Source: Marmoricola sp. (lineage in GTDB: Bacteria > Actinomycetota > Actinomycetes > Propionibacteriales > Nocardioidaceae). From it: DNA of 64,000 nt. The notes below the pieces were generated by a model. It did not search any database, was not told the origin of the DNA, and saw only the letters and a program-made list of their open reading frames with translations. The translations under genes were made by a program, and so were the position numbers. The stretch is taken from contig JAOPYE010000014.1 of assembly GCA_025964775.1 (NCBI GenBank), positions 62,001-126,000 of the forward strand, read 5' to 3'. The first letter of the stretch is position 1. Each line of letters begins with the position of its first letter. Below are positions 1-64,000 of the stretch, in pieces.

Positions 1-2
1 AC

Positions 3-1238
3 GTGCGCAACCTGGGCGGTGACGAGCGCACGTTCGCCGAGACCGTCGTACGGCAGCCGTCGTACCTCAAGCACCTCGAGTCGGTGCTGGTCGACACCCC
101 GATGGAAGCGTGGCGGGCATTCCTCTCGGTGCGTGCGATCAGATCGGCGGCGGCGTACCTGCCGGAGGCGTTCGTCGAGCTCAACTTCGACTTCTACGGC
201 CGCACCCTGTCGGGCACCCCCGAGCTGCGGGCGCGCTGGAAGCGGGGCGTCGGCCTGGTCGAGGGCGGGCTGGGCGAGGCCGTCGGTCGCGAGTACGTCG
301 CCCGGCACTTCCCGCCGCGGTCCAAGGAGCTGATGGACGCGCTGGTCGCCAACCTGCTCGAGGCCTACCGGCAGAGCATCACCACGCTCGACTGGATGAG
401 CGAGGAGACCAAGCAGCGCGCGTTCGAGAAGCTGGACACGTTCCGCCCGAAGATCGGCTACCCGGTCAAGTTCCGCGACTACTCCGACCTGATCATCGAT
501 GCCGGTGACCTGGTCGGCAACATCGTGGCGATCGCTGCGTTCGAGACCGACCGGCAGCTCGCCAAGATCGGCGCGCCGGTGGACCGCGACGAGTGGTTCA
601 TGCTGCCGCAGACCGTCAACGCGTACTACAACCCAGGCACCAACGAGATCTGCTTCCCGGCCGGCATCCTGCAGAAGCCGTTCTTCTCCCCGGACGCGGA
701 CCCGGCCGAGAACTACGGCGGCATCGGTGCGGTGATCGGGCACGAGATCGGCCACGGCTTCGACGACCAGGGCGCCCAGTACGACGGCCACGGCAACCTC
801 AACGACTGGTGGACGGCTGAGGACAAGGCGGCCTTCGAGGTCAAGTCGAAGGCGCTGATCGAGCAGTACGACGGCTTCGAGCCGCGCAGCCTGCCCGGCG
901 AGCACGTCAACGGTGCGCTGACTGTCGGCGAGAACATCGGTGACCTCGGTGGCCTGACCATCGCCCACAAGGCCTACCTGATCGCCCTCGACGGGACCGA
1001 GCCGCCTGAGATCGACGGGCTCACCGGCCCGCAGCGGCTGTTCATGAACTGGAGCTACGTCTGGCGCACCAAGCGTCGCCGCGAGCTCGAGCAGCAGTAC
1101 CTGACGACCGATCCGCACAGCCCGCCGGAGTTCCGCGCCAACATCGCACGCAACCTCGACGAGTTCCACGCAGCCTTCGGCACCCGGCCCGGTGACGGGC
1201 TCTGGCTCGACCCGGAGGACCGCATCCGGATCTGGTGA
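3..1238 (+). CDS. M13 family metallopeptidase, 3' part (5' truncated by window edge)
   Basis: Zinc endopeptidase of the neprilysin/PepO family. The visible 411 residues carry the conserved NAYYNP segment, the zinc motif HEIGH (about residues 247-251) followed by GFDDQGAQ, and the third-ligand region ENIGDLGG. Full M13 proteins are about 650-700 residues, so roughly the N-terminal third lies outside the window and the first in-frame GTG here is not the real start. The protein ends DRIRIW, matching the usual tryptophan-terminated M13 C-terminus. The stop overlaps or abuts the next gene, so the two may be co-transcribed. Confidence 0.95.
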   Translation: MRNLGGDERTFAETVVRQPSYLKHLESVLVDTPMEAWRAFLSVRAIRSAAAYLPEAFVELNFDFYGRTLSGTPELRARWKRGVGLVEGGLGEAVGREYVARHFPPRSKELMDALVANLLEAYRQSITTLDWMSEETKQRAFEKLDTFRPKIGYPVKFRDYSDLIIDAGDLVGNIVAIAAFETDRQLAKIGAPVDRDEWFMLPQTVNAYYNPGTNEICFPAGILQKPFFSPDADPAENYGGIGAVIGHEIGHGFDDQGAQYDGHGNLNDWWTAEDKAAFEVKSKALIEQYDGFEPRSLPGEHVNGALTVGENIGDLGGLTIAHKAYLIALDGTEPPEIDGLTGPQRLFMNWSYVWRTKRRRELEQQYLTTDPHSPPEFRANIARNLDEFHAAFGTRPGDGLWLDPEDRIRIW

Positions 1239-1240
1239 GC

Positions 1241-2566
1241 ATGGCTGCAACGGAGCGCCGCTCCTGGCTGCCGATCGGCCTGGTGCTGGCGGTGATCGTC
1301 GTCGGACTGGTCACGATCGTGCTGACGCGTCCGGCGTCGATCACCTGCGCGACCAGGACGCACCCGACGAGCCCGGTGCTCTCGGCTGCCGGTATGACCC
1401 GGCAACCGGACCCGCGGCTCAACACCCTGGCAGCCGCCGTCAGTCGCTGGGGACCGCCGTTCGGGAAGGTCGAGGGCGGCGTCGGCTTCGACTACGGCCA
1501 GTGGCTGCACCTGTACGGACTCTCCGACAGCCTGGTCGCCTTCACCAAGCGCAACGCTGCGGTGACGGTCCTCGGTTCTGGGCTGAACCCCCGGTGGGCC
1601 GTGCTGCCGGCGACCAACCGGATCGCGTGGGACGCCTCGCCGAAGCGGTTCATGCTGCTGGACCTGGATGCCACCGCGCGGACCCGGCTCGCCTCGTTCG
1701 ACCTGGCGACCGGCGAGCAGGAGTGGTGCATCGACCTGAACTCGCGTCACCGCGACGGTCAGCCGGTGTCCACGACGTTCCTGGGCGACGGGGACCTGAT
1801 GGTCGTGCTGCCCGTCGGCGGCGGGCTCCAGCTGGCCCGGATCGAGGGCGACAACGGTCGGGTGCTCTGGAGCGTCCCGGCTGCGGGCGCCGCACGAGCC
1901 GACTTCCTCGGTGCCGTGGACAGCAAGACGGTCCTTGCCGGCGGGGTCGAGGAGTACCGGCTCGCCGAGCCGCCCCCCGCGTCCGCGGGCGGTGCGGTCG
2001 TCACGGCGTACTCGGTCGGGGACGGGTCGACGACCTGGTCGTGGAAGGTCCCGCCGGCGACGCTTGCGCACGTGGTGGGAGTGACCGGTGTCGGGGCGAC
2101 CGACGGCCGCGTCGTGGTGGCGGTGAGGACCGGGAACACAGCGGCGCTCCTGGCTCTGGATGGGCACGGCAAGCAGGTCTGGCGGCACCCGCTGGCCGGC
2201 GTCACCTTCGAGTCGACCCTGCGCTCCGGAGTCGTCATCGTGCGCTCGAACCAGACCCTTGCCGGGTACGACGCCAGGACCGGTACGCCGCAGTGGCAGC
2301 GAGCGATCCCGACCCGAGCCACCTACTTCCCGTACGGCTTCACCCTCGACCAGACGCCCTCGCTCGACGCAGACCACGTCCTGATGCCGACCACCACCGC
2401 GCTGCGGATCCTGGACGTCCGCACCGGGACCGATGTCGGCTACCCGTTGCCGACCGACGGGATCAACACGACGTACTGGCCCTACCAGCTGGTGGTCACG
2501 CCCCGGCTGCTCGGCGTCGTGACGAACACAGGTGCGATTCTCGCCACGCGGTCCACAGGCGGCTGA
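1241..2566 (+). CDS. Membrane-anchored PQQ-like beta-propeller protein
   Basis: About 441 residues. One N-terminal transmembrane segment (about residues 10-30) is followed by an extracytoplasmic domain with repeated blade-like segments ending in W (for example LATGEQEWCI, DNGRVLWSV, DGSTTWSWKV, GKQVWRHPL, TGTPQWQRA). These resemble PQQ-binding-like beta-propeller repeats, as in outer-surface scaffold or quinoprotein-like proteins. No catalytic residue set was recognised, so a structural or ligand-binding role is inferred. The start could be GTG at 1235, overlapping the upstream stop, or ATG at 1241. No convincing ribosome site decides between them. Function unknown. Confidence 0.75.
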   Translation: MAATERRSWLPIGLVLAVIVVGLVTIVLTRPASITCATRTHPTSPVLSAAGMTRQPDPRLNTLAAAVSRWGPPFGKVEGGVGFDYGQWLHLYGLSDSLVAFTKRNAAVTVLGSGLNPRWAVLPATNRIAWDASPKRFMLLDLDATARTRLASFDLATGEQEWCIDLNSRHRDGQPVSTTFLGDGDLMVVLPVGGGLQLARIEGDNGRVLWSVPAAGAARADFLGAVDSKTVLAGGVEEYRLAEPPPASAGGAVVTAYSVGDGSTTWSWKVPPATLAHVVGVTGVGATDGRVVVAVRTGNTAALLALDGHGKQVWRHPLAGVTFESTLRSGVVIVRSNQTLAGYDARTGTPQWQRAIPTRATYFPYGFTLDQTPSLDADHVLMPTTTALRILDVRTGTDVGYPLPTDGINTTYWPYQLVVTPRLLGVVTNTGAILATRSTGG

Positions 2567-2609
2567 GGGTCGTCGAACCGCTGTCGGGCGGCTCCTGTAG
2601 ACATGCGGC

Positions 2610-4730
2610 ATGGACAGGGCGGCGATGCGGGCGGAGGCGGAGGCACACCTGCGCGCACTCGTCGGGTCACCCGAGGCCTCCCTGTACGACGACCAGTGGG
2701 CGGCGATCGAGGCGCTGGCCGTCGATCGGCGTCGGGCCCTCGTCGTCCAGCGCACCGGATGGGGCAAGTCCGCGGTCTACTTCGTGGCGACCGCTCTGCT
2801 GCGGGCTCGCGGCGCCGGCCCGACGGTGATCATCTCCCCGCTGCTCGCGCTGATGCGCAACCAGATCGAGGCGGCCGATCGCGCCGGGATCAAGGCCGTC
2901 ACCATCAACTCGACCAACAACGAGCAGTGGGGCGAGGTGCACGCCCGGATCAACGCCGGCGAGGTCGATGTGCTGCTGGTCAGCCCGGAGCGACTGAACA
3001 ACCCCGGCTTCCGGGACGAGGTGCTGCCGAGGCTGACCGAGACGGCAGGCCTGCTGGTCATCGACGAGGCGCACTGCATCTCGGACTGGGGCCACGACTT
3101 CCGGCCCGACTACCGGCGGATCCGGCAGATGCTGACCGACCTGCCCGCAGGGATCCCGGTGCTCGCGACGACTGCGACGGCCAATGCCCGGGTCACGGCC
3201 GATGTGGCCGAGCAGCTGGCAGGTTTCGAGACGGGCCTTGACGGCCCTCCTCAACCAACGAGGGCCGAGGTCCTGGTCCTGCGTGGCGAGCTGGACCGCG
3301 AGTCCCTCAGCCTGGCGGTCCTGCAGCTGGCGCGACCCGAGGAACGGCTGGCGTGGCTGGCGGACCACCTCGGGGAGCTCGACGGCTCCGGGATCATCTA
3401 CACGCTCACGGTCGCGGCGTCCCAGGAGATCGCCGGGTTCCTGCGCGAACGCGGTCACGACGTGGCTGCGTACTCCGGGCAGACGGAGCCGACGGAGCGG
3501 CAGGCCCTCGAGCAGGACCTGCTTGCCGGGCGCCTCAAGGCTCTCGTCGCGACCAGCGCCCTGGGGATGGGCTTCGACGCGACGCTCGGCTTCGTGGTCA
3601 ACGTCGGCGCCCCGGCGTCCCCGGTGGCCTACTACCAGCAGGTGGGCCGTGCCGGCCGTGGGACACCGAAGGCCACCGTGCTGCTGCTGCCGGCGTACGA
3701 GGACCGCGACATCTGGCGCTACTTCGCGTCGCTCGCGTTCCCTCCCGAGCAGCACGTCCGGACGGCACTGTCAGCGCTGGCCGCACACGGCGGCGCGATG
3801 TCCACTGCGACGCTCGAGACGTACGTCGACCTGTCGCGCAGCCGCCTGGAGATGATGCTCAAGGTGCTCGACGTCGATGGTGCCGTGCGTCGGGTGCAAG
3901 GCGGGTGGACCGCCACCGGCCAGGACTGGATCTACGAGCAGGACCGCTACGACCGGGTCGCCGCTGCGCGACGCGACGAACAGGCCCTGATGCTCGAGTA
4001 CGTCGCCACCGACGGGTGCCGGATGCGGTTCCTGCGCGAAGCCCTCGACGATCCAGGTGCAGCCGACTGCGGTCGGTGCGACAACTGCGGTGGCCTCTCG
4101 ATCGCGGCCGAGGTCTCCTCCGCGTCCCGGGATCGCGCCGGCGATCGGCTGACGCGCCCCGGTGTCGCGGTCGAGGCACGGAAGCTGTGGCCCACGGCGC
4201 TGGCCAACCTCGGGGTTGATCGCAAGGGCAAGATCGCCGACGGAGCCGAGCAGGGCCGGGTGGTGGCTCGGCTCACCGACCTCGGGCTGGGCCAGGCCCT
4301 TCGCGATGTGTTCCGACCAGGGGTGGCCGATCAGGAGGTCCCGGTTGCGCTGGTGCAGGGCATGATCGCCGCCCTGGGCGACTGGGGCCCCGACGTCGAC
4401 GCGATCGTCGGCTTCGAGTCGCGCTCGCACCCGTTGCTGGTCGACAGCCTGATCGGCGGACTGTCCCGCTACCTCCAGGTCCCGGTCCTCGGCCGGATCG
4501 CGATCCGCGACGACGCGATCGGGCCCGGTCAGGGCGCCACCAACTCCGCCCAGCGGATCGCGGCGCTCTCCCGTCGCTCCACGCTGGCCGCCGAGGACGT
4601 CACCGGCCGTCGGATCCTGCTCGTCGACGACCTGATCGTCACCGGCTGGTCGATGACGCTCGGGGCCGTCTGGCTGCGGGAAGCCGGGGCGGCGGCAGTG
4701 TTCCCGCTGGCCCTCGGCTCGGAGACCTGA
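2610..4730 (+). CDS. RecQ-type ATP-dependent DNA helicase with C-terminal phosphoribosyltransferase-like domain
   Basis: 706 residues. Motif I is TGWGKS (49-54) and motif II is IDEAHC (about 151-156), followed by SDWGHDFRPDYR and TTATAN. The second RecA lobe has SALGMGFD and QQVGRAGRG. A RecQ-type zinc cluster follows (C470, C487, C490, C493). Instead of the usual HRDC domain, the tail holds a PRPP-loop-like segment, ILLVDDLIVTGWSM (about 669-682), after a PRTase-type core from about residue 560, giving a helicase-PRTase fusion. It should unwind DNA 3'-5'. The role of the PRTase part is unknown. TAGACA ends 6 nt before the ATG, suggesting a leaderless mRNA. Confidence 0.92.
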   Translation: MDRAAMRAEAEAHLRALVGSPEASLYDDQWAAIEALAVDRRRALVVQRTGWGKSAVYFVATALLRARGAGPTVIISPLLALMRNQIEAADRAGIKAVTINSTNNEQWGEVHARINAGEVDVLLVSPERLNNPGFRDEVLPRLTETAGLLVIDEAHCISDWGHDFRPDYRRIRQMLTDLPAGIPVLATTATANARVTADVAEQLAGFETGLDGPPQPTRAEVLVLRGELDRESLSLAVLQLARPEERLAWLADHLGELDGSGIIYTLTVAASQEIAGFLRERGHDVAAYSGQTEPTERQALEQDLLAGRLKALVATSALGMGFDATLGFVVNVGAPASPVAYYQQVGRAGRGTPKATVLLLPAYEDRDIWRYFASLAFPPEQHVRTALSALAAHGGAMSTATLETYVDLSRSRLEMMLKVLDVDGAVRRVQGGWTATGQDWIYEQDRYDRVAAARRDEQALMLEYVATDGCRMRFLREALDDPGAADCGRCDNCGGLSIAAEVSSASRDRAGDRLTRPGVAVEARKLWPTALANLGVDRKGKIADGAEQGRVVARLTDLGLGQALRDVFRPGVADQEVPVALVQGMIAALGDWGPDVDAIVGFESRSHPLLVDSLIGGLSRYLQVPVLGRIAIRDDAIGPGQGATNSAQRIAALSRRSTLAAEDVTGRRILLVDDLIVTGWSMTLGAVWLREAGAAAVFPLALGSET

Positions 4731-4804
4731 GCGCCCACCCGACTCTCGCCCTGGACTAAACCGAATACCGGCGGTAGCAGTCTGGAGGGGTGAAAGGTGG
4801 AGCC

Positions 4805-5320
4805 ATGGACGTCGACGACTCGTTTGCCGAGTACGCCGCTGCACGCTGGGCGGCGCTGTACCGGCTTGCGGTCCTGCTCGCCGGCGCCGATCGTGCTGAG
4901 GACGTCACCCAGGAGGCGCTGCTGCGTGCGTACCGGTCCTGGTCCCGCGTCCAGGATGCCTGGTCGCCCGACGCCTATGTGAAGAAGATCCTGGTGAACA
5001 CGATCATCACCGAGGGCAAGCGTGGCCGCCGGGCAGGGCTCGTGCTGGTGGACCGGAGCACCGAGGCCGACCTCGACTCTGCCGAGGACGGGGTCGTCGA
5101 TCGCGAGCTGATCTGGGGACAGGTCGAGAAGCTCCCGCCAAGGCAACGGGCGGTGATCGTGCTGCGCTACTACGAGGATCTGTCCGAGGCCGAGATCGCC
5201 CGGACCCTGGACTGCGCGACCGGGACGGTCAAGGCGCACGCCTCCGCTGCCCTCAGGACCCTGCGCGCAGCGAGCGCCGAGTGGCTCGACGCCGAACGAC
5301 CGGGAGGCCGTCATGACTGA
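4805..5320 (+). CDS. SigE-family ECF RNA polymerase sigma factor
   Basis: 171 residues. Region 2 is FAEYAAARWAALYRLA through EDVTQEALLRAYRSW. Region 4 is LPPRQRAVIVLRYYEDLSEAEIA with the helix-turn-helix TGTVKAHASAALRTLR. This pattern is typical of the actinobacterial SigE (SigE70) subfamily. ATG 4805 is chosen because AAGGTGGAG lies just upstream. A GTG at 4790 preceded by GGAGGG is an alternative. The stop overlaps the next start by 8 nt (ATGACTGA), so the sigma factor and the membrane protein behind it are translationally coupled. This arrangement suggests, but does not prove, that the partner controls the sigma factor. Confidence 0.92.
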   Translation: MDVDDSFAEYAAARWAALYRLAVLLAGADRAEDVTQEALLRAYRSWSRVQDAWSPDAYVKKILVNTIITEGKRGRRAGLVLVDRSTEADLDSAEDGVVDRELIWGQVEKLPPRQRAVIVLRYYEDLSEAEIARTLDCATGTVKAHASAALRTLRAASAEWLDAERPGGRHD

Positions 5321-6482
5321 CAAGCTCGAAGACCTGGTGGCCGACGAACTGCGCCGACGTGCAGCCGACGCAGACGTTCCGCCCCTTGCCGTCGCGCACC
5401 TGATCGCCCGCGGACACGAGGCGCGGCGGGTGCGGGCCCGGCGAACCCTGACGGTGGTGGCTGCAGTCGTAGCCGCCGCCTTGGTCACGGTCGTGGTGGC
5501 GGTCGGTCACAGCGACGATCCCGGATCGACCCGGCCACCGGGTCCGGCGGCCACCCCGACCGGAGCGCCGAGGACCTTGTCCGAGCTCCCGAGCGGACCA
5601 CCGCCGCGGGTCGTCTACTCGAGCGGTCGGACCGTGCACCTGTCGGGACGCACGGTCGAGCTGCCCTTCGTTCCGGACCACCTGGTGCCTGCCGGCGATG
5701 CCGTGCTCGCCTCGTCGGCCCGTGGGTCCGTGGTCTGGATCGATCGAGCAACGGGAGCGACGGCGACGCTGACCACGACCGCAGGTAGTACGCCGGTCGC
5801 CACTCTGACCGGGGGTTGGGTCGCCTGGCTGAAGGCGACCAAGGGGTCAGCGATCGTCGTCCTGGTCGGCGTCGGCAGCCACGGCGCGATCGACGAGAGG
5901 TTCGAGCAACGGTTCCCGGCGAAGCCGTCGTGTTGCAGCGACCCGTTCGAGCTGAACGGGATCGTCGGTGCCGATCAGCTGATCGCGTCGATGCCGAGCC
6001 AGCAGAAGGCCTGGAGCTGGAGCCTGGAAACCGGCGGATCGAGTGCCAGGCCCGCGTCAAGCATCCAGCTCCTCGGTGGCCTGGGTCAGCAGGGCATCAC
6101 CGTGATCGATCACACCCTCGTGCTCACCGACGCGGCCGGAGGAACCACCATCGCCGGCCTGTTCAACGCCCGGATCGAGGCGATGGCCGACACCAATCCG
6201 TTCCCGATCGTTCCGGGAGGAGCCGGCGGGCAAGCGGTGGCGTACCTCGACGACGGAGGCAAGGTGCGCGTCGGCCCGTTCCCGGGTGCCGCCGTAGGCA
6301 ACCACGTGTTCGGGTTTCCGCAGACCGGCGATCCGGTGACGCTGTTCTGGGATGACGCGACGCACGTGCTGCTGGTGTACACGATCGGGTCCACCCGCGC
6401 CACCATCGTCCGCTGCGCCATCAGCACCGGCTCGTGCGAGCGCGCTGCGGAGCTCGGTCCGGCGTACGCCGTGGAGCAGTGA
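5313..6482 (+). CDS. Single-pass membrane protein coupled to the sigma factor (possible anti-sigma partner)
   Basis: 389 residues. A cytoplasmic N-terminus of about 45 residues is rich in charged helix, followed by one membrane segment (about 46-66, TVVAAVVAAALVTVVVAV). A long extracytoplasmic beta-rich domain then shows repeated propeller-like elements. It overlaps the sigma gene by 8 nt. Position and topology match partners of SigE-type sigma factors, but the N-terminus has no zinc-binding HxxxCxxC signature, so a classical ZAS anti-sigma function cannot be claimed. The outer domain could sense a ligand. Two cysteines (CCSD) sit adjacent in the outer domain. Function otherwise unknown. Confidence 0.8.
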   Translation: MTDKLEDLVADELRRRAADADVPPLAVAHLIARGHEARRVRARRTLTVVAAVVAAALVTVVVAVGHSDDPGSTRPPGPAATPTGAPRTLSELPSGPPPRVVYSSGRTVHLSGRTVELPFVPDHLVPAGDAVLASSARGSVVWIDRATGATATLTTTAGSTPVATLTGGWVAWLKATKGSAIVVLVGVGSHGAIDERFEQRFPAKPSCCSDPFELNGIVGADQLIASMPSQQKAWSWSLETGGSSARPASSIQLLGGLGQQGITVIDHTLVLTDAAGGTTIAGLFNARIEAMADTNPFPIVPGGAGGQAVAYLDDGGKVRVGPFPGAAVGNHVFGFPQTGDPVTLFWDDATHVLLVYTIGSTRATIVRCAISTGSCERAAELGPAYAVEQ

Positions 6483-6485
6483 GGC

Positions 6486-8444
6486 TCAACCCGCGTGCAC
6501 GTGCGGCCGGCGCCTCGGGTCCGGCTCGGCCCGGCGGATGACCTCACGCGTCACCGGGGCGACCTCGCCGACACCGAAGAGCAGGAAGCGGACCAGGTTC
6601 GGGATCGGGCTGCCCTCGGTCCACTCGAAGTAGATGTGCGGTCGGACACCGGTCACGTCGCGGATGTGCAGGAGTACCGCTGCGAGCGCGTTCGGCACCG
6701 TGGGTGAGGAGAAGGTGAGGACACGGAACTTGTCGTGCAGCACGGCACCACTGACTTCGATGACCGATTCGAAGTCCGAGGGGTCGGTGAGGGTGACTTC
6801 CATGAACAGGATGTCCTGAGCGTCGGGCAGGTCGTTGTCGTCGAGGATCTGGGCTGCCTTGCGGCGGTACTCCTCACGGTCGCGCGCATCGGGCTCGTTG
6901 GCCACGATCCGGATGCTGCGCCGGGCGCAGTCGCGCAGGAACAGCTCCGCAGTCGGGTCGAGCTGGACCTCCGTGGTCCGCAGCTCGAAGGCGCGCAGGA
7001 CCCGCGAGGCGATCGAGAGCACCACGATCGCCACGATGAACAGCGTGCCGATCTTCAGACCGTCGGGACGTTCCCTGATGTTGTCCGCCGTCGTGTACAC
7101 GAAGACCGCGGCGATCACGGCAAAGGCCGTCATGAGCTTGCGCTGGCCTGCCCGGCGGGCTGACAGGCTCACCGCGACTGCGGCGGAGGTCATCAGGACG
7201 AGGACACCCGTGGCATAGGCACCACCCTGGGCGTTGACGTCGGCCTTGAAGATGATGGTGATTGCGAGCGCGATTGCTGTGAGGATCATGACCAGGGGCC
7301 GCACTGCACCGGTCCATTCCGGTGCCATCCCGTACCGGGGCAGGTACCGAGGGATCAGGTTGAGCATGCCGGCCATCGCCGAGGCGCCGGCGAACCACAG
7401 GATGGCGATGGTCGAGACGTCGTACACGGTCCCGAAGCCGTTGCCCAGGTACTGGTGGGCCAGATAGGCCAGGGCACGACCGGAGGCCTTGCCGCCGTCC
7501 TGGAACTGCCGTTGCGGGATGAGCCACGTGCAGACCAGGCTGCTGGCGATCAGGTACAGGCTCATGATCACCGCGGCGGTGGCCAGGAGCTTGCGGGTGT
7601 TGCGGATCCGTCCGGTGGGCTGCTCCTCGGTGTCATCCGGGTCGCCCTCGACGTGGGACATCACCGCAACCCCGGTCTCGAACCCGGACATGCCGAGGGC
7701 AAGCTTCGGGAACAGCAACAGCGAGACACCGATCATCGCCAACGGACTGCTGTGCTGGACCTTCAGGAGGTCGACCCAGTCACCGACCACGTGCGGGTGC
7801 ATGCCGACGTGCCAGAACGCGACCGCCACGACGACCAGGTTGAGGGCCAGGTAGATCACGACGAGAACGACCGCAACGCCGATCGCCTCGCCGAAGCCGC
7901 GCAGGAAGACAACTCCGAGCAGGCCGACCAGCGCCAGCGTGATGATGATCGCGTGGCCGTTGATGAACGACGGCACGTTCGGGTTCTCGACGAGGTGCGC
8001 GGCGGCGTCGGCCGCCGAGAGCGTGATCGTGATCATGAAGTCGGTCAGTGCGAACCCGAGCAGGGCCAGCACGAACAGCTTGCCGCGCCAGAACGGCAGC
8101 AGCCTCTCCAGCATCGCGATCGAGCCCTGGCCGTGCGGGCTCTCGACGGCGACCCGGCGGTAGACGGGGAGTGCGCCGAAGAGGGTCAGCAGCACCAGGA
8201 CCACGGTCGCGACCGGAGCGAGCGCGCCGGCCGCGAGGGCGGCGATGCCGGGCTGGTAGCCGAGTGTCGAGAAGTAGTCGACACCGGTCAGGCACATCAC
8301 CTTCCACCACGGCTCGCGGTGCTCGTCGTGGCGTTCGTCGGCGTACGGGCCGACATGCTCGTCCGAGCTCGAACCGATCCCACCGAAGAACCACGCCTTC
8401 AACGGTCCACGTTTCACGGCCGGAGCCGCCGAAGGCAAGGTCAC
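6486..8444 (-). CDS. APC-superfamily permease (possible potassium or amino-acid transporter)
   Basis: About 652 residues with about 12 predicted membrane helices. The first conserved segment, [17 protein letters not shown], sits where APC transporters have their substrate-binding TM1. A C-terminal cytoplasmic domain of about 170 residues follows (from about [11 protein letters not shown]). Annotated relatives are usually called amino-acid permeases. Its placement, divergent from kdp and sharing a repeat-bearing promoter, makes K+ uptake (KimA-like) plausible by inference. The frame opens with a TTG at 8468. I prefer GTG 8444 because TTCGAT ends 6 nt upstream, in the leaderless geometry seen across the window, and this keeps the GTTAGG repeats upstream of transcription. 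GTG 8417 is another option. Confidence 0.85.
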
Positions 8445-8472
8445 GCACCCATCGAACCATCCGCGCAATAGC

Positions 8473-8500
8473 CCTAACGAAGTCCTAACAGATTCCTAAC
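8473..8500 (-). promoter_or_regulatory. Triple GTTAGG direct repeat, 11-bp period, toward the APC permease
   Basis: On the minus strand GTTAGG occurs three times (8500-8495, 8489-8484, 8478-8473), each exactly 11 bp apart. Direct hexamer repeats at one helical turn are the usual binding pattern of OmpR/PhoB-family regulators. KdpE, encoded 7.5 kb downstream, belongs to that family. The last copy ends 16 nt before a TTCGAT hexamer that itself ends 6 nt before GTG 8444, which is activator-like spacing. Binding by KdpE is inference. Confidence 0.65.
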
Positions 8501-8533
8501 GTGGGTCTGCCCACACCGGCCTGTCGGTGCTTC

Positions 8534-8574
8534 GTCAGGATTCGGGGTGGGGTGGTCAGGGTTCCGTTAGGAAC
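8534..8574 (+). promoter_or_regulatory. GTYAGG direct repeats on the 11-bp grid toward the kdp operon
   Basis: On the plus strand GTCAGG (8534-8539), GTCAGG (8555-8560) and GTTAGG (8566-8571) are spaced 21 and 11 bp. They point toward the first kdp-operon gene and mirror the minus-strand repeats upstream of the permease. The last copy sits inside the palindrome GTTCCGTTAGGAAC (8561-8574). A TTCGCT hexamer (8599-8604) ends 6 nt before ATG 8611. The shared motif and opposite orientation suggest one response regulator serves both promoters. Confidence 0.6.
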
Positions 8575-8610
8575 CTCGATCCGGGCTCGATCAGGGCGTT
8601 CGCTGGTCTC

Positions 8611-8979
8611 ATGACTAGTGAGACCCGACCGCGGATGGTCGACGAACCCGGGGTGCTGTTCGGGATCGCGACCGGAACCGTCGTCGCCACCGACCTGCTC
8701 GCCGGAGCCTTCACGCTCCCGCCGGTACCCACCGCCCTCGTGCTCGTGATCGTCGCCGGACTGTTCGGCGCCCGGCTCCGGGTGCTCCTGGCGGCAGCGC
8801 TGGGTGTGATCGCCTGGGCGTTCTACACCGGGTTCACCGAGAACCGGTTCGGGCAGCTGACCCTGGCCACCGGCGACCTGACCCGCATCGGCGCCTTCGT
8901 CGCCGGCGCACTCGCGGTTGCCCTGATGATCCGCCGGGTCCAGACCTCGACCCACGGAGCGGAGGTGCGTCATGGGTGA
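8611..8979 (+). CDS. Small four-helix membrane protein resembling the KdpD DUF4118 module
   Basis: 122 residues with four hydrophobic segments (about 13-35, 38-53, 57-76, 88-108). The second half can be laid by eye against the DUF4118 membrane domain of the KdpD encoded at 13530: AAALGVIAWAFYTGF against AVAGSMLLNFFFTPP, then LTLATGDLTRIGAFV against LSIRDTNNALALIVF. I therefore read it as a free-standing DUF4118-like protein, a membrane sensor half without kinase. It is the first gene of the kdp operon and overlaps the next ORF by 8 nt. The ATG is preferred to an upstream GTG at 8527 because the 8527-8610 part codes for no conserved sequence and contains the repeat operator. Confidence 0.72.
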   Translation: MTSETRPRMVDEPGVLFGIATGTVVATDLLAGAFTLPPVPTALVLVIVAGLFGARLRVLLAAALGVIAWAFYTGFTENRFGQLTLATGDLTRIGAFVAGALAVALMIRRVQTSTHGAEVRHG

Positions 8980-9055
8980 CGTCACCTACCTGGCCATCAC
9001 CATCGGCCTGTTCCTGCTCATCCTCCTGGTCCTGAAAGGCGTCGACCTGCTGTGA
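8972..9055 (+). CDS. 27-residue membrane peptide in the kdp operon
   Basis: A short ORF starts at ATG 8972 behind GGAGGTGCG, overlapping the upstream gene by 8 nt and the kdpF start by 4 nt. It encodes MGDVTYLAITIG followed by a leucine-rich membrane helix ending LKGVDLL. Tight overlap on both sides and a full-length hydrophobic helix argue that it is translated. It is distinct from KdpF, which follows directly. It may be an extra single-helix subunit or regulator of the Kdp pump. Function unknown. Confidence 0.65.
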   Translation: MGDVTYLAITIGLFLLILLVLKGVDLL

Positions 9056-9141
9056 GCCCTCAGAACCTGATCGGTCTCATCCTGTCCATCCTGATCTTCG
9101 GCTACCTGGTGGTCGCCCTCCTCTTCCCGGAGCGTTTCTGA
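9052..9141 (+). CDS. kdpF: KdpF, small subunit of the K+-transporting ATPase
   Basis: 29 residues from GTG 9052 ([14 protein letters not shown] followed by [15 protein letters not shown]). The YLxxALLxPERF ending is the KdpF hallmark. KdpF is a single-helix peptide that stabilises the KdpFABC complex in the membrane. The start overlaps the stop of the preceding micropeptide (GTGA), and the stop lies one base before the kdpA start, so translation is coupled throughout. Confidence 0.9.
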
Positions 9142-9142
9142 C

Positions 9143-10800
9143 ATGTCCGACACCACAGCCGGCCTCCTCCAGGCCGGCGCACTGATCGCTGCCCTCGCGC
9201 TCTGCTGGCGGCCGCTCGGCGACTACATGGCCAGAGTCGTGACGAGCGAGAAGGACCTCCGCGTGGAGCGCGGGATCTACCGCGTCATCGGGGTCGACTC
9301 GAAGTCGGACCAGCGCTGGTCGGTGTACGCCGCCTCGGTGGTCGCGTTCGCCTTCGTGGGCGTGGTCGTGCTCTACGTGATCCAGCGCGTCCAGGCACAC
9401 CTGCCTCTGTCGCTGGGCTTCAAGGGCGTGGACCCGGCACTCGCGTTCAACACCGCTGCGTCGTTTGTGACCAACACCAACTGGCAGGCCTACTCCGGTG
9501 AGTCGACCATGGGCCACGTCGCCCAGATGGCCGGCCTCGCCGTCCAGAACTTCATCTCCGCGGCGGTAGGCATCGCTGTCGCCGTCGCGCTGATCCGTGG
9601 TTTCGTCCGCTCGCGCTCCGACCGGCTGGGGAACTTCTGGGTCGACACGATCCGGATCATCATCCGGGTACTGCTGCCGCTCTCGGTGCTGGCGGCGATC
9701 GCCCTGATCCTGATGGGTGCGATCCAGAACTTCTCCACCGGGACCGATGTCACCACGTTGCTCGGCCACCACCAGACGATCACCGGTGGCCCGGTCGCCT
9801 CCCAGGAGGCGATCAAGGAGCTCGGCACGAACGGTGGCGGGTTCTACAACGCCAACTCGGCGCACCCGTTCGAGAATCCGACCGCCCTGAGCAATTGGTT
9901 CGAGAACTTCCTGCTGCTGTTGATCCCGGTCGCGCTGACCCGGACCTTCGGCACGATGGTCGGTGACCGTCGCCAGGGGATCGCACTCGTCTCGGTCATG
10001 GCTGCGCTCTGGGGCACGCTCGTCGTCGCCGTGACCACCTTCGAGGTGCACCACCACGGCACCGCGCTGCAGGCCGCCGGCGCCGCGATGGAAGGCAAGG
10101 AGACCCGCTTCGGTGAATGGGCCTCGGCGCTGTTCGCCGTGTCGACCACCGGCACCTCGACCGGCGCGGTCAACTCGTTCCACTCCTCGTTCACCGGTCT
10201 GGGCGGGGGTGCGCTGATCCTGAACATGGGCCTGGGCGAGATCTCCCCGGGCGGCGTCGGGTCCGGCATCTACGGCATCCTGGTCCTCGCGATCATGACC
10301 GTGTTCGTCGCCGGTCTGATGGTCGGCCGAACCCCGGAGTACCTGCACAAGAAGATCACCGGCCGCGAGATCAAGCTGGTCTCGCTCTACATCCTCACGA
10401 TGCCGGTGATCGTGCTGGTCGGGACGGGCATCGCGATGTCCTTCGCGACGCCGCGCGCGTCGATGTTGAACGCCGGTCCGCACGGCCTGTCCGAGGTGCT
10501 CTACAGCTTCATGTCGGCGACCAACAACAACGGATCCGCCTTCGCCGGGTTGTCGGCCAACACCCCGTTCTACAACGTCGCACTCGGGATCGCGATGCTG
10601 CTCGGCAGGATCCTGCCGATGCTCTTCGTGCTCGGTCTTGCCGGCTCGCTCGGTCAGCAGCAGAAGATCCCGAAGACACCCGGCACGCTGCCGACCCACG
10701 GTCCGCTCTTCATCGGGATGCTCATCGGCGTCGCCGTGATTGTCGCCGGGCTGACCTTCTTCCCAGTTCTTGCACTTGGTCCTCTTGCGGAAGGTTTGTG

Positions 10801-10801
<1 letters not shown>
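9143..10801 (+). CDS. kdpA: Potassium-transporting ATPase subunit A
   Basis: 552 residues, the normal KdpA length. The channel-like subunit binds and selects K+. Four selectivity-filter-like loops are visible, including [46 protein letters not shown] and [14 protein letters not shown]. The first (NTNWQ) and second (TNGGG) are diagnostic. Multiple membrane helices span the whole length. The stop shares bases with the kdpB start (TGATG). Confidence 0.98.
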
Positions 10802-12906
<2,105 letters not shown>

Positions 12907-12916
12907 AAGGCATCTC

Positions 12917-13507
12917 GTGTTGACTTCCGTACTCCGCCAGCTCTGGCCCTCGGTCCGGGCGATGCTGGTCCTCACCGTCCTGGTGGGCATCGCCTACCCG
13001 CTGGTCCTGACCGGGTTCGCCCAGGTCGTCGTCCACGACAAGGCCAACGGCTCGCTGATCAAGCAGGACGGCAAGCTCGTCGGGTCGTCGCTGATCGGGC
13101 AGTCGTTCGACGGGAAGCCGCAGTACTTCCAGTCACGTCCGTCGGCGGCCGGCGCCGGCTACGACCCGCTCGCGAGCGGCGCCTCGAACCTCGGCCCGGA
13201 GAGTCCCGTGCTGATCAAGGCGATCAAGGATCGACGTGCGGCGGCGGTCAAGCTCGACGGCACCGCGCCGGCCGACGTCGCTCCGGACGCGCTGGAAGCG
13301 AGCGGTTCGGGACTGGACCCGGACATCAGTCCGCTCTACGCCTCCCAGCAGGTCGATCGGGTCGCCCGCGAACGCGGGATGACGGTCGCGGCGGTACGGG
13401 CTCTCGTGGCCAGGTACACCTACGGACGCAGCCTTGGCTTCCTGGGCGAGCCGCACGTGAACGTCCTCCAGCTCAACCTCGCGCTCGATCGCGCGACCAA
13501 CCAGTAG
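12917..13507 (+). CDS. kdpC: Potassium-transporting ATPase subunit C
   Basis: 196 residues. One N-terminal membrane helix (about 12-35) is followed by an extracytoplasmic domain with the KdpC hallmarks GSSLIGQSF, YFQSRPSAAG..YDPLASGASNLGP and LEASGSGLDPDISPLYA. KdpC assists K+ binding in the KdpFABC complex. The start is GTG 12917, preceded by GAAAGG at 12904-12909 as ribosome site. It lies 10 nt after kdpB in the same operon. Confidence 0.97.
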   Translation: MLTSVLRQLWPSVRAMLVLTVLVGIAYPLVLTGFAQVVVHDKANGSLIKQDGKLVGSSLIGQSFDGKPQYFQSRPSAAGAGYDPLASGASNLGPESPVLIKAIKDRRAAAVKLDGTAPADVAPDALEASGSGLDPDISPLYASQQVDRVARERGMTVAAVRALVARYTYGRSLGFLGEPHVNVLQLNLALDRATNQ

Positions 13508-13529
13508 GCGGAGGCGGCAGACTAAGGAC

Positions 13530-16076
13530 GTGGGATCCCGCGGAAAGCTCAGGGTCTACCTCGGCGCAGCACCGGGGGTGGGCAAGACCTACGCCATGCT
13601 GGGCGAGGGTCACCGCCGGGCTGCCCGCGGCACCGACGTCGCCATCGGCTTCGTCGAGACCCATGGGCGCCAGCACACCGCGGACATGATCGACGGGCTC
13701 GAGGTCATCGGTCGACGGACGATGACCTATCGGGGTGCCGAGTTCACCGAGATGGACCTCGACGCCATCCTGGCCCGTCATCCGAAGGTCGCGCTCGTCG
13801 ACGAGCTCGCGCACACGAATGTGCCCGGTGGTCGCAACGAGAAGCGCTGGCAGGACGTCGAGGAGCTGCTCGCGGCCGGGATCGAGGTGATCACGACCGT
13901 CAACGTGCAGCACCTCGAATCGGTCAACGACGTCGTCGAGAAGATCACCGGGATCGTCCAGAACGAGACGGTGCCCGACGCCGTGGTCCGGGCCGCCGAC
14001 CAGATCGAGCTGCGGGACATGACCGCCGAGGCGCTCCGGCGCCGGCTTGCGCACGGCAACGTGTACGCGCCGGAGAAGATCGATGCGGCGCTGTCGAACT
14101 ACTTCCGCGCCGGCAACCTCAACGCCCTGCGCGAACTGGCGTTGCTGTGGACGGCAGACCGGGTCGACGACGCCCTCCAGGAATACCGCGAGCAGCACGA
14201 CATCGACAGCACCTGGGAGGCCCGCGAACGCGTGGTCGTCGCCCTCACCGGTGGCCCCGAGGGCGAGACCTTGATCCGGCGTGCAGCCAGGGTCGCAGCG
14301 AGGTCCAGCGGCGGTGACCTGCTGGCCGTGCACGTGGCTCGCTCGGATGGTCTGGCCTCGGTTGACCAAGGCTCGCTGGCACGCCAGCGCCTTCTCGTCG
14401 AGTCCCTGGGCGGGACCTATCACCAGGTGCTGGGGGACAGCGTCGCCCAGGCACTCCTGGTCTTCGCGCGGGCTGAGAACGCAACCCAGCTCGTGCTGGG
14501 CGACAGCCGGCGACCGGCCTGGAAGCGGCTGCTCGGTCAAGGCACCGCGGCGTCGGTGATCCGGGAGTCCGGCGACATCGACGTGCACATCGTCACGCAT
14601 CGCCAGGTCGGTCGCGGCATCGCGCTCCCGATCGCGCGCGGCAGTCTGGGTCTGCGCCGCCGACTGCGGGGCTATGCCGTCGCCGTGCTCTTCCCACCGT
14701 TGCTCACGGCCATGCTGATTCCGGTGCGCGGTCAGCTGAACCTCGTCAGCGACATGCTGCTGTTCCTGCTGCTGACGGTGGTCGTGGCGCTGATCGGCGG
14801 GTTGTCGCCGGCGCTGATCGCCGCCGTCGCGGGGTCGATGCTCCTCAATTTCTTCTTCACCCCACCGCTGCACACGTTGTCGATCCGCGATACCAACAAC
14901 GCGCTGGCCCTGATCGTCTTCATCCTGGTGGCGATGCTGGTCTCCTCGGCGGTGGACCTCGCGGCACGACGTACCCGCGAGGCGGCGCGGTCGGCGGCCG
15001 AGTCGCGCACGCTGGCCAATCTCGCCGGAAGCGTGCTGGCCGGCTCCGGTGCGCTCACCGAGATGCTCGAACGCGTCCGCGAGACGTTCGGGCTCACCTC
15101 GGTCGCGCTGGTGGAGAAGGGTGAGGACGGTGCTGCCCCGACGATCCGCGCGTGCGCCGGACCTGCCCCGTCGAAACCGGGAGACCCCGACGCGCAGGTC
15201 GCCGTCGGCCCCGGGATGGTGCTCGCCCTGCACGGCAAGCTGCTCCAGGCCCAGGACCAGCGGCTGCTCGGTGCGTTCGCGGCCCAGGTGGCGGTCGTCC
15301 TGGACCGGACCCGACTGGCCGAGGAAGCCGCGGCGGCAGCGCCGCTGGCCGAGGCGAACAAGATGCGTACGGCGCTGCTGGCCGCGGTTGGTCACGACCT
15401 GCGGACGCCGCTCGCGGCGGCCAAGGCGTCCGTCTCCAGCCTGCGCAGTGCCGACATCGAGCTCGAGAACGCCGATCGACGTGAGTTGCTCGCGGCCGCC
15501 GATGAGTCGCTGGACAAGCTGGCGGCCCTGGTGGACAACCTGCTCGACATGAGCCGTCTCCAGGCCGGGGCGCTGGCGATCGATGTCGAGCCGGTGGCGC
15601 TCGACGAGGTGATCGCCCGCGCGATCGATGATCTCGGCGCCGGCACGGACGCCGTCCTGGTCGACCTTGCCGAGGACCTGCCGCTCGTCCTGGCGGACGC
15701 CGGTCTGGTCGAGCGCGTGCTGGCGAACCTGGTGGCCAACGCAGCTCGGTACGCACCGGCCAGCTGCCCGCCCCGCGTCACCGGGAGCGTGCTCGACGAC
15801 AGGGTCCAGGTCCGGGTGGTGGATCAGGGCCCGGGCATCCCTGCCGAAGACCGCGAACGGGTCTTCCTGCCGTTCCAGCGGATGGGGGACAACGACAACA
15901 CCACCGGGATCGGCCTGGGCCTGGCGCTCTCGCGCGGCCTGACCGAGGCGATGAACGGAACCCTGGAACCCGAAGAGACCCCCGGGGGCGGCCTGACGAT
16001 GGTGATGACCCTGCCGACCGCCCCGGCCGGTGTGGGTTCGCCCGGCCACCGCGAGCGCACCGAGGCGTCCCAGTGA
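13530..16076 (+). CDS. kdpD: Osmosensitive K+ channel sensor histidine kinase KdpD
   Basis: 848 residues, membrane-bound. Domain order: KdpD N-terminal domain with Walker A GAAPGVGKT (12-20) and DELAHTN; a USP-like domain (about 230-360); four-helix DUF4118 membrane module (about 385-490); GAF-like segment; HisKA with phospho-acceptor His622 in GHDLRTPLA; HATPase_c with GPGIPAEDRERVF and GIGLGLALS. It senses K+/ionic status and phosphorylates KdpE. GTG 13530 follows AAGGA. The kdpE start overlaps its stop by 4 nt. Confidence 0.97.
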   Translation: MGSRGKLRVYLGAAPGVGKTYAMLGEGHRRAARGTDVAIGFVETHGRQHTADMIDGLEVIGRRTMTYRGAEFTEMDLDAILARHPKVALVDELAHTNVPGGRNEKRWQDVEELLAAGIEVITTVNVQHLESVNDVVEKITGIVQNETVPDAVVRAADQIELRDMTAEALRRRLAHGNVYAPEKIDAALSNYFRAGNLNALRELALLWTADRVDDALQEYREQHDIDSTWEARERVVVALTGGPEGETLIRRAARVAARSSGGDLLAVHVARSDGLASVDQGSLARQRLLVESLGGTYHQVLGDSVAQALLVFARAENATQLVLGDSRRPAWKRLLGQGTAASVIRESGDIDVHIVTHRQVGRGIALPIARGSLGLRRRLRGYAVAVLFPPLLTAMLIPVRGQLNLVSDMLLFLLLTVVVALIGGLSPALIAAVAGSMLLNFFFTPPLHTLSIRDTNNALALIVFILVAMLVSSAVDLAARRTREAARSAAESRTLANLAGSVLAGSGALTEMLERVRETFGLTSVALVEKGEDGAAPTIRACAGPAPSKPGDPDAQVAVGPGMVLALHGKLLQAQDQRLLGAFAAQVAVVLDRTRLAEEAAAAAPLAEANKMRTALLAAVGHDLRTPLAAAKASVSSLRSADIELENADRRELLAAADESLDKLAALVDNLLDMSRLQAGALAIDVEPVALDEVIARAIDDLGAGTDAVLVDLAEDLPLVLADAGLVERVLANLVANAARYAPASCPPRVTGSVLDDRVQVRVVDQGPGIPAEDRERVFLPFQRMGDNDNTTGIGLGLALSRGLTEAMNGTLEPEETPGGGLTMVMTLPTAPAGVGSPGHRERTEASQ

Positions 16077-16747
16077 CGACGGTGCTGGTCGTCGACGACG
16101 AGCCGCAGCTGTTGCGGGCCCTGCGGATCAACCTGCGGGCGCGCGGGTACGACGTACAGGCCGCGGCGACGGGAACCGACGCCCTCAAGCTGGCCGCGGC
16201 GCACCCGCCGGACATCGTGGTGCTCGACCTGGGTCTGCCCGACATGGATGGTACCGAGGTCGTGGCCGGACTGCGCGGCTGGACCGACGTACCGATCCTG
16301 GTGCTCTCGGGTCGGACCGACAGCGGCGACAAGGTCGATGCCCTGGACGCCGGGGCCGACGACTACGTCACCAAGCCGTTCGGGATGGACGAGCTGCTTG
16401 CTCGGATGCGCGCGATGGTCCGCCGCAGCACCGGCAAGGAGGAGCAGCCGATCGTCAGCTTCGGTCCGAACGTCGTCGACCTGGCTGCCCGCCGGGTGAC
16501 CCGGGACGACCAGGACGTCCGGCTGACGCCGACCGAGTGGCACCTGCTCGAGGTGCTGGTGCGCAATCCCGGCAAGCTGATGAGCCAGAAGCAGCTGCTG
16601 CTCGAGGTGTGGGGGCCGGGCTATGAGACCGCGCGCGGCAACCTGCGGCTCTACATGGGCCAGCTGCGCCGCAAGCTGGAGGTCGATCCCGCCCGGCCCG
16701 AGCACCTGATCAACGAGCCAGGGATGGGGTATCGGTTCGAGCCGTAG
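16073..16747 (+). CDS. kdpE: KDP operon response regulator KdpE (OmpR family)
   Basis: 224 residues. The receiver has the acidic pair DDE (8-10), phospho-acceptor Asp52 in VVLDLGLPDMDG and the conserved K of YVTKPFGMDELL. The C-terminal winged helix is of the OmpR/PhoB type (LTPTEWHLLEVLVRNPG, NLRLYMGQLRRKL, EPGMGYRFEP). It is the expected regulator of the kdp promoter, where 11-bp-spaced GTTAGG/GTCAGG repeats lie about 7.5 kb upstream. It overlaps kdpD by 4 nt and ends just before a palindromic repeat unit. Confidence 0.97.
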   Translation: MTTVLVVDDEPQLLRALRINLRARGYDVQAAATGTDALKLAAAHPPDIVVLDLGLPDMDGTEVVAGLRGWTDVPILVLSGRTDSGDKVDALDAGADDYVTKPFGMDELLARMRAMVRRSTGKEEQPIVSFGPNVVDLAARRVTRDDQDVRLTPTEWHLLEVLVRNPGKLMSQKQLLLEVWGPGYETARGNLRLYMGQLRRKLEVDPARPEHLINEPGMGYRFEP

Positions 16748-16755
16748 AGTGGCAC

Positions 16756-16866
16756 GGTTTCGAGACGGTTGCTGCGGGTTTCGAGACAGTTGCTGCGCAA
16801 CTTCCTCAACCACCGATCCTCAACCCCCGGTGGTTGAGGAAGGCCGGCACGGCCTGTCTCGAAACC
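16756..16866. repeat. Composite palindromic repeat between kdpE and the RelA/SpoT-domain gene
   Basis: GGTTTCGAGAC occurs at 16756-16766 and 16777-16787, and its reverse complement GTCTCGAAACC at 16856-16866. Nested inside is a perfect 15-bp inverted repeat, CTTCCTCAACCACCG (16801-16815) and CGGTGGTTGAGGAAG (16828-16842), with a 12-nt loop. The unit fills the gap between two convergent genes, so it may also end transcription from both sides. The sequence style matches dispersed palindromic repeats of Nocardioides-like genomes. Confidence 0.85.
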
Positions 16867-17892
16867 TCAGTCGTCCTCGGCGCGGAGCTTCTCCAGCCGG
16901 GCGGCCAACAGGCCGGCCCGGTGCGCGTTGCCGTGCAGCTCGGAGTACCGGCTGCCGAACACGGCGAGCAGCGCGTCGTCGAGACGGCGTACGGCACCGG
17001 GCGGGTAGCGGTAGCCGAGGCGCGCGTTGATCGCGCCGCTGTCGACCGAGGTCAGCAGACCGGCGAGCTCGTCGAGCGAGGTGATCCCGAGCTCGAGCAG
17101 CAGCCCGGAGATCCACGCGTAGTGATCGGTGCGCGACCAGCCGGCGTCGGCATACTGGCTGGTGAGGAACGAGGCGAGCTCGCCGGATCCGATCCGTGGA
17201 TCGTTCGGGTCGTCACCCTCGGTCGGCGGCGGTACGGCGGACTGGATGCTCGAACGGATCTCGGCGAACTCGCGGTCGGCGAGCTCGAGCAGTCCCGCGG
17301 CGAGCGTGAAGCGTCGGTCCAGGTCGGGCGCGTACTGCTCGGGGACCGTTCCCTTGTAGCGGATGTCGTGCTCGAACTCGGCCCAGGCGTGCTGCAGCAC
17401 CGTGCGGACCTGGATCGAGGCCGGCCGGTGCTCAGTGCCGTCGGCGCCGCGGGCTCCGTCGGTGACGAGCAGGTGCCGGCTCGAGTAGCCGAACCGGCCT
17501 TCGCTGGCCGTCTCCAGGCCCATGTCGCGGTCGTCGAGCACCGTCATCTGGTCGGCCAGCAGGTCGGCGACGGCAGCGACGTCACTGAGCAGGTAGGTGA
17601 TCACCCGGACGCCGACCTGGTCGGTGATGCCGACCAGCGGGTCGCTGTGCGCGAGGCTGCCGACCGGGGCGCGACTGGCCTTGGCTGCGAACGAGGCGAC
17701 TGACTTCGTCCGCCCGGAGATGGTGAGGTAGTTGATGCCGGAGTCGTCGAGCAGCGTCGTCACCAGCGCGACGTACCGCTCGGTGACCGTCTCCAGGGTC
17801 GGCTGGAGCTCCGCGTACTCCTGGACGGCACGGTGCACCGGGTCGCGGTGCACCTGGCCCAGGGACTGTTCGGGAACCTCCGTCTCGCTCAC
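16867..17892 (-). CDS. RelA/SpoT-domain protein, probable (p)ppGpp synthetase
   Basis: 341 residues. The nucleotidyltransferase motifs of alarmone synthetases are visible: SGRTKSVASFAAKASR, VGVRVITYLLSDV, GYSSRHLL and IQVRTVLQHAWAEFEHDIRYK. There is no N-terminal HD hydrolase domain and no TGS/ACT region, so this is a small synthetase-type protein with a C-terminal extension of about 100 residues of unknown function. It would transfer pyrophosphate from ATP to GDP/GTP. The start is GTG, with CATGAT ending 6 nt upstream, suggesting a leaderless mRNA. Confidence 0.88.
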   Translation of the reverse strand: MSETEVPEQSLGQVHRDPVHRAVQEYAELQPTLETVTERYVALVTTLLDDSGINYLTISGRTKSVASFAAKASRAPVGSLAHSDPLVGITDQVGVRVITYLLSDVAAVADLLADQMTVLDDRDMGLETASEGRFGYSSRHLLVTDGARGADGTEHRPASIQVRTVLQHAWAEFEHDIRYKGTVPEQYAPDLDRRFTLAAGLLELADREFAEIRSSIQSAVPPPTEGDDPNDPRIGSGELASFLTSQYADAGWSRTDHYAWISGLLLELGITSLDELAGLLTSVDSGAINARLGYRYPPGAVRRLDDALLAVFGSRYSELHGNAHRAGLLAARLEKLRAEDD

Positions 17893-17920
17893 ACCGCCAT
17901 CATGGCGGGTCGGGGCGCCC

Positions 17921-18595
17921 TCAGCGACCGACGAGGCCGTGCTCGTGGGCGAACACGACGATCTGGACCCGGTCGCGCAGCGCCAGCTTGCGCAGGATCG
18001 CGCCGACGTGGGTCTTGACGGTCGACTCGCTCGCGAAGACGAGGCCGCCGATCTCGGCGTTGGACAGACCGCGCGCGACGGCGTCGAAGACCTCGCGCTC
18101 CTTCCCGGTCAGGGCCAGGTACGCCGGGGGTGCCGGCGCCGCGGCGGTGAACTGCTGATCGAGCAGGGCGGACAGGTCGGTCGGCGCCAGCACAGCGTTG
18201 CCGGTGTGCACGGTCCGGATCGCATCGGCCAGGAGCGCGGGCGTGGTGTCCTTGAGCAGGAAGCCGCTGGCGCCGTACCGGATCGCGGTCGCGGCCCGGT
18301 CGTCGAGGTTGAACGTGGTCAGCACGATCACCCGCACCGGCTTGCAGCGCCGCGAGACACGCTCGGGTCCGAAGATCTGCCGGGTGGCCTCGACGCCGTC
18401 CATCTCGGGCATCCGGATGTCCATCAGCACGACATCAGGTTGGAGTTCGTCGACCAGCGCGAGCGCCTCCAGACCGTCGGGTGCCGAGCCGACGACACTC
18501 ATCCCGTCCTGGGCGTCGACGATCACCTTCACGCCTTCGCGGAACAGGTCCTGGTCGTCGACCAGCAGCACGGTGATGTCGGAGGCGCAGTTCAT
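17921..18595 (-). CDS. NarL/LuxR-family response regulator
   Basis: 224 residues. The receiver has phospho-acceptor Asp59 in VVLMDIRMPEMDG. The C-terminal LuxR helix-turn-helix is LTGKEREVFDAVARGLSNAEIG with STVKTHVGAILRKL. Between helix 3 and strand 4 of the receiver is a slightly long loop (FGPERVSRRCKPVRV). ATG 18595 overlaps the kinase stop by 4 nt. The open frame continues upstream, but only this part is the gene. It is the partner of the adjacent kinase. Targets are unknown. Confidence 0.95.
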   Translation of the reverse strand: MNCASDITVLLVDDQDLFREGVKVIVDAQDGMSVVGSAPDGLEALALVDELQPDVVLMDIRMPEMDGVEATRQIFGPERVSRRCKPVRVIVLTTFNLDDRAATAIRYGASGFLLKDTTPALLADAIRTVHTGNAVLAPTDLSALLDQQFTAAAPAPPAYLALTGKEREVFDAVARGLSNAEIGGLVFASESTVKTHVGAILRKLALRDRVQIVVFAHEHGLVGR

Positions 18596-19827
18596 CGTGA
18601 TCGCACCGGGATCGAAGCGGTGGTGGTGAAGATGTTCGCCGTGGTGCCGACCTGGAGGCTGCCGCCGACCGACTCCAGGCGCCGCCGCATGCCGTCGAGT
18701 CCCTGCCCGCCCGCGACGACGTCGGTTTCGTTCGGCCCGACGAGGTTGGCCACCTCGATGCTGAGCTCGTCTGCCCACGCCAGCGCCACTCGCAGCGGCT
18801 GTTCGCGCGATCCGTGCCGGATCGCGTTGGTGAGCATCTCCTGGAGCACCCGGTACGCGACGGTGGCCCGGTCCGGCGGGAGCGGCCGCTCGACCCCGGT
18901 GGCGGAGAAGGTGAGCTGGTGACCGGCGTCGCGCACGCCCTCGACGAGATCGGTCAGCGCTCCCGGGTTCGCGTCGGGCTTGGCCTCGGACGCCGGTGTC
19001 AGGACCTGTCGTACGTCGCGCAACGAGCTGCGTGCGGAGTTCGCGATGTTCGCCATCGACTGCTTCAGCGCCACCGAGTCCGCCTCGTCGAGGAACTGCG
19101 CAGACTCGGCCTGCGCCAGGATGACGGCGAGTGAATGACCGACGACGTCGTGTACGTCGTGGGCGAGCTGGGCCTGCTCCTCCCGCAGCCGGGCGATCTC
19201 GTGCGCCTGCTCGCTCTCGCGTTGGGCGCGGGCAGCGTGCTCCTCGGCGGCAAGCTGGGAATCGCGGGACTCTGCGGCGTACCGGCTGAACCGCACGGTG
19301 AGTCCGGCCAGCCAGGGGACGCCGAGCAGGACCGTGCCGAGGATCATGGCCCCCAGTCGCCAGCTGCCGCTGACCTGCTGCACGGCGTCGATGACCTGGC
19401 GGTACTGGGACAGGTACGCCGTGATCCGGAACATGTCCGACCCTGCGAAGACCACGGCGATGACGCCGGCCGCCGGGATCGACAGTCCGCTGAGGAAGAC
19501 GGTGACCGGATGTCCCCAGCACGCGCAGCCGAACGACACGACCACGACGCTGAGCTGCACGTAGAGGATCGGGTACGGCTGACTGACCTGGTAGGCGTCG
19601 AAGACCCAGATCAGCAGCAGCGAGACCAGCGGGAGACGTCGGCTGAGCCCGACCGCGACGGCGGTCGCCGCGACGATCCAGAACAGCGCGGGGTCGTCGT
19701 GCGTCAGCCCGGCGCGGTGGATCTCGATCACACCGACGACCAGGACGACCAGGCCCAGGGTCACGTCCGGTGCCCACGTGCGCCAGTCGGCTCTGGGCCA
19801 GGGAATTGCGCGGACGGTCACGAGCAC
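18592..19827 (-). CDS. NarL-type sensor histidine kinase (HisKA_3)
   Basis: 411 residues. About five N-terminal membrane helices (residues 20-190) with very short loops suggest membrane sensing. The dimerisation/phosphotransfer domain has HDVHDVVGHSLAVI, the HisKA_3 H-box. The ATPase domain shows EMLTNAIRHG and GGQGLDGMRRRLESVGG. This architecture is common in actinobacterial kinases paired with LuxR-type regulators and often acts on envelope stress or ABC exporters, but no such target lies next to it. The first codon is GTG near 19827. Confidence 0.93.
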   Translation of the reverse strand: MLVTVRAIPWPRADWRTWAPDVTLGLVVLVVGVIEIHRAGLTHDDPALFWIVAATAVAVGLSRRLPLVSLLLIWVFDAYQVSQPYPILYVQLSVVVVSFGCACWGHPVTVFLSGLSIPAAGVIAVVFAGSDMFRITAYLSQYRQVIDAVQQVSGSWRLGAMILGTVLLGVPWLAGLTVRFSRYAAESRDSQLAAEEHAARAQRESEQAHEIARLREEQAQLAHDVHDVVGHSLAVILAQAESAQFLDEADSVALKQSMANIANSARSSLRDVRQVLTPASEAKPDANPGALTDLVEGVRDAGHQLTFSATGVERPLPPDRATVAYRVLQEMLTNAIRHGSREQPLRVALAWADELSIEVANLVGPNETDVVAGGQGLDGMRRRLESVGGSLQVGTTANIFTTTASIPVRSR

Positions 19828-19955
19828 AGTGTCTCCTGCTCGGCCGTCCAGCTGCCTCCCCCCGAGGTACCAGCCCGATGTCCTGCGGGACGAGTCCGCG
19901 GCTGTCCGTGGCCGAGGTTAGATTGCAGGTCCACCCCGATCCGTGAGGCGCCTGC

Positions 19956-22706
19956 GTGAGCTTCGTTCCGTTGCAAGGTACGGCGACGCTGGTGCTTGCC
20001 GACCCGCCGCGGGACAGCGAGATCGAGTTCACCGGCCCGCAACGCTCGGTGCGGCTGCCGATGCGCGGTGCCATCCCGGTGCTCACCCGCGCCATGCGTG
20101 CCACCGACGCGCACGCCTCGGTGACGCTGCTCAGCTCCGCGACGATGCTCGCGATGAAGTACGTCGCGGCCGGCCGGCTTCACCGTTCGGCGAACGGCGA
20201 TGCCTGGCAGGTCGGGCCGCTGGCCGTCGAGGACGACGACCGGGTCCGGTCGCTGGCGGCGTCGCGCGCACACGGCGAGGTCGATGCGGGGGCTGCCGAG
20301 GCGATCATCCGGTCGATCCTCGATGCGGTCGCGGACACCATGACCCGGCAGCCGGCGCGCAGGGTCGAACCGGGCGCTGCGCCGTCCACGTCCCCGACCC
20401 TCGGGTCGGACCGGCCGTCGCTGGCCGACCGTCTCGCCGGCCGGGCGGCGCAGGGAGCAGACGACGCGCTGCCGTCCGAGGTCTACCTCAGCCTGCGGGT
20501 CGAGGCACCCGAGGAACAGCTCGAGGCCGGCACCCTGAGCGTCGTCGCGCAGGTGCACGAGCTCGACGTTGCCACCCACGTCGTGGACGCCTCCGAGCTG
20601 TGGCTGACGGAGTCATCCGGGGCGGGCGGCCACGGGTTCTCGCGCAAGGCCCGGGTCGGTGCCAGCGTGGCGTTGCGCAGGGCCGCGCAGGCGTGGCCGG
20701 TGCTGGACCGGTTGCTGCGGCGCCAGGTCCCGGACCGGCTCGTCCTGGAACCCGACGAGCTCGCCGACCTGCTCGAGCAGGGTCTCGAGGCGCTCGGTGC
20801 GATCGGGGTCGAGGTGTACTGGCCGCGCGGGCTGCGCCAGGAGCTGGTGCCCCAGGCGCGGGTCGAGGCCCAGAGTCGAGCGGGGGCAACTGGCGTCCGC
20901 GACGAACCGCTGATGACCGGGCTCTTCGGTCCCGATGCGCTCTTCGAGTTCGACTGGAAGCTGGCGCTGGGACCGGACCCGCTGACCGACGCCGAGATGA
21001 AGCAGCTGGCCGACGCGACGACGCCGGTGATCAGGCTGCGCGACAACTGGATGGTGATCGATCCGGCGCTCGCGCGACGGGCGCGGATGGCGATCGGCAA
21101 GCGCCGTACGCTCCAGCCGGCCGCAGCCCTGCGGGCTGCGCTGACCGGCGAGATCGAGCTGGACGGAACGACGATCCAGGTCCATGCCGGCGCGACCCTG
21201 GAGAAGGCTCGCGAGCGGATCGTCGACGCGTCGACCGTCAGCCCGCTCGCCGCGCCGCCCGGGCTCGACGCCACCCTGCGCGATTACCAGCGCCAGGGTC
21301 TGACCTGGCTCGCCGAGCTCACCGGGATCGGGCTCGGCGCATGCCTGGCCGACGACATGGGGCTGGGCAAGACCATCACCGTGATCGCGCTGCACCTGCA
21401 CCGCCGTGACCGGGGCCTGGCAGCCGGTCCGACCCTGGTGGTCTGTCCGGCTTCGCTGCTGGGCAACTGGGAGCGTGAGGTCCAGCGGTTCGCACCGGGG
21501 GTTGCGACGCGCCGGTTCCACGGGACCCAGCGCGACCTCGACGGCCTCCAGGACGGATTCGTCTTCACGACGTACGGGACGATGCGGGTCGATCACGCCA
21601 GCCTGGCCGCGATCGGCTGGGACCTGGTCATCGCCGACGAGGCCCAGCACGTGAAGAACGCGACCTCCTCGACCGCGCGCAACCTGCGGTTGATCGGATC
21701 GCGGTGCCGGGTCGCGCTGACCGGAACGCCGGTGGAGAACAACCTCACCGAGCTCTGGGCGATCCTGGACTGGGCGACGCCGGGCCTGCTCGGCTCGCGC
21801 AACGCGTTCCGCAAGGTCTGGGCGGCGCCGATCGAGAGCGGCGCGGACCCGACGGTGGCGCGCAAATTCGCCCAGCTCGTCGAGCCGTTCCTGCTGCGCC
21901 GGCGCAAGTCGGATCCGGGGATCGCTCCCGAGCTCCCGCCGAAGACCGAGACCGACCAGCTCGTGGGGCTGACCCGCGAGCAGGTCGTTCTCTACGAGAC
22001 CCTCGTGCGCGAGTCGATGGAGCGGATCGCCTCGGCGGACGAGGACGCGCGCCGCGGGCTGGTGCTCGCCCTGCTCACCGGGCTCAAGCAGATCTGCAAC
22101 CACCCGGCGCACTACCTGCGCCAACCGAACGGACGGATCAAGGGCCGCTCCGAGAAGATCGACCTGCTCGACGAGCTCCTCGGCACGATCCTGTCCGAGG
22201 ACGGTTCGGTGCTGCTCTTCACCCAGTACGTCGCGATGGCGCGCCTGCTCGAGCGGCACCTCGCCGCGGCGGGCGTCCCGACCCTCTTCCTGCACGGGGG
22301 CACGCCGATCCCCGCGCGCGAGCGGATGGTCGACGCCTTCCAGGCAGGGCAGGCGCCGGTGTTCCTGCTGTCGCTGAAGGCCGGCGGGACAGGGCTCAAC
22401 CTCACCCGCGCCGACCATGTCATCCACGTCGACCGCTGGTGGAACCCGGCGGTCGAGGACCAGGCCACCGATCGTGCGTACCGGATCGGTCAGACCAGGC
22501 CGGTGCAGGTGCACCGCCTGGTCACCGAAGGGACCATCGAGCAGAAGATCGGCGAGCTGCTGGCCCGCAAGCGCGGCCTGGCCGATGCCGTTCTGGGCAC
22601 GGGTGAGGTGGCGCTGACCGAGCTGAGCGATGCCGAGCTGCACGACCTGGTCGCGCTCGGCTCCCCCGGGCTGCGACCGGACCGTTTGCGGAGGGCGCAT
22701 GGCTGA
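19956..22706 (+). CDS. SNF2-family DEAD/DEAH-box helicase
   Basis: 916 residues. An N-terminal bacterial SNF2-associated region of about 430 residues precedes the motor. Motor motifs: DDMGLGKTI (motif I), VVCPASLLGNW (Ia), ADEAQHVKN (II), ALTGTPVENNL (III), LFTQYVAM, SLKAGGTGLNLTRADHVIHVDRWWNP (V) and ATDRAYRIGQ (VI). It is a DNA translocase/remodelling ATPase of the HelZ type in Mycobacterium. The start is GTG 19956, with TAGATT at 19919-19924 as a possible -10. The stop overlaps the SWIM gene by 8 nt, a pairing typical of this helicase. Confidence 0.95.
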   Translation: MSFVPLQGTATLVLADPPRDSEIEFTGPQRSVRLPMRGAIPVLTRAMRATDAHASVTLLSSATMLAMKYVAAGRLHRSANGDAWQVGPLAVEDDDRVRSLAASRAHGEVDAGAAEAIIRSILDAVADTMTRQPARRVEPGAAPSTSPTLGSDRPSLADRLAGRAAQGADDALPSEVYLSLRVEAPEEQLEAGTLSVVAQVHELDVATHVVDASELWLTESSGAGGHGFSRKARVGASVALRRAAQAWPVLDRLLRRQVPDRLVLEPDELADLLEQGLEALGAIGVEVYWPRGLRQELVPQARVEAQSRAGATGVRDEPLMTGLFGPDALFEFDWKLALGPDPLTDAEMKQLADATTPVIRLRDNWMVIDPALARRARMAIGKRRTLQPAAALRAALTGEIELDGTTIQVHAGATLEKARERIVDASTVSPLAAPPGLDATLRDYQRQGLTWLAELTGIGLGACLADDMGLGKTITVIALHLHRRDRGLAAGPTLVVCPASLLGNWEREVQRFAPGVATRRFHGTQRDLDGLQDGFVFTTYGTMRVDHASLAAIGWDLVIADEAQHVKNATSSTARNLRLIGSRCRVALTGTPVENNLTELWAILDWATPGLLGSRNAFRKVWAAPIESGADPTVARKFAQLVEPFLLRRRKSDPGIAPELPPKTETDQLVGLTREQVVLYETLVRESMERIASADEDARRGLVLALLTGLKQICNHPAHYLRQPNGRIKGRSEKIDLLDELLGTILSEDGSVLLFTQYVAMARLLERHLAAAGVPTLFLHGGTPIPARERMVDAFQAGQAPVFLLSLKAGGTGLNLTRADHVIHVDRWWNPAVEDQATDRAYRIGQTRPVQVHRLVTEGTIEQKIGELLARKRGLADAVLGTGEVALTELSDAELHDLVALGSPGLRPDRLRRAHG

Positions 22707-23397
22707 GACCGGCGACCCGCTGGTCTTCGCACGGCGGGGCCGGGTGCGTGGCCCGAGTGCTCGCAGCAACAGCTGGTGGGGCCGCGCCTGGGTCCGCAGC
22801 TTCGAGGAGACGGTCCTGGAGGCCAGCGACCTGGTCACGGCCCGGGCACTGGCCCGCGCCGGCAGGCTCGGTGCCGTGATGGTGATCTCGGGGATGGCTT
22901 CGGCCGTGCTCGATCCCGGCAGCCCGACCGCGGTGATCGCCCAGGTCAGGGTGCGACGACTCGATGGCCCGGCCTGGTCGGCCTTCGACGCCGAGCTGGC
23001 CCGCGAGGCCGGTCATCTGGCGGCCCTGGAGTCGGGCGAGCTCCCGGCTGACCTGGTCGAGCACGCGGACGACGCCGGGGTCGAGATCGTGCCGGGCCCC
23101 GGCGACCTGGACACCGCGTGCGAATGCGACTCGTGGGCGCAGCCCTGTCTGCACGCACTGGCCCTGCTCTACCAATTGGCCTGGCTGATGGACTCGAATC
23201 CCTACGTCCTGCTGTTGCTGCGCGGGCGGACGCGCGAGCAGCTGCAGGACCCCGGTGCTGTCCTGCCCGCCGAGGCCGACGAGGCCGCAGCGCGGGCAGC
23301 CACCATCCTTGCCCTGGCTGAGGACGCGCCCACCGGGCACGGCCTGGCCGACACCGCGGTCGCGGCCTACGACGACGAGGTCAGCCGGTTGCTCTAG
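22699..23397 (+). CDS. SWIM zinc-finger protein
   Basis: 232 residues from ATG 22699. A CxCx6CxH zinc motif is visible (CECDSWAQPCLH), the SWIM signature found in partners of SNF2 helicases. The N-terminal RSNSWWGRAWVRSFEE segment is typical of the family. It probably binds nucleic acid or the helicase. The 8-nt overlap with the helicase indicates coupled translation. Confidence 0.92.
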   Translation: MAETGDPLVFARRGRVRGPSARSNSWWGRAWVRSFEETVLEASDLVTARALARAGRLGAVMVISGMASAVLDPGSPTAVIAQVRVRRLDGPAWSAFDAELAREAGHLAALESGELPADLVEHADDAGVEIVPGPGDLDTACECDSWAQPCLHALALLYQLAWLMDSNPYVLLLLRGRTREQLQDPGAVLPAEADEAAARAATILALAEDAPTGHGLADTAVAAYDDEVSRLL

Positions 23398-23406
23398 GCA
23401 GCGCCC

Positions 23407-23426
23407 GGTCATCGAGCTTGCCGAGA
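23407..23426. repeat. Dispersed repeat core (copy 1)
   Basis: The 20-mer GGTCATCGAGCTTGCCGAGA in the gap after the SWIM gene matches 19 of 20 bases of 48614-48633, which lies inside larC. The match is too long for chance in two unrelated sites, so both are copies of one dispersed element. It sits about 30 nt upstream of the TetR gene promoter. Confidence 0.7.
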
Positions 23427-23466
23427 TGTGGCGAGCGCTGGCGGCGTCCGCGTCTAAACTCCTCCG

Positions 23467-24015
23467 GTGACCACGCGCCGCGAGCAGATCCTCGACACAG
23501 CGGCCGGCCTGTTCGCCCAGCACGGCTTCCACGGTGTCTCCATCGCCGACCTCGGCGCAGCCTGCGGATTCTCCGGCCCGGCTCTGTACAAGCACTTCCG
23601 CGGCAAGCAGGCGATCCTGTCGGAGATGCTGGTCTCGATCAGCGAGGAGCTGCTGCGCGAGGGTCGGCAGCGGGTGCGCGACGCCGAGAACGACGAGGCT
23701 GCGCTGGACTCCCTGATCGCCTGGCACGTCGACTTCGCCCTCGCGCACAAGCCGCTCATCGTCGTCCAGGACCGCGACTGGTCCGCGCTGCCGCTCGAGG
23801 CACGGGAGAAGGTCCGCGACACTCAGCGCAAGTACGTCGAGGTGTGGGTCAAGGTGCTCCGCTCGCTGCACCCCGACCTGGCTCTTGCTCCCGCCCGGGC
23901 AAGCGTGCACGCCGCGTTCGGGTTGATCAACTCGACCCCGCACAGCGCCCTGGTCTCGGACGAGGCCATGAAGGACATCCTGACGGGCATGGCGCTGCGG
24001 GCGCTGCGGGTCTGA
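23467..24015 (+). CDS. TetR/AcrR-family regulator of the adjacent carboxylase operon
   Basis: 182 residues. The N-terminal TetR helix-turn-helix reads ILDTAAGLFAQHGFHGVSIADLGAACGFSGPALYKHF, with the ligand-binding half following. TAAACT (23455-23460) ends 6 nt before GTG 23467, so the transcript is probably leaderless. It lies directly before the acyl-CoA carboxylase/HMG-CoA lyase operon, in the same orientation but separated by that operon's own promoter. By position it is the likely repressor binding the 18-bp palindrome at 24076-24093, relieved by an acyl-CoA of leucine breakdown (inference). Confidence 0.93.
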   Translation: MTTRREQILDTAAGLFAQHGFHGVSIADLGAACGFSGPALYKHFRGKQAILSEMLVSISEELLREGRQRVRDAENDEAALDSLIAWHVDFALAHKPLIVVQDRDWSALPLEAREKVRDTQRKYVEVWVKVLRSLHPDLALAPARASVHAAFGLINSTPHSALVSDEAMKDILTGMALRALRV

Positions 24016-24044
24016 GGCGTACGTTCGCGGTGTCGGACAGTCGC

Positions 24045-24074
24045 TGGACGCGGTCACCGGCCGGTGCTTAGGAT
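24045..24074 (+). promoter_or_regulatory. Promoter of the carboxylase/HMG-CoA lyase operon
   Basis: TGGACG (24045-24050) and TAGGAT (24069-24074) are 18 bp apart and resemble the principal sigma -35 and -10. Transcription would start near 24081, inside the palindromic operator. Confidence 0.6.
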
Positions 24075-24075
24075 A

Positions 24076-24093
24076 GGTTAACGATCGTTAACC
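24076..24093. promoter_or_regulatory. Perfect 18-bp palindromic operator GGTTAACGATCGTTAACC
   Basis: An uninterrupted 18-bp palindrome directly after the -10 element, covering the inferred transcription start. The size and symmetry suit a TetR dimer pair, and a TetR gene lies immediately upstream. Binding would block initiation. Confidence 0.85.
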
Positions 24094-24110
24094 AAGGCGT
24101 GAGGGAGACC

Positions 24111-25685
24111 GTGGCGGAGAACACCCAGGGCATGGCCGAGTTCGTCGCGCAGCTGCGTGAACGGCTCGCAGTGGTGCGTCAGGGCGGCTCGGAGAGCGCA
24201 CGGCGCAAGCACACCGACCGCGACAAGCTGCTCGCCCGCGACCGCATCGACGCCCTGCTGGACCCGGGCAGCCCGTTCCTCGAGCTGAGTGCGCTGGCGG
24301 CGTACGGGATGTACGGCAGTGACGGGGAGGAGTACGCGGTTCCGAGCGCCAGCATCGTCACCGGGATCGGCCGGATCGCCGGTCGACTCTGCATGGTCGT
24401 GGCCAACGACGCCACCGTGAAGGGCGGCACCTACTACCCGATCACGGTCAAGAAGCACCTGCGTGCGCAGGAGATCGCGCGTCAGAACACCTTGCCGTGC
24501 CTCTACCTCGTCGACTCCGGTGGCGCCTTCCTGCCGATGCAGGACGACGTGTTCCCGGACAAGGAGCACTTCGGCCGGATCTTCTTCAACCAGGCGAACA
24601 TGTCGGCAGAAGGCATTCCGCAGCTGGCCGCTGTGATGGGTTCCTGCACGGCCGGCGGTGCCTATGTCCCGGCGATGTCGGACGAGAGCGTGATCGTCAA
24701 GGAGCAGGGCACGATCTTCCTCGGCGGTCCACCGCTGGTGAAGGCGGCCACCGGCGAGGTCGTCACGGCCGAGGACCTCGGCGGTGGTGACGTGCACGCC
24801 CGCAAGTCGGGGGTGGTCGACCACCTCGCCGACGACGACGCGCACGCGCTGGCGATCCTGCGGTCGATCGTGCAGACGCTGCCGGCCCAGCCGGAGCGTC
24901 CGACGGTGCCGATCGAGGAGCCGCATCTCAGTCCTGAGTCGTTGTACGACGTCGTCCCGACCGACACCCGGACGCCGTACGACGTGCGCGAGGTGATCTC
25001 CCGGATCGTCGACGGGAGCCGCTTCCACGAGTTCAAGAAGCTCTACGGCGAGACCCTGGTGACCGGCTTCGCGACGATCTGGGGCCACCGGGTCGGGATC
25101 GTCGCGAACAACGGCATCCTGTTCTCCGAGTCGGCCCTGAAGGGCGCGCACTTCATCGAGCTGTGCAACCAGCGGAAGACGCCGATCATCTTCCTGCAGA
25201 ACATCTCCGGCTTCATGGTCGGTCGTGAGTACGAGAACAACGGCATCGCGCGCGACGGCGCCAAGCTCGTCACGGCGGTCGCCTGCACGGTCGTCCCGAA
25301 GTTCACGGTCGTGATCGGCGGGTCCTTCGGTGCCGGCAACTACGGGATGTGCGGGCGGGCCTACGACCCGAGGTTCCTCTGGATGTGGCCGAACGCGCGC
25401 ATCTCGGTGATGGGCGGTGAGCAGGCCGCCTCGGTGCTGGCGACCGTCCGTCGCGACGGCATCGAAGCCCGCGGCGAGACCTGGAGCGTCGAGGACGAGG
25501 AGGCCTTCAAGGCCCCGGTCCGCAACCAGTACGAGCGCCAGGGCTCGGCGTACTACTCGACCGCCCGCCTCTGGGACGACGGCATCATCGACCCGGCCGA
25601 CACCCGTCGGGTCCTCGGCATGGGCCTGGAGATCGCCGCCCTCGCGCCGATCCCCGAGCCCTCCTACGGCATCTTCAGGATGTAG
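24111..25685 (+). CDS. Acyl-CoA carboxylase beta (carboxyltransferase) subunit, methylcrotonyl-CoA type
   Basis: 524 residues. Carboxyltransferase landmarks include [23 protein letters not shown] (split N-lobe), [35 protein letters not shown], and the C-lobe [13 protein letters not shown] and [20 protein letters not shown]. The SGGAFLPMQ and [11 protein letters not shown] forms fit methylcrotonyl-CoA carboxylase (LiuB/AccD1) better than propionyl-CoA carboxylase. GTG 24111 is preferred because GAGGGAG precedes it by 3 nt. GTG 24099 is the alternative. First gene of a three-gene operon. Confidence 0.92.
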
Positions 25686-25688
25686 GCC

Positions 25689-27603
<1,915 letters not shown>

Positions 27604-27611
<8 letters not shown>

Positions 27612-28503
27612 CGGTGTCGAGCGCGACGTCACGATCTACGAGGTCGGTCCGCGAGACGGCCTGCAGAACGAGAAGTCCATCGTCCCGCTCGCCGACAAGG
27701 CCGAGTTCATCCGGCGCCTGGTGGCAGCCGGCCTGCCCGTCGTCGAGGCCACCTCCTTCGTGCACCCGAGCTGGGTCCCGCAGCTGGCCGACGCGGCCGA
27801 GCTGATCGAGCTGCTCGGCCAGGACGGCCGGCGGCACCCGGTGCTGGTCCCGAACGAGCGCGGTCTGGACCGTGCCCTCGAGCTCGGCTGTGAACACATC
27901 GCGATCTTCGGCAGCGCGACCGAGACCTTCGCGCAGAGGAACCTCAACCGCAGCCTGGACGAGCAGTTCTCGATGTTCGAACCGACCGTCGCTCGCGCCC
28001 GCGCGGCAGGCCTGGACGTCCGGGCCTACGTGAGCATGTGCTTCGGCGATCCCTGGGAAGGTGCCGTCCCCGTCGATCAGGTCGTCACGGTGGGCAAGCG
28101 GCTCCTCGACCTGGGCGCGAGCCAGCTCTCGCTCGGCGACACGATCGGGGTCGGCACCACCGGCCAGGTGGGCGCGCTGCTCGACGCCTTCAACGCGGCC
28201 GGACTTCCCGACGAGGTCCTCGCGGTCCACTTCCACGACACCTACGGACAAGCGCTCGCGAACGCATACGCCGCCTGGCAGCACGGGATCCGGACGTTCG
28301 ACGCGAGTGCCGGCGGCCTCGGCGGCTGCCCGTACGCCGAGAGTGCGACCGGCAACCTGGCCACCGAGGACCTGGTCTGGATGTTCCGGGGGCTGGGCGT
28401 CGAGACCGGTGTCGACCTCGATGCCCTGGTCAGGATCAGCACCTGGATGGCGGGCATCCTCGGCCGCCCCAGCCCGTCTCGCGTCGTGACCGCGCTCGGC
28501 TGA
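27604..28503 (+). CDS. Hydroxymethylglutaryl-CoA lyase
   Basis: 299 residues. Landmarks are EVGPRDGLQNEK (catalytic Arg-Asp), EATSFVHPSWVPQLADA, SLGDTIGVGT, HFHDTYGQALAN (metal-binding histidines) and GGLGGCPYAESATGN (the flexible catalytic Cys loop). It cleaves HMG-CoA to acetyl-CoA and acetoacetate, the last step of leucine degradation. Overlap with the carboxylase alpha gene makes the operon unit clear. Isovaleryl-CoA dehydrogenase and methylglutaconyl-CoA hydratase are not in this window. Confidence 0.95.
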
Positions 28504-28541
28504 TCTCCGGATCGATGATCGGCGTGCGGCAGAATGCCCGC

Positions 28542-28595
28542 ATGGCTCATCGCGTCCTCCTGCAGGTCCCGGCGCGCAGGATGCTCCACCGGTGA
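28542..28595 (+). CDS. 17-residue ORF, probable remnant of a sulfotransferase N-terminus
   Basis: MAHRVLLQVPARRMLHR, starting 6 nt after CAGAAT (28530-28535) and overlapping the next gene start (GTGA). The first residues resemble the beginning of the sulfotransferase 1.2 kb downstream (MAKKVILHVGAPKTGTS), but the PAPS-loop part is gone. It may be a relic, or a short leader peptide coupled to the next gene. Translation is unproven. Confidence 0.4.
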   Translation: MAHRVLLQVPARRMLHR

Positions 28596-29785
28596 GCGCC
28601 GCGACCGGAACCCATGACGCCCTGGTCCGGGCCTGGGCCGCCGACCTGCGGGCCGGGTCTGCGCAGCGCTGGGCGGACTTCCGGGTCGGTGCCCGCCCGG
28701 CGAGCCCGTCCTCGGGCGACGGTCCGGTGCCCAGCGCCGCCCAGCTCGAACTCGTGCGCCGGCTCGACAAGGACCTTCCGTCCTTCGGCCGCCTCGCCGA
28801 CCTGGTCCTGGCCACGGCAGGCCCGGGACGAGGACTGGTCGACGTGCCGCTGCCGGGCGGACCGCCGGGCTTCGGCACACCGCCGGTCGAACCCGATGCC
28901 CTGCCCGCCGACGAGCTGGTCCGGATCGCCTGCGGAGTGCTGGTGACGCTGTTGATCCGCGACGTTCCCGCCGCTGCAGCGCCGCCGCGCTTCGCATGGC
29001 GGCCGTGGCGTCGCGGTGTCACGGTCCTCGGCGCGCCGATGACCGCTGCCGTGCTGCGCGACGAGCTCCGTTCCCGGGGCATTCGCGACGGCGGCAGGAG
29101 TCCGACCTGCCTGGTCCTCGGCGGTCCGCTGGACCGGCTGATGGCCGAGCGCTGGTCGGCCCGTGTGGCCGCCGGAGGCGGGATGCGCTGGCAGCGGCTG
29201 TGGGAGAGCGCGATGGCGCAGGACCGTCTGCCCCCCGGCATCCAGCTCGGCACGATCGCTGCTCGGCTCTCCGAGCAGTTCGGTGCGGCGAACGTGCACG
29301 TCATCCTCGCCGAAGACCCGAGGGCGGCCGTGGCGCTGGCCGGTGAGATCCTCGGCCTCGACCTTCCACCTGCTGTCCCGCGACCAGGTTCCGGCCTGCT
29401 CGCCACCGATCTCCTGCGTGTCCTCAATCCGCTGCTCGTGCTGAACGTCGGCGAGGACGGTCGTGACCTGCTGGCCGACCAGGTCTGGCCCGGCCTGGCC
29501 GGCGTCGAGAGCGACCTCGCGCTGGCCCCGCCGCCGGGCAAGGTCGGGTGGGCCCAGACCACGGCCGAACGCGTGGCCGCTGACCTCAGGGCCGGTGACT
29601 ACGCTGTCCACGGGGATCCAGGCACCGTGGTTCCGGTACGCCGTGCCGGTGCACGCAGCAAAGTGGATCCCGAGGCCGTTCTCGAGTTCGCGCTCGGTGT
29701 CCTCGGCCGCAGCTGGGTCCGCGACCTGGCGCGATCGGCCAGACCGGACACACCGCCGCGGCGACCGACAGAAAGGCAGGGGTGA
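28592..29785 (+). CDS. Uncharacterised protein, possibly a divergent sulfotransferase relative lacking the PAPS loop
   Basis: 397 residues from GTG 28592. No family was firmly recognised. In the middle, GVTVLGAPMTAAVLRDELRS and GMRWQRLWESAMAQ...ARLSEQFGAANVHVILAEDP...LAGEILGLD follow the order and spacing of the adjacent sulfotransferase (RWFWGVQEVPDVLDRWG...ENIHLITVPPP...FAQVLDLD). It lacks the KTGTS phosphosulfate loop. I infer a catalytically dead or repurposed paralogue. It is coupled to the sulfotransferase (TGATG overlap) and could be its partner. Confidence 0.6.
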   Translation: MSAATGTHDALVRAWAADLRAGSAQRWADFRVGARPASPSSGDGPVPSAAQLELVRRLDKDLPSFGRLADLVLATAGPGRGLVDVPLPGGPPGFGTPPVEPDALPADELVRIACGVLVTLLIRDVPAAAAPPRFAWRPWRRGVTVLGAPMTAAVLRDELRSRGIRDGGRSPTCLVLGGPLDRLMAERWSARVAAGGGMRWQRLWESAMAQDRLPPGIQLGTIAARLSEQFGAANVHVILAEDPRAAVALAGEILGLDLPPAVPRPGSGLLATDLLRVLNPLLVLNVGEDGRDLLADQVWPGLAGVESDLALAPPPGKVGWAQTTAERVAADLRAGDYAVHGDPGTVVPVRRAGARSKVDPEAVLEFALGVLGRSWVRDLARSARPDTPPRRPTERQG

Positions 29786-30966
29786 TGGCGAAGAAGGTCA
29801 TCCTGCACGTGGGTGCACCCAAGACCGGTACCTCGTTCGTCCAGGACCTGCTGTTCAGCGAGCGCCTGGCCCTGGCCGCGCGCGGGATCCTGTACCCGGC
29901 GGACCGGTTCGATGCGCACTTCCTGGCTGCCCTGGACCTGATGCAGCTGCCGTGGGGTGGGATCGAGCGCGAAGCGACCGGCGCGTGGGACCGGTTGGCC
30001 GAGAAGGCTCGGGCGTGGCCCGGGACCGTGGTGATCAGCCACGAGATCCTCGCGACGGCGTCCCGGGTACAGGTCGCGCGTGCGCTGGAGTCACTCGGAG
30101 GGGAGGTGCACATCGTGTACTCGGCCCGAGACCTGGTGCGCCAGCTCCCGGCCGAGTGGCAGGAGAACGTCAAGCACCGCCGCGAGGCCACCTACGCGTC
30201 GTTCCTCGACGACCTCCAGGACCCTGAGCGCGCCTCGGAGCTGGCGCGCTGGTTCTGGGGCGTCCAGGAGGTCCCCGACGTCCTCGACCGGTGGGGCTCG
30301 ACGCTGCCGAAGGAGAACATCCACCTCATCACCGTGCCGCCTCCGGGCGCACCGCGCGATCTGCTCTGGCACCGGTTCGCGCAGGTACTCGACCTGGACC
30401 CGGAGGAGTACGCCCGCGAGGAAGGCCGCACCAACGCGTCGCTCGGCGTGGCCGAGGTCGCCGTGCTGCGTCAGCTCAACGAGAAGATCTGTGACTTCGT
30501 CCCCAACTATCACTACCGTGCGCTGGTCCGCGAGAGCCTGGTCCACCAGAACCTCTCGCAGAACCGCGGATCGGCGGCGCTGTCGGTACCACCGGACGTC
30601 TGGACCTGGGCCGACCAGATCAGCCGGAGCTGGGTCGCCGAGCTCGCGCTGCGGGGGTACGACGTGGTCGGTGATCTCGACGACCTGCTCCCGCGACCCC
30701 CGTCGGAGTTCGTGGATCCTGACAACCCGCCTGCCGAGGACCTCGCCCGTGCCGGGCTGCGCGCCCTGACGGCGATGACGATCGAGGCTGCCCGGCTGCG
30801 CGACGAGACCGTTGAGCTCCACGAGGAGATCGACCGGCTGCACGGCGAGATCCGGTCCGCGCACGCCACCCGGTTCTACGTGGCCAAGCAGCACCTGGTG
30901 GCGAAGGCGCGCACCAGCCCGGTTGCCGCGAGGGGGCTGGCTGCCTACCGGCGCTGGCGCGCCTGA
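29785..30966 (+). CDS. Sulfotransferase-family protein
   Basis: 393 residues. The N-terminal HVGAPKTGTSFVQDLL is the 5'-phosphosulfate-binding loop of PAPS-dependent sulfotransferases. IHIVYSARD-type 3'-phosphate contacts follow (VHIVYSARDLVRQLPAEWQ). The tail contains a heptad-like helix (LRDETVELHEEIDRLHGEIRSAH), suggesting coiled-coil association. Such proteins sulfate surface glycans, lipids or small molecules. The acceptor is unknown. ATG 29785 follows AAAGGCAGG. The end overlaps the convergent EcsC gene by 22 nt. Confidence 0.85.
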   Translation: MAKKVILHVGAPKTGTSFVQDLLFSERLALAARGILYPADRFDAHFLAALDLMQLPWGGIEREATGAWDRLAEKARAWPGTVVISHEILATASRVQVARALESLGGEVHIVYSARDLVRQLPAEWQENVKHRREATYASFLDDLQDPERASELARWFWGVQEVPDVLDRWGSTLPKENIHLITVPPPGAPRDLLWHRFAQVLDLDPEEYAREEGRTNASLGVAEVAVLRQLNEKICDFVPNYHYRALVRESLVHQNLSQNRGSAALSVPPDVWTWADQISRSWVAELALRGYDVVGDLDDLLPRPPSEFVDPDNPPAEDLARAGLRALTAMTIEAARLRDETVELHEEIDRLHGEIRSAHATRFYVAKQHLVAKARTSPVAARGLAAYRRWRA

Positions 30967-31640
30967 GCTGCCCGCGGCAGGAACTCGCGGTCGACGTACC
31001 GGCCGACCTTCCAGGTGACGAAGGCGTCGGTCCCGGCACCGACGAAACCGCCGACGACGGGGACCCGGCGACCGACCGCGGTGGCGACCCGCTTGCCGGC
31101 TGCGCGAGTGATCAGCTCGGAGGCGACCTCGTTGGCGAGCTGGCGATCGAGCGTCACGTCGTGGACCAGGGCGGTGGCCAGCTCCATCGGCGTACCGGGG
31201 AGCTCACGACGCTTGACCATCGCCAGCACGCGCTCCTCGCCGAGCAGGCAGGCGAGGATCGCGGCACGGGTGCGGGGATCCTCGAGGTCGTACCCGCGCA
31301 GGTGCACGATTCCGGCCACCATCCGGCACTGCAGCAGGGCCAGGCCGGTGATGTTGGTCGGGATGGTGAGCGCCATCGTGACCAGCCCGCCGAGGTTGGT
31401 CACGAAGCCCTGCGCGCCGGCGTACCGGACGTGGTTCTCGATCACGTCGTGGATCGCGCCGGGGAGGTCACCGGGGTGCTGGCCGGCCTGCTTGTCTGCC
31501 GCCGAGGCCGCGCTCGGCAGCGGGCCGACTCCGGCGATCGCCTTCTCGAGAGCCTGGTGGACGAAGGCGGCGGACAGGGTGGGGGCAAGCTCGACAGCGC
31601 GCGGAGCCAGGGCCGACCCCAGGCGTTTGGCCATGCTCAT
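30945..31640 (-). CDS. EcsC family protein
   Basis: 231 residues matching the EcsC pattern: an N-terminal helical segment, GFVTNLGGLVTMALTIPTNITGLALLQCRMVAGIVHLRGYDLEDPRTR in the centre, and a glycine-rich end VGRRVPVVGGFVGAGTDAFVTWKVGRYVDREFL. The family is membrane-associated. Bacillus EcsC gave its name to the family, but its biochemical role is unclear. TACGCT (minus strand, 31652-31647) ends 6 nt before ATG 31640, a leaderless start. Confidence 0.88.
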   Translation of the reverse strand: MSMAKRLGSALAPRAVELAPTLSAAFVHQALEKAIAGVGPLPSAASAADKQAGQHPGDLPGAIHDVIENHVRYAGAQGFVTNLGGLVTMALTIPTNITGLALLQCRMVAGIVHLRGYDLEDPRTRAAILACLLGEERVLAMVKRRELPGTPMELATALVHDVTLDRQLANEVASELITRAAGKRVATAVGRRVPVVGGFVGAGTDAFVTWKVGRYVDREFLPRAAQARQRR

Positions 31641-31674
31641 GCGCCCAGCGTAGGCGGCGCGGTTGGATGGTTGC

Positions 31675-32337
31675 GTGCCCGTCGACCCCGGACCCGCGCG
31701 GTGGCAGCTGCCGTCGCCGCAGCGGGGTGCCCCGGACCTGGTCGCGCTCGGCGGCGATCTCGAGCCGGCGACCCTGGTGGCTGCGTACCGCGGTGGGCTG
31801 TTCCCGATGCCGGCCGGTGACGGCGAGATCGGCTGGTGGTCACCCCAGCGTCGCGGAGTGCTGCCGCTCGATGCGCTGCGGATCTCGAAGTCACTGCGCC
31901 GATCCGTGCGCCGGTTCGAGATCCGGGTCGATTCCGCCTTCGCCCAGGTCGTCGCCGGCTGTGCGGACCCGCGTCGCGACGGGGCCTGGATCGACGAGGA
32001 GATCGCCGGGGCCTACGTCCGGCTGCACGAGCTCGGGTGGGCGCACTCGGTGGAGACCTGGCTCGACGGCGAGCTCGTCGGTGGCCTCTACGGGATCGCG
32101 ATCGCGGGCCTGTTCGCCGGGGAGTCGATGTTCTCTCGGTCGACCGATGCCTCCAAGGTCGCGCTGGTCGCGCTGGTCGACCGGCTCGACGACCAGCATG
32201 CGGCTCGTCGGGTGCTCGACACCCAGTGGCGCACGGACCACCTCGAGACGCTCGGCGTCGTCGAGATCGATCGGGCGCAGTACTTCGACCGGCTCGCGGA
32301 GGCACTCACCCTCCCGCTGCCGGTGGCCTTCGCCTGA
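31675..32337 (+). CDS. aat: Leucyl/phenylalanyl-tRNA--protein transferase
   Basis: 220 residues. Diagnostic segments are LVALGGDLEPATLVAAYRGGLFPMP, WWSPQRRGVLPLDALRISKSLRRS, GLYGIAIAGLFAGESMFS and LLDTQW-like RRVLDTQWRTDHL. It adds Leu/Phe to N-terminal Lys/Arg of proteins, marking them for ClpAP-type degradation (N-end rule). GTG 31675 is chosen. TTGGAT ends 6 nt upstream, consistent with a leaderless start. A TTG at 31663 is possible but lies in the promoter. Confidence 0.95.
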   Translation: MPVDPGPARWQLPSPQRGAPDLVALGGDLEPATLVAAYRGGLFPMPAGDGEIGWWSPQRRGVLPLDALRISKSLRRSVRRFEIRVDSAFAQVVAGCADPRRDGAWIDEEIAGAYVRLHELGWAHSVETWLDGELVGGLYGIAIAGLFAGESMFSRSTDASKVALVALVDRLDDQHAARRVLDTQWRTDHLETLGVVEIDRAQYFDRLAEALTLPLPVAFA

Positions 32338-32346
32338 ACCGCAGCG

Positions 32347-33111
32347 TCACACCAGCTCGAGCACCAGCACAAGGCCCGCCGCGAGCACGTAGAGGCCGAG
32401 GGCCCAGCGCACGGCGAGCACCCGGCGCGCCTCGGGGAGGTCTCGTCGTCCCAGTACCCAGGCGAGCGCCGGCAGCACCAGCACGCCGTGCAGGGTGACG
32501 CCGTGGAACTCCTTCACGAAACCCGTGACGGCGTACATCCGGGCGGCAGCGTCGCCGTGCGCGCGGGCGACCGAACCGCGGGCGATCATCGCCGCACCCG
32601 ACAGCAGCCCGGCGACCAGCAGCGCGAACCCGCCACGTTGGGCGAGCACCATGCTCGGCGGTCCGTCGACGCGGCCACGGAAGGCCGCCACCGCGAAGGT
32701 GCCGAGGACGGCGATGAGGACCGCACCGCCGACGGCCAGCGTCATCGCGACCACGGTGTTGAACGGGGTGGAGGTGTTCAGGTGCGAGGGTTGGTCGCGC
32801 CACGCCTGCACGGTGATGCCGGCCACCTCGACGACGCAGTCGGCGGCGAAGATCCCCAGCAGTCGGGTGCGGGTCCTCGTCGGCACCTGCAGGTACGACG
32901 TCACCCACACGACCGAGGCGAGGGTGACACCGAAGGACAGGCCGAAGTCGAAGGGCTTTCGCCAGGAGACCGGTCCGGACCAGGGCCGGTCGTCGAGGAA
33001 GAAGACGCCGAGGTGGATCAGTCCTGAGAGCACCAGCAGCCCGGCGATGACGAGGCAGATCCGGACCACCCGGTCGACCCGGGGGTCCGTCCGGGTGAGT
33101 AATTCATTCAT
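32347..33111 (-). CDS. Seven-helix membrane protein of unknown function
   Basis: 254 residues with about seven hydrophobic helices spread over the whole length, and an FHGVTLHGVLVLPALAW segment bearing two histidines near the sixth helix. No family was recognised. It is divergent from a MarR regulator with a 45-nt gap, and the inverted repeat TTCATT-N5-AATGAA covers its start, so the MarR protein probably controls it. AATAGT (minus strand) ends 7 nt before ATG 33111. Confidence 0.8.
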   Translation of the reverse strand: MNELLTRTDPRVDRVVRICLVIAGLLVLSGLIHLGVFFLDDRPWSGPVSWRKPFDFGLSFGVTLASVVWVTSYLQVPTRTRTRLLGIFAADCVVEVAGITVQAWRDQPSHLNTSTPFNTVVAMTLAVGGAVLIAVLGTFAVAAFRGRVDGPPSMVLAQRGGFALLVAGLLSGAAMIARGSVARAHGDAAARMYAVTGFVKEFHGVTLHGVLVLPALAWVLGRRDLPEARRVLAVRWALGLYVLAAGLVLVLELV

Positions 33112-33119
33112 GCAATGAA
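33103..33119. promoter_or_regulatory. TTCATT-N5-AATGAA inverted repeat, probable MarR operator
   Basis: 6-bp perfect arms (33103-33108 and 33114-33119) with a 5-nt spacer, in the short gap between the divergent membrane-protein and MarR genes and over the start codon of the former. The AT content is unusual for this chromosome. Size and place suit a MarR dimer site. Confidence 0.6.
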
Positions 33120-33156
33120 CTATTACACGAACGATCGATTGTGCGAAACTGCGTGC

Positions 33157-33609
33157 ATGCAGAAACCCTCCGGCGTTGCGTTGCTGCTCTCGCAGCTCGG
33201 CTCCTTCGTGGCCTCCGAGTTCGCACGACGGCTGGCGCCGCTGGACCTGACTCCGGGCCAGGTCGGCATCCTCCGGGTGATCGCGACCAGGCCCGGGTTG
33301 AGCCAGCAGGCGCTGGCTCGCGAGATCGGTGCCGTTCCGAGTCGGGTCGTCAAGCTGCTCGACGAGCTCGAGGACCGTGGACTGGTAGAACGTCGGCGCA
33401 GCGCGACCGACCGGCGCAACCACGAGCTGCACCTGTCCGGCTCGGCAGGCGATCGGCTCGCGGAGGTCCTGGTGGTCGTGGTCGACCATGACCGCACCCT
33501 GACCGCAGGACTGAGCGCCGCGGAGGTGACGACGTTGCGCACCCTGCTCGGCAAGGTTGCCGCGGCGCAGGGCATCGCACCCCTGGGCCATCCGGGGTAT
33601 CGCGCCTAG
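33157..33609 (+). CDS. MarR-family transcriptional regulator
   Basis: 150 residues from ATG 33157. The winged helix-turn-helix is visible as LTPGQVGILRVIATRPGLSQQALAREIGAVPSRVVKLLDELEDRGLVERRRSATDRRNHELHL, with the conserved DRR wing. GAAACT (33145-33150) ends 6 nt before this ATG, supporting it over an upstream in-frame ATG at 33115. It probably represses itself and the divergent seven-helix protein. The stop shares CTAG with the convergent rhodanese gene. Confidence 0.93.
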   Translation: MQKPSGVALLLSQLGSFVASEFARRLAPLDLTPGQVGILRVIATRPGLSQQALAREIGAVPSRVVKLLDELEDRGLVERRRSATDRRNHELHLSGSAGDRLAEVLVVVVDHDRTLTAGLSAAEVTTLRTLLGKVAAAQGIAPLGHPGYRA

Positions 33610-33938
33610 ACGACCATCGGTTCGCCTGCGTCGCTGACCATCGGCCGCCCGCCCGCTGCCCACTCGAGCATCCCGCCGTCGAGGTTGATCGCGTCACGGC
33701 CGTTCGCGACCAGGTAGCCGGTGGCCTGGGCGGACCGCCCGCCGACCTTGCACACCACGAGGGTCTGGCCCTCGGGGAGCTCGCCGACGCGCTCGACGAG
33801 CTGGCCCAACGGGATGTGAATGGCGCCGTCGATCCGGCCGTGCGCCCACTCGACCGGTTCCCGGACGTCGAGGACGACGAGGTCAGCGGGCAGCGGATCG
33901 GGGAGCAGGTCGATCGTCACTGCCGGGATGCCGTTCAT
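33606..33938 (-). CDS. Rhodanese-like domain protein
   Basis: 110 residues forming a single rhodanese domain. LVVLDVREPVEWAHGRIDGAIHIPLGQL precedes the active-site loop CKVGGRSAQ (catalytic Cys), and LDGGMLEWAAGGRPM ends the domain. It is a sulfurtransferase handling thiosulfate or protein persulfide; the acceptor is unknown. Its stop TAG and that of the convergent MarR gene are read from opposite strands of one CTAG (33606-33609). Confidence 0.93.
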   Translation of the reverse strand: MNGIPAVTIDLLPDPLPADLVVLDVREPVEWAHGRIDGAIHIPLGQLVERVGELPEGQTLVVCKVGGRSAQATGYLVANGRDAINLDGGMLEWAAGGRPMVSDAGEPMVV

Positions 33939-33971
33939 GTCGCCAAGAATCCCACACGCGATGTCAGGGGA

Positions 33972-34838
33972 CTACTTGAGCAGCTTGGACATCCGCCGGT
34001 CGGCCAGCGGCTTGCCGCCGGTCTGGCAGGTCGGGCAGTACTGCAGGCTCCGGTCGGCGAACGAGACCTCCCGGATGGTGTCGCCGCACACCGGGCAGGC
34101 CAGTCCGGTCCGGCCGTGGACGGCCATGTTGGACTTCTTCTCGCCCTTGAGCTCGCTCGCAGGCAGGCCGTCGGCACGTGCCACGGCCTCGCTCAGCTCG
34201 CTGCGGATCGTGGCGAAGAGGAGGTCGAGCTCCTCGGGAGACAGGCTGTTGGCCGGCTTGAACGGCGACATCTTCGCGGCATGCAGGATCTCGTCGGAGT
34301 AGGCGTTGCCGATCCCGGCGATGTTGCCCTGGGAGCGCAGCACGCCCTTGATCTGGGCACGGCCGGAAGCGGCGAGGATGTCGGCCAGCACGTCGATGGT
34401 GAAGTCGTCGGACAGCGGGTCAGGTCCGAGCCGGGCGATCCCCTCGACGTCGTTCGGGTCGCGGACGACGTACAGGGCCAGGCTCTTGCGGGTTCCGGCC
34501 TCGGTGATGTCCAGGCCGCTGCCGTTGTCGAGGACGATCCGGGCGGCGAGCGGCGACTTGCTGTTCGGTTTGGCCGGGAGCTTGGGCACCTCGTCCTTCC
34601 ACCGGATCCAGCCGGCGAGCGCCAGGTGCAGCACCAGGTGGGTGCCGGAGACGTCGAAGTCGAGAAACTTCCCGCGGCGGCTGACACCGTCGATCATCGC
34701 GCCGGCCAAAGCGCTGATCGGTGGGTCGTAGGTCTTCAAGCAGCTGAAGTTGGCGATGTCGACCCGCACGATCGCACGACCGTCGAGGCGCTTGGCCAGG
34801 TCGTGGGCCAGCGCTTCCACCTCGGGCAGCTCGGGCAT
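33972..34838 (-). CDS. Fpg/Nei-family DNA glycosylase
   Basis: 288 residues. The start MPELPEVEA carries the catalytic N-terminal proline and Glu3. RRGKFL has the beta-elimination lysine. The C-terminal zinc finger is CPVCGDTI...DRSLQYCPTCQ, with the conserved Arg before the second pair. Base-excision repair enzyme removing oxidised purines or pyrimidines with AP-lyase activity. The family branch (Fpg or Nei) cannot be fixed by eye. TAGCGT (minus, 34850-34845) ends 6 nt before ATG 34838, a leaderless start. Confidence 0.93.
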   Translation of the reverse strand: MPELPEVEALAHDLAKRLDGRAIVRVDIANFSCLKTYDPPISALAGAMIDGVSRRGKFLDFDVSGTHLVLHLALAGWIRWKDEVPKLPAKPNSKSPLAARIVLDNGSGLDITEAGTRKSLALYVVRDPNDVEGIARLGPDPLSDDFTIDVLADILAASGRAQIKGVLRSQGNIAGIGNAYSDEILHAAKMSPFKPANSLSPEELDLLFATIRSELSEAVARADGLPASELKGEKKSNMAVHGRTGLACPVCGDTIREVSFADRSLQYCPTCQTGGKPLADRRMSKLLK

Positions 34839-34873
34839 GGCGTCACGCTACCCGGACGCAACCGGGCCTGTGG

Positions 34874-36145
34874 TCAGCAGGCGCCCAACAGGTGCATGAC
34901 CAGGTTGCAGTACGGCTTCGTCGGTGTCGGGCTCGGCGCGGGCGTGGTCGGCTTCGACGTAGGGCTGGCTGTCGGCTTGGTCGCCGTCGGGGACGGCGTG
35001 CTCGTCGGCCTGGGAGCCGGCTTCTTCGGGGTCGCGGTCGCGTTGTTCACCACCAGGACCGGTGTCGGGGACGCGGTCGGTGCGTCGACGCTCGCCGACG
35101 AGCTCGGCGAGGGGGACGTGGTGGTCGCGGAGTCGCTCGGGGTGGTCGACGGCGAGGCCCCGGGAAGCGTCGAGGAGCTGCCGTGCTGGTGGCCGGCGCT
35201 CGGCGGGGTCGTGGAGCCGTTGCCCTGGCTCGAGGCGGCGACGGCGATCGCAGTGACGGCAACGATGACGGCGGCCGCGACGCCCGCGATCATCGCAACG
35301 AGCCTGCGGCGGCTGCCCGCGTCCTCCTCGGGGTCGACCGCGGCGGTCTCGGTCGTCTCGTCGTGGGTGAGCCAGGGCTCGGTCGCCGACGGTTCATCCG
35401 CGAAGAGCGGGAACGCCAGGACGGGAGCCGCGGCGACCGGGGGCGTTGCCGGTGGCACCTCGACGGGCGCGACCACCGTGGCGCGGGCGACGAGCGCCGG
35501 GTCCACCAGGGCCGTGATCGCCACGCTGCTGAAGGCGAGCTCGTGGAACGCCTCGGTGCACCACGCGCAGCTGCTCATGTGCACCCAGTCGGCTGCGAGC
35601 AGCGCCGACGGTGCCCGGACTGCCTCGGCGAGGGCCCGGTGGGTCTGCCGGCAGGCAGCCGTCGGTGCGTTCTCGGTGTGCACTGCCACGTAGCCGGACT
35701 GCAGCGCGGTCAGGGCCTCGTCGGCCTCCGGGCGGTCTGCGCCGCCCCACAGGATGGTCTGGGACTCCTGGGAGAGTCCGGCGAAGGCCTGGCTCATCAG
35801 TCGTGAGGCGAAGACGTCGGGATGGACGACCGCGGGCCCCGGAGCGGCGGACCGGTCGGCCGCGCCCGGCTCGTCGTCCTCGCCGAGCTCACGCACGGCA
35901 TCCTGGACGAACGTCGTGACATCCTCGCGCGGGCCGCGGCCGACGGCGATCGAGGCGATCGTGCCGATCAGCGCCTCCGCCGCGAGCCCGGGGACCTCGG
36001 CCGGATCGACGAACTGGCGCGCGCTGCTGAGCGCGACGGGCCAGAACCGGACCCACAGCCGACCGGCAGCACCGACGTCGCCTGCCCCGACGCCGTCGGT
36101 GATCTGGGCGTCGCTGCTGGCATCTGATCCGAGTTTCACAGCCAT
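34874..36145 (-). CDS. Membrane protein combining degenerate sigma-like domains, an anti-sigma-like zinc motif and a Thr/Pro/Ser-rich tail
   Basis: 423 residues from ATG 36145 (GGGAGGG upstream). Residues about 10-90 resemble sigma region 2 (ITDGVGAGDVGAAGRLWVRFW...GLAAEALIGTIASI). About 115-180 resembles region 4 (SQAFAGLSQESQTILWGG...EALTALQSGYVAV). H189-x3-C193-x2-C196 (HMSSCAWC) matches the zinc motif of anti-sigma factors. One membrane helix spans 282-304. The outer 117 residues are Thr/Pro/Ser-rich and end CNLVMHLLGAC. I infer a sigma/anti-sigma-derived membrane regulator. TAGGAT at 36183-36178 (minus) is a possible -10. Confidence 0.7.
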   Translation of the reverse strand: MAVKLGSDASSDAQITDGVGAGDVGAAGRLWVRFWPVALSSARQFVDPAEVPGLAAEALIGTIASIAVGRGPREDVTTFVQDAVRELGEDDEPGAADRSAAPGPAVVHPDVFASRLMSQAFAGLSQESQTILWGGADRPEADEALTALQSGYVAVHTENAPTAACRQTHRALAEAVRAPSALLAADWVHMSSCAWCTEAFHELAFSSVAITALVDPALVARATVVAPVEVPPATPPVAAAPVLAFPLFADEPSATEPWLTHDETTETAAVDPEEDAGSRRRLVAMIAGVAAAVIVAVTAIAVAASSQGNGSTTPPSAGHQHGSSSTLPGASPSTTPSDSATTTSPSPSSSASVDAPTASPTPVLVVNNATATPKKPAPRPTSTPSPTATKPTASPTSKPTTPAPSPTPTKPYCNLVMHLLGAC

Positions 36146-36257
36146 CCTGGGCCCTCCCATCCGGACAACGAGGCCTGATCCTATGTGCCACCAACGGGCA
36201 CGATGTAATCCTGATCCGAACGATGCGACGTGCTAAGGGAATCTAAGGAATCGACTA

Positions 36258-36271
36258 GATATCCGGATATC
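36258..36271. promoter_or_regulatory. 14-bp palindrome GATATCCGGATATC over the ATPase promoter
   Basis: A perfect palindrome overlapping TATCGT (36268-36273), which ends 6 nt before GTG 36280 and is the likely -10 of a leaderless mRNA. A dimeric repressor here would block initiation. The downstream protein has its own winged helix, so self-regulation is possible. Confidence 0.6.
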
Positions 36272-36279
36272 GTCTGATC

Positions 36280-37488
36280 GTGGACCCGATCAGGAACCCG
36301 TACGCACCCGGAGCCGGGCAACGCCCACCCGAGCTCGCCGGCCGCGACGAGCAGCTCGGCGCCTTCGACATCGTGCTCGAGCGCATCGCTCGTGGACGTT
36401 CGGAACGGTCGCTGGTGCTGAACGGCCTCCGCGGCGTCGGGAAGACGGTGCTCCTCAACGCGCTGCGCTCGGCTGCCGTACGCCGGGGGTGGGGGACCGG
36501 CAAGCTCGAGGCCCGGCCCGACCAGCGGCTGCGCCGGCCGTTGTCGGGCGCTGTGCACCAGGCCGTCCGCGAGCTCGGCCACCCGGCTCCCGACGACGTG
36601 CTGGGCGTGATCCGGGCCTTCGCCCAGCGAGACGCCCAGCCCGGGGCGAAGTTGCGCGACGTCTGGAACCCGGGGATCGAGGTCCCGGCCGCCAGGGGCC
36701 GCGCCGACTCCGGCGACATCGAGATCGATCTGGTCGAGCTGTTCACCGATCTCGGTGGCCTCGCCGCCGATGTCGGGAAAGGGGTGGCGATCTTCCTCGA
36801 CGAGATGCAGGACCTCGCACCCGACGACGTCTCGGCGCTGTGCGCGGCGTGCCACGAGATCAGCCAGTCGGGACTGCCGGTGATCGTCGTCGGCGCCGGG
36901 CTTCCGCACCTGCCGGCGGTCCTGTCGGCGAGCAAGTCGTACTCCGAACGGCTCTTCCGCTACCAGCGCATCGACCGGCTCGCCCGGGAGGCGGCCGACA
37001 AGGCACTCACGGCGCCCGCGCTCGACGAGGATGCTGCCTTCGAGCCCGGCGCGCTGGAGGCCCTGTACGCCGCCACCGGCGGGTACCCCTACTTCATCCA
37101 GGCCTACGGCAAGGCGGTCTGGGACGTGGCGCCGGCCTCGCCGGTCACCGCGGCCGACGTCGCGGTGGCGGCCCCCCAGGCCGAGTCCGAGCTCGCGGTC
37201 GGCTTCTTCGGCAGCCGGTACGAGCGGGCGACACCGGGGGAGCGCGAGTACCTGCGCGCGATGGCGGATGCCGCTGTCGAGCTGCATGCCGCTGACGCCG
37301 ACGCCCTGCTCGACTTCGGGGCAGGCTCCGTGTCCACCGCTGACGTCGCGGCGATGCTGGGCAAGAAGCCGCAGTCCCTGTCGCCGGCTCGGGACTCGTT
37401 GCTCAAGAAGGGGCTCATCTACTCCGGCGAGCGCGGCCGGATCGCCTTCACCGTCCCACACTTCGGGAAGTACCTCAGAGAGCGTTGA
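36280..37488 (+). CDS. AAA-type ATPase with C-terminal winged helix
   Basis: 402 residues. Walker A is LRGVGKT (about 49-55). Walker B is VAIFLDEMQDL (about 168-178). A sensor segment is LPVIVVGAGLPHLP. The C-terminal segment VSTADVAAMLGKKPQSLSPARDSLLKKGLIYSGERGRIAFTVPHFGKYL looks like a winged helix. This is the Orc/Cdc6-like STAND-type layout common in bacterial ATP-binding proteins of unknown role. It is probably a DNA-linked switch. Its stop lies inside the left arm of a long terminator hairpin. Confidence 0.85.
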   Translation: MDPIRNPYAPGAGQRPPELAGRDEQLGAFDIVLERIARGRSERSLVLNGLRGVGKTVLLNALRSAAVRRGWGTGKLEARPDQRLRRPLSGAVHQAVRELGHPAPDDVLGVIRAFAQRDAQPGAKLRDVWNPGIEVPAARGRADSGDIEIDLVELFTDLGGLAADVGKGVAIFLDEMQDLAPDDVSALCAACHEISQSGLPVIVVGAGLPHLPAVLSASKSYSERLFRYQRIDRLAREAADKALTAPALDEDAAFEPGALEALYAATGGYPYFIQAYGKAVWDVAPASPVTAADVAVAAPQAESELAVGFFGSRYERATPGEREYLRAMADAAVELHAADADALLDFGAGSVSTADVAAMLGKKPQSLSPARDSLLKKGLIYSGERGRIAFTVPHFGKYLRER

Positions 37489-37549
37489 ACGGGCCCTACT
37501 TGTCGGTCGAGATGAACCGTTTCGACCGTCAAATCGGGCCCGTTCAACG
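37483..37549. terminator. Long bidirectional hairpin between convergent genes
   Basis: Outer arms CGTTGAACGGGCCC (37483-37496) and GGGCCCGTTCAACG (37536-37549) are perfect. Inner arms CGGTCGA (37504-37510) and TCGACCG (37522-37528) also pair. The left outer arm contains the last bases and stop of the ATPase gene. No T-run follows on either side, so termination without Rho is not assured. A cruciform or repeat role is possible. Confidence 0.75.
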
Positions 37550-37551
37550 GG

Positions 37552-39060
37552 CTACCAGGGGCTGGCCTTGAAGTCCTTCACGAAGCAGCCGTGCAGGTCC
37601 TCGCCGGCTTCACCCAGGACGATCGGGTCGTAGACCCGGGCGGCACCGTCGACGAGATCGAGCGGGGCGTGCCAGCCCTCGGCTGCGATGCGGAGCTTCT
37701 CCTGATGGGGACGCTCGTCGGTGATCCAGCCGGTGTCGACCGCGGTCATCAGGATCCGGTCGGTCTCGAACATCTCGCCGGCACTGGTGCGGGTCAGCAT
37801 GTTCAACGCGGCCTTCGCCATGTTGGTGTGCGGATGGCCGGGGCCCTTGTAGCGCCGGGAGAACTGTCCCTCCATCGCCGAGACGTTCACCACGTACGCC
37901 CGGCGCGCGCCCGCTTCGACCGCGGCGCGCATCGCCGGGCGAAGTCGCGAGATCAGCAGGAACGGCGCGATCGAGTTGCAGAACTGGACCTCGAGCAGTT
38001 CCAGGGGGTTGACCTCCTCGACGACCTGGGTCCAGGAGTTGTTGGTCTGGGTGTCGGGCAGCAACCCGCCCGCGTCGACGGCGGTCCCGGCCAGGTGCGC
38101 GTCGAGCGAGGCGTTTCCGGCGGTGAGCGCGAGCGCGGTCAGTGAGGCTGCGTTCTGCGCCGCGATGGCGTGCTCGAGCGACTCACCCTCGTGGTGGGCG
38201 ACCGCGTGCGCGGCCAGGGCTCCGGCGATCGCTGCCGGGTGCGCCTCCGAGATCCGGTCGAACGTCACCATCTCCGGGAGCCCCGAGGCCAGCCCAGCGA
38301 TGTCGGGCAACGGTGCCGACTCCATCTCGACGAGGTTCGAGTAGGCGCCCGGTGAGCGTCGTACGGTCTGGCACGCGTTGTTGATCAGGATGTCGAGCGA
38401 GCCCTCGGCGGCGACGTTGTCAGCCAGCGCCACCACCTGGGTGGGGTCGCGCAGGTCGATGCCGACGATCTTGAGGCGGTGCAGCCAGTCAGCGCTGTCC
38501 TCCATCGCGGCGAAGCGGCGTACGGCGTCCTTGGGGAACCGGGTCGTGATGGTGGTGTGCGCTCCGTCGCGCAGCAGCCGCAGCGCGATGTACATCCCGA
38601 TTTTGGCCCGACCGCCGGTGAGCAGTGCGCGCTTGCCGGTCAGGTCGGTGCGCTGGTCGCGCTTCGCGTGCGAGAACGCCGCGCAGGTCGGGCAGAGGTA
38701 GTGGTAGAACGCGTCGACCAGCGTGTAGTCGTTCTTGCAGATGTAGCAGCCGCGCGGGTTGATCAGCTCGCCGGCGAAGGCGCCCTGCGCGTTCGAGACC
38801 AGCGGGATGCCCTGGGTCTCGTCGTCGATCCGCATCGGCGAACCGGTCGCGGTGGCCTCGGTGACCGCCCTGTCGGCGGCGAGCTCCGCCTCGCGCTTGC
38901 GGATCCGGCGCTCCTTCTTGAGGGCCTTGTACATGTGCGACGCGGCCCGCTTCACGACGACGATATCGGGGTGGTCGTCGTCGAGCAGATGCAGCTGGGC
39001 GAGCACCCTCACCGTCGTCGCAAGCTCTTCGGGATCGATCCCGCCACCATCTTCGGACAC
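37552..39060 (-). CDS. Zinc-ribbon SDR-family oxidoreductase
   Basis: 502 residues. A helical N-terminus (1-100) precedes a zinc ribbon CYIC...CPTC (about 105-125). A Rossmann short-chain dehydrogenase domain follows with KRALLTGGRAKIGMYIA (NAD(P) loop), LDILINNACQTVRR and VVNVSAMEG, but instead of the usual YxxxK it has YKGPGHPHTNMAKAALNML, where the lysine of NMAKAAL sits in place. The substrate is unknown. A ribbon fused before an SDR domain is uncommon. TACGAT (39072-39067, minus) ends 6 nt before GTG 39060. Confidence 0.85.
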   Translation of the reverse strand: MSEDGGGIDPEELATTVRVLAQLHLLDDDHPDIVVVKRAASHMYKALKKERRIRKREAELAADRAVTEATATGSPMRIDDETQGIPLVSNAQGAFAGELINPRGCYICKNDYTLVDAFYHYLCPTCAAFSHAKRDQRTDLTGKRALLTGGRAKIGMYIALRLLRDGAHTTITTRFPKDAVRRFAAMEDSADWLHRLKIVGIDLRDPTQVVALADNVAAEGSLDILINNACQTVRRSPGAYSNLVEMESAPLPDIAGLASGLPEMVTFDRISEAHPAAIAGALAAHAVAHHEGESLEHAIAAQNAASLTALALTAGNASLDAHLAGTAVDAGGLLPDTQTNNSWTQVVEEVNPLELLEVQFCNSIAPFLLISRLRPAMRAAVEAGARRAYVVNVSAMEGQFSRRYKGPGHPHTNMAKAALNMLTRTSAGEMFETDRILMTAVDTGWITDERPHQEKLRIAAEGWHAPLDLVDGAARVYDPIVLGEAGEDLHGCFVKDFKASPW

Positions 39061-39089
39061 CGACGAATCGTACGCGCGTCGAGGATCGC

Positions 39090-41123
39090 TCAGACCTGCC
39101 AGGTGACAGGGGCAACCGGATCCGGACGGTAGCAGCAGAACAGACCGGTCCGCAGGTGCAGCCGCAGGTGGTCGGTGACCACCGGATCCTGCTCGGAGAG
39201 CGCCGCCAGCGCGTAGCGCAGCGAGCGGGTCACGCTGGTGCGCGCTCGCTCGGCCGGATCACCCGTCCTGCGTGCCCGGCCGTCGAGGCCGACCGCGGCA
39301 CTGAGCTCGTGCACCAGGAACTCACGGTCGCGCCGGGCAAGTTCGAGCCGACCCAGGTCACCCATCGCCTCGGCATCGTCGATGTCTTCCTCGACCTCGC
39401 CGAGTCGGCGCCGGTACGCCGCCAGCGCCTGGTCGTCGATCACCGGCATCCCGGACTCGAGGGTGAATGCGTCGCCCTCAGGTTCGGTTCGCCGTACGCC
39501 GTCGCGCGCCGTCACCAGGTCGAGGACGTGGAACTCGCGGCCCGGTTCGGCAACCAGGCGGCGGATCGTGCGGAACCCGACCAGGTCGCGCACGGTGCTC
39601 GTACGCCCTGCGAACCTGATCTCGACCACGGACCCGTTCGTCGTGAACGAAGCCTCGTGCGGCTGCGGCGCTCGCTGCGGCACTTCGTCCAGCTCTGCCC
39701 GGGACACCCAGCTAGGAGCTCCGAAGGAGCGGAACGAATCCGCGGCGGCGCGGCGTTCCAGCTTGGCCACCGCGTCGTTGCCGGCAAGAGAGTGTGCCGC
39801 CGCAAGGACCAGGCGTGCTTGTCCGACCTCGAACGGTGCGCCGGTCTCCGACCAGGCCGCGATCGCAAGCGAGGACTCGCGCACTGCCGTGTCGGGGTCG
39901 GCATCGAGGACGGCGACCCGGGCTGCAGCGAGGGCCGCCGCAGCGGCGATCCCCGGTCCTGGGAAGTCGGTGGCGATCCGGTTCATCATCGTCGCCGCGG
40001 CTGCGGCGGTGGCTCGGTCGCCGCGCACCTGGGCGATCTCGCACTGGGCGCTGAAGAAAGGAAACAGACGGAGTTCGCTGACCGGCGGACGCTCCTTCCA
40101 CGGGATCTCGATCGGGCGGGCGATCGCTTCCGCGATCAGCGCCGCCGCGGCGTCGGGATCGCCCTGCTCGAGGCGGAGCAGCGCCAACGCGGGCATCGGG
40201 CACCACGCGCGTTCGTGTGCCGCGAGCAGCGCCTCCTCGGCCCCGACGAGGTCGCCGCGACGCAGCCGGATCGCACCGAGCTCGACCAGCGGCCAGCCGA
40301 ACTCGCGACGCATCCACGGCCGCAGGCTGGTGCAGGCCTGCTCGGCGGTCCGCTCGGCCTCGTCGGCAGGGCCGGAGATCCGGAGCAGCTCGGCGCGGTG
40401 CACCAGACAGCGCCCGTGCAGGCCACCGAAGGCGTTGTCGTGGTTCCAGCGCTCCATCACGTCGGTCCACTCGCGGGCTCGCTCGATCAGGAGCATCCCC
40501 TGGGCGGCGCAGATCAGCTCGCAGTAGGCCATCCCACTGGTGAGCGGGTCCACCTCTCCGGACATCAGCACGGAGGCGATCTCGTCGAGCGCGCCGAGGC
40601 CGTCGTCCACCCGGCCCTCCAGCAGGTCCAGACGGGCCAGGCAGGTCCCGCCCATCACGACAGCTGGCAGCACGTCGAGGTGGCGACCCAGGTCGACGGC
40701 TTGTCGGGCGAACTCGCGCGCAGCGGCGGTGTCTCCGCAGAAGAAGCGTTCGTACCCGCGAATCATGGCGACCAGCGCGTGCGGCGGGACCGGACCGTTG
40801 ACAGGCTCGAGGAGCGACTCCGCTTTCTTCAGCCAGCCGCGGATCGGCGCCATCAAGCCAGTGTCGATGAGCAGGTACATCGCGACCATGCAGGCGGCGC
40901 GTGCGGCGCCGATCGGTTCGCCGACATCGACCAGCAGGCGGTGCTGGCGTTCCCAGGCGGTGAGGCAGCCCTCGAGGTCACCAAGCCCGTACGCCGCGGT
41001 GGCTCGTAGCTCGCAGGCGACGACGTCGTCGGCGGCGAGCTGTGCGAGCACGTCCCTGGCGCCGGCGAAGTCATGCGTGTCCAGGCAGTGCCGGGCGGCG
41101 TCGTACCGGTCGCTGGGCTCCAT
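39090..41123 (-). CDS. Large TPR-type regulator-like protein
   Basis: 677 residues from ATG 41123 (GGGAGGTGCC before it). About the first 480 residues are helical repeats of TPR type, with recurrent ELGAIRLRRGDLVGAEEALLAAHERA patterns. The C-terminal 200 residues (VRDLVGFRTIRRLVAEPGREFHVLDLV ... ERARTSVTRSLRYALAALSEQDPVVTDHLRLHLRTGLFCCYRPDP) match a tail domain of large actinobacterial AAA/cyclase-type regulators. No P-loop or LuxR helix-turn-helix is visible. It is divergent from a cupin gene. Confidence 0.75.
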   Translation of the reverse strand: MEPSDRYDAARHCLDTHDFAGARDVLAQLAADDVVACELRATAAYGLGDLEGCLTAWERQHRLLVDVGEPIGAARAACMVAMYLLIDTGLMAPIRGWLKKAESLLEPVNGPVPPHALVAMIRGYERFFCGDTAAAREFARQAVDLGRHLDVLPAVVMGGTCLARLDLLEGRVDDGLGALDEIASVLMSGEVDPLTSGMAYCELICAAQGMLLIERAREWTDVMERWNHDNAFGGLHGRCLVHRAELLRISGPADEAERTAEQACTSLRPWMRREFGWPLVELGAIRLRRGDLVGAEEALLAAHERAWCPMPALALLRLEQGDPDAAAALIAEAIARPIEIPWKERPPVSELRLFPFFSAQCEIAQVRGDRATAAAAATMMNRIATDFPGPGIAAAAALAAARVAVLDADPDTAVRESSLAIAAWSETGAPFEVGQARLVLAAAHSLAGNDAVAKLERRAAADSFRSFGAPSWVSRAELDEVPQRAPQPHEASFTTNGSVVEIRFAGRTSTVRDLVGFRTIRRLVAEPGREFHVLDLVTARDGVRRTEPEGDAFTLESGMPVIDDQALAAYRRRLGEVEEDIDDAEAMGDLGRLELARRDREFLVHELSAAVGLDGRARRTGDPAERARTSVTRSLRYALAALSEQDPVVTDHLRLHLRTGLFCCYRPDPVAPVTWQV

Positions 41124-41177
41124 GGCACCTCCCGTTCGAACCGGCGGGTGCAGCCAGCCTAGAGCGCTTGTTCCGTT

Positions 41178-41194
41178 GTGACACGACCTGTCAC
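41178..41194. promoter_or_regulatory. GTGACA-N5-TGTCAC inverted repeat
   Basis: Perfect 6-bp arms (41178-41183 and 41189-41194) in the 108-nt gap between the divergent TPR-protein and cupin genes. It is a plausible operator for a dimeric regulator serving both promoters. The regulator itself is unknown. Confidence 0.55.
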
Positions 41195-41231
41195 GCCCCT
41201 GAGGTGAGAACAAACCCACCAGGAGGCAGTC

Positions 41232-41615
41232 ATGCAGCTTGACAAGAACGACATCCCGACCCGCATCGCCATCGACGGCGCCGTCGCGCGTCAGCAGACC
41301 GGGTTCGGTGAACCCGAGGGCACCTTCAGTGCCGAGTACTTCTCACTCGCCACAGGCGTCGACATGGCGCCGCTCCTCGAGGGCCTGGAGGATGACCTGT
41401 GCCACGCCGCGCACTGGGGCTATGTGATCGACGGCGAGGTCGTCGTGACCTACGGGGACGGTTCCACCGAGACCTGCTCCAGTGGCGCTGTCTTCCACTG
41501 GATCGCCGGTCACACCGTCCGGGTGCTCCGCGACGCCGAGCTGATCCTCTTCAGCCCGCAGCAGGAGCACGGAGAGGTGCTGGACCACATCGCCTCGAAG
41601 CTTGCGGGCGTCTGA
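41232..41615 (+). CDS. Small cupin-fold protein
   Basis: 127 residues. WGYVIDGEVVVTYGDGSTETCSSGAVFHWIAGHTVRV is the cupin beta-barrel core, with the GEVVVTYGDG and GAVFHW turns in the usual places. One metal-ligand histidine of the classical motif is replaced, so metal binding is uncertain. A strong AGGAGG (41221-41226) precedes ATG 41232. It is divergent from the TPR protein across a shared inverted repeat, suggesting joint control. Confidence 0.82.
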   Translation: MQLDKNDIPTRIAIDGAVARQQTGFGEPEGTFSAEYFSLATGVDMAPLLEGLEDDLCHAAHWGYVIDGEVVVTYGDGSTETCSSGAVFHWIAGHTVRVLRDAELILFSPQQEHGEVLDHIASKLAGV

Positions 41616-41680
41616 TCGTCCAGAACCCGGCGTCGGTGATTCGTCCACCGGCGCCGGGCTTCGACGTGGACACTGGAGGC

Positions 41681-42469
41681 ATGGGGACGAGGCTGCAGGT
41701 GGTCGCGCACCGCGGCTCGAGCGCCACCAATGCCGAGCACACCCTGGGTGCCTACGTCGCGGCCCTGGACGAGGGATCCGACGCACTCGAGTGCGATGTC
41801 CGGCTGACGGCGGACGGCCACCTGGTCTGCGTCCACGACCGGGACCTGCAGCGCACCGCCCACCAGAAGCGGTTGGTGTCCTCGATGGAGCTCTCCGAGC
41901 TCGAGCAGCTCGACTTCGCCAGCTGGAAGCACCCCTGGGCCGAGCTCGACGACGAGGCGCCCGAGTTGGATCCCGAGCTCGGCAAGGTGCTCACCCTGCG
42001 GCGCCTGCTGGAGACCGTCGCGTCGTACTCGCGGCCCGTCGAGCTCGTGATCGAGACCAAGCACCCGACCCGCTTCGCCGGCCTGGTCGAACGACGCCTG
42101 GTCGAGATCCTCGACGATTTCGGCTGGGCCGGGGCCGACTCCCCGGTCCGGGTGATGTCGTTCTCGTGGATCGCCCTGCGACGGGTACGCCGGCTGGCGC
42201 CGGAGCTGCGCCTGGTGTTCCTGATGGACGGGCCCACCGACTGGGCCCGGGTCCGCCCGTTCGCCGAGCCCGACTGGCTCGCCGGTCCCGGGATCGAGCT
42301 GCTGCGCAAGTACCCCGAGCTGATCCGCCGCATCCGGGCGGCCGGGACCGAGGTGCACGTCTGGACGGTCAACAGCAAGGCCGACATCGACCTGTGCCGC
42401 CAGCTCGGCGTCTCGGCCGTGATCACCGACAAGCCCGGCGCGACCCTCCGCTATCTCGAAAGCTCCTGA
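41681..42469 (+). CDS. Glycerophosphodiester phosphodiesterase family protein
   Basis: 262 residues from ATG 41681, preceded by TGGAGG. GDPD motifs: VAHRGSS with NAEHTLGAYVAAL, DALECDVRLTADGHLVCVHDRDLQRT (Glu-x-Asp metal ligands and catalytic His), ELVIETKHP, and TEVHVWTVN near the end. It has no signal peptide, so it is cytoplasmic. It hydrolyses glycerophosphodiesters to glycerol-3-phosphate and an alcohol. Confidence 0.95.
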   Translation: MGTRLQVVAHRGSSATNAEHTLGAYVAALDEGSDALECDVRLTADGHLVCVHDRDLQRTAHQKRLVSSMELSELEQLDFASWKHPWAELDDEAPELDPELGKVLTLRRLLETVASYSRPVELVIETKHPTRFAGLVERRLVEILDDFGWAGADSPVRVMSFSWIALRRVRRLAPELRLVFLMDGPTDWARVRPFAEPDWLAGPGIELLRKYPELIRRIRAAGTEVHVWTVNSKADIDLCRQLGVSAVITDKPGATLRYLESS

Positions 42470-42583
42470 CTACGTGGCGACAGGGCTAGACCAATCCACG
42501 AAGTCGTCGCGCCGGATCGACGGCGGTCCTAACGTGGAGCGTTCTCTCGGGCACGACACCCCTCCTCCCCTCCCGAGGTCCTG

Positions 42584-43786
42584 ATGAACTCATCGTTCCG
42601 CCGTTCCCTGTGTCTCGTTGCCGCCTCGTCCGCGATCGCTGCGACCGCCCTGATGGTCCCCGCGCACGCCGACTCGACGGGGTCCTCCTTCGAGGCGCCA
42701 GGCTTTGCACCCGGCCCGATCAACGGCCAGGGCGGCTGGGCAGTGTCCGGCCCCTACGACGACGCCGTCGTGAGCAATGCCGGCAACCCGGCGGCTCCGG
42801 CGTCGTTCGGCGCCCAGAGCCTGCGCATGTCCAACGCCGTGACCAGTGGGTCGTTCGGCGACCAGCTCTTCAGCCCGAGCCTGGTCAACGAAGCCGGTGA
42901 GCCGACCGCCGAGAACGCTGGCCTGTCCGGCGGCGTGCGACAGTCGATGTTCGTCTCCCAATTCACCTTCGCCTCCGCGACCGGTGGTCTGCAACCGGGG
43001 TTGGCCACCGGGATCTCGCCCGACCGCGGTGATGGAGCACGGATGTCGCTGGTCAAGCTCGTCGACGAGCCGACCACTGAGTTCCCGACGGGCGCCGGCC
43101 TCCACATCGTGGTGTACGACGCAGACGCGACCGCGGCGAAGACCCACCAGCCGTGCCTCCAGTGCGTCGACTTCGTCGCTCACGATCTAGGAGCCTTCAA
43201 CCCGGCGGTTCCGCACACGGTCACCTCCGAGCTCCGGTTCAACCCGGGACCGTCCAACGACGTCGTCCGGGTCTTCGTCGACGGCGTCCTCAAGGGCACC
43301 TTCGCCAGCTGGGAGGACTACTACCGGTACGACACCGAATCGGGAACGTCGGGCAACAGCCGCACGGTCGACTCGTTGCTCTTCCGCGAGTCCGGTCCTG
43401 CAGTGACGGCAAATGCGGGCCAGGGCTTCCTGTTCGACAACGTCTCGTACTCCTCAGGTCCGCAGACGCCGTACGTCGTGACGACCCTGAAGGAGAACCC
43501 GCAGCTGCTCGGCCTCAACCCGCTGTTCCTCAACCTGAACATCAGCGAGTCGGCGACCCTTCGCGCCGGTGGTGTCGGCGTGGCAGGCAAGACCGTGGTG
43601 TTCAGCTTCGGTAGCAAGACGATCTGCTCGGGAGTCACCAACGGTGCCGGATTCGTGCAATGTGGGGGGATCTTCCCGCTCACCCAGCTGAACCTCTTCA
43701 TCTCCAACGCGATCACGGCCAGTTTTGCGGGTGACTCGACGTATCTGCCGTCGAGTGACGTCGCAGGCCTGATCAGCCTGGGCTGA
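42584..43786 (+). CDS. Secreted protein of unknown function
   Basis: 400 residues. A clear Sec signal peptide (FRRSLCLVAASSAIAATALMVPAHA, cleavage after AHA). The mature part starts with a beta-rich domain resembling a lectin/laminin-G-like sandwich (SFEAPGFAPGPINGQGGWAVSG), a CLQC motif, and a C-terminal Ig-like bacterial repeat (ISESATLRAGGVGVAGKTVVFS...SFAGDSTYLPSS). It may be a cell-surface or extracellular binding protein. GAGG lies before ATG 42584. Confidence 0.82.
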   Translation: MNSSFRRSLCLVAASSAIAATALMVPAHADSTGSSFEAPGFAPGPINGQGGWAVSGPYDDAVVSNAGNPAAPASFGAQSLRMSNAVTSGSFGDQLFSPSLVNEAGEPTAENAGLSGGVRQSMFVSQFTFASATGGLQPGLATGISPDRGDGARMSLVKLVDEPTTEFPTGAGLHIVVYDADATAAKTHQPCLQCVDFVAHDLGAFNPAVPHTVTSELRFNPGPSNDVVRVFVDGVLKGTFASWEDYYRYDTESGTSGNSRTVDSLLFRESGPAVTANAGQGFLFDNVSYSSGPQTPYVVTTLKENPQLLGLNPLFLNLNISESATLRAGGVGVAGKTVVFSFGSKTICSGVTNGAGFVQCGGIFPLTQLNLFISNAITASFAGDSTYLPSSDVAGLISLG

Positions 43787-43793
43787 ATTCCGT

Positions 43794-43831
43794 CTCCTGC
43801 CCGTGTCCGGTCACCCCGGCACGGGCAGGAG
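43794..43831 (+). terminator. Hairpin terminator after the secreted-protein gene
   Basis: CTCCTGCCCGTG (43794-43805) and CACGGGCAGGAG (43820-43831) pair perfectly over 12 bp with a 14-nt loop, 8 nt after the stop. The following TTGCGTTT is a weak T-tract. Confidence 0.75.
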
Positions 43832-43901
43832 TTGCGTTTGAAGCAGGTCCCGGGTGGGCACAGTCGTTCGAACCGCGGTCTAGCCCTTGCCGGAGGTACC
43901 C

Positions 43902-44327
43902 ATGTCGACAGCGCCCGTAGCGGCTCCCCTCCAGGGGCCGGTCTCGATGAGCCTGCCGTTCAGCGCCGAGAGCGCCCGCGCGGTGCGCGACGCACTGTCC
44001 GCCTGGCTGATCCACCAGGGCGCCGGAGCCGAGGCGATCGCCGACGCCCGCCTGGTGGCGACCGAGCTCGTCAGCAACGCGCTGCGGCACGCGGCACCCT
44101 TGTCCAACGGGACCATGCTCGTGCGGTGGCAGCGGCGCGCAGGTCGTCTCCAGCTGTCGGTCTCCGACGGGGGCGGTACGTCGGTCCCGATCGTCCTGGA
44201 CGCACCCGAGGAGGACGACGGCGGGCGCGGCCTCGCGATCGTCGAGGCACTCACTGCACGCTGGTGGGTCGAGCGACAGCCGTGGCTGCAGGCAGTCCAC
44301 GTGGACGTCGCCCTCGCGCCGGGGTGA
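43902..44327 (+). CDS. RsbW-like anti-sigma-type ATP-binding protein
   Basis: 141 residues. A stand-alone GHKL ATPase: N-box ADARLVATELVSNALRHA, G1 VSDGGG and G2 GGRGLAIVEALTARW. Proteins of this kind are serine kinases of the RsbW/SpoIIAB type that control sigma factors by binding them and phosphorylating anti-anti-sigma proteins. No sigma or STAS partner lies beside it. GGAGG (43891-43895) selects ATG 43902. Confidence 0.9.
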   Translation: MSTAPVAAPLQGPVSMSLPFSAESARAVRDALSAWLIHQGAGAEAIADARLVATELVSNALRHAAPLSNGTMLVRWQRRAGRLQLSVSDGGGTSVPIVLDAPEEDDGGRGLAIVEALTARWWVERQPWLQAVHVDVALAPG

Positions 44328-44353
44328 TCGGGGGCCGCCGCTAGCCTTCGCGC

Positions 44354-45301
44354 ATGGGAAAGAAGTCGCGCGTCAAGGCACGTTCCGCAGCAGCAGGTCC
44401 TTCGGAGGTCGCCGAGGGGGAGGTCGGCCCGCGCCAGCCGTGCCCCTGCGGCTCGGGACGCCGATACAAGTCCTGCCACGGTGACCCCTCCGGGCCGCCG
44501 CCGCTGTTCAACCCGCGGCCGTTCGCGGGGATGGTCGGGGAGTGCGACCTGATCGCCCTGCGTGAGTTCGTCCCGTCCGCGACCGTGCCGCTGACGGTGA
44601 AGGCGGCCGGTACCCGCGTGGTGACGCTGTGCACCCTGCTGCCCGGCGCTGCCCCGGCGCTGGTCCGCGAGAACGGCGACATCGCCCTCGGCCTGCAGGT
44701 CCAGCACGCGTACGGCGACCCGAGCCGCGACCTCGCCGCCGTCCTGACCGCCGCACTCGATGCCGAGCCCGGCACGATGGTCGGCCTGACCGAGGATCCC
44801 GGCGAGGGACCGACGCTCCAGGACATGGTGAGCGGCGGCCTCACGGTCACCGTCCACGACGGGTTCGACTACTGGGCCGTCGACGTCGAGGACACCGGCG
44901 CGATGGCCGAGGTCCTCGAGCAGGCCAACAGCGCCGTGTCGCCCACCGTGCGCCTGGCGGGGGTCGAGGCGGCGTACTGGACCGAGCTCGGGGAACGCGA
45001 ATTCCTGCGCTGGGTCCGCCCCGAGGACGAGGACGTGCTGCTGGATGCGCTGGCCCGGCTGCACGCGGCCGGTGAGGATCATCTCGTCGAGGACGGTCGT
45101 CTGATCGGGATGTTTCGGGCACATGGGGTGCTGGTTCCGGTCTGGGACCTGCCTCCCGCGACCGGCGCGGAGGCGCTCCTGGAGCCGGTGGCGGCGTTCG
45201 ACAAGCGCCTGGCCGAGACCCTGGCGGACCGTACGCCGCTGAACACCGAGGAACGATCGGTACGTTCCGGACTAGCCAGCCGACAGCTGACCATCAGATA
45301 G
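44354..45301 (+). CDS. DUF5926-family protein with SEC-C zinc motif
   Basis: 315 residues. The N-terminus is basic (MGKKSRVKARS), followed by the SEC-C motif PCPCGSGRRYKSCHG that binds zinc. The remaining region is the conserved actinobacterial DUF5926 body (FVPSATVPLTVK, TLCTLLPGAAPALVRENGD). No biochemical role is known. TAGCCT (44342-44347) ends 6 nt before ATG 44354, a leaderless start. Confidence 0.88.
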   Translation: MGKKSRVKARSAAAGPSEVAEGEVGPRQPCPCGSGRRYKSCHGDPSGPPPLFNPRPFAGMVGECDLIALREFVPSATVPLTVKAAGTRVVTLCTLLPGAAPALVRENGDIALGLQVQHAYGDPSRDLAAVLTAALDAEPGTMVGLTEDPGEGPTLQDMVSGGLTVTVHDGFDYWAVDVEDTGAMAEVLEQANSAVSPTVRLAGVEAAYWTELGEREFLRWVRPEDEDVLLDALARLHAAGEDHLVEDGRLIGMFRAHGVLVPVWDLPPATGAEALLEPVAAFDKRLAETLADRTPLNTEERSVRSGLASRQLTIR

Positions 45302-45323
45302 GACAACCGGAGTATCGGAATCC

Positions 45324-45404
45324 TTGGCACAAAACGATTACGTGTTCTAGAGTTCCAAATGCCCGGCCGGTGTTGCATCCCCCGTCAACATCGGTCGGGC
45401 TTTT
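45324..45404 (+). ncRNA. Promoter plus immediate hairpin-T tract: candidate short RNA or isolated terminator
   Basis: TTGGCA (45324-45329) and TAGAGT (45348-45353) are 18 bp apart, a good promoter. Starting 7 nt later is a hairpin, GCCCGGCCGGTGTTG (45361-45375) with CAACATCGGTCGGGC (45386-45400). Its two imperfect positions are G-U pairs in RNA. The loop is catcccccgt, and TTTT follows (45401-45404). A transcript of about 45 nt would result. The C-rich loop recalls actinobacterial 6C RNA, but only one hairpin is present. The hairpin could instead be just the terminator of the DUF5926 gene. Confidence 0.45.
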
Positions 45405-45521
45405 CCATGCCCCGATGATGCTCCCCAGTGCTGGGTAGTGAGCGCCGGGTCCTGCGGCGCCGTAATGCGAAGATCGCCCCGACCGTCCCTGTCGCAACGC
45501 CCGACGACAGGAGAGCGACTG

Positions 45522-45944
45522 GTGTCCTCACGCGAATGTGCCAACAGATATCGAGCGTCAACGTTGGTCGCCACGCTGAGCTTGCTCGCGATGACCCTGA
45601 CTGGATGCGCTGTGCCAGAGGTGCGTCCGGGCATCCAGTCTTGCTCACCTAGTTACGTGGTTCAGTCCAAGTTCGGCAGGTTCTCCGCACAACAGGCCGG
45701 ACGGGGCTATCCGATTCCTTGGGGCGCGCACCCATCCCCGACGTACACAGGCAACTGGTATCGCATCAAGGTGTATGCCGGCGGTGTGAAGATCGACGAC
45801 AAGAACCAGAACTACCCTCCGCACGGCATGATGGGCGGGCCGCGCGCCCTGAAGTACTCAGGCAAGATCTTCGAGTTCAGTGGTGACGTGACACGTGCTG
45901 GCAAGATTGTCCTGGTGTTCGATCTCAGATGCCGTATCGCATGA
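45522..45944 (+). CDS. Small lipoprotein
   Basis: 140 residues from GTG 45522 (AGGAGA upstream). The N-terminus is a lipoprotein signal (TLVATLSLLAMTLTGC, lipobox LTGC), so the mature protein is lipid-anchored at the outer face of the membrane. The mature part has Cys near both ends and the segment WYRIKVYAGGVKIDD. No family was recognised. Base composition is visibly less GC-rich than the neighbours, suggesting transfer. It overlaps the next gene (ATGA). Confidence 0.72.
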   Translation: MSSRECANRYRASTLVATLSLLAMTLTGCAVPEVRPGIQSCSPSYVVQSKFGRFSAQQAGRGYPIPWGAHPSPTYTGNWYRIKVYAGGVKIDDKNQNYPPHGMMGGPRALKYSGKIFEFSGDVTRAGKIVLVFDLRCRIA

Positions 45945-46351
45945 CCCCCCGGGTGCGCGACACTCGTTGGAGTCGTCTCGAATCTGACGTTTCCGCTGCT
46001 CTCGACGTCCCGTGGGGTGTGCGGGACCAGGCTGCCGGGGACTGGGTTTTTCGGACACCCGAATTCCCAGATGTCGTCGTCGATCCGGACTACCCCGCCG
46101 ATGGACTCGTCGTGGTTGCGGCAGGCGCCGTGACGCTCGTTGATCCGATTGGCCCGGGTGAGGGACATGCCGTCGTAGCTGTTGCCGATCTGCTCCAGGA
46201 CCTGGTGATGGACGAACTGGGCAGAGGTTGGCCGGAGCAGTATTCCGACGACAAGTTCATCGGATTGCTCAGGCCCGGCCTGGATGACTCCGGCGAGCCG
46301 TGCTGGGTGCTCACGGGAAGCGCCGTGTGCCGGATCGGCGACCTTTCCTAG
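45941..46351 (+). CDS. Hypothetical protein
   Basis: 136 residues if started at ATG 45941, which overlaps the lipoprotein stop as ATGA. ATG 45929 in the same frame is an alternative. No motif or membrane segment was recognised. It is acidic, with Trp residues ([21 protein letters not shown]). It shares the lower-GC composition and operon of the lipoprotein. Its stop TAG and the arcA stop share CTAG (46348-46351). Confidence 0.65.
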
Positions 46352-47532
46352 TCGCGGTCGATCGGGCAGCTCATGCAGCGCGGGCCGCCTCGACCTGAGC
46401 CGAGCTCGGAACCGGAGATGGCGATGACCTCGATGCCGGCTGCCTCGAGCCGGCTGTTGGTCTCGACGTTGCGTTCGTAGGCGACCGCGAGCCGGGGGGC
46501 GATGGCGAGAGTGTTGTTGCCGTCGTCCCACTGCTCGCGCTCGGCGGTGACCGGGTCGAGTCCGGTGTCGATCTGGTGCAGGGTGTCGATCTGCATCGCC
46601 TTCGCCGCCGCGACCAGGAACGGCTCGGAGCGAGCCACCTCGAGATCACCTGAGTTGTTACGCGTCACCGCGTAGGCGCTGAGCTGGTCCGCGACGTTCG
46701 GGTACATCACGATCTTGTCGGTGTCGACCATCGTGCAGACGGTGTCGAGGTGCATGGTGGCGCGTTCCTGCGCGATCGGGACCGCCAGGACCGTGGTGGC
46801 CAGACCGTGCTCGAAGGCCTGGCGGGCAAGGCGCTCGGCCCCGGCCGGGGTGGTGCGCTCGCCGACGCCGACCGCGATCACTCCGGCGGAGAGCAGCAGT
46901 ACGTCGCCACCCTCGACGTGCTCGTGGTGATCGCCGTGGATCCGCTCCGACCCGGCGAACCGCGGATGGCCCGCATAGATCAGGTCGGTCAGCTGGGTCT
47001 CCCGTTCGCGCGCCGGCATCGCCAGCGAGGTGATCGCCACGCGGTCGCCGATCCAGACGCTGGAGTCGCGGGTGAAGAGCAGGTTGGGCAGCGGGTCGAT
47101 CAGGAAGTCGTCTCGCGCCAACAGGGAGGTGACCAGGCCGAACCCGCCGCGGACCTCGTCGTTGCGGATGCCGGCGGTCAGGACCAGGGCGAGGGCCGCA
47201 GCGTCCAGGTCTGCCAGCGACCTGCGCAGGAAGTCCCGTAGGGTGTCGCCGAGGTGGAGCGAGCTGGTGACGTCGGCGATCGCGCGGTCCCGGTTGGCCG
47301 GGTCGGCGAGCGTCTCCACGAGGAGGTCGAACAGGTAGAGGACCTCGACGTCGCGGTCCCGGAGCGCCTGGGCGAACGCGTCGTGCTCGTCCTGGGCGCG
47401 GCTGACCCAGGGGATGCCGTCGAAGAGGAGCTTGTCGTTGTTGCGCGGCGTCAGGCGCTGCAACTCAGGCCCGGGCCGGTGCAGCATCACCGTCCGGAGT
47501 CGACCGACCTCGCTGTTGGCACCCGGACTCAT
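46348..47532 (-). CDS. arcA: Arginine deiminase
   Basis: 394 residues. Substrate and catalytic motifs: [39 protein letters not shown] (catalytic His and Asp) and GGPRCMSCP with the nucleophilic Cys near the C-terminus. It converts arginine to citrulline and ammonia. No arcB, arcC or arginine/ornithine antiporter lies nearby, so it may act in acid or nitrogen stress rather than ATP generation. TAGTCT (47544-47539, minus) ends 6 nt before ATG 47532, a leaderless start. Confidence 0.96.
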
Positions 47533-47548
47533 GCCCGCAGACTACGTC

Positions 47549-48151
47549 TCACGTCAGGAGTTCGTACGCCGTCACGGCGGCCAGCAGCAGGCAGACCCCG
47601 GCGCCGACGTAGTGGATCGTCTGCAGCCGGATGCGCCGCAACAACATCCGTCCGGCCACCACCGCGAGCCCGGAGACGGCCAGCAACGCGGTCCACGCGC
47701 CGACGAAGACGCTCACGGGGTCGTCGTACCGCCCGACCAGGCTGATCGTGAGCAGCTGGGACAGGTCACCCCACTCGGCGGCGAACAGGACCAGGAACGA
47801 CGCGAGCACGGCGCCCCAGCCGGTGCGCGTTGTCGTTGCCTTGGCGGCGAACTCCGCCTCCGCCTCCGGCTCGGTCGCATCCGCCTTCGGTGCCTCGCGG
47901 AGGAGTACGAACGCACCGATCAGGAAGATCAGGCCGGCAACCGCGTGCACCACGTTGGACGGCAGGAAGGAGACCGCCTTGCCGACCGTGACCGCGAGCA
48001 GGGTCTGGATCAGGAACGCGAGGCCGACGCCGACCCACACCGCGAGCGGCTTGTACCGGGTCGAGAGCACCAGGGCGGCGATGAACGTCTTGTCGGGCAG
48101 CTCGACGACGAAGATCGCCGCAAAGCTCAACGCGATGACGGTCAGGTCCAC
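47549..48151 (-). CDS. TMEM165/GDT1-family membrane protein (probable Mn2+/Ca2+ exporter)
   Basis: 200 residues, six membrane helices in two similar halves. Each half has the family motif of the E-x-G-D-K/R-T/S type: VELPDKTF in the first and AEWGDLSQ in the second. In bacteria the family mainly exports manganese. TAGGTT (48163-48158, minus) ends 6 nt before GTG 48151. This -10 contains the larC stop TAG, so the gene can be transcribed alone although it trails larC by 9 nt. Confidence 0.92.
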   Translation of the reverse strand: MDLTVIALSFAAIFVVELPDKTFIAALVLSTRYKPLAVWVGVGLAFLIQTLLAVTVGKAVSFLPSNVVHAVAGLIFLIGAFVLLREAPKADATEPEAEAEFAAKATTTRTGWGAVLASFLVLFAAEWGDLSQLLTISLVGRYDDPVSVFVGAWTALLAVSGLAVVAGRMLLRRIRLQTIHYVGAGVCLLLAAVTAYELLT

Positions 48152-48160
48152 CGGATCAAC

Positions 48161-49369
48161 CTACGAGGTGGAACTCCGCGCGAGAGCAGCGGCCTCCGCG
48201 AGCACGTCCTTGGCCGGGCGCCCCAGCGCACGCGCGGCAGCGGCCACGTCGTCGTACTCGGGCTGGACGTTGAGCAGCTCTCCGTGCAGGTGGGCGAGCT
48301 TCACCGCGATCCGCTGCCCGTCGACGTCGACCGCGGTGAAGGAGCGGTCCAGGGCGTGCTTGTCGAAGGTCTGCTCGCGGACGCCGATCGTCGAGGTCTG
48401 CCGGAAGATCTCGTGTCGCACCGTCTCGGCGGCGTCGGCCCCGACCAGGACGTGCAGCGTGTGGGCCGGGCGACCCTTCTTCATCAGGATCGGGGTCAGC
48501 CAGGCGTCCGAGGCCCCGGCCGCGAGGAGAGCAGCGATCACCTCGGGCCACAGGCGCGGGTCGAGATCGTCGATGTTCGCCTCGATCACCAGCGCCTGCC
48601 CGCCTCCTGCACCGGTCGTCGAGCTTGCCGAGACGCCGCGAGGAGACCGCAGACCCTCCCCCACGAGGAGCCTCAGGACGTTCGCGTGGCCGTCCGGATC
48701 GGCTCCGCCCGCTCCCACGCCGACCTCCTCGATCGCCATCGCCGGTTGCGGGCCGAACCCGTCCGCGAGCACAGCCAGGATCGCTGCGCCGGTGGGCGTG
48801 GTGAGCTCGCGCTCGATCGGGCCGCCGTACGACGGGATGCCGCGCAGCAGGACGGCCACCGCCGGCGCGGGCACGCCCAGCCTCCCGTGCGAGGTGGCAA
48901 CCGTCCCGCCGCCGAGTGCGATCGCAGAGCAGGTGATCGAGTCCAGTGCCAGGTGCACGAACCCGGCCGCTGCGGCGACGATGTCGGCGATCGAGTCGAG
49001 GGCCCCGACCTCGTGGAAGTGCACCAGCTCGACGTCGACGCCGTGCACCTCGGCCTCGGCTTCGGCCAGCCGCGAGAATATCGCCAGGGCGAGGTCTCGC
49101 ACCGGCGCCTCCAGCGAGGACCCGGCCAGCAGGTCGCGGATTGCTGCCCAGTCCCGGGCGGTCGAGGAGTCCGTGACCGCGACCGAGCACCGGGTTGCCG
49201 CGAAGCCGTTGCGGGCCACGACCTCGACGCTCAGGGTCACCGGTTCCGGGCTGACGGCGTCGACGGCGGAGCTCAGCACGTCGAGCGGGACGCCGGCACC
49301 CAGGAGCGCGCCGAGAACCATGTCGCCGCTGGCGCCGGAGGACGCGTCCAGCCAGCCGACGCGGCTCAT
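48161..49369 (-). CDS. larC: Nickel insertion protein LarC (NPN cofactor synthesis)
   Basis: 402 residues as one unbroken frame. Landmarks are LDASSGASGDMVLGALLGAGVP, VELVHFHEVGALDSIADIVAAAAG, ELTTPTGAAILAVLA, IEANIDDLDPRLWPEVIAALLAAGASDAWLTPILMKKGRPA and EQTFDKHALDRSF. It inserts nickel into the pyridinium dithiolate cofactor using CTP. The loop before IEANIDD carries a dispersed repeat in frame. The start overlaps larB by 4 nt. larE and larA are not visible here. Confidence 0.95.
   Translation of the reverse strand: MSRVGWLDASSGASGDMVLGALLGAGVPLDVLSSAVDAVSPEPVTLSVEVVARNGFAATRCSVAVTDSSTARDWAAIRDLLAGSSLEAPVRDLALAIFSRLAEAEAEVHGVDVELVHFHEVGALDSIADIVAAAAGFVHLALDSITCSAIALGGGTVATSHGRLGVPAPAVAVLLRGIPSYGGPIERELTTPTGAAILAVLADGFGPQPAMAIEEVGVGAGGADPDGHANVLRLLVGEGLRSPRGVSASSTTGAGGGQALVIEANIDDLDPRLWPEVIAALLAAGASDAWLTPILMKKGRPAHTLHVLVGADAAETVRHEIFRQTSTIGVREQTFDKHALDRSFTAVDVDGQRIAVKLAHLHGELLNVQPEYDDVAAAARALGRPAKDVLAEAAALARSSTS
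48614..48633. repeat. Dispersed repeat core inside larC (copy 2)
   Basis: GGTCGTCGAGCTTGCCGAGA differs at one of 20 bases from 23407-23426. Read on the minus strand it gives part of the larC loop SASSTTGAG. A non-coding repeat has thus been accepted as coding sequence without breaking the frame. Confidence 0.7.
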
Positions 49370-50058
49370 CCGCGCTCGCGGGCGTTGCGGGCGACCCGTG
49401 CCGCGAACACTCCCGCGCCGTAGCCGTTGTCGATGTTCACGACGCTCACCCCGGGCGCGCAGGAGTTGAGCATCGCGAGAAGTGCTGCGAGACCTCCGAA
49501 CGAGGCGCCGTACCCGACGCTGGTCGGCACGGCGACCAGCGGTACGCCGACCAGCCCGCCGACCACGCTCGGAAGGGCCCCTTCCATGCCGGCCACGACG
49601 ATCAGGCAGTCGGCGTCGGCGAACTCGGCGCGGGCCTCCAGGAGACGGTGGATCCCGGCCACGCCGACGTCGTCGATGCGGCGTACGGCGGACCCGTGCA
49701 CCCTCACGGTCAGGGCTGCCTCGGCGGCGACCGGGGCGTCGCTGGTACCGGCGGCGATGATCGCGACGGTTCCCTGCGTCGCCGGCATCGGGCCCAGCGT
49801 GGCTGCCCGGGCGACCCGATCCAGACTGGCACCGGGCAACCGGGACGCGATCAGGTCGAGCGCTGCGGCGTCGAGCCGGGTGGCCAGGACGGCGCGGGCG
49901 GGGTGCCGCTCGGAGAGCGCAGTGAGGATCTCGACCACCTGGTCCGGGGTCTTGCCGGCGCCGTAGACCACTTCCGGGTCCCCGGTCCGCCGGGCGCGAT
50001 CCAGGTCGACGCGCGCGAAGCCCAGGTCGGCGGTCGGTGCGTTCCTCGGTTCGTTCAC
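49366..50058 (-). CDS. larB: LarB, nickel-pincer cofactor biosynthesis carboxylase
   Basis: 230 residues. Landmarks are VVYGAGKTPDQV, IIAAGTSDAPVAAEAALT, IVVAGMEGALPSVVGGLVGVPLVAVPTSVGYG and SVVNIDNGYGAGVFAARVAR, resembling PurE-type carboxylases. It carboxylates and cleaves nicotinic acid adenine dinucleotide to the biscarboxylate precursor that LarE and LarC then process. TAGCGT (50071-50066, minus) ends 7 nt before GTG 50058. First gene of larBC. Confidence 0.95.
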   Translation of the reverse strand: MNEPRNAPTADLGFARVDLDRARRTGDPEVVYGAGKTPDQVVEILTALSERHPARAVLATRLDAAALDLIASRLPGASLDRVARAATLGPMPATQGTVAIIAAGTSDAPVAAEAALTVRVHGSAVRRIDDVGVAGIHRLLEARAEFADADCLIVVAGMEGALPSVVGGLVGVPLVAVPTSVGYGASFGGLAALLAMLNSCAPGVSVVNIDNGYGAGVFAARVARNARERG

Positions 50059-50177
50059 GTGGGCAACGCTAGTCCTTCATCTGCTGCGCCCTTGTTCCTG
50101 TCGGTGCCGGGGAGTAGACCTTGTGACATCCCGTGGGGTCGACCACCAAAGGCGCGCCAGCGCGAAGGAGCACAGCA

Positions 50178-50960
50178 ATGCCCAAGTTCGAGAAGTACCA
50201 GCAGGGAACACCCAGTTACGTCGAGCTCAGCACGCCCGACCCCGAGGCCGGTGCGGCCTTCTACGCGAACCTGTTCGGCTGGGACATCGACGAGATGCCG
50301 CTGCCCGAGGAAGCCGGTGGCGGCGTCTACCGCCAGGGCAAGATCGAAGGAGACACCGTCTCCGGGATCAGTGGCCAGATGCCCGGCATGGAAGGTCACC
50401 CGGCCTTCTGGGGCGTGTACCTCACGGTCGAGGACGTCGACGGCGCGGCGGGCAAGGTCGAGGCTGCCGGTGGCAAGGTCGAGGCACCGCCGTTCGACGT
50501 GATGGACGTCGGCCGCATGGCGGCGATCCAGGACCCGACCGGCGCCCGCGTCAACCTGTGGCAGCCCGGCACCTCGATCGGCACCGAGCGCGCCAACGAG
50601 CCCGGCACACCGATCTGGAACGAGCTTGTCAGCCCGGACATCCCGGCGGCGCTCGCGTTCTACGCCGAGGTCGTAGGGCTGGGTAGCCAGGTCAGCGAGC
50701 AGATGGGCGACTACACGACGATCACCAACGTCGCCGGTGACGTGGTCGGCGGGACGATGCCGCCGCCGATGGAAGGCGTCCCGCCCCACTGGAACGTGTA
50801 CTTCAACGTCGAGAGCGTCGACGACACCGCAGCGAAGATCGAAGCGGGCGGCGGGACCACCGTCGCGCCGGCGTTCGACGTGCCGGGCGTCGGTCGGATG
50901 GGCGTCTACGCGGACCCGCAGGGCGGGATGTTCAACCTGATGCAGGCCCCGTCCGCCTGA
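50178..50960 (+). CDS. VOC-family protein with two glyoxalase-like domains
   Basis: 260 residues from ATG 50178, with AAGGAG 8 nt upstream. Two similar halves, each with the VOC fold: GTPSYVELSTPDPEAGAAFYANLFGW, then GTPIWNELVSPDIPAALAFYAEVVGL, both ending in a DPTGARVNLWQP / DPQGGMFNLMQA strand. The family includes glyoxalase/bleomycin-resistance-like proteins. The exact substrate cannot be told. It converges with pheA, leaving only 10 nt between stops. Confidence 0.92.
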   Translation: MPKFEKYQQGTPSYVELSTPDPEAGAAFYANLFGWDIDEMPLPEEAGGGVYRQGKIEGDTVSGISGQMPGMEGHPAFWGVYLTVEDVDGAAGKVEAAGGKVEAPPFDVMDVGRMAAIQDPTGARVNLWQPGTSIGTERANEPGTPIWNELVSPDIPAALAFYAEVVGLGSQVSEQMGDYTTITNVAGDVVGGTMPPPMEGVPPHWNVYFNVESVDDTAAKIEAGGGTTVAPAFDVPGVGRMGVYADPQGGMFNLMQAPSA

Positions 50961-50970
50961 CGCTGATCCC

Positions 50971-51810
50971 TCAGCGGTTGCGGAACTGATCGGCCGGATA
51001 CACCCCGAGGACCTTGACCTCGGTCGTGAAGAACGTGAGCTCTTCGAGTGCGTTCTTCAGGGCCGGGTCCTCGGGGTGACCGTCGACCTCGGCCAGGAAC
51101 TGGGTGGCGGCGAAGTGCCCGCCGACCATGTAGCTCTCCAGCTTCGTCATGTTGACGCCGTTCGTCGCGAATCCGCCCAGAGCCTTGTACAGCGCGGCCG
51201 GCAGGTTGCGAACGTTGAAGATGAAGCTGGTCACCACCGGGCCGTTGTCGGCGGGTGCCTGGACGAAGTCGCGGGAGAGCACGACGAACCGGGTGGTGTT
51301 GTCGTCCTCGTCCTCGACGTCGGCGGCGAGGATCTCGAGGCCGTAGATCTCTGCTGCCAGTGGCGGAGCGATGGCCGCCTGGGTCGGGTCGGAGGCTTCC
51401 GCGACCTCGCGCGCCGCTCCGGCGGTGTCACCCGAGATGACCGGGATCAGGTTGTGCTCGCGGATGATGCGCCGGCACTGGCCCAGGGCGTGCACGTGGC
51501 TGTGCACCGTCTTGATGGACTCCAGGGTGGCGCCGGGAGCTGCCATCAGGTGGAACTGGATCCGCAGGAACTTCTCGCCGATGATGTGCAGGTCCGAGCT
51601 CGGCAGGAAGTGGTGGATGTCGGCCACGCGGCCCGCGATCGAGTTGTCGATCGGGATCATCGCGAGCTCGGCCTCGCCGTTCTCGACGGCAGCGAAGACG
51701 TCCTCGAACGAGGCGCAGGGCACCGGCTCCCAGTCGGGGTAGTGCTGCTTGCACACGATGTGGGAGTTCGCGCCGGGTTCGCCCTGGTAGGCGATGCGTC
51801 GTTCGGTCAC
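50971..51810 (-). CDS. pheA: Prephenate dehydratase
   Basis: 279 residues. RIAYQGEPGANSHIV opens the PDT domain, with ELAMIPIDNSIAGRV and AAIAPPLAAEIYGLEILA following and the catalytic DNTTRFVVLSR. A C-terminal ACT domain for feedback by phenylalanine is recognisable (SFIFNVRNLPAALYKALGGFATNGVNMTKLESYMVGG). It converts prephenate to phenylpyruvate. CAAACT (minus) ends 7 nt before GTG 51810, consistent with a leaderless start. Confidence 0.96.
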   Translation of the reverse strand: MTERRIAYQGEPGANSHIVCKQHYPDWEPVPCASFEDVFAAVENGEAELAMIPIDNSIAGRVADIHHFLPSSDLHIIGEKFLRIQFHLMAAPGATLESIKTVHSHVHALGQCRRIIREHNLIPVISGDTAGAAREVAEASDPTQAAIAPPLAAEIYGLEILAADVEDEDDNTTRFVVLSRDFVQAPADNGPVVTSFIFNVRNLPAALYKALGGFATNGVNMTKLESYMVGGHFAATQFLAEVDGHPEDPALKNALEELTFFTTEVKVLGVYPADQFRNR

Positions 51811-51875
51811 AGGCCTGAGTTTGGCATGCGCGTGCCTGCGGCTCGACCGGGTTGTCTCGACCTAGGCTTGACCGG

Positions 51876-52283
51876 GTGACCACCGCCCTCTCGGTCCTGG
51901 CTCTGCTGATCGCCCTCGCAGCGCTGGGAATGCAGCTCCAGGCCCGTCGTCGTCCCGTGGCCGACCCGGCCGATGTGTCCGATCTGCCCGAGGATGCGCT
52001 CGGGCTGCGCCATGAGGTCGCCGCCCTGCGCGCCGAAGCGGCGAGCACGCTGAAGAACCTTGCGGTCGTCCGGTACGACGCGTTCGGTGCCGGCTCGACC
52101 GGTGGCGGCGGTCATCTGTCCTGGTCCCTGGCGGTGCTCGACGACCACGGCGACGGCATCGTCCTGACCTCGATCCACGGCCGGAGCGAGGCGCGCACCT
52201 ACGCCAAGGCGATCACCGGGTGGAGCAGCGAGCAGCCGCTGTCCCCGGAAGAGGCCGAGTCAGTCGCCCAAGCAAAGCGGTAG
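51876..52283 (+). CDS. DUF4446-family membrane protein
   Basis: 135 residues from GTG 51876, chosen because TAGGCT (51863-51868) ends 7 nt upstream. An N-terminal membrane helix (TALSVLALLIALAALGMQL), a short coiled segment LRHEVAALRAEAASTLKNL, then the conserved DUF4446 body VVRYDAFGAGSTGGGGHLSWSLAVLDDHGDGIVLTSIHGR. Widespread in Gram-positive bacteria, role unknown. Confidence 0.88.
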   Translation: MTTALSVLALLIALAALGMQLQARRRPVADPADVSDLPEDALGLRHEVAALRAEAASTLKNLAVVRYDAFGAGSTGGGGHLSWSLAVLDDHGDGIVLTSIHGRSEARTYAKAITGWSSEQPLSPEEAESVAQAKR

Positions 52284-52337
52284 TCCGGAGCAGTTGGCAC
52301 GGGTTTCAGGTCGATCAACCGTGCCACTTGCTCCGGA
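52284..52337. terminator. Hairpin between convergent DUF4446 and Ddn-like genes
   Basis: TCCGGAGCA (52284-52292) plus TGGCACGG (52295-52302) pair with CCGTGCCA (52319-52326) plus TGCTCCGGA (52329-52337), leaving only a 2-nt mismatch in the stem and a 16-nt loop. It begins right after the DUF4446 stop and precedes the Ddn-like stop by 9 nt, so it can serve both directions. Confidence 0.8.
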
Positions 52338-52346
52338 TTACCGGGT

Positions 52347-52832
52347 TCAGGCGGCGGGTTCGAGAAGGAACACCGGGATCATCCGCCCGGTCCGCTCGGC
52401 GTACTTCGCGTAGTTCGGCCAGATCCGCAGCATCGCGGCCCAGGCCTGGTCGCGTTCGGGGCCGCTGAGCTCGCGGGGCACGGCGTCGTACTCGGTCCCG
52501 CCGACCCGGACGCCGACCGGCTCGGCTGCCTCCTCGGCGGCACGGATGTTCAGGACCCAGACTGGTTCCTTCGGACCGCCGAAGTTCGAGCCCGCGACCA
52601 GGTTCCCGCCGCCGTACGGCACGCAGACCACCGGAGTGGTCCGGGGGATCCCTGACTTCCGGCCGACGATCGTCATCATCATGCTCGGGAGCCCGGCCAT
52701 GCCGACCAGGCTGGCCCGGCCGCGGGTGATCCCCTGCAGGAACCTGTCCACCGCGGTGATCTGGCGCAGGAAGCGTGGCAGCCAGGACAGGCTGCCGAGC
52801 CAGATCGCGACCGGCGTCAGGACGTTGGCCAT
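52347..52832 (-). CDS. Deazaflavin (F420)-dependent nitroreductase-family protein
   Basis: 161 residues. The Ddn-type fold is shown by MTIVGRKSGIPRTTPVVCVPYGGGNLVAGSNFGGPKEPVWVLNI, with RKSGxxRTxP the usual cofactor-phosphate contact. These proteins use reduced F420 to reduce quinones or nitro compounds. The C-terminal segment AMLRIWPNYAKYAERTGRMIPVFLLEP is typical. Last gene of an operon, its ATG overlapping the PAP2-kinase stop by one base (TGATG). Confidence 0.9.
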   Translation of the reverse strand: MANVLTPVAIWLGSLSWLPRFLRQITAVDRFLQGITRGRASLVGMAGLPSMMMTIVGRKSGIPRTTPVVCVPYGGGNLVAGSNFGGPKEPVWVLNIRAAEEAAEPVGVRVGGTEYDAVPRELSGPERDQAWAAMLRIWPNYAKYAERTGRMIPVFLLEPAA

Positions 52833-54415
52833 CAGCGCGGCACCCGTACGAGAACCCGGCCATGGTCACACTCGGCCCGCAGCTCGCGCCCCGGTTCGAT
52901 GAGGTCACCGTCGAGCTGGCGGGGCGCCGCCGTCGGAGTCCGTACGACGACCGAGCGCCCCTTCATCCGGGTGATCAGCTCGTCGGTGCGCTTGTCCTTG
53001 GTCAGCACGCGCGCGGCCAGCGGCAGCCAGGACAGGAAGCGTCGGGGGTAGAGCAGCACCACGTCGAGCTGGCCGTCGTCGATCGCCGCGTCGGGGATCA
53101 GCGGCATCCCGGCCTGGAGGTTGCCGACGTTGCCGATCACCACCGTGCGGGCCCGGTGCCTGGTGAACGCCTCTCCGTCGACGGACACCTCGATCCTCAT
53201 CGCCGGGAACATCAGCGTCTTGAGCGCCGACCAGGCGTAGGCGAGCCAGCCGACGTGCTTCTTGAAGTCCTCGTTCACGCCCTCCATGATCGCAGCGTCG
53301 AAGCCCATGCCGGCCATCACCAGGAACGTCGCATCCTCCATCTCGTCGCCTGAGACCCGGACCAGGTCGATGGCCCGGTCCTGCCCGTTGATCGCGACGT
53401 CGACCGCAGCACGCAGGTACAGCGGGATCGACAGGTTGCGGGCAAGCAGGTTGCCGGTCCCGGCCGGGACGATGCCGACCGGTACGCCGGTTCCGGCCAG
53501 TTCTTCGCAGACTGCGCGGATGGTGCCGTCGCCGCCGATCGCGATCACCAGGTCGACCCCGGACACGGCTGCCTCGTGGGCCATCCGGTAGCCGGTGTCC
53601 TCGGCGGTCGTCTCCCACCAGGTCACCTCTGCCACCCCGGACTCCGCTGCGATCTTCTCCACCATCGCGTGGAAGCCACCCGGGTCGTCGATCTTGATCG
53701 GGTTCAGGACCACCCCGAGAGCGCGCACCCGGGGTGGTCCCGTCGACGACAGGGCGTCCTGGGCGAGCGCGATCGAGCGCGGTCGAGGGTCGAAGACCGA
53801 CATGAGGAGCAAGGTGATCCCGACGCCGAGCAGCAGCCCTCCGACCAGGTCGGAGACGAAGTGCACGCCGAGGAGCACACGGTCCAGGCCGACGATCACG
53901 ACGACCGTCGCGGCCAGCGCGACCAGGAGCCGGCGCACGCTGCGGCGGCGGATGAACAGCGTCGCCGCGACGACCACGATGCCCATGGCGGCGCTGATCT
54001 CGGTCACGTGACCCGAGGGGAACGACCAGCCCCCGATCGGGTCCGTCGCGCCGAGGGCCGGCCGCGGTCGTTCGACGACGTTCTTGAAGAGCGGGTAGGC
54101 CCCTCGGGCCGCGGCCAGGACGAGGACCGTCCAGATCCCGGCGCGACGCAGCCCCCGCACAGCCAGGGCGATCGCAGCGACGAGCCCGGCCAGGACCACG
54201 TAGTTCGGCTGGGTCGCGGTCGAGACCGCGGTCGCGACGTGGTGGATCCAGGAGTGGTCCAGCGTCCAGCGGTACGGCGCGAGCTCGACGTGGTGGTCGA
54301 GGTCGGTGACGAGGGACCCGGGCCCGGTCACGAGCACCATGAGGATCGCGAACAGCGCGAAACAGACCAGCGCCGGGGCGAGTGTCGCCCATCGTTGCTG
54401 CCGGGTCTGGATCAC
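52832..54415 (-). CDS. PAP2 phosphatase-diacylglycerol kinase fusion
   Basis: 527 residues. The N-terminal half is a five- to six-helix PAP2 lipid phosphatase with KNVVERPRP, FPSGH and DRVLLGVHFVSD (Arg, His, Asp). The C-terminal half is a lipid/diacylglycerol kinase domain (VVLNPIK, IAIGGDGTIRAVCEEL, GIVPAGTGNLLARNL). One protein thus carries both a phosphatidate phosphatase-type and a lipid kinase-type activity on the cytoplasmic/membrane face. It lies 8 nt after the histidine kinase in one operon. Confidence 0.93.
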   Translation of the reverse strand: MIQTRQQRWATLAPALVCFALFAILMVLVTGPGSLVTDLDHHVELAPYRWTLDHSWIHHVATAVSTATQPNYVVLAGLVAAIALAVRGLRRAGIWTVLVLAAARGAYPLFKNVVERPRPALGATDPIGGWSFPSGHVTEISAAMGIVVVAATLFIRRRSVRRLLVALAATVVVIVGLDRVLLGVHFVSDLVGGLLLGVGITLLLMSVFDPRPRSIALAQDALSSTGPPRVRALGVVLNPIKIDDPGGFHAMVEKIAAESGVAEVTWWETTAEDTGYRMAHEAAVSGVDLVIAIGGDGTIRAVCEELAGTGVPVGIVPAGTGNLLARNLSIPLYLRAAVDVAINGQDRAIDLVRVSGDEMEDATFLVMAGMGFDAAIMEGVNEDFKKHVGWLAYAWSALKTLMFPAMRIEVSVDGEAFTRHRARTVVIGNVGNLQAGMPLIPDAAIDDGQLDVVLLYPRRFLSWLPLAARVLTKDKRTDELITRMKGRSVVVRTPTAAPRQLDGDLIEPGRELRAECDHGRVLVRVPR

Positions 54416-54423
54416 GGCGAGGA

Positions 54424-55779
54424 TTATGCCCCGGATGCCAGCGTCATCCGGATCTCGGTGCCGCCGTCCTCCGAGGGACCGGCCTCCAGGGTTCCGCCCA
54501 TGCGCTTGCAGACCCGGTGAGCGATCGAGAGCCCCAGTCCGCTCCCGACGCTGCGGGCGCCGGCGTACCGGTCGCGCAGGTAGCCGCGCTCGAAGGCATG
54601 CTCGTGCTCGCCCGGGTCGAGACCGGGTCCGGTGTCGGTCACGCTGAGCTGGGCAGTGTCGGGGTCGAGCCGCGTGGCGGCGACGACCACGCTGCCGCCC
54701 GACGGGGTGACGCGCAGCGCGTTCTCGAGCAGACCGGCGATGATCTGCTCGATCCGCACCGGGTCACCGCGGACGACCAGTGCCTCGCCCGGCGCGGTGC
54801 TCAGGCTGACCCCGGCGGCAGCGGCCATGGCCTGCCACGGCGCGATCGCCCGGGTGGCGACCTCCTGCAGGTCGATGTCGGTCGCCTCGATCGGGAAGTC
54901 GTCAGCCTCCAGTCGCGCCAGCGCGAGCAGGTCGTCGATGAAGCGGCCCAGCCGGTCGCTCTCGCCTGCCAGGGTCGCCCCCACGGCTGGTACGTCCTCG
55001 GGTGGCACGGCACCGTCGCGAAGGGCCTCGGCGTACCCGCGCAGTGCTGTCAGCGGCGTACGGAGCTCGTGCGAGATCGACAGCAGGAACTCGCGCTGGC
55101 GAGCCTCACTCGTGGCCAGCGCGCTGTCCAGGGCACCGAGCGCCTGCACCATCTCCTGCACCTCGCTGATCGCCGAGGTCTCCTGCTCGAGGCCGCGTTC
55201 GCCACGGGCGAGGCGATGGGCCCGTTCGGCGGCCCGGGCAACCGGTCCGGTGACGCGTCGGGCGATGAGCAGCCCGAGCACGACGGCGATGGCGAGTCCG
55301 ATGCCGAGTGCCGCGAGGATCCGGCGTACCAGCGTGCCGGTCGCCTGCCGGACACCGTTGACCGGCTGCACCCCGATCACGTCCAGGCCGCGCCCCTTCA
55401 GCGCTCGTCCTTCGACCAGGATGTCGACGCCATCGTGGTTCACGGTCACCGACAGTGTCCCTGTCCGCTGGAGGGTCGCCACGTCCTGTGCGGTCGGGAT
55501 CGACGCAGCCCCGCCGAAGGTCTCTCCGGACGGCAGGACGACGGCGTACTGCCGGTCGTCGGGGCCGACTGCCTTGCGTTCCCGGACCAGCTGCCGGGCG
55601 GTCGCCATCGGTGCTGACGCCAGTGTCTCCACAGCCCTGGCCAGGTCGCCACGAGCCTGGTTGGTGGCCACCGACCGCACCAGCGGGAGTGCGAGCAGAG
55701 CCGTGACTGCGGCGACGACGGCGGCGCCGGCGAGTGCGGCCCACACCAGGTGCCACCGCAACGGCCGGACCCTGGTCAC
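54424..55779 (-). CDS. HAMP-domain sensor histidine kinase
   Basis: 451 residues. Two membrane helices (about 12-35 and 155-178) flank an extracytoplasmic sensor of about 115 residues. A HAMP linker (ARRVTGPVARAAERAHRLARGE) precedes HisKA (SISHELRTPLTALRGYAEAL, phospho-acceptor His) and HATPase_c (LLENALRVTPSGG, DTGPGLDPGEHEHAFERGY, GSGLGLSIAHRVCKRMGG). It phosphorylates the response regulator encoded upstream (4-nt overlap). Confidence 0.95.
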   Translation of the reverse strand: MTRVRPLRWHLVWAALAGAAVVAAVTALLALPLVRSVATNQARGDLARAVETLASAPMATARQLVRERKAVGPDDRQYAVVLPSGETFGGAASIPTAQDVATLQRTGTLSVTVNHDGVDILVEGRALKGRGLDVIGVQPVNGVRQATGTLVRRILAALGIGLAIAVVLGLLIARRVTGPVARAAERAHRLARGERGLEQETSAISEVQEMVQALGALDSALATSEARQREFLLSISHELRTPLTALRGYAEALRDGAVPPEDVPAVGATLAGESDRLGRFIDDLLALARLEADDFPIEATDIDLQEVATRAIAPWQAMAAAAGVSLSTAPGEALVVRGDPVRIEQIIAGLLENALRVTPSGGSVVVAATRLDPDTAQLSVTDTGPGLDPGEHEHAFERGYLRDRYAGARSVGSGLGLSIAHRVCKRMGGTLEAGPSEDGGTEIRMTLASGA

Positions 55780-56468
55780 GGTTCACGTCCGGCTGCGGTG
55801 GCCGAGTAGCCCACGCCACGATGGGTTCGGATCGGTGCGTCCGCTCCGAGCTTGCTGCGCAGCTGGGCGATGTGGACGTCGACCGTGCGGGTGCCGCCGT
55901 AGTGGGCCGTCCCCCACACCGCCGAGAGCAGCTGCTCGCGGGTGAACACCTGCCCCGGCCGGCGCATCAGCGCGGCCAGCAGGTCGAACTCGGTCGCGGT
56001 CAGCACGACCTCGGTTCCCGCGGACAGCACCGTCCGGGAGGCCGGATCGAGGCGGACTCCGGCCAGTTCGAGGGGCGAGACACGGCCGGGACCCTGGGCA
56101 CGCCGAACAAGACTGGCGACCCTCGCGACGAGTTCGCGCGGCGAGAACGGCTTGGTGACGTAGTCGTCCGCGCCGAGCTCGAGACCCACGATCCGGTCCA
56201 CCTCGTCGTCGCGCGCGGTGACGAAGATGATCGGCGTCCAGTCCTCCGCCGCGCGAAGTCGTCGACAGACCTCGATGCCGTCCAGCCCGGGGAGGCCGAC
56301 ATCGAGCACGATCAGCACCGGGCCCAGCCGGCGTACGACGTCGACCACGCCCGTCCCGTCGCGCTCGACGTGGACTCCGTAGCCGGCGCGGGTCAGGTAC
56401 AGCCGCTCCAGGTCTGCGATGGCCGGCTCGTCCTCGACCACGAGGACCAGGCCCTTGCTGGTGTCCAC
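55776..56468 (-). CDS. OmpR-family response regulator
   Basis: 230 residues. Receiver acidic residues VVEDEP (10-15), phospho-acceptor Asp56 in IVLDVGLPGLDG and conserved lysine in YVTKPFSPRELV. C-terminal OmpR winged helix LTATEFDLLAALMRRPGQVFTREQLLSAVWG, RTVDVHIAQLRSKLGADAPIRTHRGVGY. First gene of the RR-HK-PAP2/DAGK-Ddn operon. A GTTCG-based 11-bp tandem repeat lies 80-100 nt upstream in the divergent gap and is the obvious candidate binding site. Confidence 0.95.
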   Translation of the reverse strand: MDTSKGLVLVVEDEPAIADLERLYLTRAGYGVHVERDGTGVVDVVRRLGPVLIVLDVGLPGLDGIEVCRRLRAAEDWTPIIFVTARDDEVDRIVGLELGADDYVTKPFSPRELVARVASLVRRAQGPGRVSPLELAGVRLDPASRTVLSAGTEVVLTATEFDLLAALMRRPGQVFTREQLLSAVWGTAHYGGTRTVDVHIAQLRSKLGADAPIRTHRGVGYSATAAGREP

Positions 56469-56548
56469 GCCTCCATGAAACCGGACCGGTGGGGGCCCGG
56501 ACCGTCCGTCGCCGGATCTTTACCTTCCCCGAACACGATCCGGATGCT

Positions 56549-56570
56549 GTTCGCACACCGTTCGGGCACC
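56549..56570 (+). promoter_or_regulatory. 11-bp tandem repeat GTTCGnnCACC x2, probable OmpR-family regulator site
   Basis: GTTCGCACACC (56549-56559) and GTTCGGGCACC (56560-56570) abut with no gap and match at 9 of 11 positions. One-turn direct repeats are the binding pattern of OmpR-type regulators. An inverted CGAAC lies at 56530-56534. The repeats point toward the exported-protein gene at 56609 and lie upstream of the response-regulator gene on the other strand. Confidence 0.65.
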
Positions 56571-56608
56571 GTGGGTGGCATGGGAACGAATGACGAGAGG
56601 AACCTCCG

Positions 56609-57121
56609 ATGACCAGCTTCAGAACGCTGCTCGCGGGCAGGGCCCGCGTGGCGGCACTCGTGGTGGGTGCGCTGGTGGCCGGGGCGCTCGGCTACGCACT
56701 CGCGCTGTCGGGCGGCACGGCCGCGACAGCGTCGCCGTCGCTGAGCGCGGACAACGCGTTGACGGCGGCACTGACGGCGTCGAGCTCGGGGTCCGGGCTG
56801 CGCGCCGACCTGGCCGCGGCGCGGGCGAAGACGGGCGCGGCCCGGGTTGCGGCACTGGGCCAGATCCGTGCCGAGGCGCTTGCCGGCGGCTACGGAGACG
56901 CGGTCAAGCGGGCTGCCGAACGCAGGGGGATCAAGCGGGAACTCATCCTGTCGCTGTTGCCCGCCAACCTGCAGGCCGACCTGGCGAACCTGCGCAGCGC
57001 TCCCGCCGGTCAGCGCAAGGCGCTGCGACAGCAGATCCTGACCAAGGCCGTCGCCGGTGACTACGGGCCCCAGGTGCAGACGGCGGCAGAACGCCTGAAG
57101 GCGCTGCGTTCGAACGCCTGA
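56609..57121 (+). CDS. Exported or membrane-anchored helical protein
   Basis: 170 residues. The N-terminal basic and hydrophobic segment (RARVAALVVGALVAGALGYALAL) is a signal anchor or uncleaved signal. The rest is predicted helical and very rich in Ala, Leu, Arg and Lys, with two similar units: LRADLAAARAKTGAARVAALGQIRAEALAGGYGDAVKRAAERR and LQADLANLRSAPAGQRKALRQQILTKAVAGDYGPQVQTAAERL. No family was recognised. GAGAGGAACC precedes the ATG. The divergent OmpR regulator and its tandem repeat suggest it is that system's output. Confidence 0.78.
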   Translation: MTSFRTLLAGRARVAALVVGALVAGALGYALALSGGTAATASPSLSADNALTAALTASSSGSGLRADLAAARAKTGAARVAALGQIRAEALAGGYGDAVKRAAERRGIKRELILSLLPANLQADLANLRSAPAGQRKALRQQILTKAVAGDYGPQVQTAAERLKALRSNA

Positions 57122-57125
57122 ACGG

Positions 57126-59414
57126 CTACGGCTGCGCGGCCTCCAGCCGGATCACGACGCTCTTGGACGCCGGAGTGTTGGAGGTGTGCGCGACGGCGTC
57201 CAGCGGCACCAGCACATTGGTCTCCGGGAAGTACGCCGCAGCGCACCCCCGGGCGGTCGCGTACGCCACGACGCGGAACCCGGCGGCGCGACGGTCGCCA
57301 TCGCTCCACACGCTGACCAGGTCGACGTACTGGCCGTCGGCGAAGCCGAGGGCATCGAGGTCCGCGGGGTTCACGAAGACGACCCGTCGTCCTGCCTTGA
57401 TCCCGCGGTACCGGTCGTCGAGTCCGTAGATCGTGGTGTTGAACTGGTCGTGGCTGCGCAGGGTCTGCAGCAGCAGGTGGCCTTCGGGGACCGCCAGGGT
57501 TGCCAGCGGGTTCACGGTGAAGCGGGCCTTGCCTGTCGCGGTCGGGAATTCGCGCCGGTCCCGCGGCGGGTGCGGCAGCGCGAAACCGCCCGGTTCGTGC
57601 ACCCGGGCGTTGAAGTCCTCGAAGCCCGGGACCACGCGGCTGATGTGGTCGCGGATGCGGTCGTAGTCGCCACGCAGGCCGGGCCAGTCGATCCTTCCAG
57701 CCGCTTGTCCTGAGCCTGTCGAAGGGAACAGAGCCTCGGCGAGTCGGGTGATGACGGCGACCTCCGACAGGACGGCGGCGCCCGGCGGGTCCAGGCGTCC
57801 GCGGGACACGTGCACCATCCCCATCGAGTCCTCGACGCTGACCACCTGCGGGCCGGACGCCTGCTGGTCACGCTCGGTGCGGCCCAGGCAGGGCAGGATC
57901 AGCGCCTCGGTCCCGCAGATCGCGTGCGACCGGTTGAGCTTGGTGCTGACCTGGACCGTGAGGTCGAGCGACCCCATCGCGGCCGTGGTCGCGTCGGTGT
58001 CCGGCGTCGCTGCGACGAAGTTGCCGCCGAGCGCGACGAACGCACGGACCCGTCCGTCCCTCATCGCCCGGATCGTGTCCACGGCATCGAGCCCGTGCTC
58101 GGCCGGCGGCGTGAACCCGAACTCGGCCGCCAGGGCGTCGGTGAAGCTCGACGGCATCTTCTCCCAGATCCCCATCGTCCGGTCGCCCTGCACGTTCGAG
58201 TGGCCGCGCACCGGGCAGAGTCCCGCGCCAGGCTTGCCGATGTTGCCGCGCAGCAGCATCAGGTTGGTGATCTCCTGGATCGTCGCGACGGCGTCACGGT
58301 GCTGGGTCAGGCCCATCGCCCAGCAGACGATGACGCGTTCGGAGTCGCGGTAGCGCCGCGCCAGGTGCTCGATCTCGGCGCGGGTCAGGCCGGTCGCGGC
58401 CAGGACGTCCTCCCAGTCGAGGGTCGCGAGGTGTGCGGCGTACTCCTCGTACTCGGAGCAGTGCTGGTCGAGGAAGGCAGCATCGACGGCGCCGGCCTCG
58501 ACGGTCAGCTTCGCCAGGGCGGCGAAGAGCGCCTGATCACCGGAGAGCCGGATCTGCAGGAACTCGTCGGCCAGCTCGGTCCCGGCGACCATGCCGATCG
58601 GGGACTGCGGGTTGCGGAAGCGGCGCAGACCGGCCTCGTCGAGCGGGTTGATCGTGACGATGTGGGCGCCGTTCTTCTTCGCCTTCTCCAGTGCGCTGAG
58701 CATCCGTGGGTGGTTGGTGCCCGGGTTCTGACCGACCACCAGGATCAGGTCGGCGGCGTACAGGTCCTCGAGGTGCACCGATCCCTTGCCGATCCCGATC
58801 GAGTGCGAGAGCGCGGCGCCGCTGGACTCGTGGCACATGTTCGAGCAGTCCGGCAGGTTGTTCGTACCGAACCGGCGGACCAGCAGCTGGTAGAGGAAGG
58901 CCGCTTCGTTCGAGGCCCGTCCCGAGGTGTAGAACGACGCACTGTCGGGGCCCGGCAGCGCCCGCAGCCGGTCGGCGATCAGCTCGAACGCATCGTCCCA
59001 GCCGATCGGCGTGTAGTGGCTCGCTCCCGGCGCGCGGTACATCGGCTCGACCAGGCGGCCCTGCTGCCCCAGCCAGAAGTCAGACCGGCCGGCCAGGTCG
59101 CTGATCGGGTGGGCTGCGAAGAAGTCGCGCCCGACGCGACGCAGCGTGGCTTCCTCGGCGACCGCCTTGGCCCCGTTCTCGCAGAACTCCGCGACGCTGC
59201 GGTGCTCGGGGTCGGGCCACGCGCAGCCCGGGCAGTCGAACCCGTGCTTCTGGTTCACCCGTGCCAGCGTCAGCGCCGTACGCCGCACGCCCATCTGCTC
59301 GGCCGACATCGACAGGGCCGTGGTGACAGCCCGTAGTCCTGCCGCCGCGTGCTTCTGCTCACCGACCTCGAGCCCGGCATCGCCGGGGTCGTCGGTCGGG
59401 GGAGGTCTGGTCAC
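57126..59414 (-). CDS. FdhF/YdeP-family molybdopterin oxidoreductase
   Basis: 762 residues. The N-terminal [13 protein letters not shown] cysteines, then [52 protein letters not shown] (SGRASNE is diagnostic), [12 protein letters not shown] and the C-terminal molybdopterin-dinucleotide domain ([31 protein letters not shown]). It is the YdeP-type family linked with acid resistance in E. coli, with its substrate unsettled. The insert [10 protein letters not shown] comes from a dispersed repeat. CACAAT (minus, 59426-59421) ends 6 nt before GTG 59414. Confidence 0.94.
57709..57726. repeat. Dispersed repeat CCTGAGCCTGTCGAAGGG inside the molybdoenzyme gene
   Basis: The core CCTGAGCCTGTCGAAGGG, with CTTGT before it, is a repeat I recognise from many high-GC genomes. 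Read on the minus strand it encodes PSTGSGQ between the LAEALF helix and RIDWPG, so it has been kept in frame. Confidence 0.65.
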
Positions 59415-59478
59415 CTCGCCATTGTGCCCACGGTGTACGGCGACCGCCTACCCCGGCGCGGACCGATATCCTCGACCA

Positions 59479-60762
59479 GTGATCGATCCGAAGGTCCTCC
59501 GGGACAGCCCCGACCTGATCCGCGCTGCCCAGGCCAAGCGCGGGCTGTCCTCGGACGTGGTCGATCGTGCCCTCGCCGCTGACGAGGCGCGTCGCGGTGC
59601 GATCGCGGAGTTCGAGGCACTGCGCGCCGAGCAGAAGCAGCTCGGCAAGCTGATCCCCCAAGCCCAGGGTGAGGAGAAGACGGCGCTCCTGGAGAAGACC
59701 AAGGTGCTCGCTGCCGGGGTCAAGGAGGCCGAGGCCGCGCAGACCGCTGCCGAGCAGGGGTGGCAGGACGCGATCATGGCGATCCCGAACCCGGCGGCAG
59801 CCGAGACACCGGCCGGCGGGGAGGACGATTTCGTGGTCCTGGAGACCGTCGGCACCCCGAGGGACTTCACGGCCGAGGGCTTCGAGCCTCGCGACCACAT
59901 CGAGCTCGGCCGGATGCTCGGCGCGATCGACATCGAGCGCGGCGCGAAGGTCTCGGGCTCGCGCTTCTACTTCCTCACCGGCGTCGGCGCCGAGCTCGAG
60001 TTCGCTCTCATCAACCTCGCGATGGAGCAGGCACGCGAGGCCGGCTTCACCCAGGTGATCGCGCCGTCCCTGGTCAAGCCGCGAGCGATGGACGGCACCG
60101 GATTCCTGGGTCAGGCCGCCGACGACGTCTACCGGATCGAGGGCCAGGACCTGTACCTGGTCGGCACCTCGGAGGTGCCGATGGCGGCGTACCACTCCGA
60201 CGAGATCCTCGACGGTGCCTCGCTGCCGCTGCGCTACGCCGCCTTCAGCCCCTGCTTCCGCAAGGAGGCCGGCTCGCACGGCAAGGACACCAAGGGCATC
60301 ATCCGGGTGCACTGGTTCGACAAGGTGGAGATGTTCGTCTACACCACCACCGAGGACTCGTACGCCGAGCACCAGCGCCTGCTCGGCTGGGAGAAGGCCT
60401 TCCTGGACAAGCTCGAGCTCGCCTACCGGGTCATCGACGTGGCGGCCGGCGACCTCGGTCTCTCGGCGATCCGCAAGTTCGACTGCGAGGCGTGGATCCC
60501 GACCCAGGACAAGTACCGCGAGCTGACCTCGACCTCGAACTGCACCGAGTTCCAGACCCGGCGTCTCGACACCCGCGGCCGTTTCTCGGGTGAGGTGAGG
60601 CCGATCTCGACGCTCAACGGGACGCTGTGCGCGATGACCCGCACGATCGTCGCGATCCTCGAGACCCACCAGCAGGCCGACGGCTCGGTCCGGGTTCCGC
60701 TCGCCCTGCAGAAGTGGCTGGGACGCGAGGTCCTCGAACCAGTCGCCCCTGCGACCCCATGA
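59479..60762 (+). CDS. serS: Serine--tRNA ligase
   Basis: 427 residues, the usual length. The N-terminal tRNA-binding coiled coil runs from about residue 30 to 100. Class II motif 2 is [29 protein letters not shown], and motif 3 is [16 protein letters not shown]. It charges tRNA-Ser. GTG 59479 follows TATCCT (59467-59472) by 6 nt, so the mRNA is probably leaderless. The longer upstream reading is a shadow of the divergent molybdoenzyme. The next gene starts within its stop (ATGA). Confidence 0.97.
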
Positions 60763-61592
60763 CCTGGACACCGAAGCTCGTCGCACTCGACATCGACGGC
60801 ACCCTGCTGATCCCGGACTTCGAGCACGGGTTCAGCACCGAGCACGTCACCGAACCTGTCGCTGACGCTGTCCTCGCAGCGGCCCGCGCCGGGGCTCATG
60901 TGGTCCTCGCCTCGGGGCGCGCACCGCTGAGCATGGCCGGGGTGGCGGACCGCCTGGGGTTGACGGCACTGGTCGCCGAGCTCACCGGGCAGCGGTTGCA
61001 CATCGTCGCCTCGAACGGGTCGGTCGTCTTCCGGCACGCCCCGACCGAGGTCGTCCACGAGGTGACCTTCGATGCCAGCGAGGCCGTGCGCACCGTGCTG
61101 GGCCACGTCCCGGGTGCGGCCGTCGCGGTCGAGGAGCACGGCATCGGGTACCGGGTGAACCGGCTGTTCCCACCGGGCGAGCTCGACGGCGAGATGATCA
61201 TCTGCGACATCGACGAGATGATCTCGACCGACGTGAGCCGCGTGATCATCCGCGACCCCGACTCGACGTCGGAGGACTTCGTCAACCTGGCACGCGAGCT
61301 CGGCCTGCACGGGACGAACTACTTCATCGGCTGGACTGCCTGGCTCGACCTCGCGCCCGAGGGCGTGAGCAAGGCCAGTGGCCTGGAGTGGGTGTGCCGG
61401 GACCTCGGGGTGGACGCGGCCGACGTGCTCGCGATCGGCGACGGGCGCAACGACATCGAGATGCTCACCTGGGCGCATCGCGGGGTCGCGATGGGGCAGG
61501 GCCCGCAGGTCGTGCGCGATGCCGCCGACCACGTCACCGGGACGGTGCACGAGGACGGCGCGGCGGCCGAGCTGCGGATGTATTTCCCGTGA
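60759..61592 (+). CDS. HAD-superfamily (Cof-type) hydrolase
   Basis: 277 residues. HAD motif I is [11 protein letters not shown] (two Asp). Motif II/III follow as VVLASGRAP and [14 protein letters not shown] (Lys), and motif IV is [14 protein letters not shown] Cof-type cap domain is inserted in the middle. Phosphatase for small phosphorylated metabolites, exact substrate unknown. It overlaps serS and the following GNAT gene by 4 nt each, so the three form an operon. Confidence 0.93.
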
Positions 61593-62104
61593 CCGAGCTT
61601 CCCGTGTCCGACCTCCCGGGTGAGGTCTCGACGGTGCGCCTGCGCCTCGAGCTCGTCACGTACGCCGAGGCGCGCGGCATGCTCGCCGGTCACCGCTCGC
61701 CGAACTTCCATCCGGCGTACCCGCGCCAGGACGATCTCGATGCCGCCTCGATGGTGCGCGACGACGGCAGTACCTGGGGCCCCCGGCACATCGTGCGCGC
61801 CTTCGACGGCCTTGTCGTGGGCGGGATCGGGTTCTTCGGCCCGCCGGACCCCGCGGACGACGGGACGGCGGAGGCGGAGGTCGGCTACGGGCTGGTGGAG
61901 GACGCGCGCGGCCACGGCGCCGCCACCGAGGCCCTGCAGGGGTTGCTCGCCCGGACCGACGCGCTCGGTGTGCGGGTGCGAGCCAGCGTCCTGCCCGAGA
62001 ACAAGCCGAGCATCCGGGTGCTCGCCAAGTGCGGGTTCACCTCGCTGCGCGGCTCGGACGAGGACGGCAACCTGGTGATGGTGCGGCCGGTCCCAGCCGG
62101 TTGA
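61589..62104 (+). CDS. GNAT-family N-acetyltransferase
   Basis: 171 residues from GTG 61589, overlapping the HAD gene by GTGA. The GNAT core is AEAEVGYGLVEDARGHGAATEALQGLLARTDALGVRVRASVLPENKPSIRVLAKCGF (acetyl-CoA pyrophosphate loop RGHGAA). It would acetylate an amine or a protein N-terminus. Substrate not inferable. Third gene of the serS operon. It ends flush against the convergent DinB-type gene. Confidence 0.9.
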   Translation: MTELPVSDLPGEVSTVRLRLELVTYAEARGMLAGHRSPNFHPAYPRQDDLDAASMVRDDGSTWGPRHIVRAFDGLVVGGIGFFGPPDPADDGTAEAEVGYGLVEDARGHGAATEALQGLLARTDALGVRVRASVLPENKPSIRVLAKCGFTSLRGSDEDGNLVMVRPVPAG

Positions 62105-62665
62105 TTACTGCCAGGCCAGCGGATCCCGACCGATGAAACCCATCAGACGGGTCTGCGGGTCGGCGTCGTCGGGCACCGCCACCTTCGGGCCGTACTGCCC
62201 ACTCGAGCGCAGGACCTCGTCCATCTGCTCCATGCCGGCCAGCATCGCGCTGCAACGCGCCGGGTCCAGTGCGACCTGCTGGCCGGTGGCCCGTGCCAGG
62301 TCCCAGGTGTGCAGGAAGACGTCGCCGGTGTAGATGTTGGCGATCGCCTGCTCCAGGGGCATGGTGCCGAGGTGCGGGTTGGTGAGCGTCCGCGTCGACG
62401 TCGCCGGATCGTCGAGCACGGACTGCACTGCAGCGGCGTGGTGCGCCCATGCGCCGACGGGGTCGGTGGTCACGGACGGACCGGTCGGGAGAACGATCCC
62501 CGTGCCGGACTCCAGGAATGCCGGGAACCACTGGGTCAGGTGCCCCACGACGTCGCGCGCCCGCCAGCCGGCCACCGGTGACGGTGCGTCCCAGTCGTTG
62601 ACGCCGCCGGTGAATTCGGCGAACTGTCCGGCCACCTCGCGATGGTCCTGGGCCGCTCCGGTCAT
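62105..62665 (-). CDS. TIGR03086-family DinB-fold metal-binding protein
   Basis: 186 residues from ATG 62665, with GGAGGAACC directly upstream. The DinB/mycothiol-S-transferase-like helical bundle shows DVVGHLTQWFP (first His) and IYTGDVFLHTWDLARATG (His and Asp). Such proteins are found widely in mycothiol-producing actinobacteria and may be metal-dependent thiol transferases. Its role is unknown. The inverted repeat TCAACC-N4-GGTTGA lies 14 nt before the start. Confidence 0.88.
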   Translation of the reverse strand: MTGAAQDHREVAGQFAEFTGGVNDWDAPSPVAGWRARDVVGHLTQWFPAFLESGTGIVLPTGPSVTTDPVGAWAHHAAAVQSVLDDPATSTRTLTNPHLGTMPLEQAIANIYTGDVFLHTWDLARATGQQVALDPARCSAMLAGMEQMDEVLRSSGQYGPKVAVPDDADPQTRLMGFIGRDPLAWQ

Positions 62666-62678
62666 GGTTCCTCCGTTG

Positions 62679-62694
62679 TCAACCAATAGGTTGA
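62679..62694. promoter_or_regulatory. TCAACC-AATA-GGTTGA inverted repeat upstream of the DinB-fold gene
   Basis: Perfect 6-bp arms (62679-62684 and 62689-62694) with a 4-nt AT spacer between the ribosome site of the DinB gene and the divergent HAD gene. The A+T character stands out. It suits an ArsR- or MarR-type dimer, but no such regulator is adjacent. Confidence 0.55.
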
Positions 62695-62746
62695 TAACGA
62701 GCATAGCCGGGAACGGCACCTGCGTCACCTGACTAGGGTCGGTGGC

Positions 62747-63583
62747 GTGGACAGTGCGGACAGCGTGGGCGTGCCGGTGCGGCTCGTCGCCACCGATCTC
62801 GACGGCACCCTGGTCCACTCCGACGGCTCCCTCACGCCGCGAACCCGGGCGGCTCTCGAAGCCGCGGAGGACGCCGGGGTCGATGTCGTCTTCGTGACGG
62901 GTCGACCGTTGCGCTGGGCCGAGGACGTCTTCGCCCACGTCGGCGGACACGGCTTCGCGATCGTCTCCAACGGAGCCCTGGTCTGGGACGTGGCCCGGTC
63001 GCAGGTGCACCTGCAGCGACCGATCGATCCCGAGACCGGACTCGAGGTGGCGCGGCGGCTGCGGGACGCCGTACCGGGGACGGCCTACGCGGTCGAGACC
63101 AGCGCGGGGATCGCGGTGGAGACAGGGTTCCTGGAGCGGTATCCGTTGCCCCCCGGAAGCCTGCGCGGGTCGCTGGAGGAGATCTTCGCGGTTCCGACGC
63201 TGAAGATCCTGGCGCGGCACGAGGAACTCGGAGCGCAGGAGTTCTGGGACACCGCACGAGGGCTCGTCGCCGACCTCGTCGAGGTCACCTGGTCCTCGGC
63301 CACGACCCTGCTGGAGATGAGTGCGTACGGCGTCACCAAGGCCTCCACCCTCGAGCTCTTCTGCAGCGAGCGGGGCATCACCGCGGCCGAGGTGGTGGCG
63401 TTCGGGGACATGCCGAACGACCTCGACATGCTGGCCTGGGCCGGGACGTCGTACGCAATGGCGAACGCTCATCCCAGCGTGCGGGCGGTGGCCGACCACA
63501 TCGCCGGCACGAACGACGAGGACGGTGTGGCCGAGGTCATCGAGCGCCTCCTCGACAGCCCGTCGGCACCGCGAGGAAGATGA
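62747..63583 (+). CDS. HAD-superfamily (Cof-type) hydrolase
   Basis: 278 residues. Motif I LVATDLDGTLV, motif II FVTGRPLRW, Lys in VTKASTLELFCSERG, motif IV VAFGDMPNDLDMLAWAG. A Cof-type cap is present. It is distinct from the HAD protein at 60759. Small-molecule phosphatase of unknown substrate. TAGGGT (62734-62739) ends 7 nt before GTG 62747, indicating a leaderless start. It is followed after 4 nt by the pterin dehydratase gene. Confidence 0.93.
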   Translation: MDSADSVGVPVRLVATDLDGTLVHSDGSLTPRTRAALEAAEDAGVDVVFVTGRPLRWAEDVFAHVGGHGFAIVSNGALVWDVARSQVHLQRPIDPETGLEVARRLRDAVPGTAYAVETSAGIAVETGFLERYPLPPGSLRGSLEEIFAVPTLKILARHEELGAQEFWDTARGLVADLVEVTWSSATTLLEMSAYGVTKASTLELFCSERGITAAEVVAFGDMPNDLDMLAWAGTSYAMANAHPSVRAVADHIAGTNDEDGVAEVIERLLDSPSAPRGR

Positions 63584-63587
63584 GGAC

Positions 63588-63869
63588 ATGGCAGTCCTCG
63601 ACGACGATGAGATCGAGCGCGAGCTGGCGAGCGTCCCGGCCTGGTCGCGCGTGGGCAACACGATCGTCCGCACGACGAAGGCCGACTCGTTCCTGGCCGG
63701 CCTCGACCTCGTCGTCACGGTCGGTCGGGCGGCCGAGTCGGTCGACCACCACCCGGACATCGACATCCGCTGGCGCACGCTGACCTTCACCCTGAGCACG
63801 CATTCGGAGGGTGGGCTGACCGCGAAGGACTTCGACCTCGCCCGCACCATCGAGGGCCTGGTCGGATGA
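63588..63869 (+). CDS. 4a-hydroxytetrahydrobiopterin (pterin-4-alpha-carbinolamine) dehydratase
   Basis: 93 residues, the standard length. The active-site motif SVDHHPDIDIRW (histidines and Asp/Pro) and the frame of VVTVGRAAE and LTFTLSTHSEGGLTAKDFDLARTI are typical. It recycles the 4a-carbinolamine cofactor in pterin-dependent hydroxylation, or acts in related molybdopterin-linked roles. ATG 63588 is preceded by AGGAAGATGAGG, ribosome-site-like. Confidence 0.94.
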   Translation: MAVLDDDEIERELASVPAWSRVGNTIVRTTKADSFLAGLDLVVTVGRAAESVDHHPDIDIRWRTLTFTLSTHSEGGLTAKDFDLARTIEGLVG

Positions 63870-64000
63870 AGCGACTGACAGGAGGCGTCTCCCCGCCCCA
63901 TGGCCTGCTGCGCGCTGCCCCGCAGGCACCTCGCGGCGTTCTCGTCGTCGACGGCCAAACCCAAGCCGCCTTCCTCCTCGGCCTTGCGAGGCACGCAGCG
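63870..64000. other. Right-edge stretch without a recognisable gene
   Basis: The last 131 nt have an AGGAGG (63881-63886) and an ATG (63900) with an open frame to the edge, but the spacing is poor and the codons give no family-like protein. A minus-strand reading (RKAEEEGGLGLAV) is equally open. I see no supported feature. Confidence 0.4.

Follow-up and report, generated by a model that had tools for sequence, protein, structure and literature searches.

A putative two-way KdpE operator between a kdp operon and a divergent permease gene in Marmoricola

In the 3.9-Mb Marmoricola genome examined here, a permease gene on the minus strand stands divergent from a kdp unit, orf1-kdpFABC-kdpDE, on the plus strand, and the DNA between them carries short direct repeats facing each gene. 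This arrangement raises the question of whether one regulator serves both transporters and, if so, what the second one carries. The original prediction proposed that a single OmpR-family regulator, KdpE, acts on the kdp operon and on the permease. Our sequence comparisons support this proposal through the conservation of the repeats, the published layout of KdpE sites and a set of loci that keep the sites where no pump was found. Positions 8473-8571 of the window (the whole stretch of 64,000 nucleotides that was analysed) very probably constitute a two-way KdpE operator serving kdp and the permease.

The intergenic repeats and the genes around them

The permease gene occupies 6486..8444 on the minus strand, with a probable GTG start at 8444, and encodes 652 amino acids; the protein is rich in hydrophobic segments, of which a simple hydropathy scan marks 13, some of them overlapping, and its C-terminal part is soluble. 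On the plus strand, the kdp unit opens with orf1 (8611..8979), which encodes a 122-aa membrane protein resembling DUF4118 below threshold (19.9 bits against a Pfam cut-off of 28.4, E 6e-4). It is followed by a 29-aa frame with a GTG start at 9052..9141, which we take to be kdpF from its ending, and by kdpA at 9143..10801 (PF03814, TIGR00680). kdpB is contained in the open frame 10117..12906, whose true start, by eye, lies further in, near 10800; this frame served as the KdpB query. The unit continues with kdpC (12917..13507, PF02669), a full-length kdpD (13530..16076, with the KdpD, Usp, DUF4118, HisKA and HATPase_c domains) and kdpE (16073..16747), which encodes an OmpR-family response regulator with E. 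coli KdpE among its closest solved structures. A further ORF at 8972-9055, encoding 27 aa with one helix, overlaps the end of orf1 and the start of kdpF; under a strict pattern, a similar ORF precedes kdpA in 5 of 68 loci, the window included. A scan of the window with Rfam at gathering thresholds found no riboswitch or other RNA family.

Three GTTAGG half-sites on the minus strand, at 8495..8500, 8484..8489 and 8473..8478, lie at -56, -45 and -34 from the permease start, with a step of exactly 11 bp. Facing orf1 on the plus strand are GTCAGG at 8534..8539 (-77), GTCAGG at 8555..8560 (-56) and GTTAGG at 8566..8571 (-45). All six copies can be read directly in the sequence as the original prediction described them, whereas its placement of the kdp-side copies on the same 11-bp grid holds for 8555 and 8566 only, the copy at 8534 being 21 rather than 22 bp from the next. 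This "missing" base is accounted for by the typical array of the family, which runs 0/11/21/32, that is, two 11-bp pairs set 21 bp apart. The last copy on each side is followed by a -10-like hexamer, TTCGAT at 8451..8456 (minus strand) after 16 nt on the permease side and TTCGCT at 8599..8604 (plus strand) after 27 nt on the kdp side, and each hexamer ends 6 nt before its start codon (GTG at 8444 and ATG at 8611), again as had been noted.

The repeats are real and far exceed what chance would produce. When 8445-8611 was shuffled 20000 times by dinucleotides, no shuffle reached the six observed GTYAGG copies, none contained two or more 11-bp pairs and two contained one pair, against three pairs observed; nor did any hexamer occur three times at 11-bp steps (0/20000). 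Across the 3.9-Mb genome, GTYAGG-N5-GTYAGG has seven matches, three of them at this locus, while the reversed control has two. We give practically no credence to the view that the repeats are a chance feature without function: lone GTYAGG copies are indeed frequent, with 26 on each strand of the window, but the shuffles, together with the conservation and fixed spacing described below, speak against it.

Conservation before kdp operons and permease genes

KdpA was found in 68 of the 149 genomes of the family, and the 800 nt before kdpA were searched at all 68 loci. A motif search of this kind had been proposed with the original prediction, which named a lack of conservation at orthologous loci as evidence against itself; the repeats proved to be conserved at both kdp and permease loci, with exceptions. 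A GTYARG pair at exactly 11 bp precedes kdpA in 48/68 operons. Within the 6-40 range, the only spacings on the operon strand were 10 (16 loci), 11 (48), 21 (36), 22 (1), 32 (33) and 33 (1), and the other strand gave 11 (10 loci), 15 (1), 22 (4) and 33 (2). The commonest form is a GTCAAG-GTCAAG pair (35/68), and GTYAGG-GTYAGG pairs are found in 14/68. A start codon lies 45 or 46 nt past the last half-site in 35 of the 48 operons, the next commonest other offset reaching 11/48; in a partly pre-selected set, the same distance holds for 20/23 loci. The exact GTYARG pair is absent from 20/68 operons. G087 is among these: its KdpE belongs to the GTYAGG-type clade, yet no GTYARG pair precedes its kdpA, so that its operator, if any, differs. 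Because the loci are related by descent, these counts are not independent.

The permease has a match in 34 of the 149 genomes, one of them weak. For the comparison of loci, G036 (193 nt of upstream sequence only) and G099 (the weak match) were left out, and the second permease copies of G093 and G068 were added, giving 34 loci that were sorted by neighbours found with tblastn. The permease is divergent from orf1-kdpFABC-kdpDE at seven loci; from orf1, a full KdpD and KdpE with the pump absent at one (G104); and, at 12, from KdpE and a KdpD-like kinase without the N-terminal part, in genomes with no KdpA match. At seven further loci, the permease, a KdpD-like kinase and KdpE share one orientation; at one (G112), the permease is convergent with the kdp operon; and at six, no KdpE was found nearby, within about 3-8 kb on each side for five of these and within 1.6 kb upstream only for the second G068 copy.

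An 11-bp pair faces the permease at 19 of the 20 divergent loci when one half-site is allowed another last base. An ATG or GTG follows this pair at 45-47 nt in 15 loci and at 34 nt in four loci with three copies. Strict exact pairs on the permease strand occur at 13/20 divergent loci, the rest requiring a degenerate base or a 22-bp step, and at 5/7 one-orientation loci, 0/1 convergent and 0/6 without KdpE nearby. Among the one-orientation loci with a strict pair, four of five (G093, G053, G071 and G130) have a start codon 45 nt on, and G134 does not; of the remaining two, G098 has a looser pair with a start at 46, and G046 has no pair. In the other direction, a pair faces the KdpE operon at 14/20 divergent loci and is absent in six. 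G028 is the sole divergent locus with no permease-side sites, its sites facing kdp. Every ATG and GTG at every offset was counted, because taking the first in-frame ATG or GTG gave scattered distances on the permease side, with sites exactly on -34/-45/-56 in just 7/19 loci. The commonest single permease-side offset is in fact 37 (12/19), which reflects an ATG formed by the -10-like hexamer and is sometimes in frame. At one locus, G066:C5:73502-75414 (L286), the permease matches two overlapping frames, covering residues 8-424 and 420-652; a true frameshift or an error in the sequencing may be the cause.

With starts chosen by the 34/45/46/47 distance rule, a T stands at -12 in 18/19 permease loci and 32/38 kdp loci, and at -7 in 13/19 and 25/38, respectively. 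We infer from this pattern that a weak -10 hexamer would occupy -12 to -7, with transcripts beginning at the start codon; hexamers ending 6 nt before the start codons, as in the window, likewise imply leaderless transcripts. Searches of 8400-8700 found no sigma-70 promoter (shuffles give 0.1) and no terminator, and the lack of a sigma-70-type promoter there is as expected for an activated one. These observations bear on whether KdpE instead represses the permease while activating kdp, so that the two transporters alternate. For a transcript beginning at the GTG, the -34 permease half-site would cover part of the -35 region, which fits repression. We nevertheless regard repression as improbable, given that most loci show the same start distances (-45/-56) on both sides, that no sigma-70-type promoter was found and that one-orientation loci place both permease and KdpE behind one such site.

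KdpE as the candidate regulator

The best NCBIfam model for the window kdpE is the KdpE equivalog, at 252 bits, below its cut-off of 325, and the protein is close to structures 4kny/4kfc. KdpEs of the divergent loci are 70-96% identical to it (G110 and G107 gave pieces only). A[RQH]GNLRLY stands in the recognition helix of the 18 KdpEs from divergent loci whose DNA-binding domain is complete, and in that of the G024, G004 and G087 proteins; the other 20 KdpEs have [NHG]YLR in its place. Helix type and half-site letters track each other imperfectly, since six operons (G130, G139, G048, G123, G019 and G086) have GTYAGG pairs before kdp with a YLR-type helix; all of these except G130 additionally carry a GTCAAG pair. 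In the KdpE tree, pump-bearing and pump-less loci are mixed in the part that holds the window KdpE (with starred support for the placement of G006 among pump-less loci), which indicates that forms with and without the pump were interchanged at least once. Another 18 KdpEs, from one-orientation and canonical loci, form a supported group (100/97).

According to the accessible part of a study of E. coli KdpE, this regulator binds TTTATA-N5-TTTACA, two 6-bp direct repeats separated by a 5-bp spacer, requires R193 and R200 of the recognition helix and gives a footprint at -72 to -50 (PMC3264566). Arginines of the window KdpE align with both residues. Similarly, the accessible text on M. smegmatis KdpE describes a minimum site of 22 bp that serves kdpFABC with a 120-nt leader (PMC5401905); we read this site as GTAAAG-N5-ATCAAG, two units at an 11-bp step. 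The window thus resembles the E. coli kdpFABC operator, as far as that source describes it, in its 6-bp direct repeats at an 11-bp step and in a YTNAY core, and the M. smegmatis site in the 11-bp step as read here. It differs from the E. coli operator in having two opposed arrays of three half-sites for two genes, in its letters (GTYAGG, reverse CCTRAC), in sites nearer the start and, judging by pattern, in half-sites that point the other way with respect to the gene (PMC3264566). The available text on the M. smegmatis site reports no second transporter target, unlike the situation proposed for the window (PMC5401905). The YTNAY core is common to one strand of the E. coli, M. smegmatis, window and family half-sites; taken alone it is weak evidence, because it is short and was derived from these sites after the fact. 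The window nonetheless combines the features of a KdpE operator, namely the repeat layout, the core, a kdp operon with its cognate KdpE, and conservation. In the literature covered, which was seen in part and excluded most subscription journals, the KdpE operators described are those of the Kdp pump, and nothing there names this permease among the targets of KdpE.

The specificity of the motif was assessed in 23 whole genomes, comprising those of the 20 divergent loci plus G024, G004 and G087. GTYAGG-N5-GTTAGG has 23 matches in 16 of these, all at the permease/kdp/KdpE region by their coordinates, and the reversed control has three. As the genomes were chosen for this locus or for their KdpE type, the telling part is that no match lies elsewhere. 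Of the seven genomes without a strict match, six have other forms (GTCAGG as the last copy or a degenerate copy), and G087 has none.

The sites could instead belong to another OmpR-family regulator, for instance of the MtrA or PhoP type. Direct repeats at 11 bp are general for this family of regulators, and GTCAGG pairs occur at four other places in the window's own genome. A start codon follows at 29 nt in three of these four and at 45-46 in none; the L001 pair, with a start codon at 47, falls within the permease-side tolerance and may still qualify. Against this alternative, which we consider very improbable, the sites go with the KdpE gene (0/6 where no KdpE was found nearby), the strict pattern is found nowhere else in the 23 genomes, and the helix and half-site letters mostly, though not always, change together.

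Three of the other pairs form a pattern of their own. L002, L003 and L007 each show, at 1501-1517, GTCAGG-N5-GTCAGG with an ATG or GTG exactly 29 nt downstream of the first base of the second copy and, by eye, a TAG--T-like hexamer in between. The gene at L003 resembles uppP. These sites perhaps represent a second OmpR-type regulon with leaderless promoters.

With KdpE as the preferred regulator, the locus would function as follows. Phosphorylated KdpE (16073-16747) would bind tandem 11-bp half-sites in two opposed arrays, three facing the permease (-34/-45/-56) and three facing orf1-kdpFABC-kdpDE (-45/-56/-77), and would aid RNA polymerase at two weak promoters, each with a -10-like hexamer that stops 6 nt short of the start codon. 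Because KdpE would aid both promoters, both transporters would be induced when K+ is low. The parts of this model that we infer are the binding of KdpE, its role as an activator and not a repressor, the leaderless starts and K+ import by the permease.

The permease and the loci without a pump

What the permease carries is less evident from its sequence. Neither Pfam, searched up to an E of 10, nor NCBIfam, searched at 0.001, contains a model that matches it; the PDB gave no match to the single sequence or to a profile; and 25 of its orthologs gave no more than isolated weak matches to unrelated models (best E 0.008). A profile of 59 permease members aligned with KimA orthologs by hhalign over 421 columns, with an E of 5e-4 and a probability of 31%; the controls gave 0.016 for an amino acid permease (single sequence), 0.13 for KdpA and 0.2 for reversed KimA. 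As a possible relative, Kup was rejected (E 0.49); KimA against Kup itself gave 0.0066.

The accessible text on KimA describes it as a K+/H+ symporter of the KUP family in B. subtilis, with D36, Y43 and T121 in the K+ site and E233 as the proton-coupling residue (PMC6994465); B. subtilis KimA is also inactivated by c-di-AMP, as stated in the part of another report that was available (PMC10117811). With the published residue numbering (PMC6994465) carried over through an alignment of the KimA ortholog of the window's own genome, KimA D36, Y43, D117, T121 and S125 align, in this weak alignment, with permease D56, Y63, D135, T139 and S143. D56, Y63, T139 and S143 are invariant in the 25 orthologs, and D135 is conserved at 90% or more. 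By eye, E233 has no clear counterpart. The permease therefore resembles KimA in a weak collinear profile match over the membrane part and in agreement at D36/Y43/T121/S125, and differs from it in sharing no Pfam or NCBIfam model and having no sequence match to the KimA PDB entry. The similarity points only weakly to kinship, below proof of homology, and we refrain from assigning the permease to the KUP family; it is perhaps a remote KimA-like symporter. The same genome has a clear KimA ortholog elsewhere, at G000:C40:146990-149017 (L214, L245), with an E of 1e-107 to 6s3k and a match to PF13520, and such orthologs were found in 38 of 39 genomes searched.

We judge it reasonably likely that the permease is a K+ transporter. 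It is possible, though rather doubtful, that the operator is correctly assigned to KdpE while the permease carries something else that is required under K+ shortage, such as an amino acid, a compatible solute or a different cation. The missing family match, the hhalign probability of just 31%, the failure of Kup and the unpaired E233 all leave room for such a substrate. They are set against the alignment of KimA across the membrane part (E 5e-4), which the controls do not reproduce, the invariant D56, Y63, T139 and S143 matching KimA D36, Y43, T121 and S125, and the presence of the permease in 12 genomes in which no KdpA was found.

Those 12 genomes (L113-L118, L120-L124 and L285) keep the permease divergent from a KdpE ortholog, together with the sites; for two of them the absence of KdpA is less sure, because their assemblies are 86-90% complete. 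The retention of permease, sites and regulator in relatives in which no pump was found makes the permease a probable second system for K+ uptake. The kinases adjoining KdpE in these pump-less loci match KdpD only from about residue 326-372 onward (at the one-orientation locus L269 of G046, the kinase matches from residue 233). The three of them that were scanned resemble KdpD in having DUF4118, HisKA and HATPase_c; PF02702, the N-terminal KdpD domain, is absent over the cut-off in all 12 genomes. The four kinases that were scanned, three from pump-less loci and one from a one-orientation locus, have neither PF02702 nor Usp.

Homologs of orf1 accompany the permease in many kdp-less loci, and none was found in G126, G092 and G102. 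The L114 homolog has no match to DUF4118. By eye, five one-orientation loci (G046, G098, G053, G071 and G093) have a small orf1-like membrane frame directly upstream of the permease. From these positions, orf1 may be a partner of the permease or of the kinase.

A wider scan of genome contigs matched at least 587 permease relatives, of which 80 are listed: 10 of Nocardioidaceae type and 70 mostly from Streptomyces/Kitasatospora. Among the matches listed (80 of at least 587), the closest named relatives are Marmoricola/Nocardioides records. In a sample of the phylum, the permease family occurs in 38/396 genomes. Among the 56 listed non-Nocardioidaceae loci with 8-kb flanks, kdp genes occur in the flanks of 24, with kdpA or kdpB in 21 of these; we estimate the chance expectation at well under 1%. 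The flank of one Streptomyces permease, L169, contains scattered kdpA and kdpC fragments upstream, perhaps the remains of a decayed kdp operon.

The 66 listed non-Nocardioidaceae loci that were used for the repeat search (four of the 70, with little upstream DNA, were left out) have CTTRAY pairs, in which the half-site is turned round, at 11 bp directed toward the permease in 21 cases, against one on the other strand; 45/66 have no exact pair. In 19 of the 21, TACGCT, which resembles a -10 hexamer, lies 50 nt downstream of the first base of the second CTTRAY copy. Taking TACGCT as the -10 would place the pair near -73 to -57, comparable to the E. coli footprint of -72 to -50 given in the accessible part of that source (PMC3264566). 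These repeats are assigned to the permease promoter because a search of the divergent side revealed no start at a constant distance. Streptomyces kdp operons have a GTYARG pair in 2 of 11 tested. TTRACG repeats in Streptomyces were considered as a new motif and rejected, being the same half-site read from the other strand.

Whether these loci point to a wider system seems to us evenly balanced. The permease would then found an unrecognised K+-importer family of Actinomycetota, governed by a KdpE-type switch of its own. Several lineages have neither the pump nor the N-terminal sensor half of KdpD, whether lost or never gained, which leaves the permease, a short DUF4118 kinase and KdpE, often with orf1; the KdpDE-type system would there control a secondary transporter rather than the Kdp ATPase, and the window would represent a composite form in which one operator serves both.

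If the proposal is true, a shared KdpE operator would give actinobacteria a second KdpE-controlled route for K+ and would suggest a function for a membrane family whose relatives number at least 587, Streptomyces accounting for most of the 80 listed. It would also raise the question of K+ sensing by a KdpD-like kinase that has no N-terminal sensor. The spacing rule, in turn, supplies a motif with which actinobacterial genomes can be searched for further KdpE targets.
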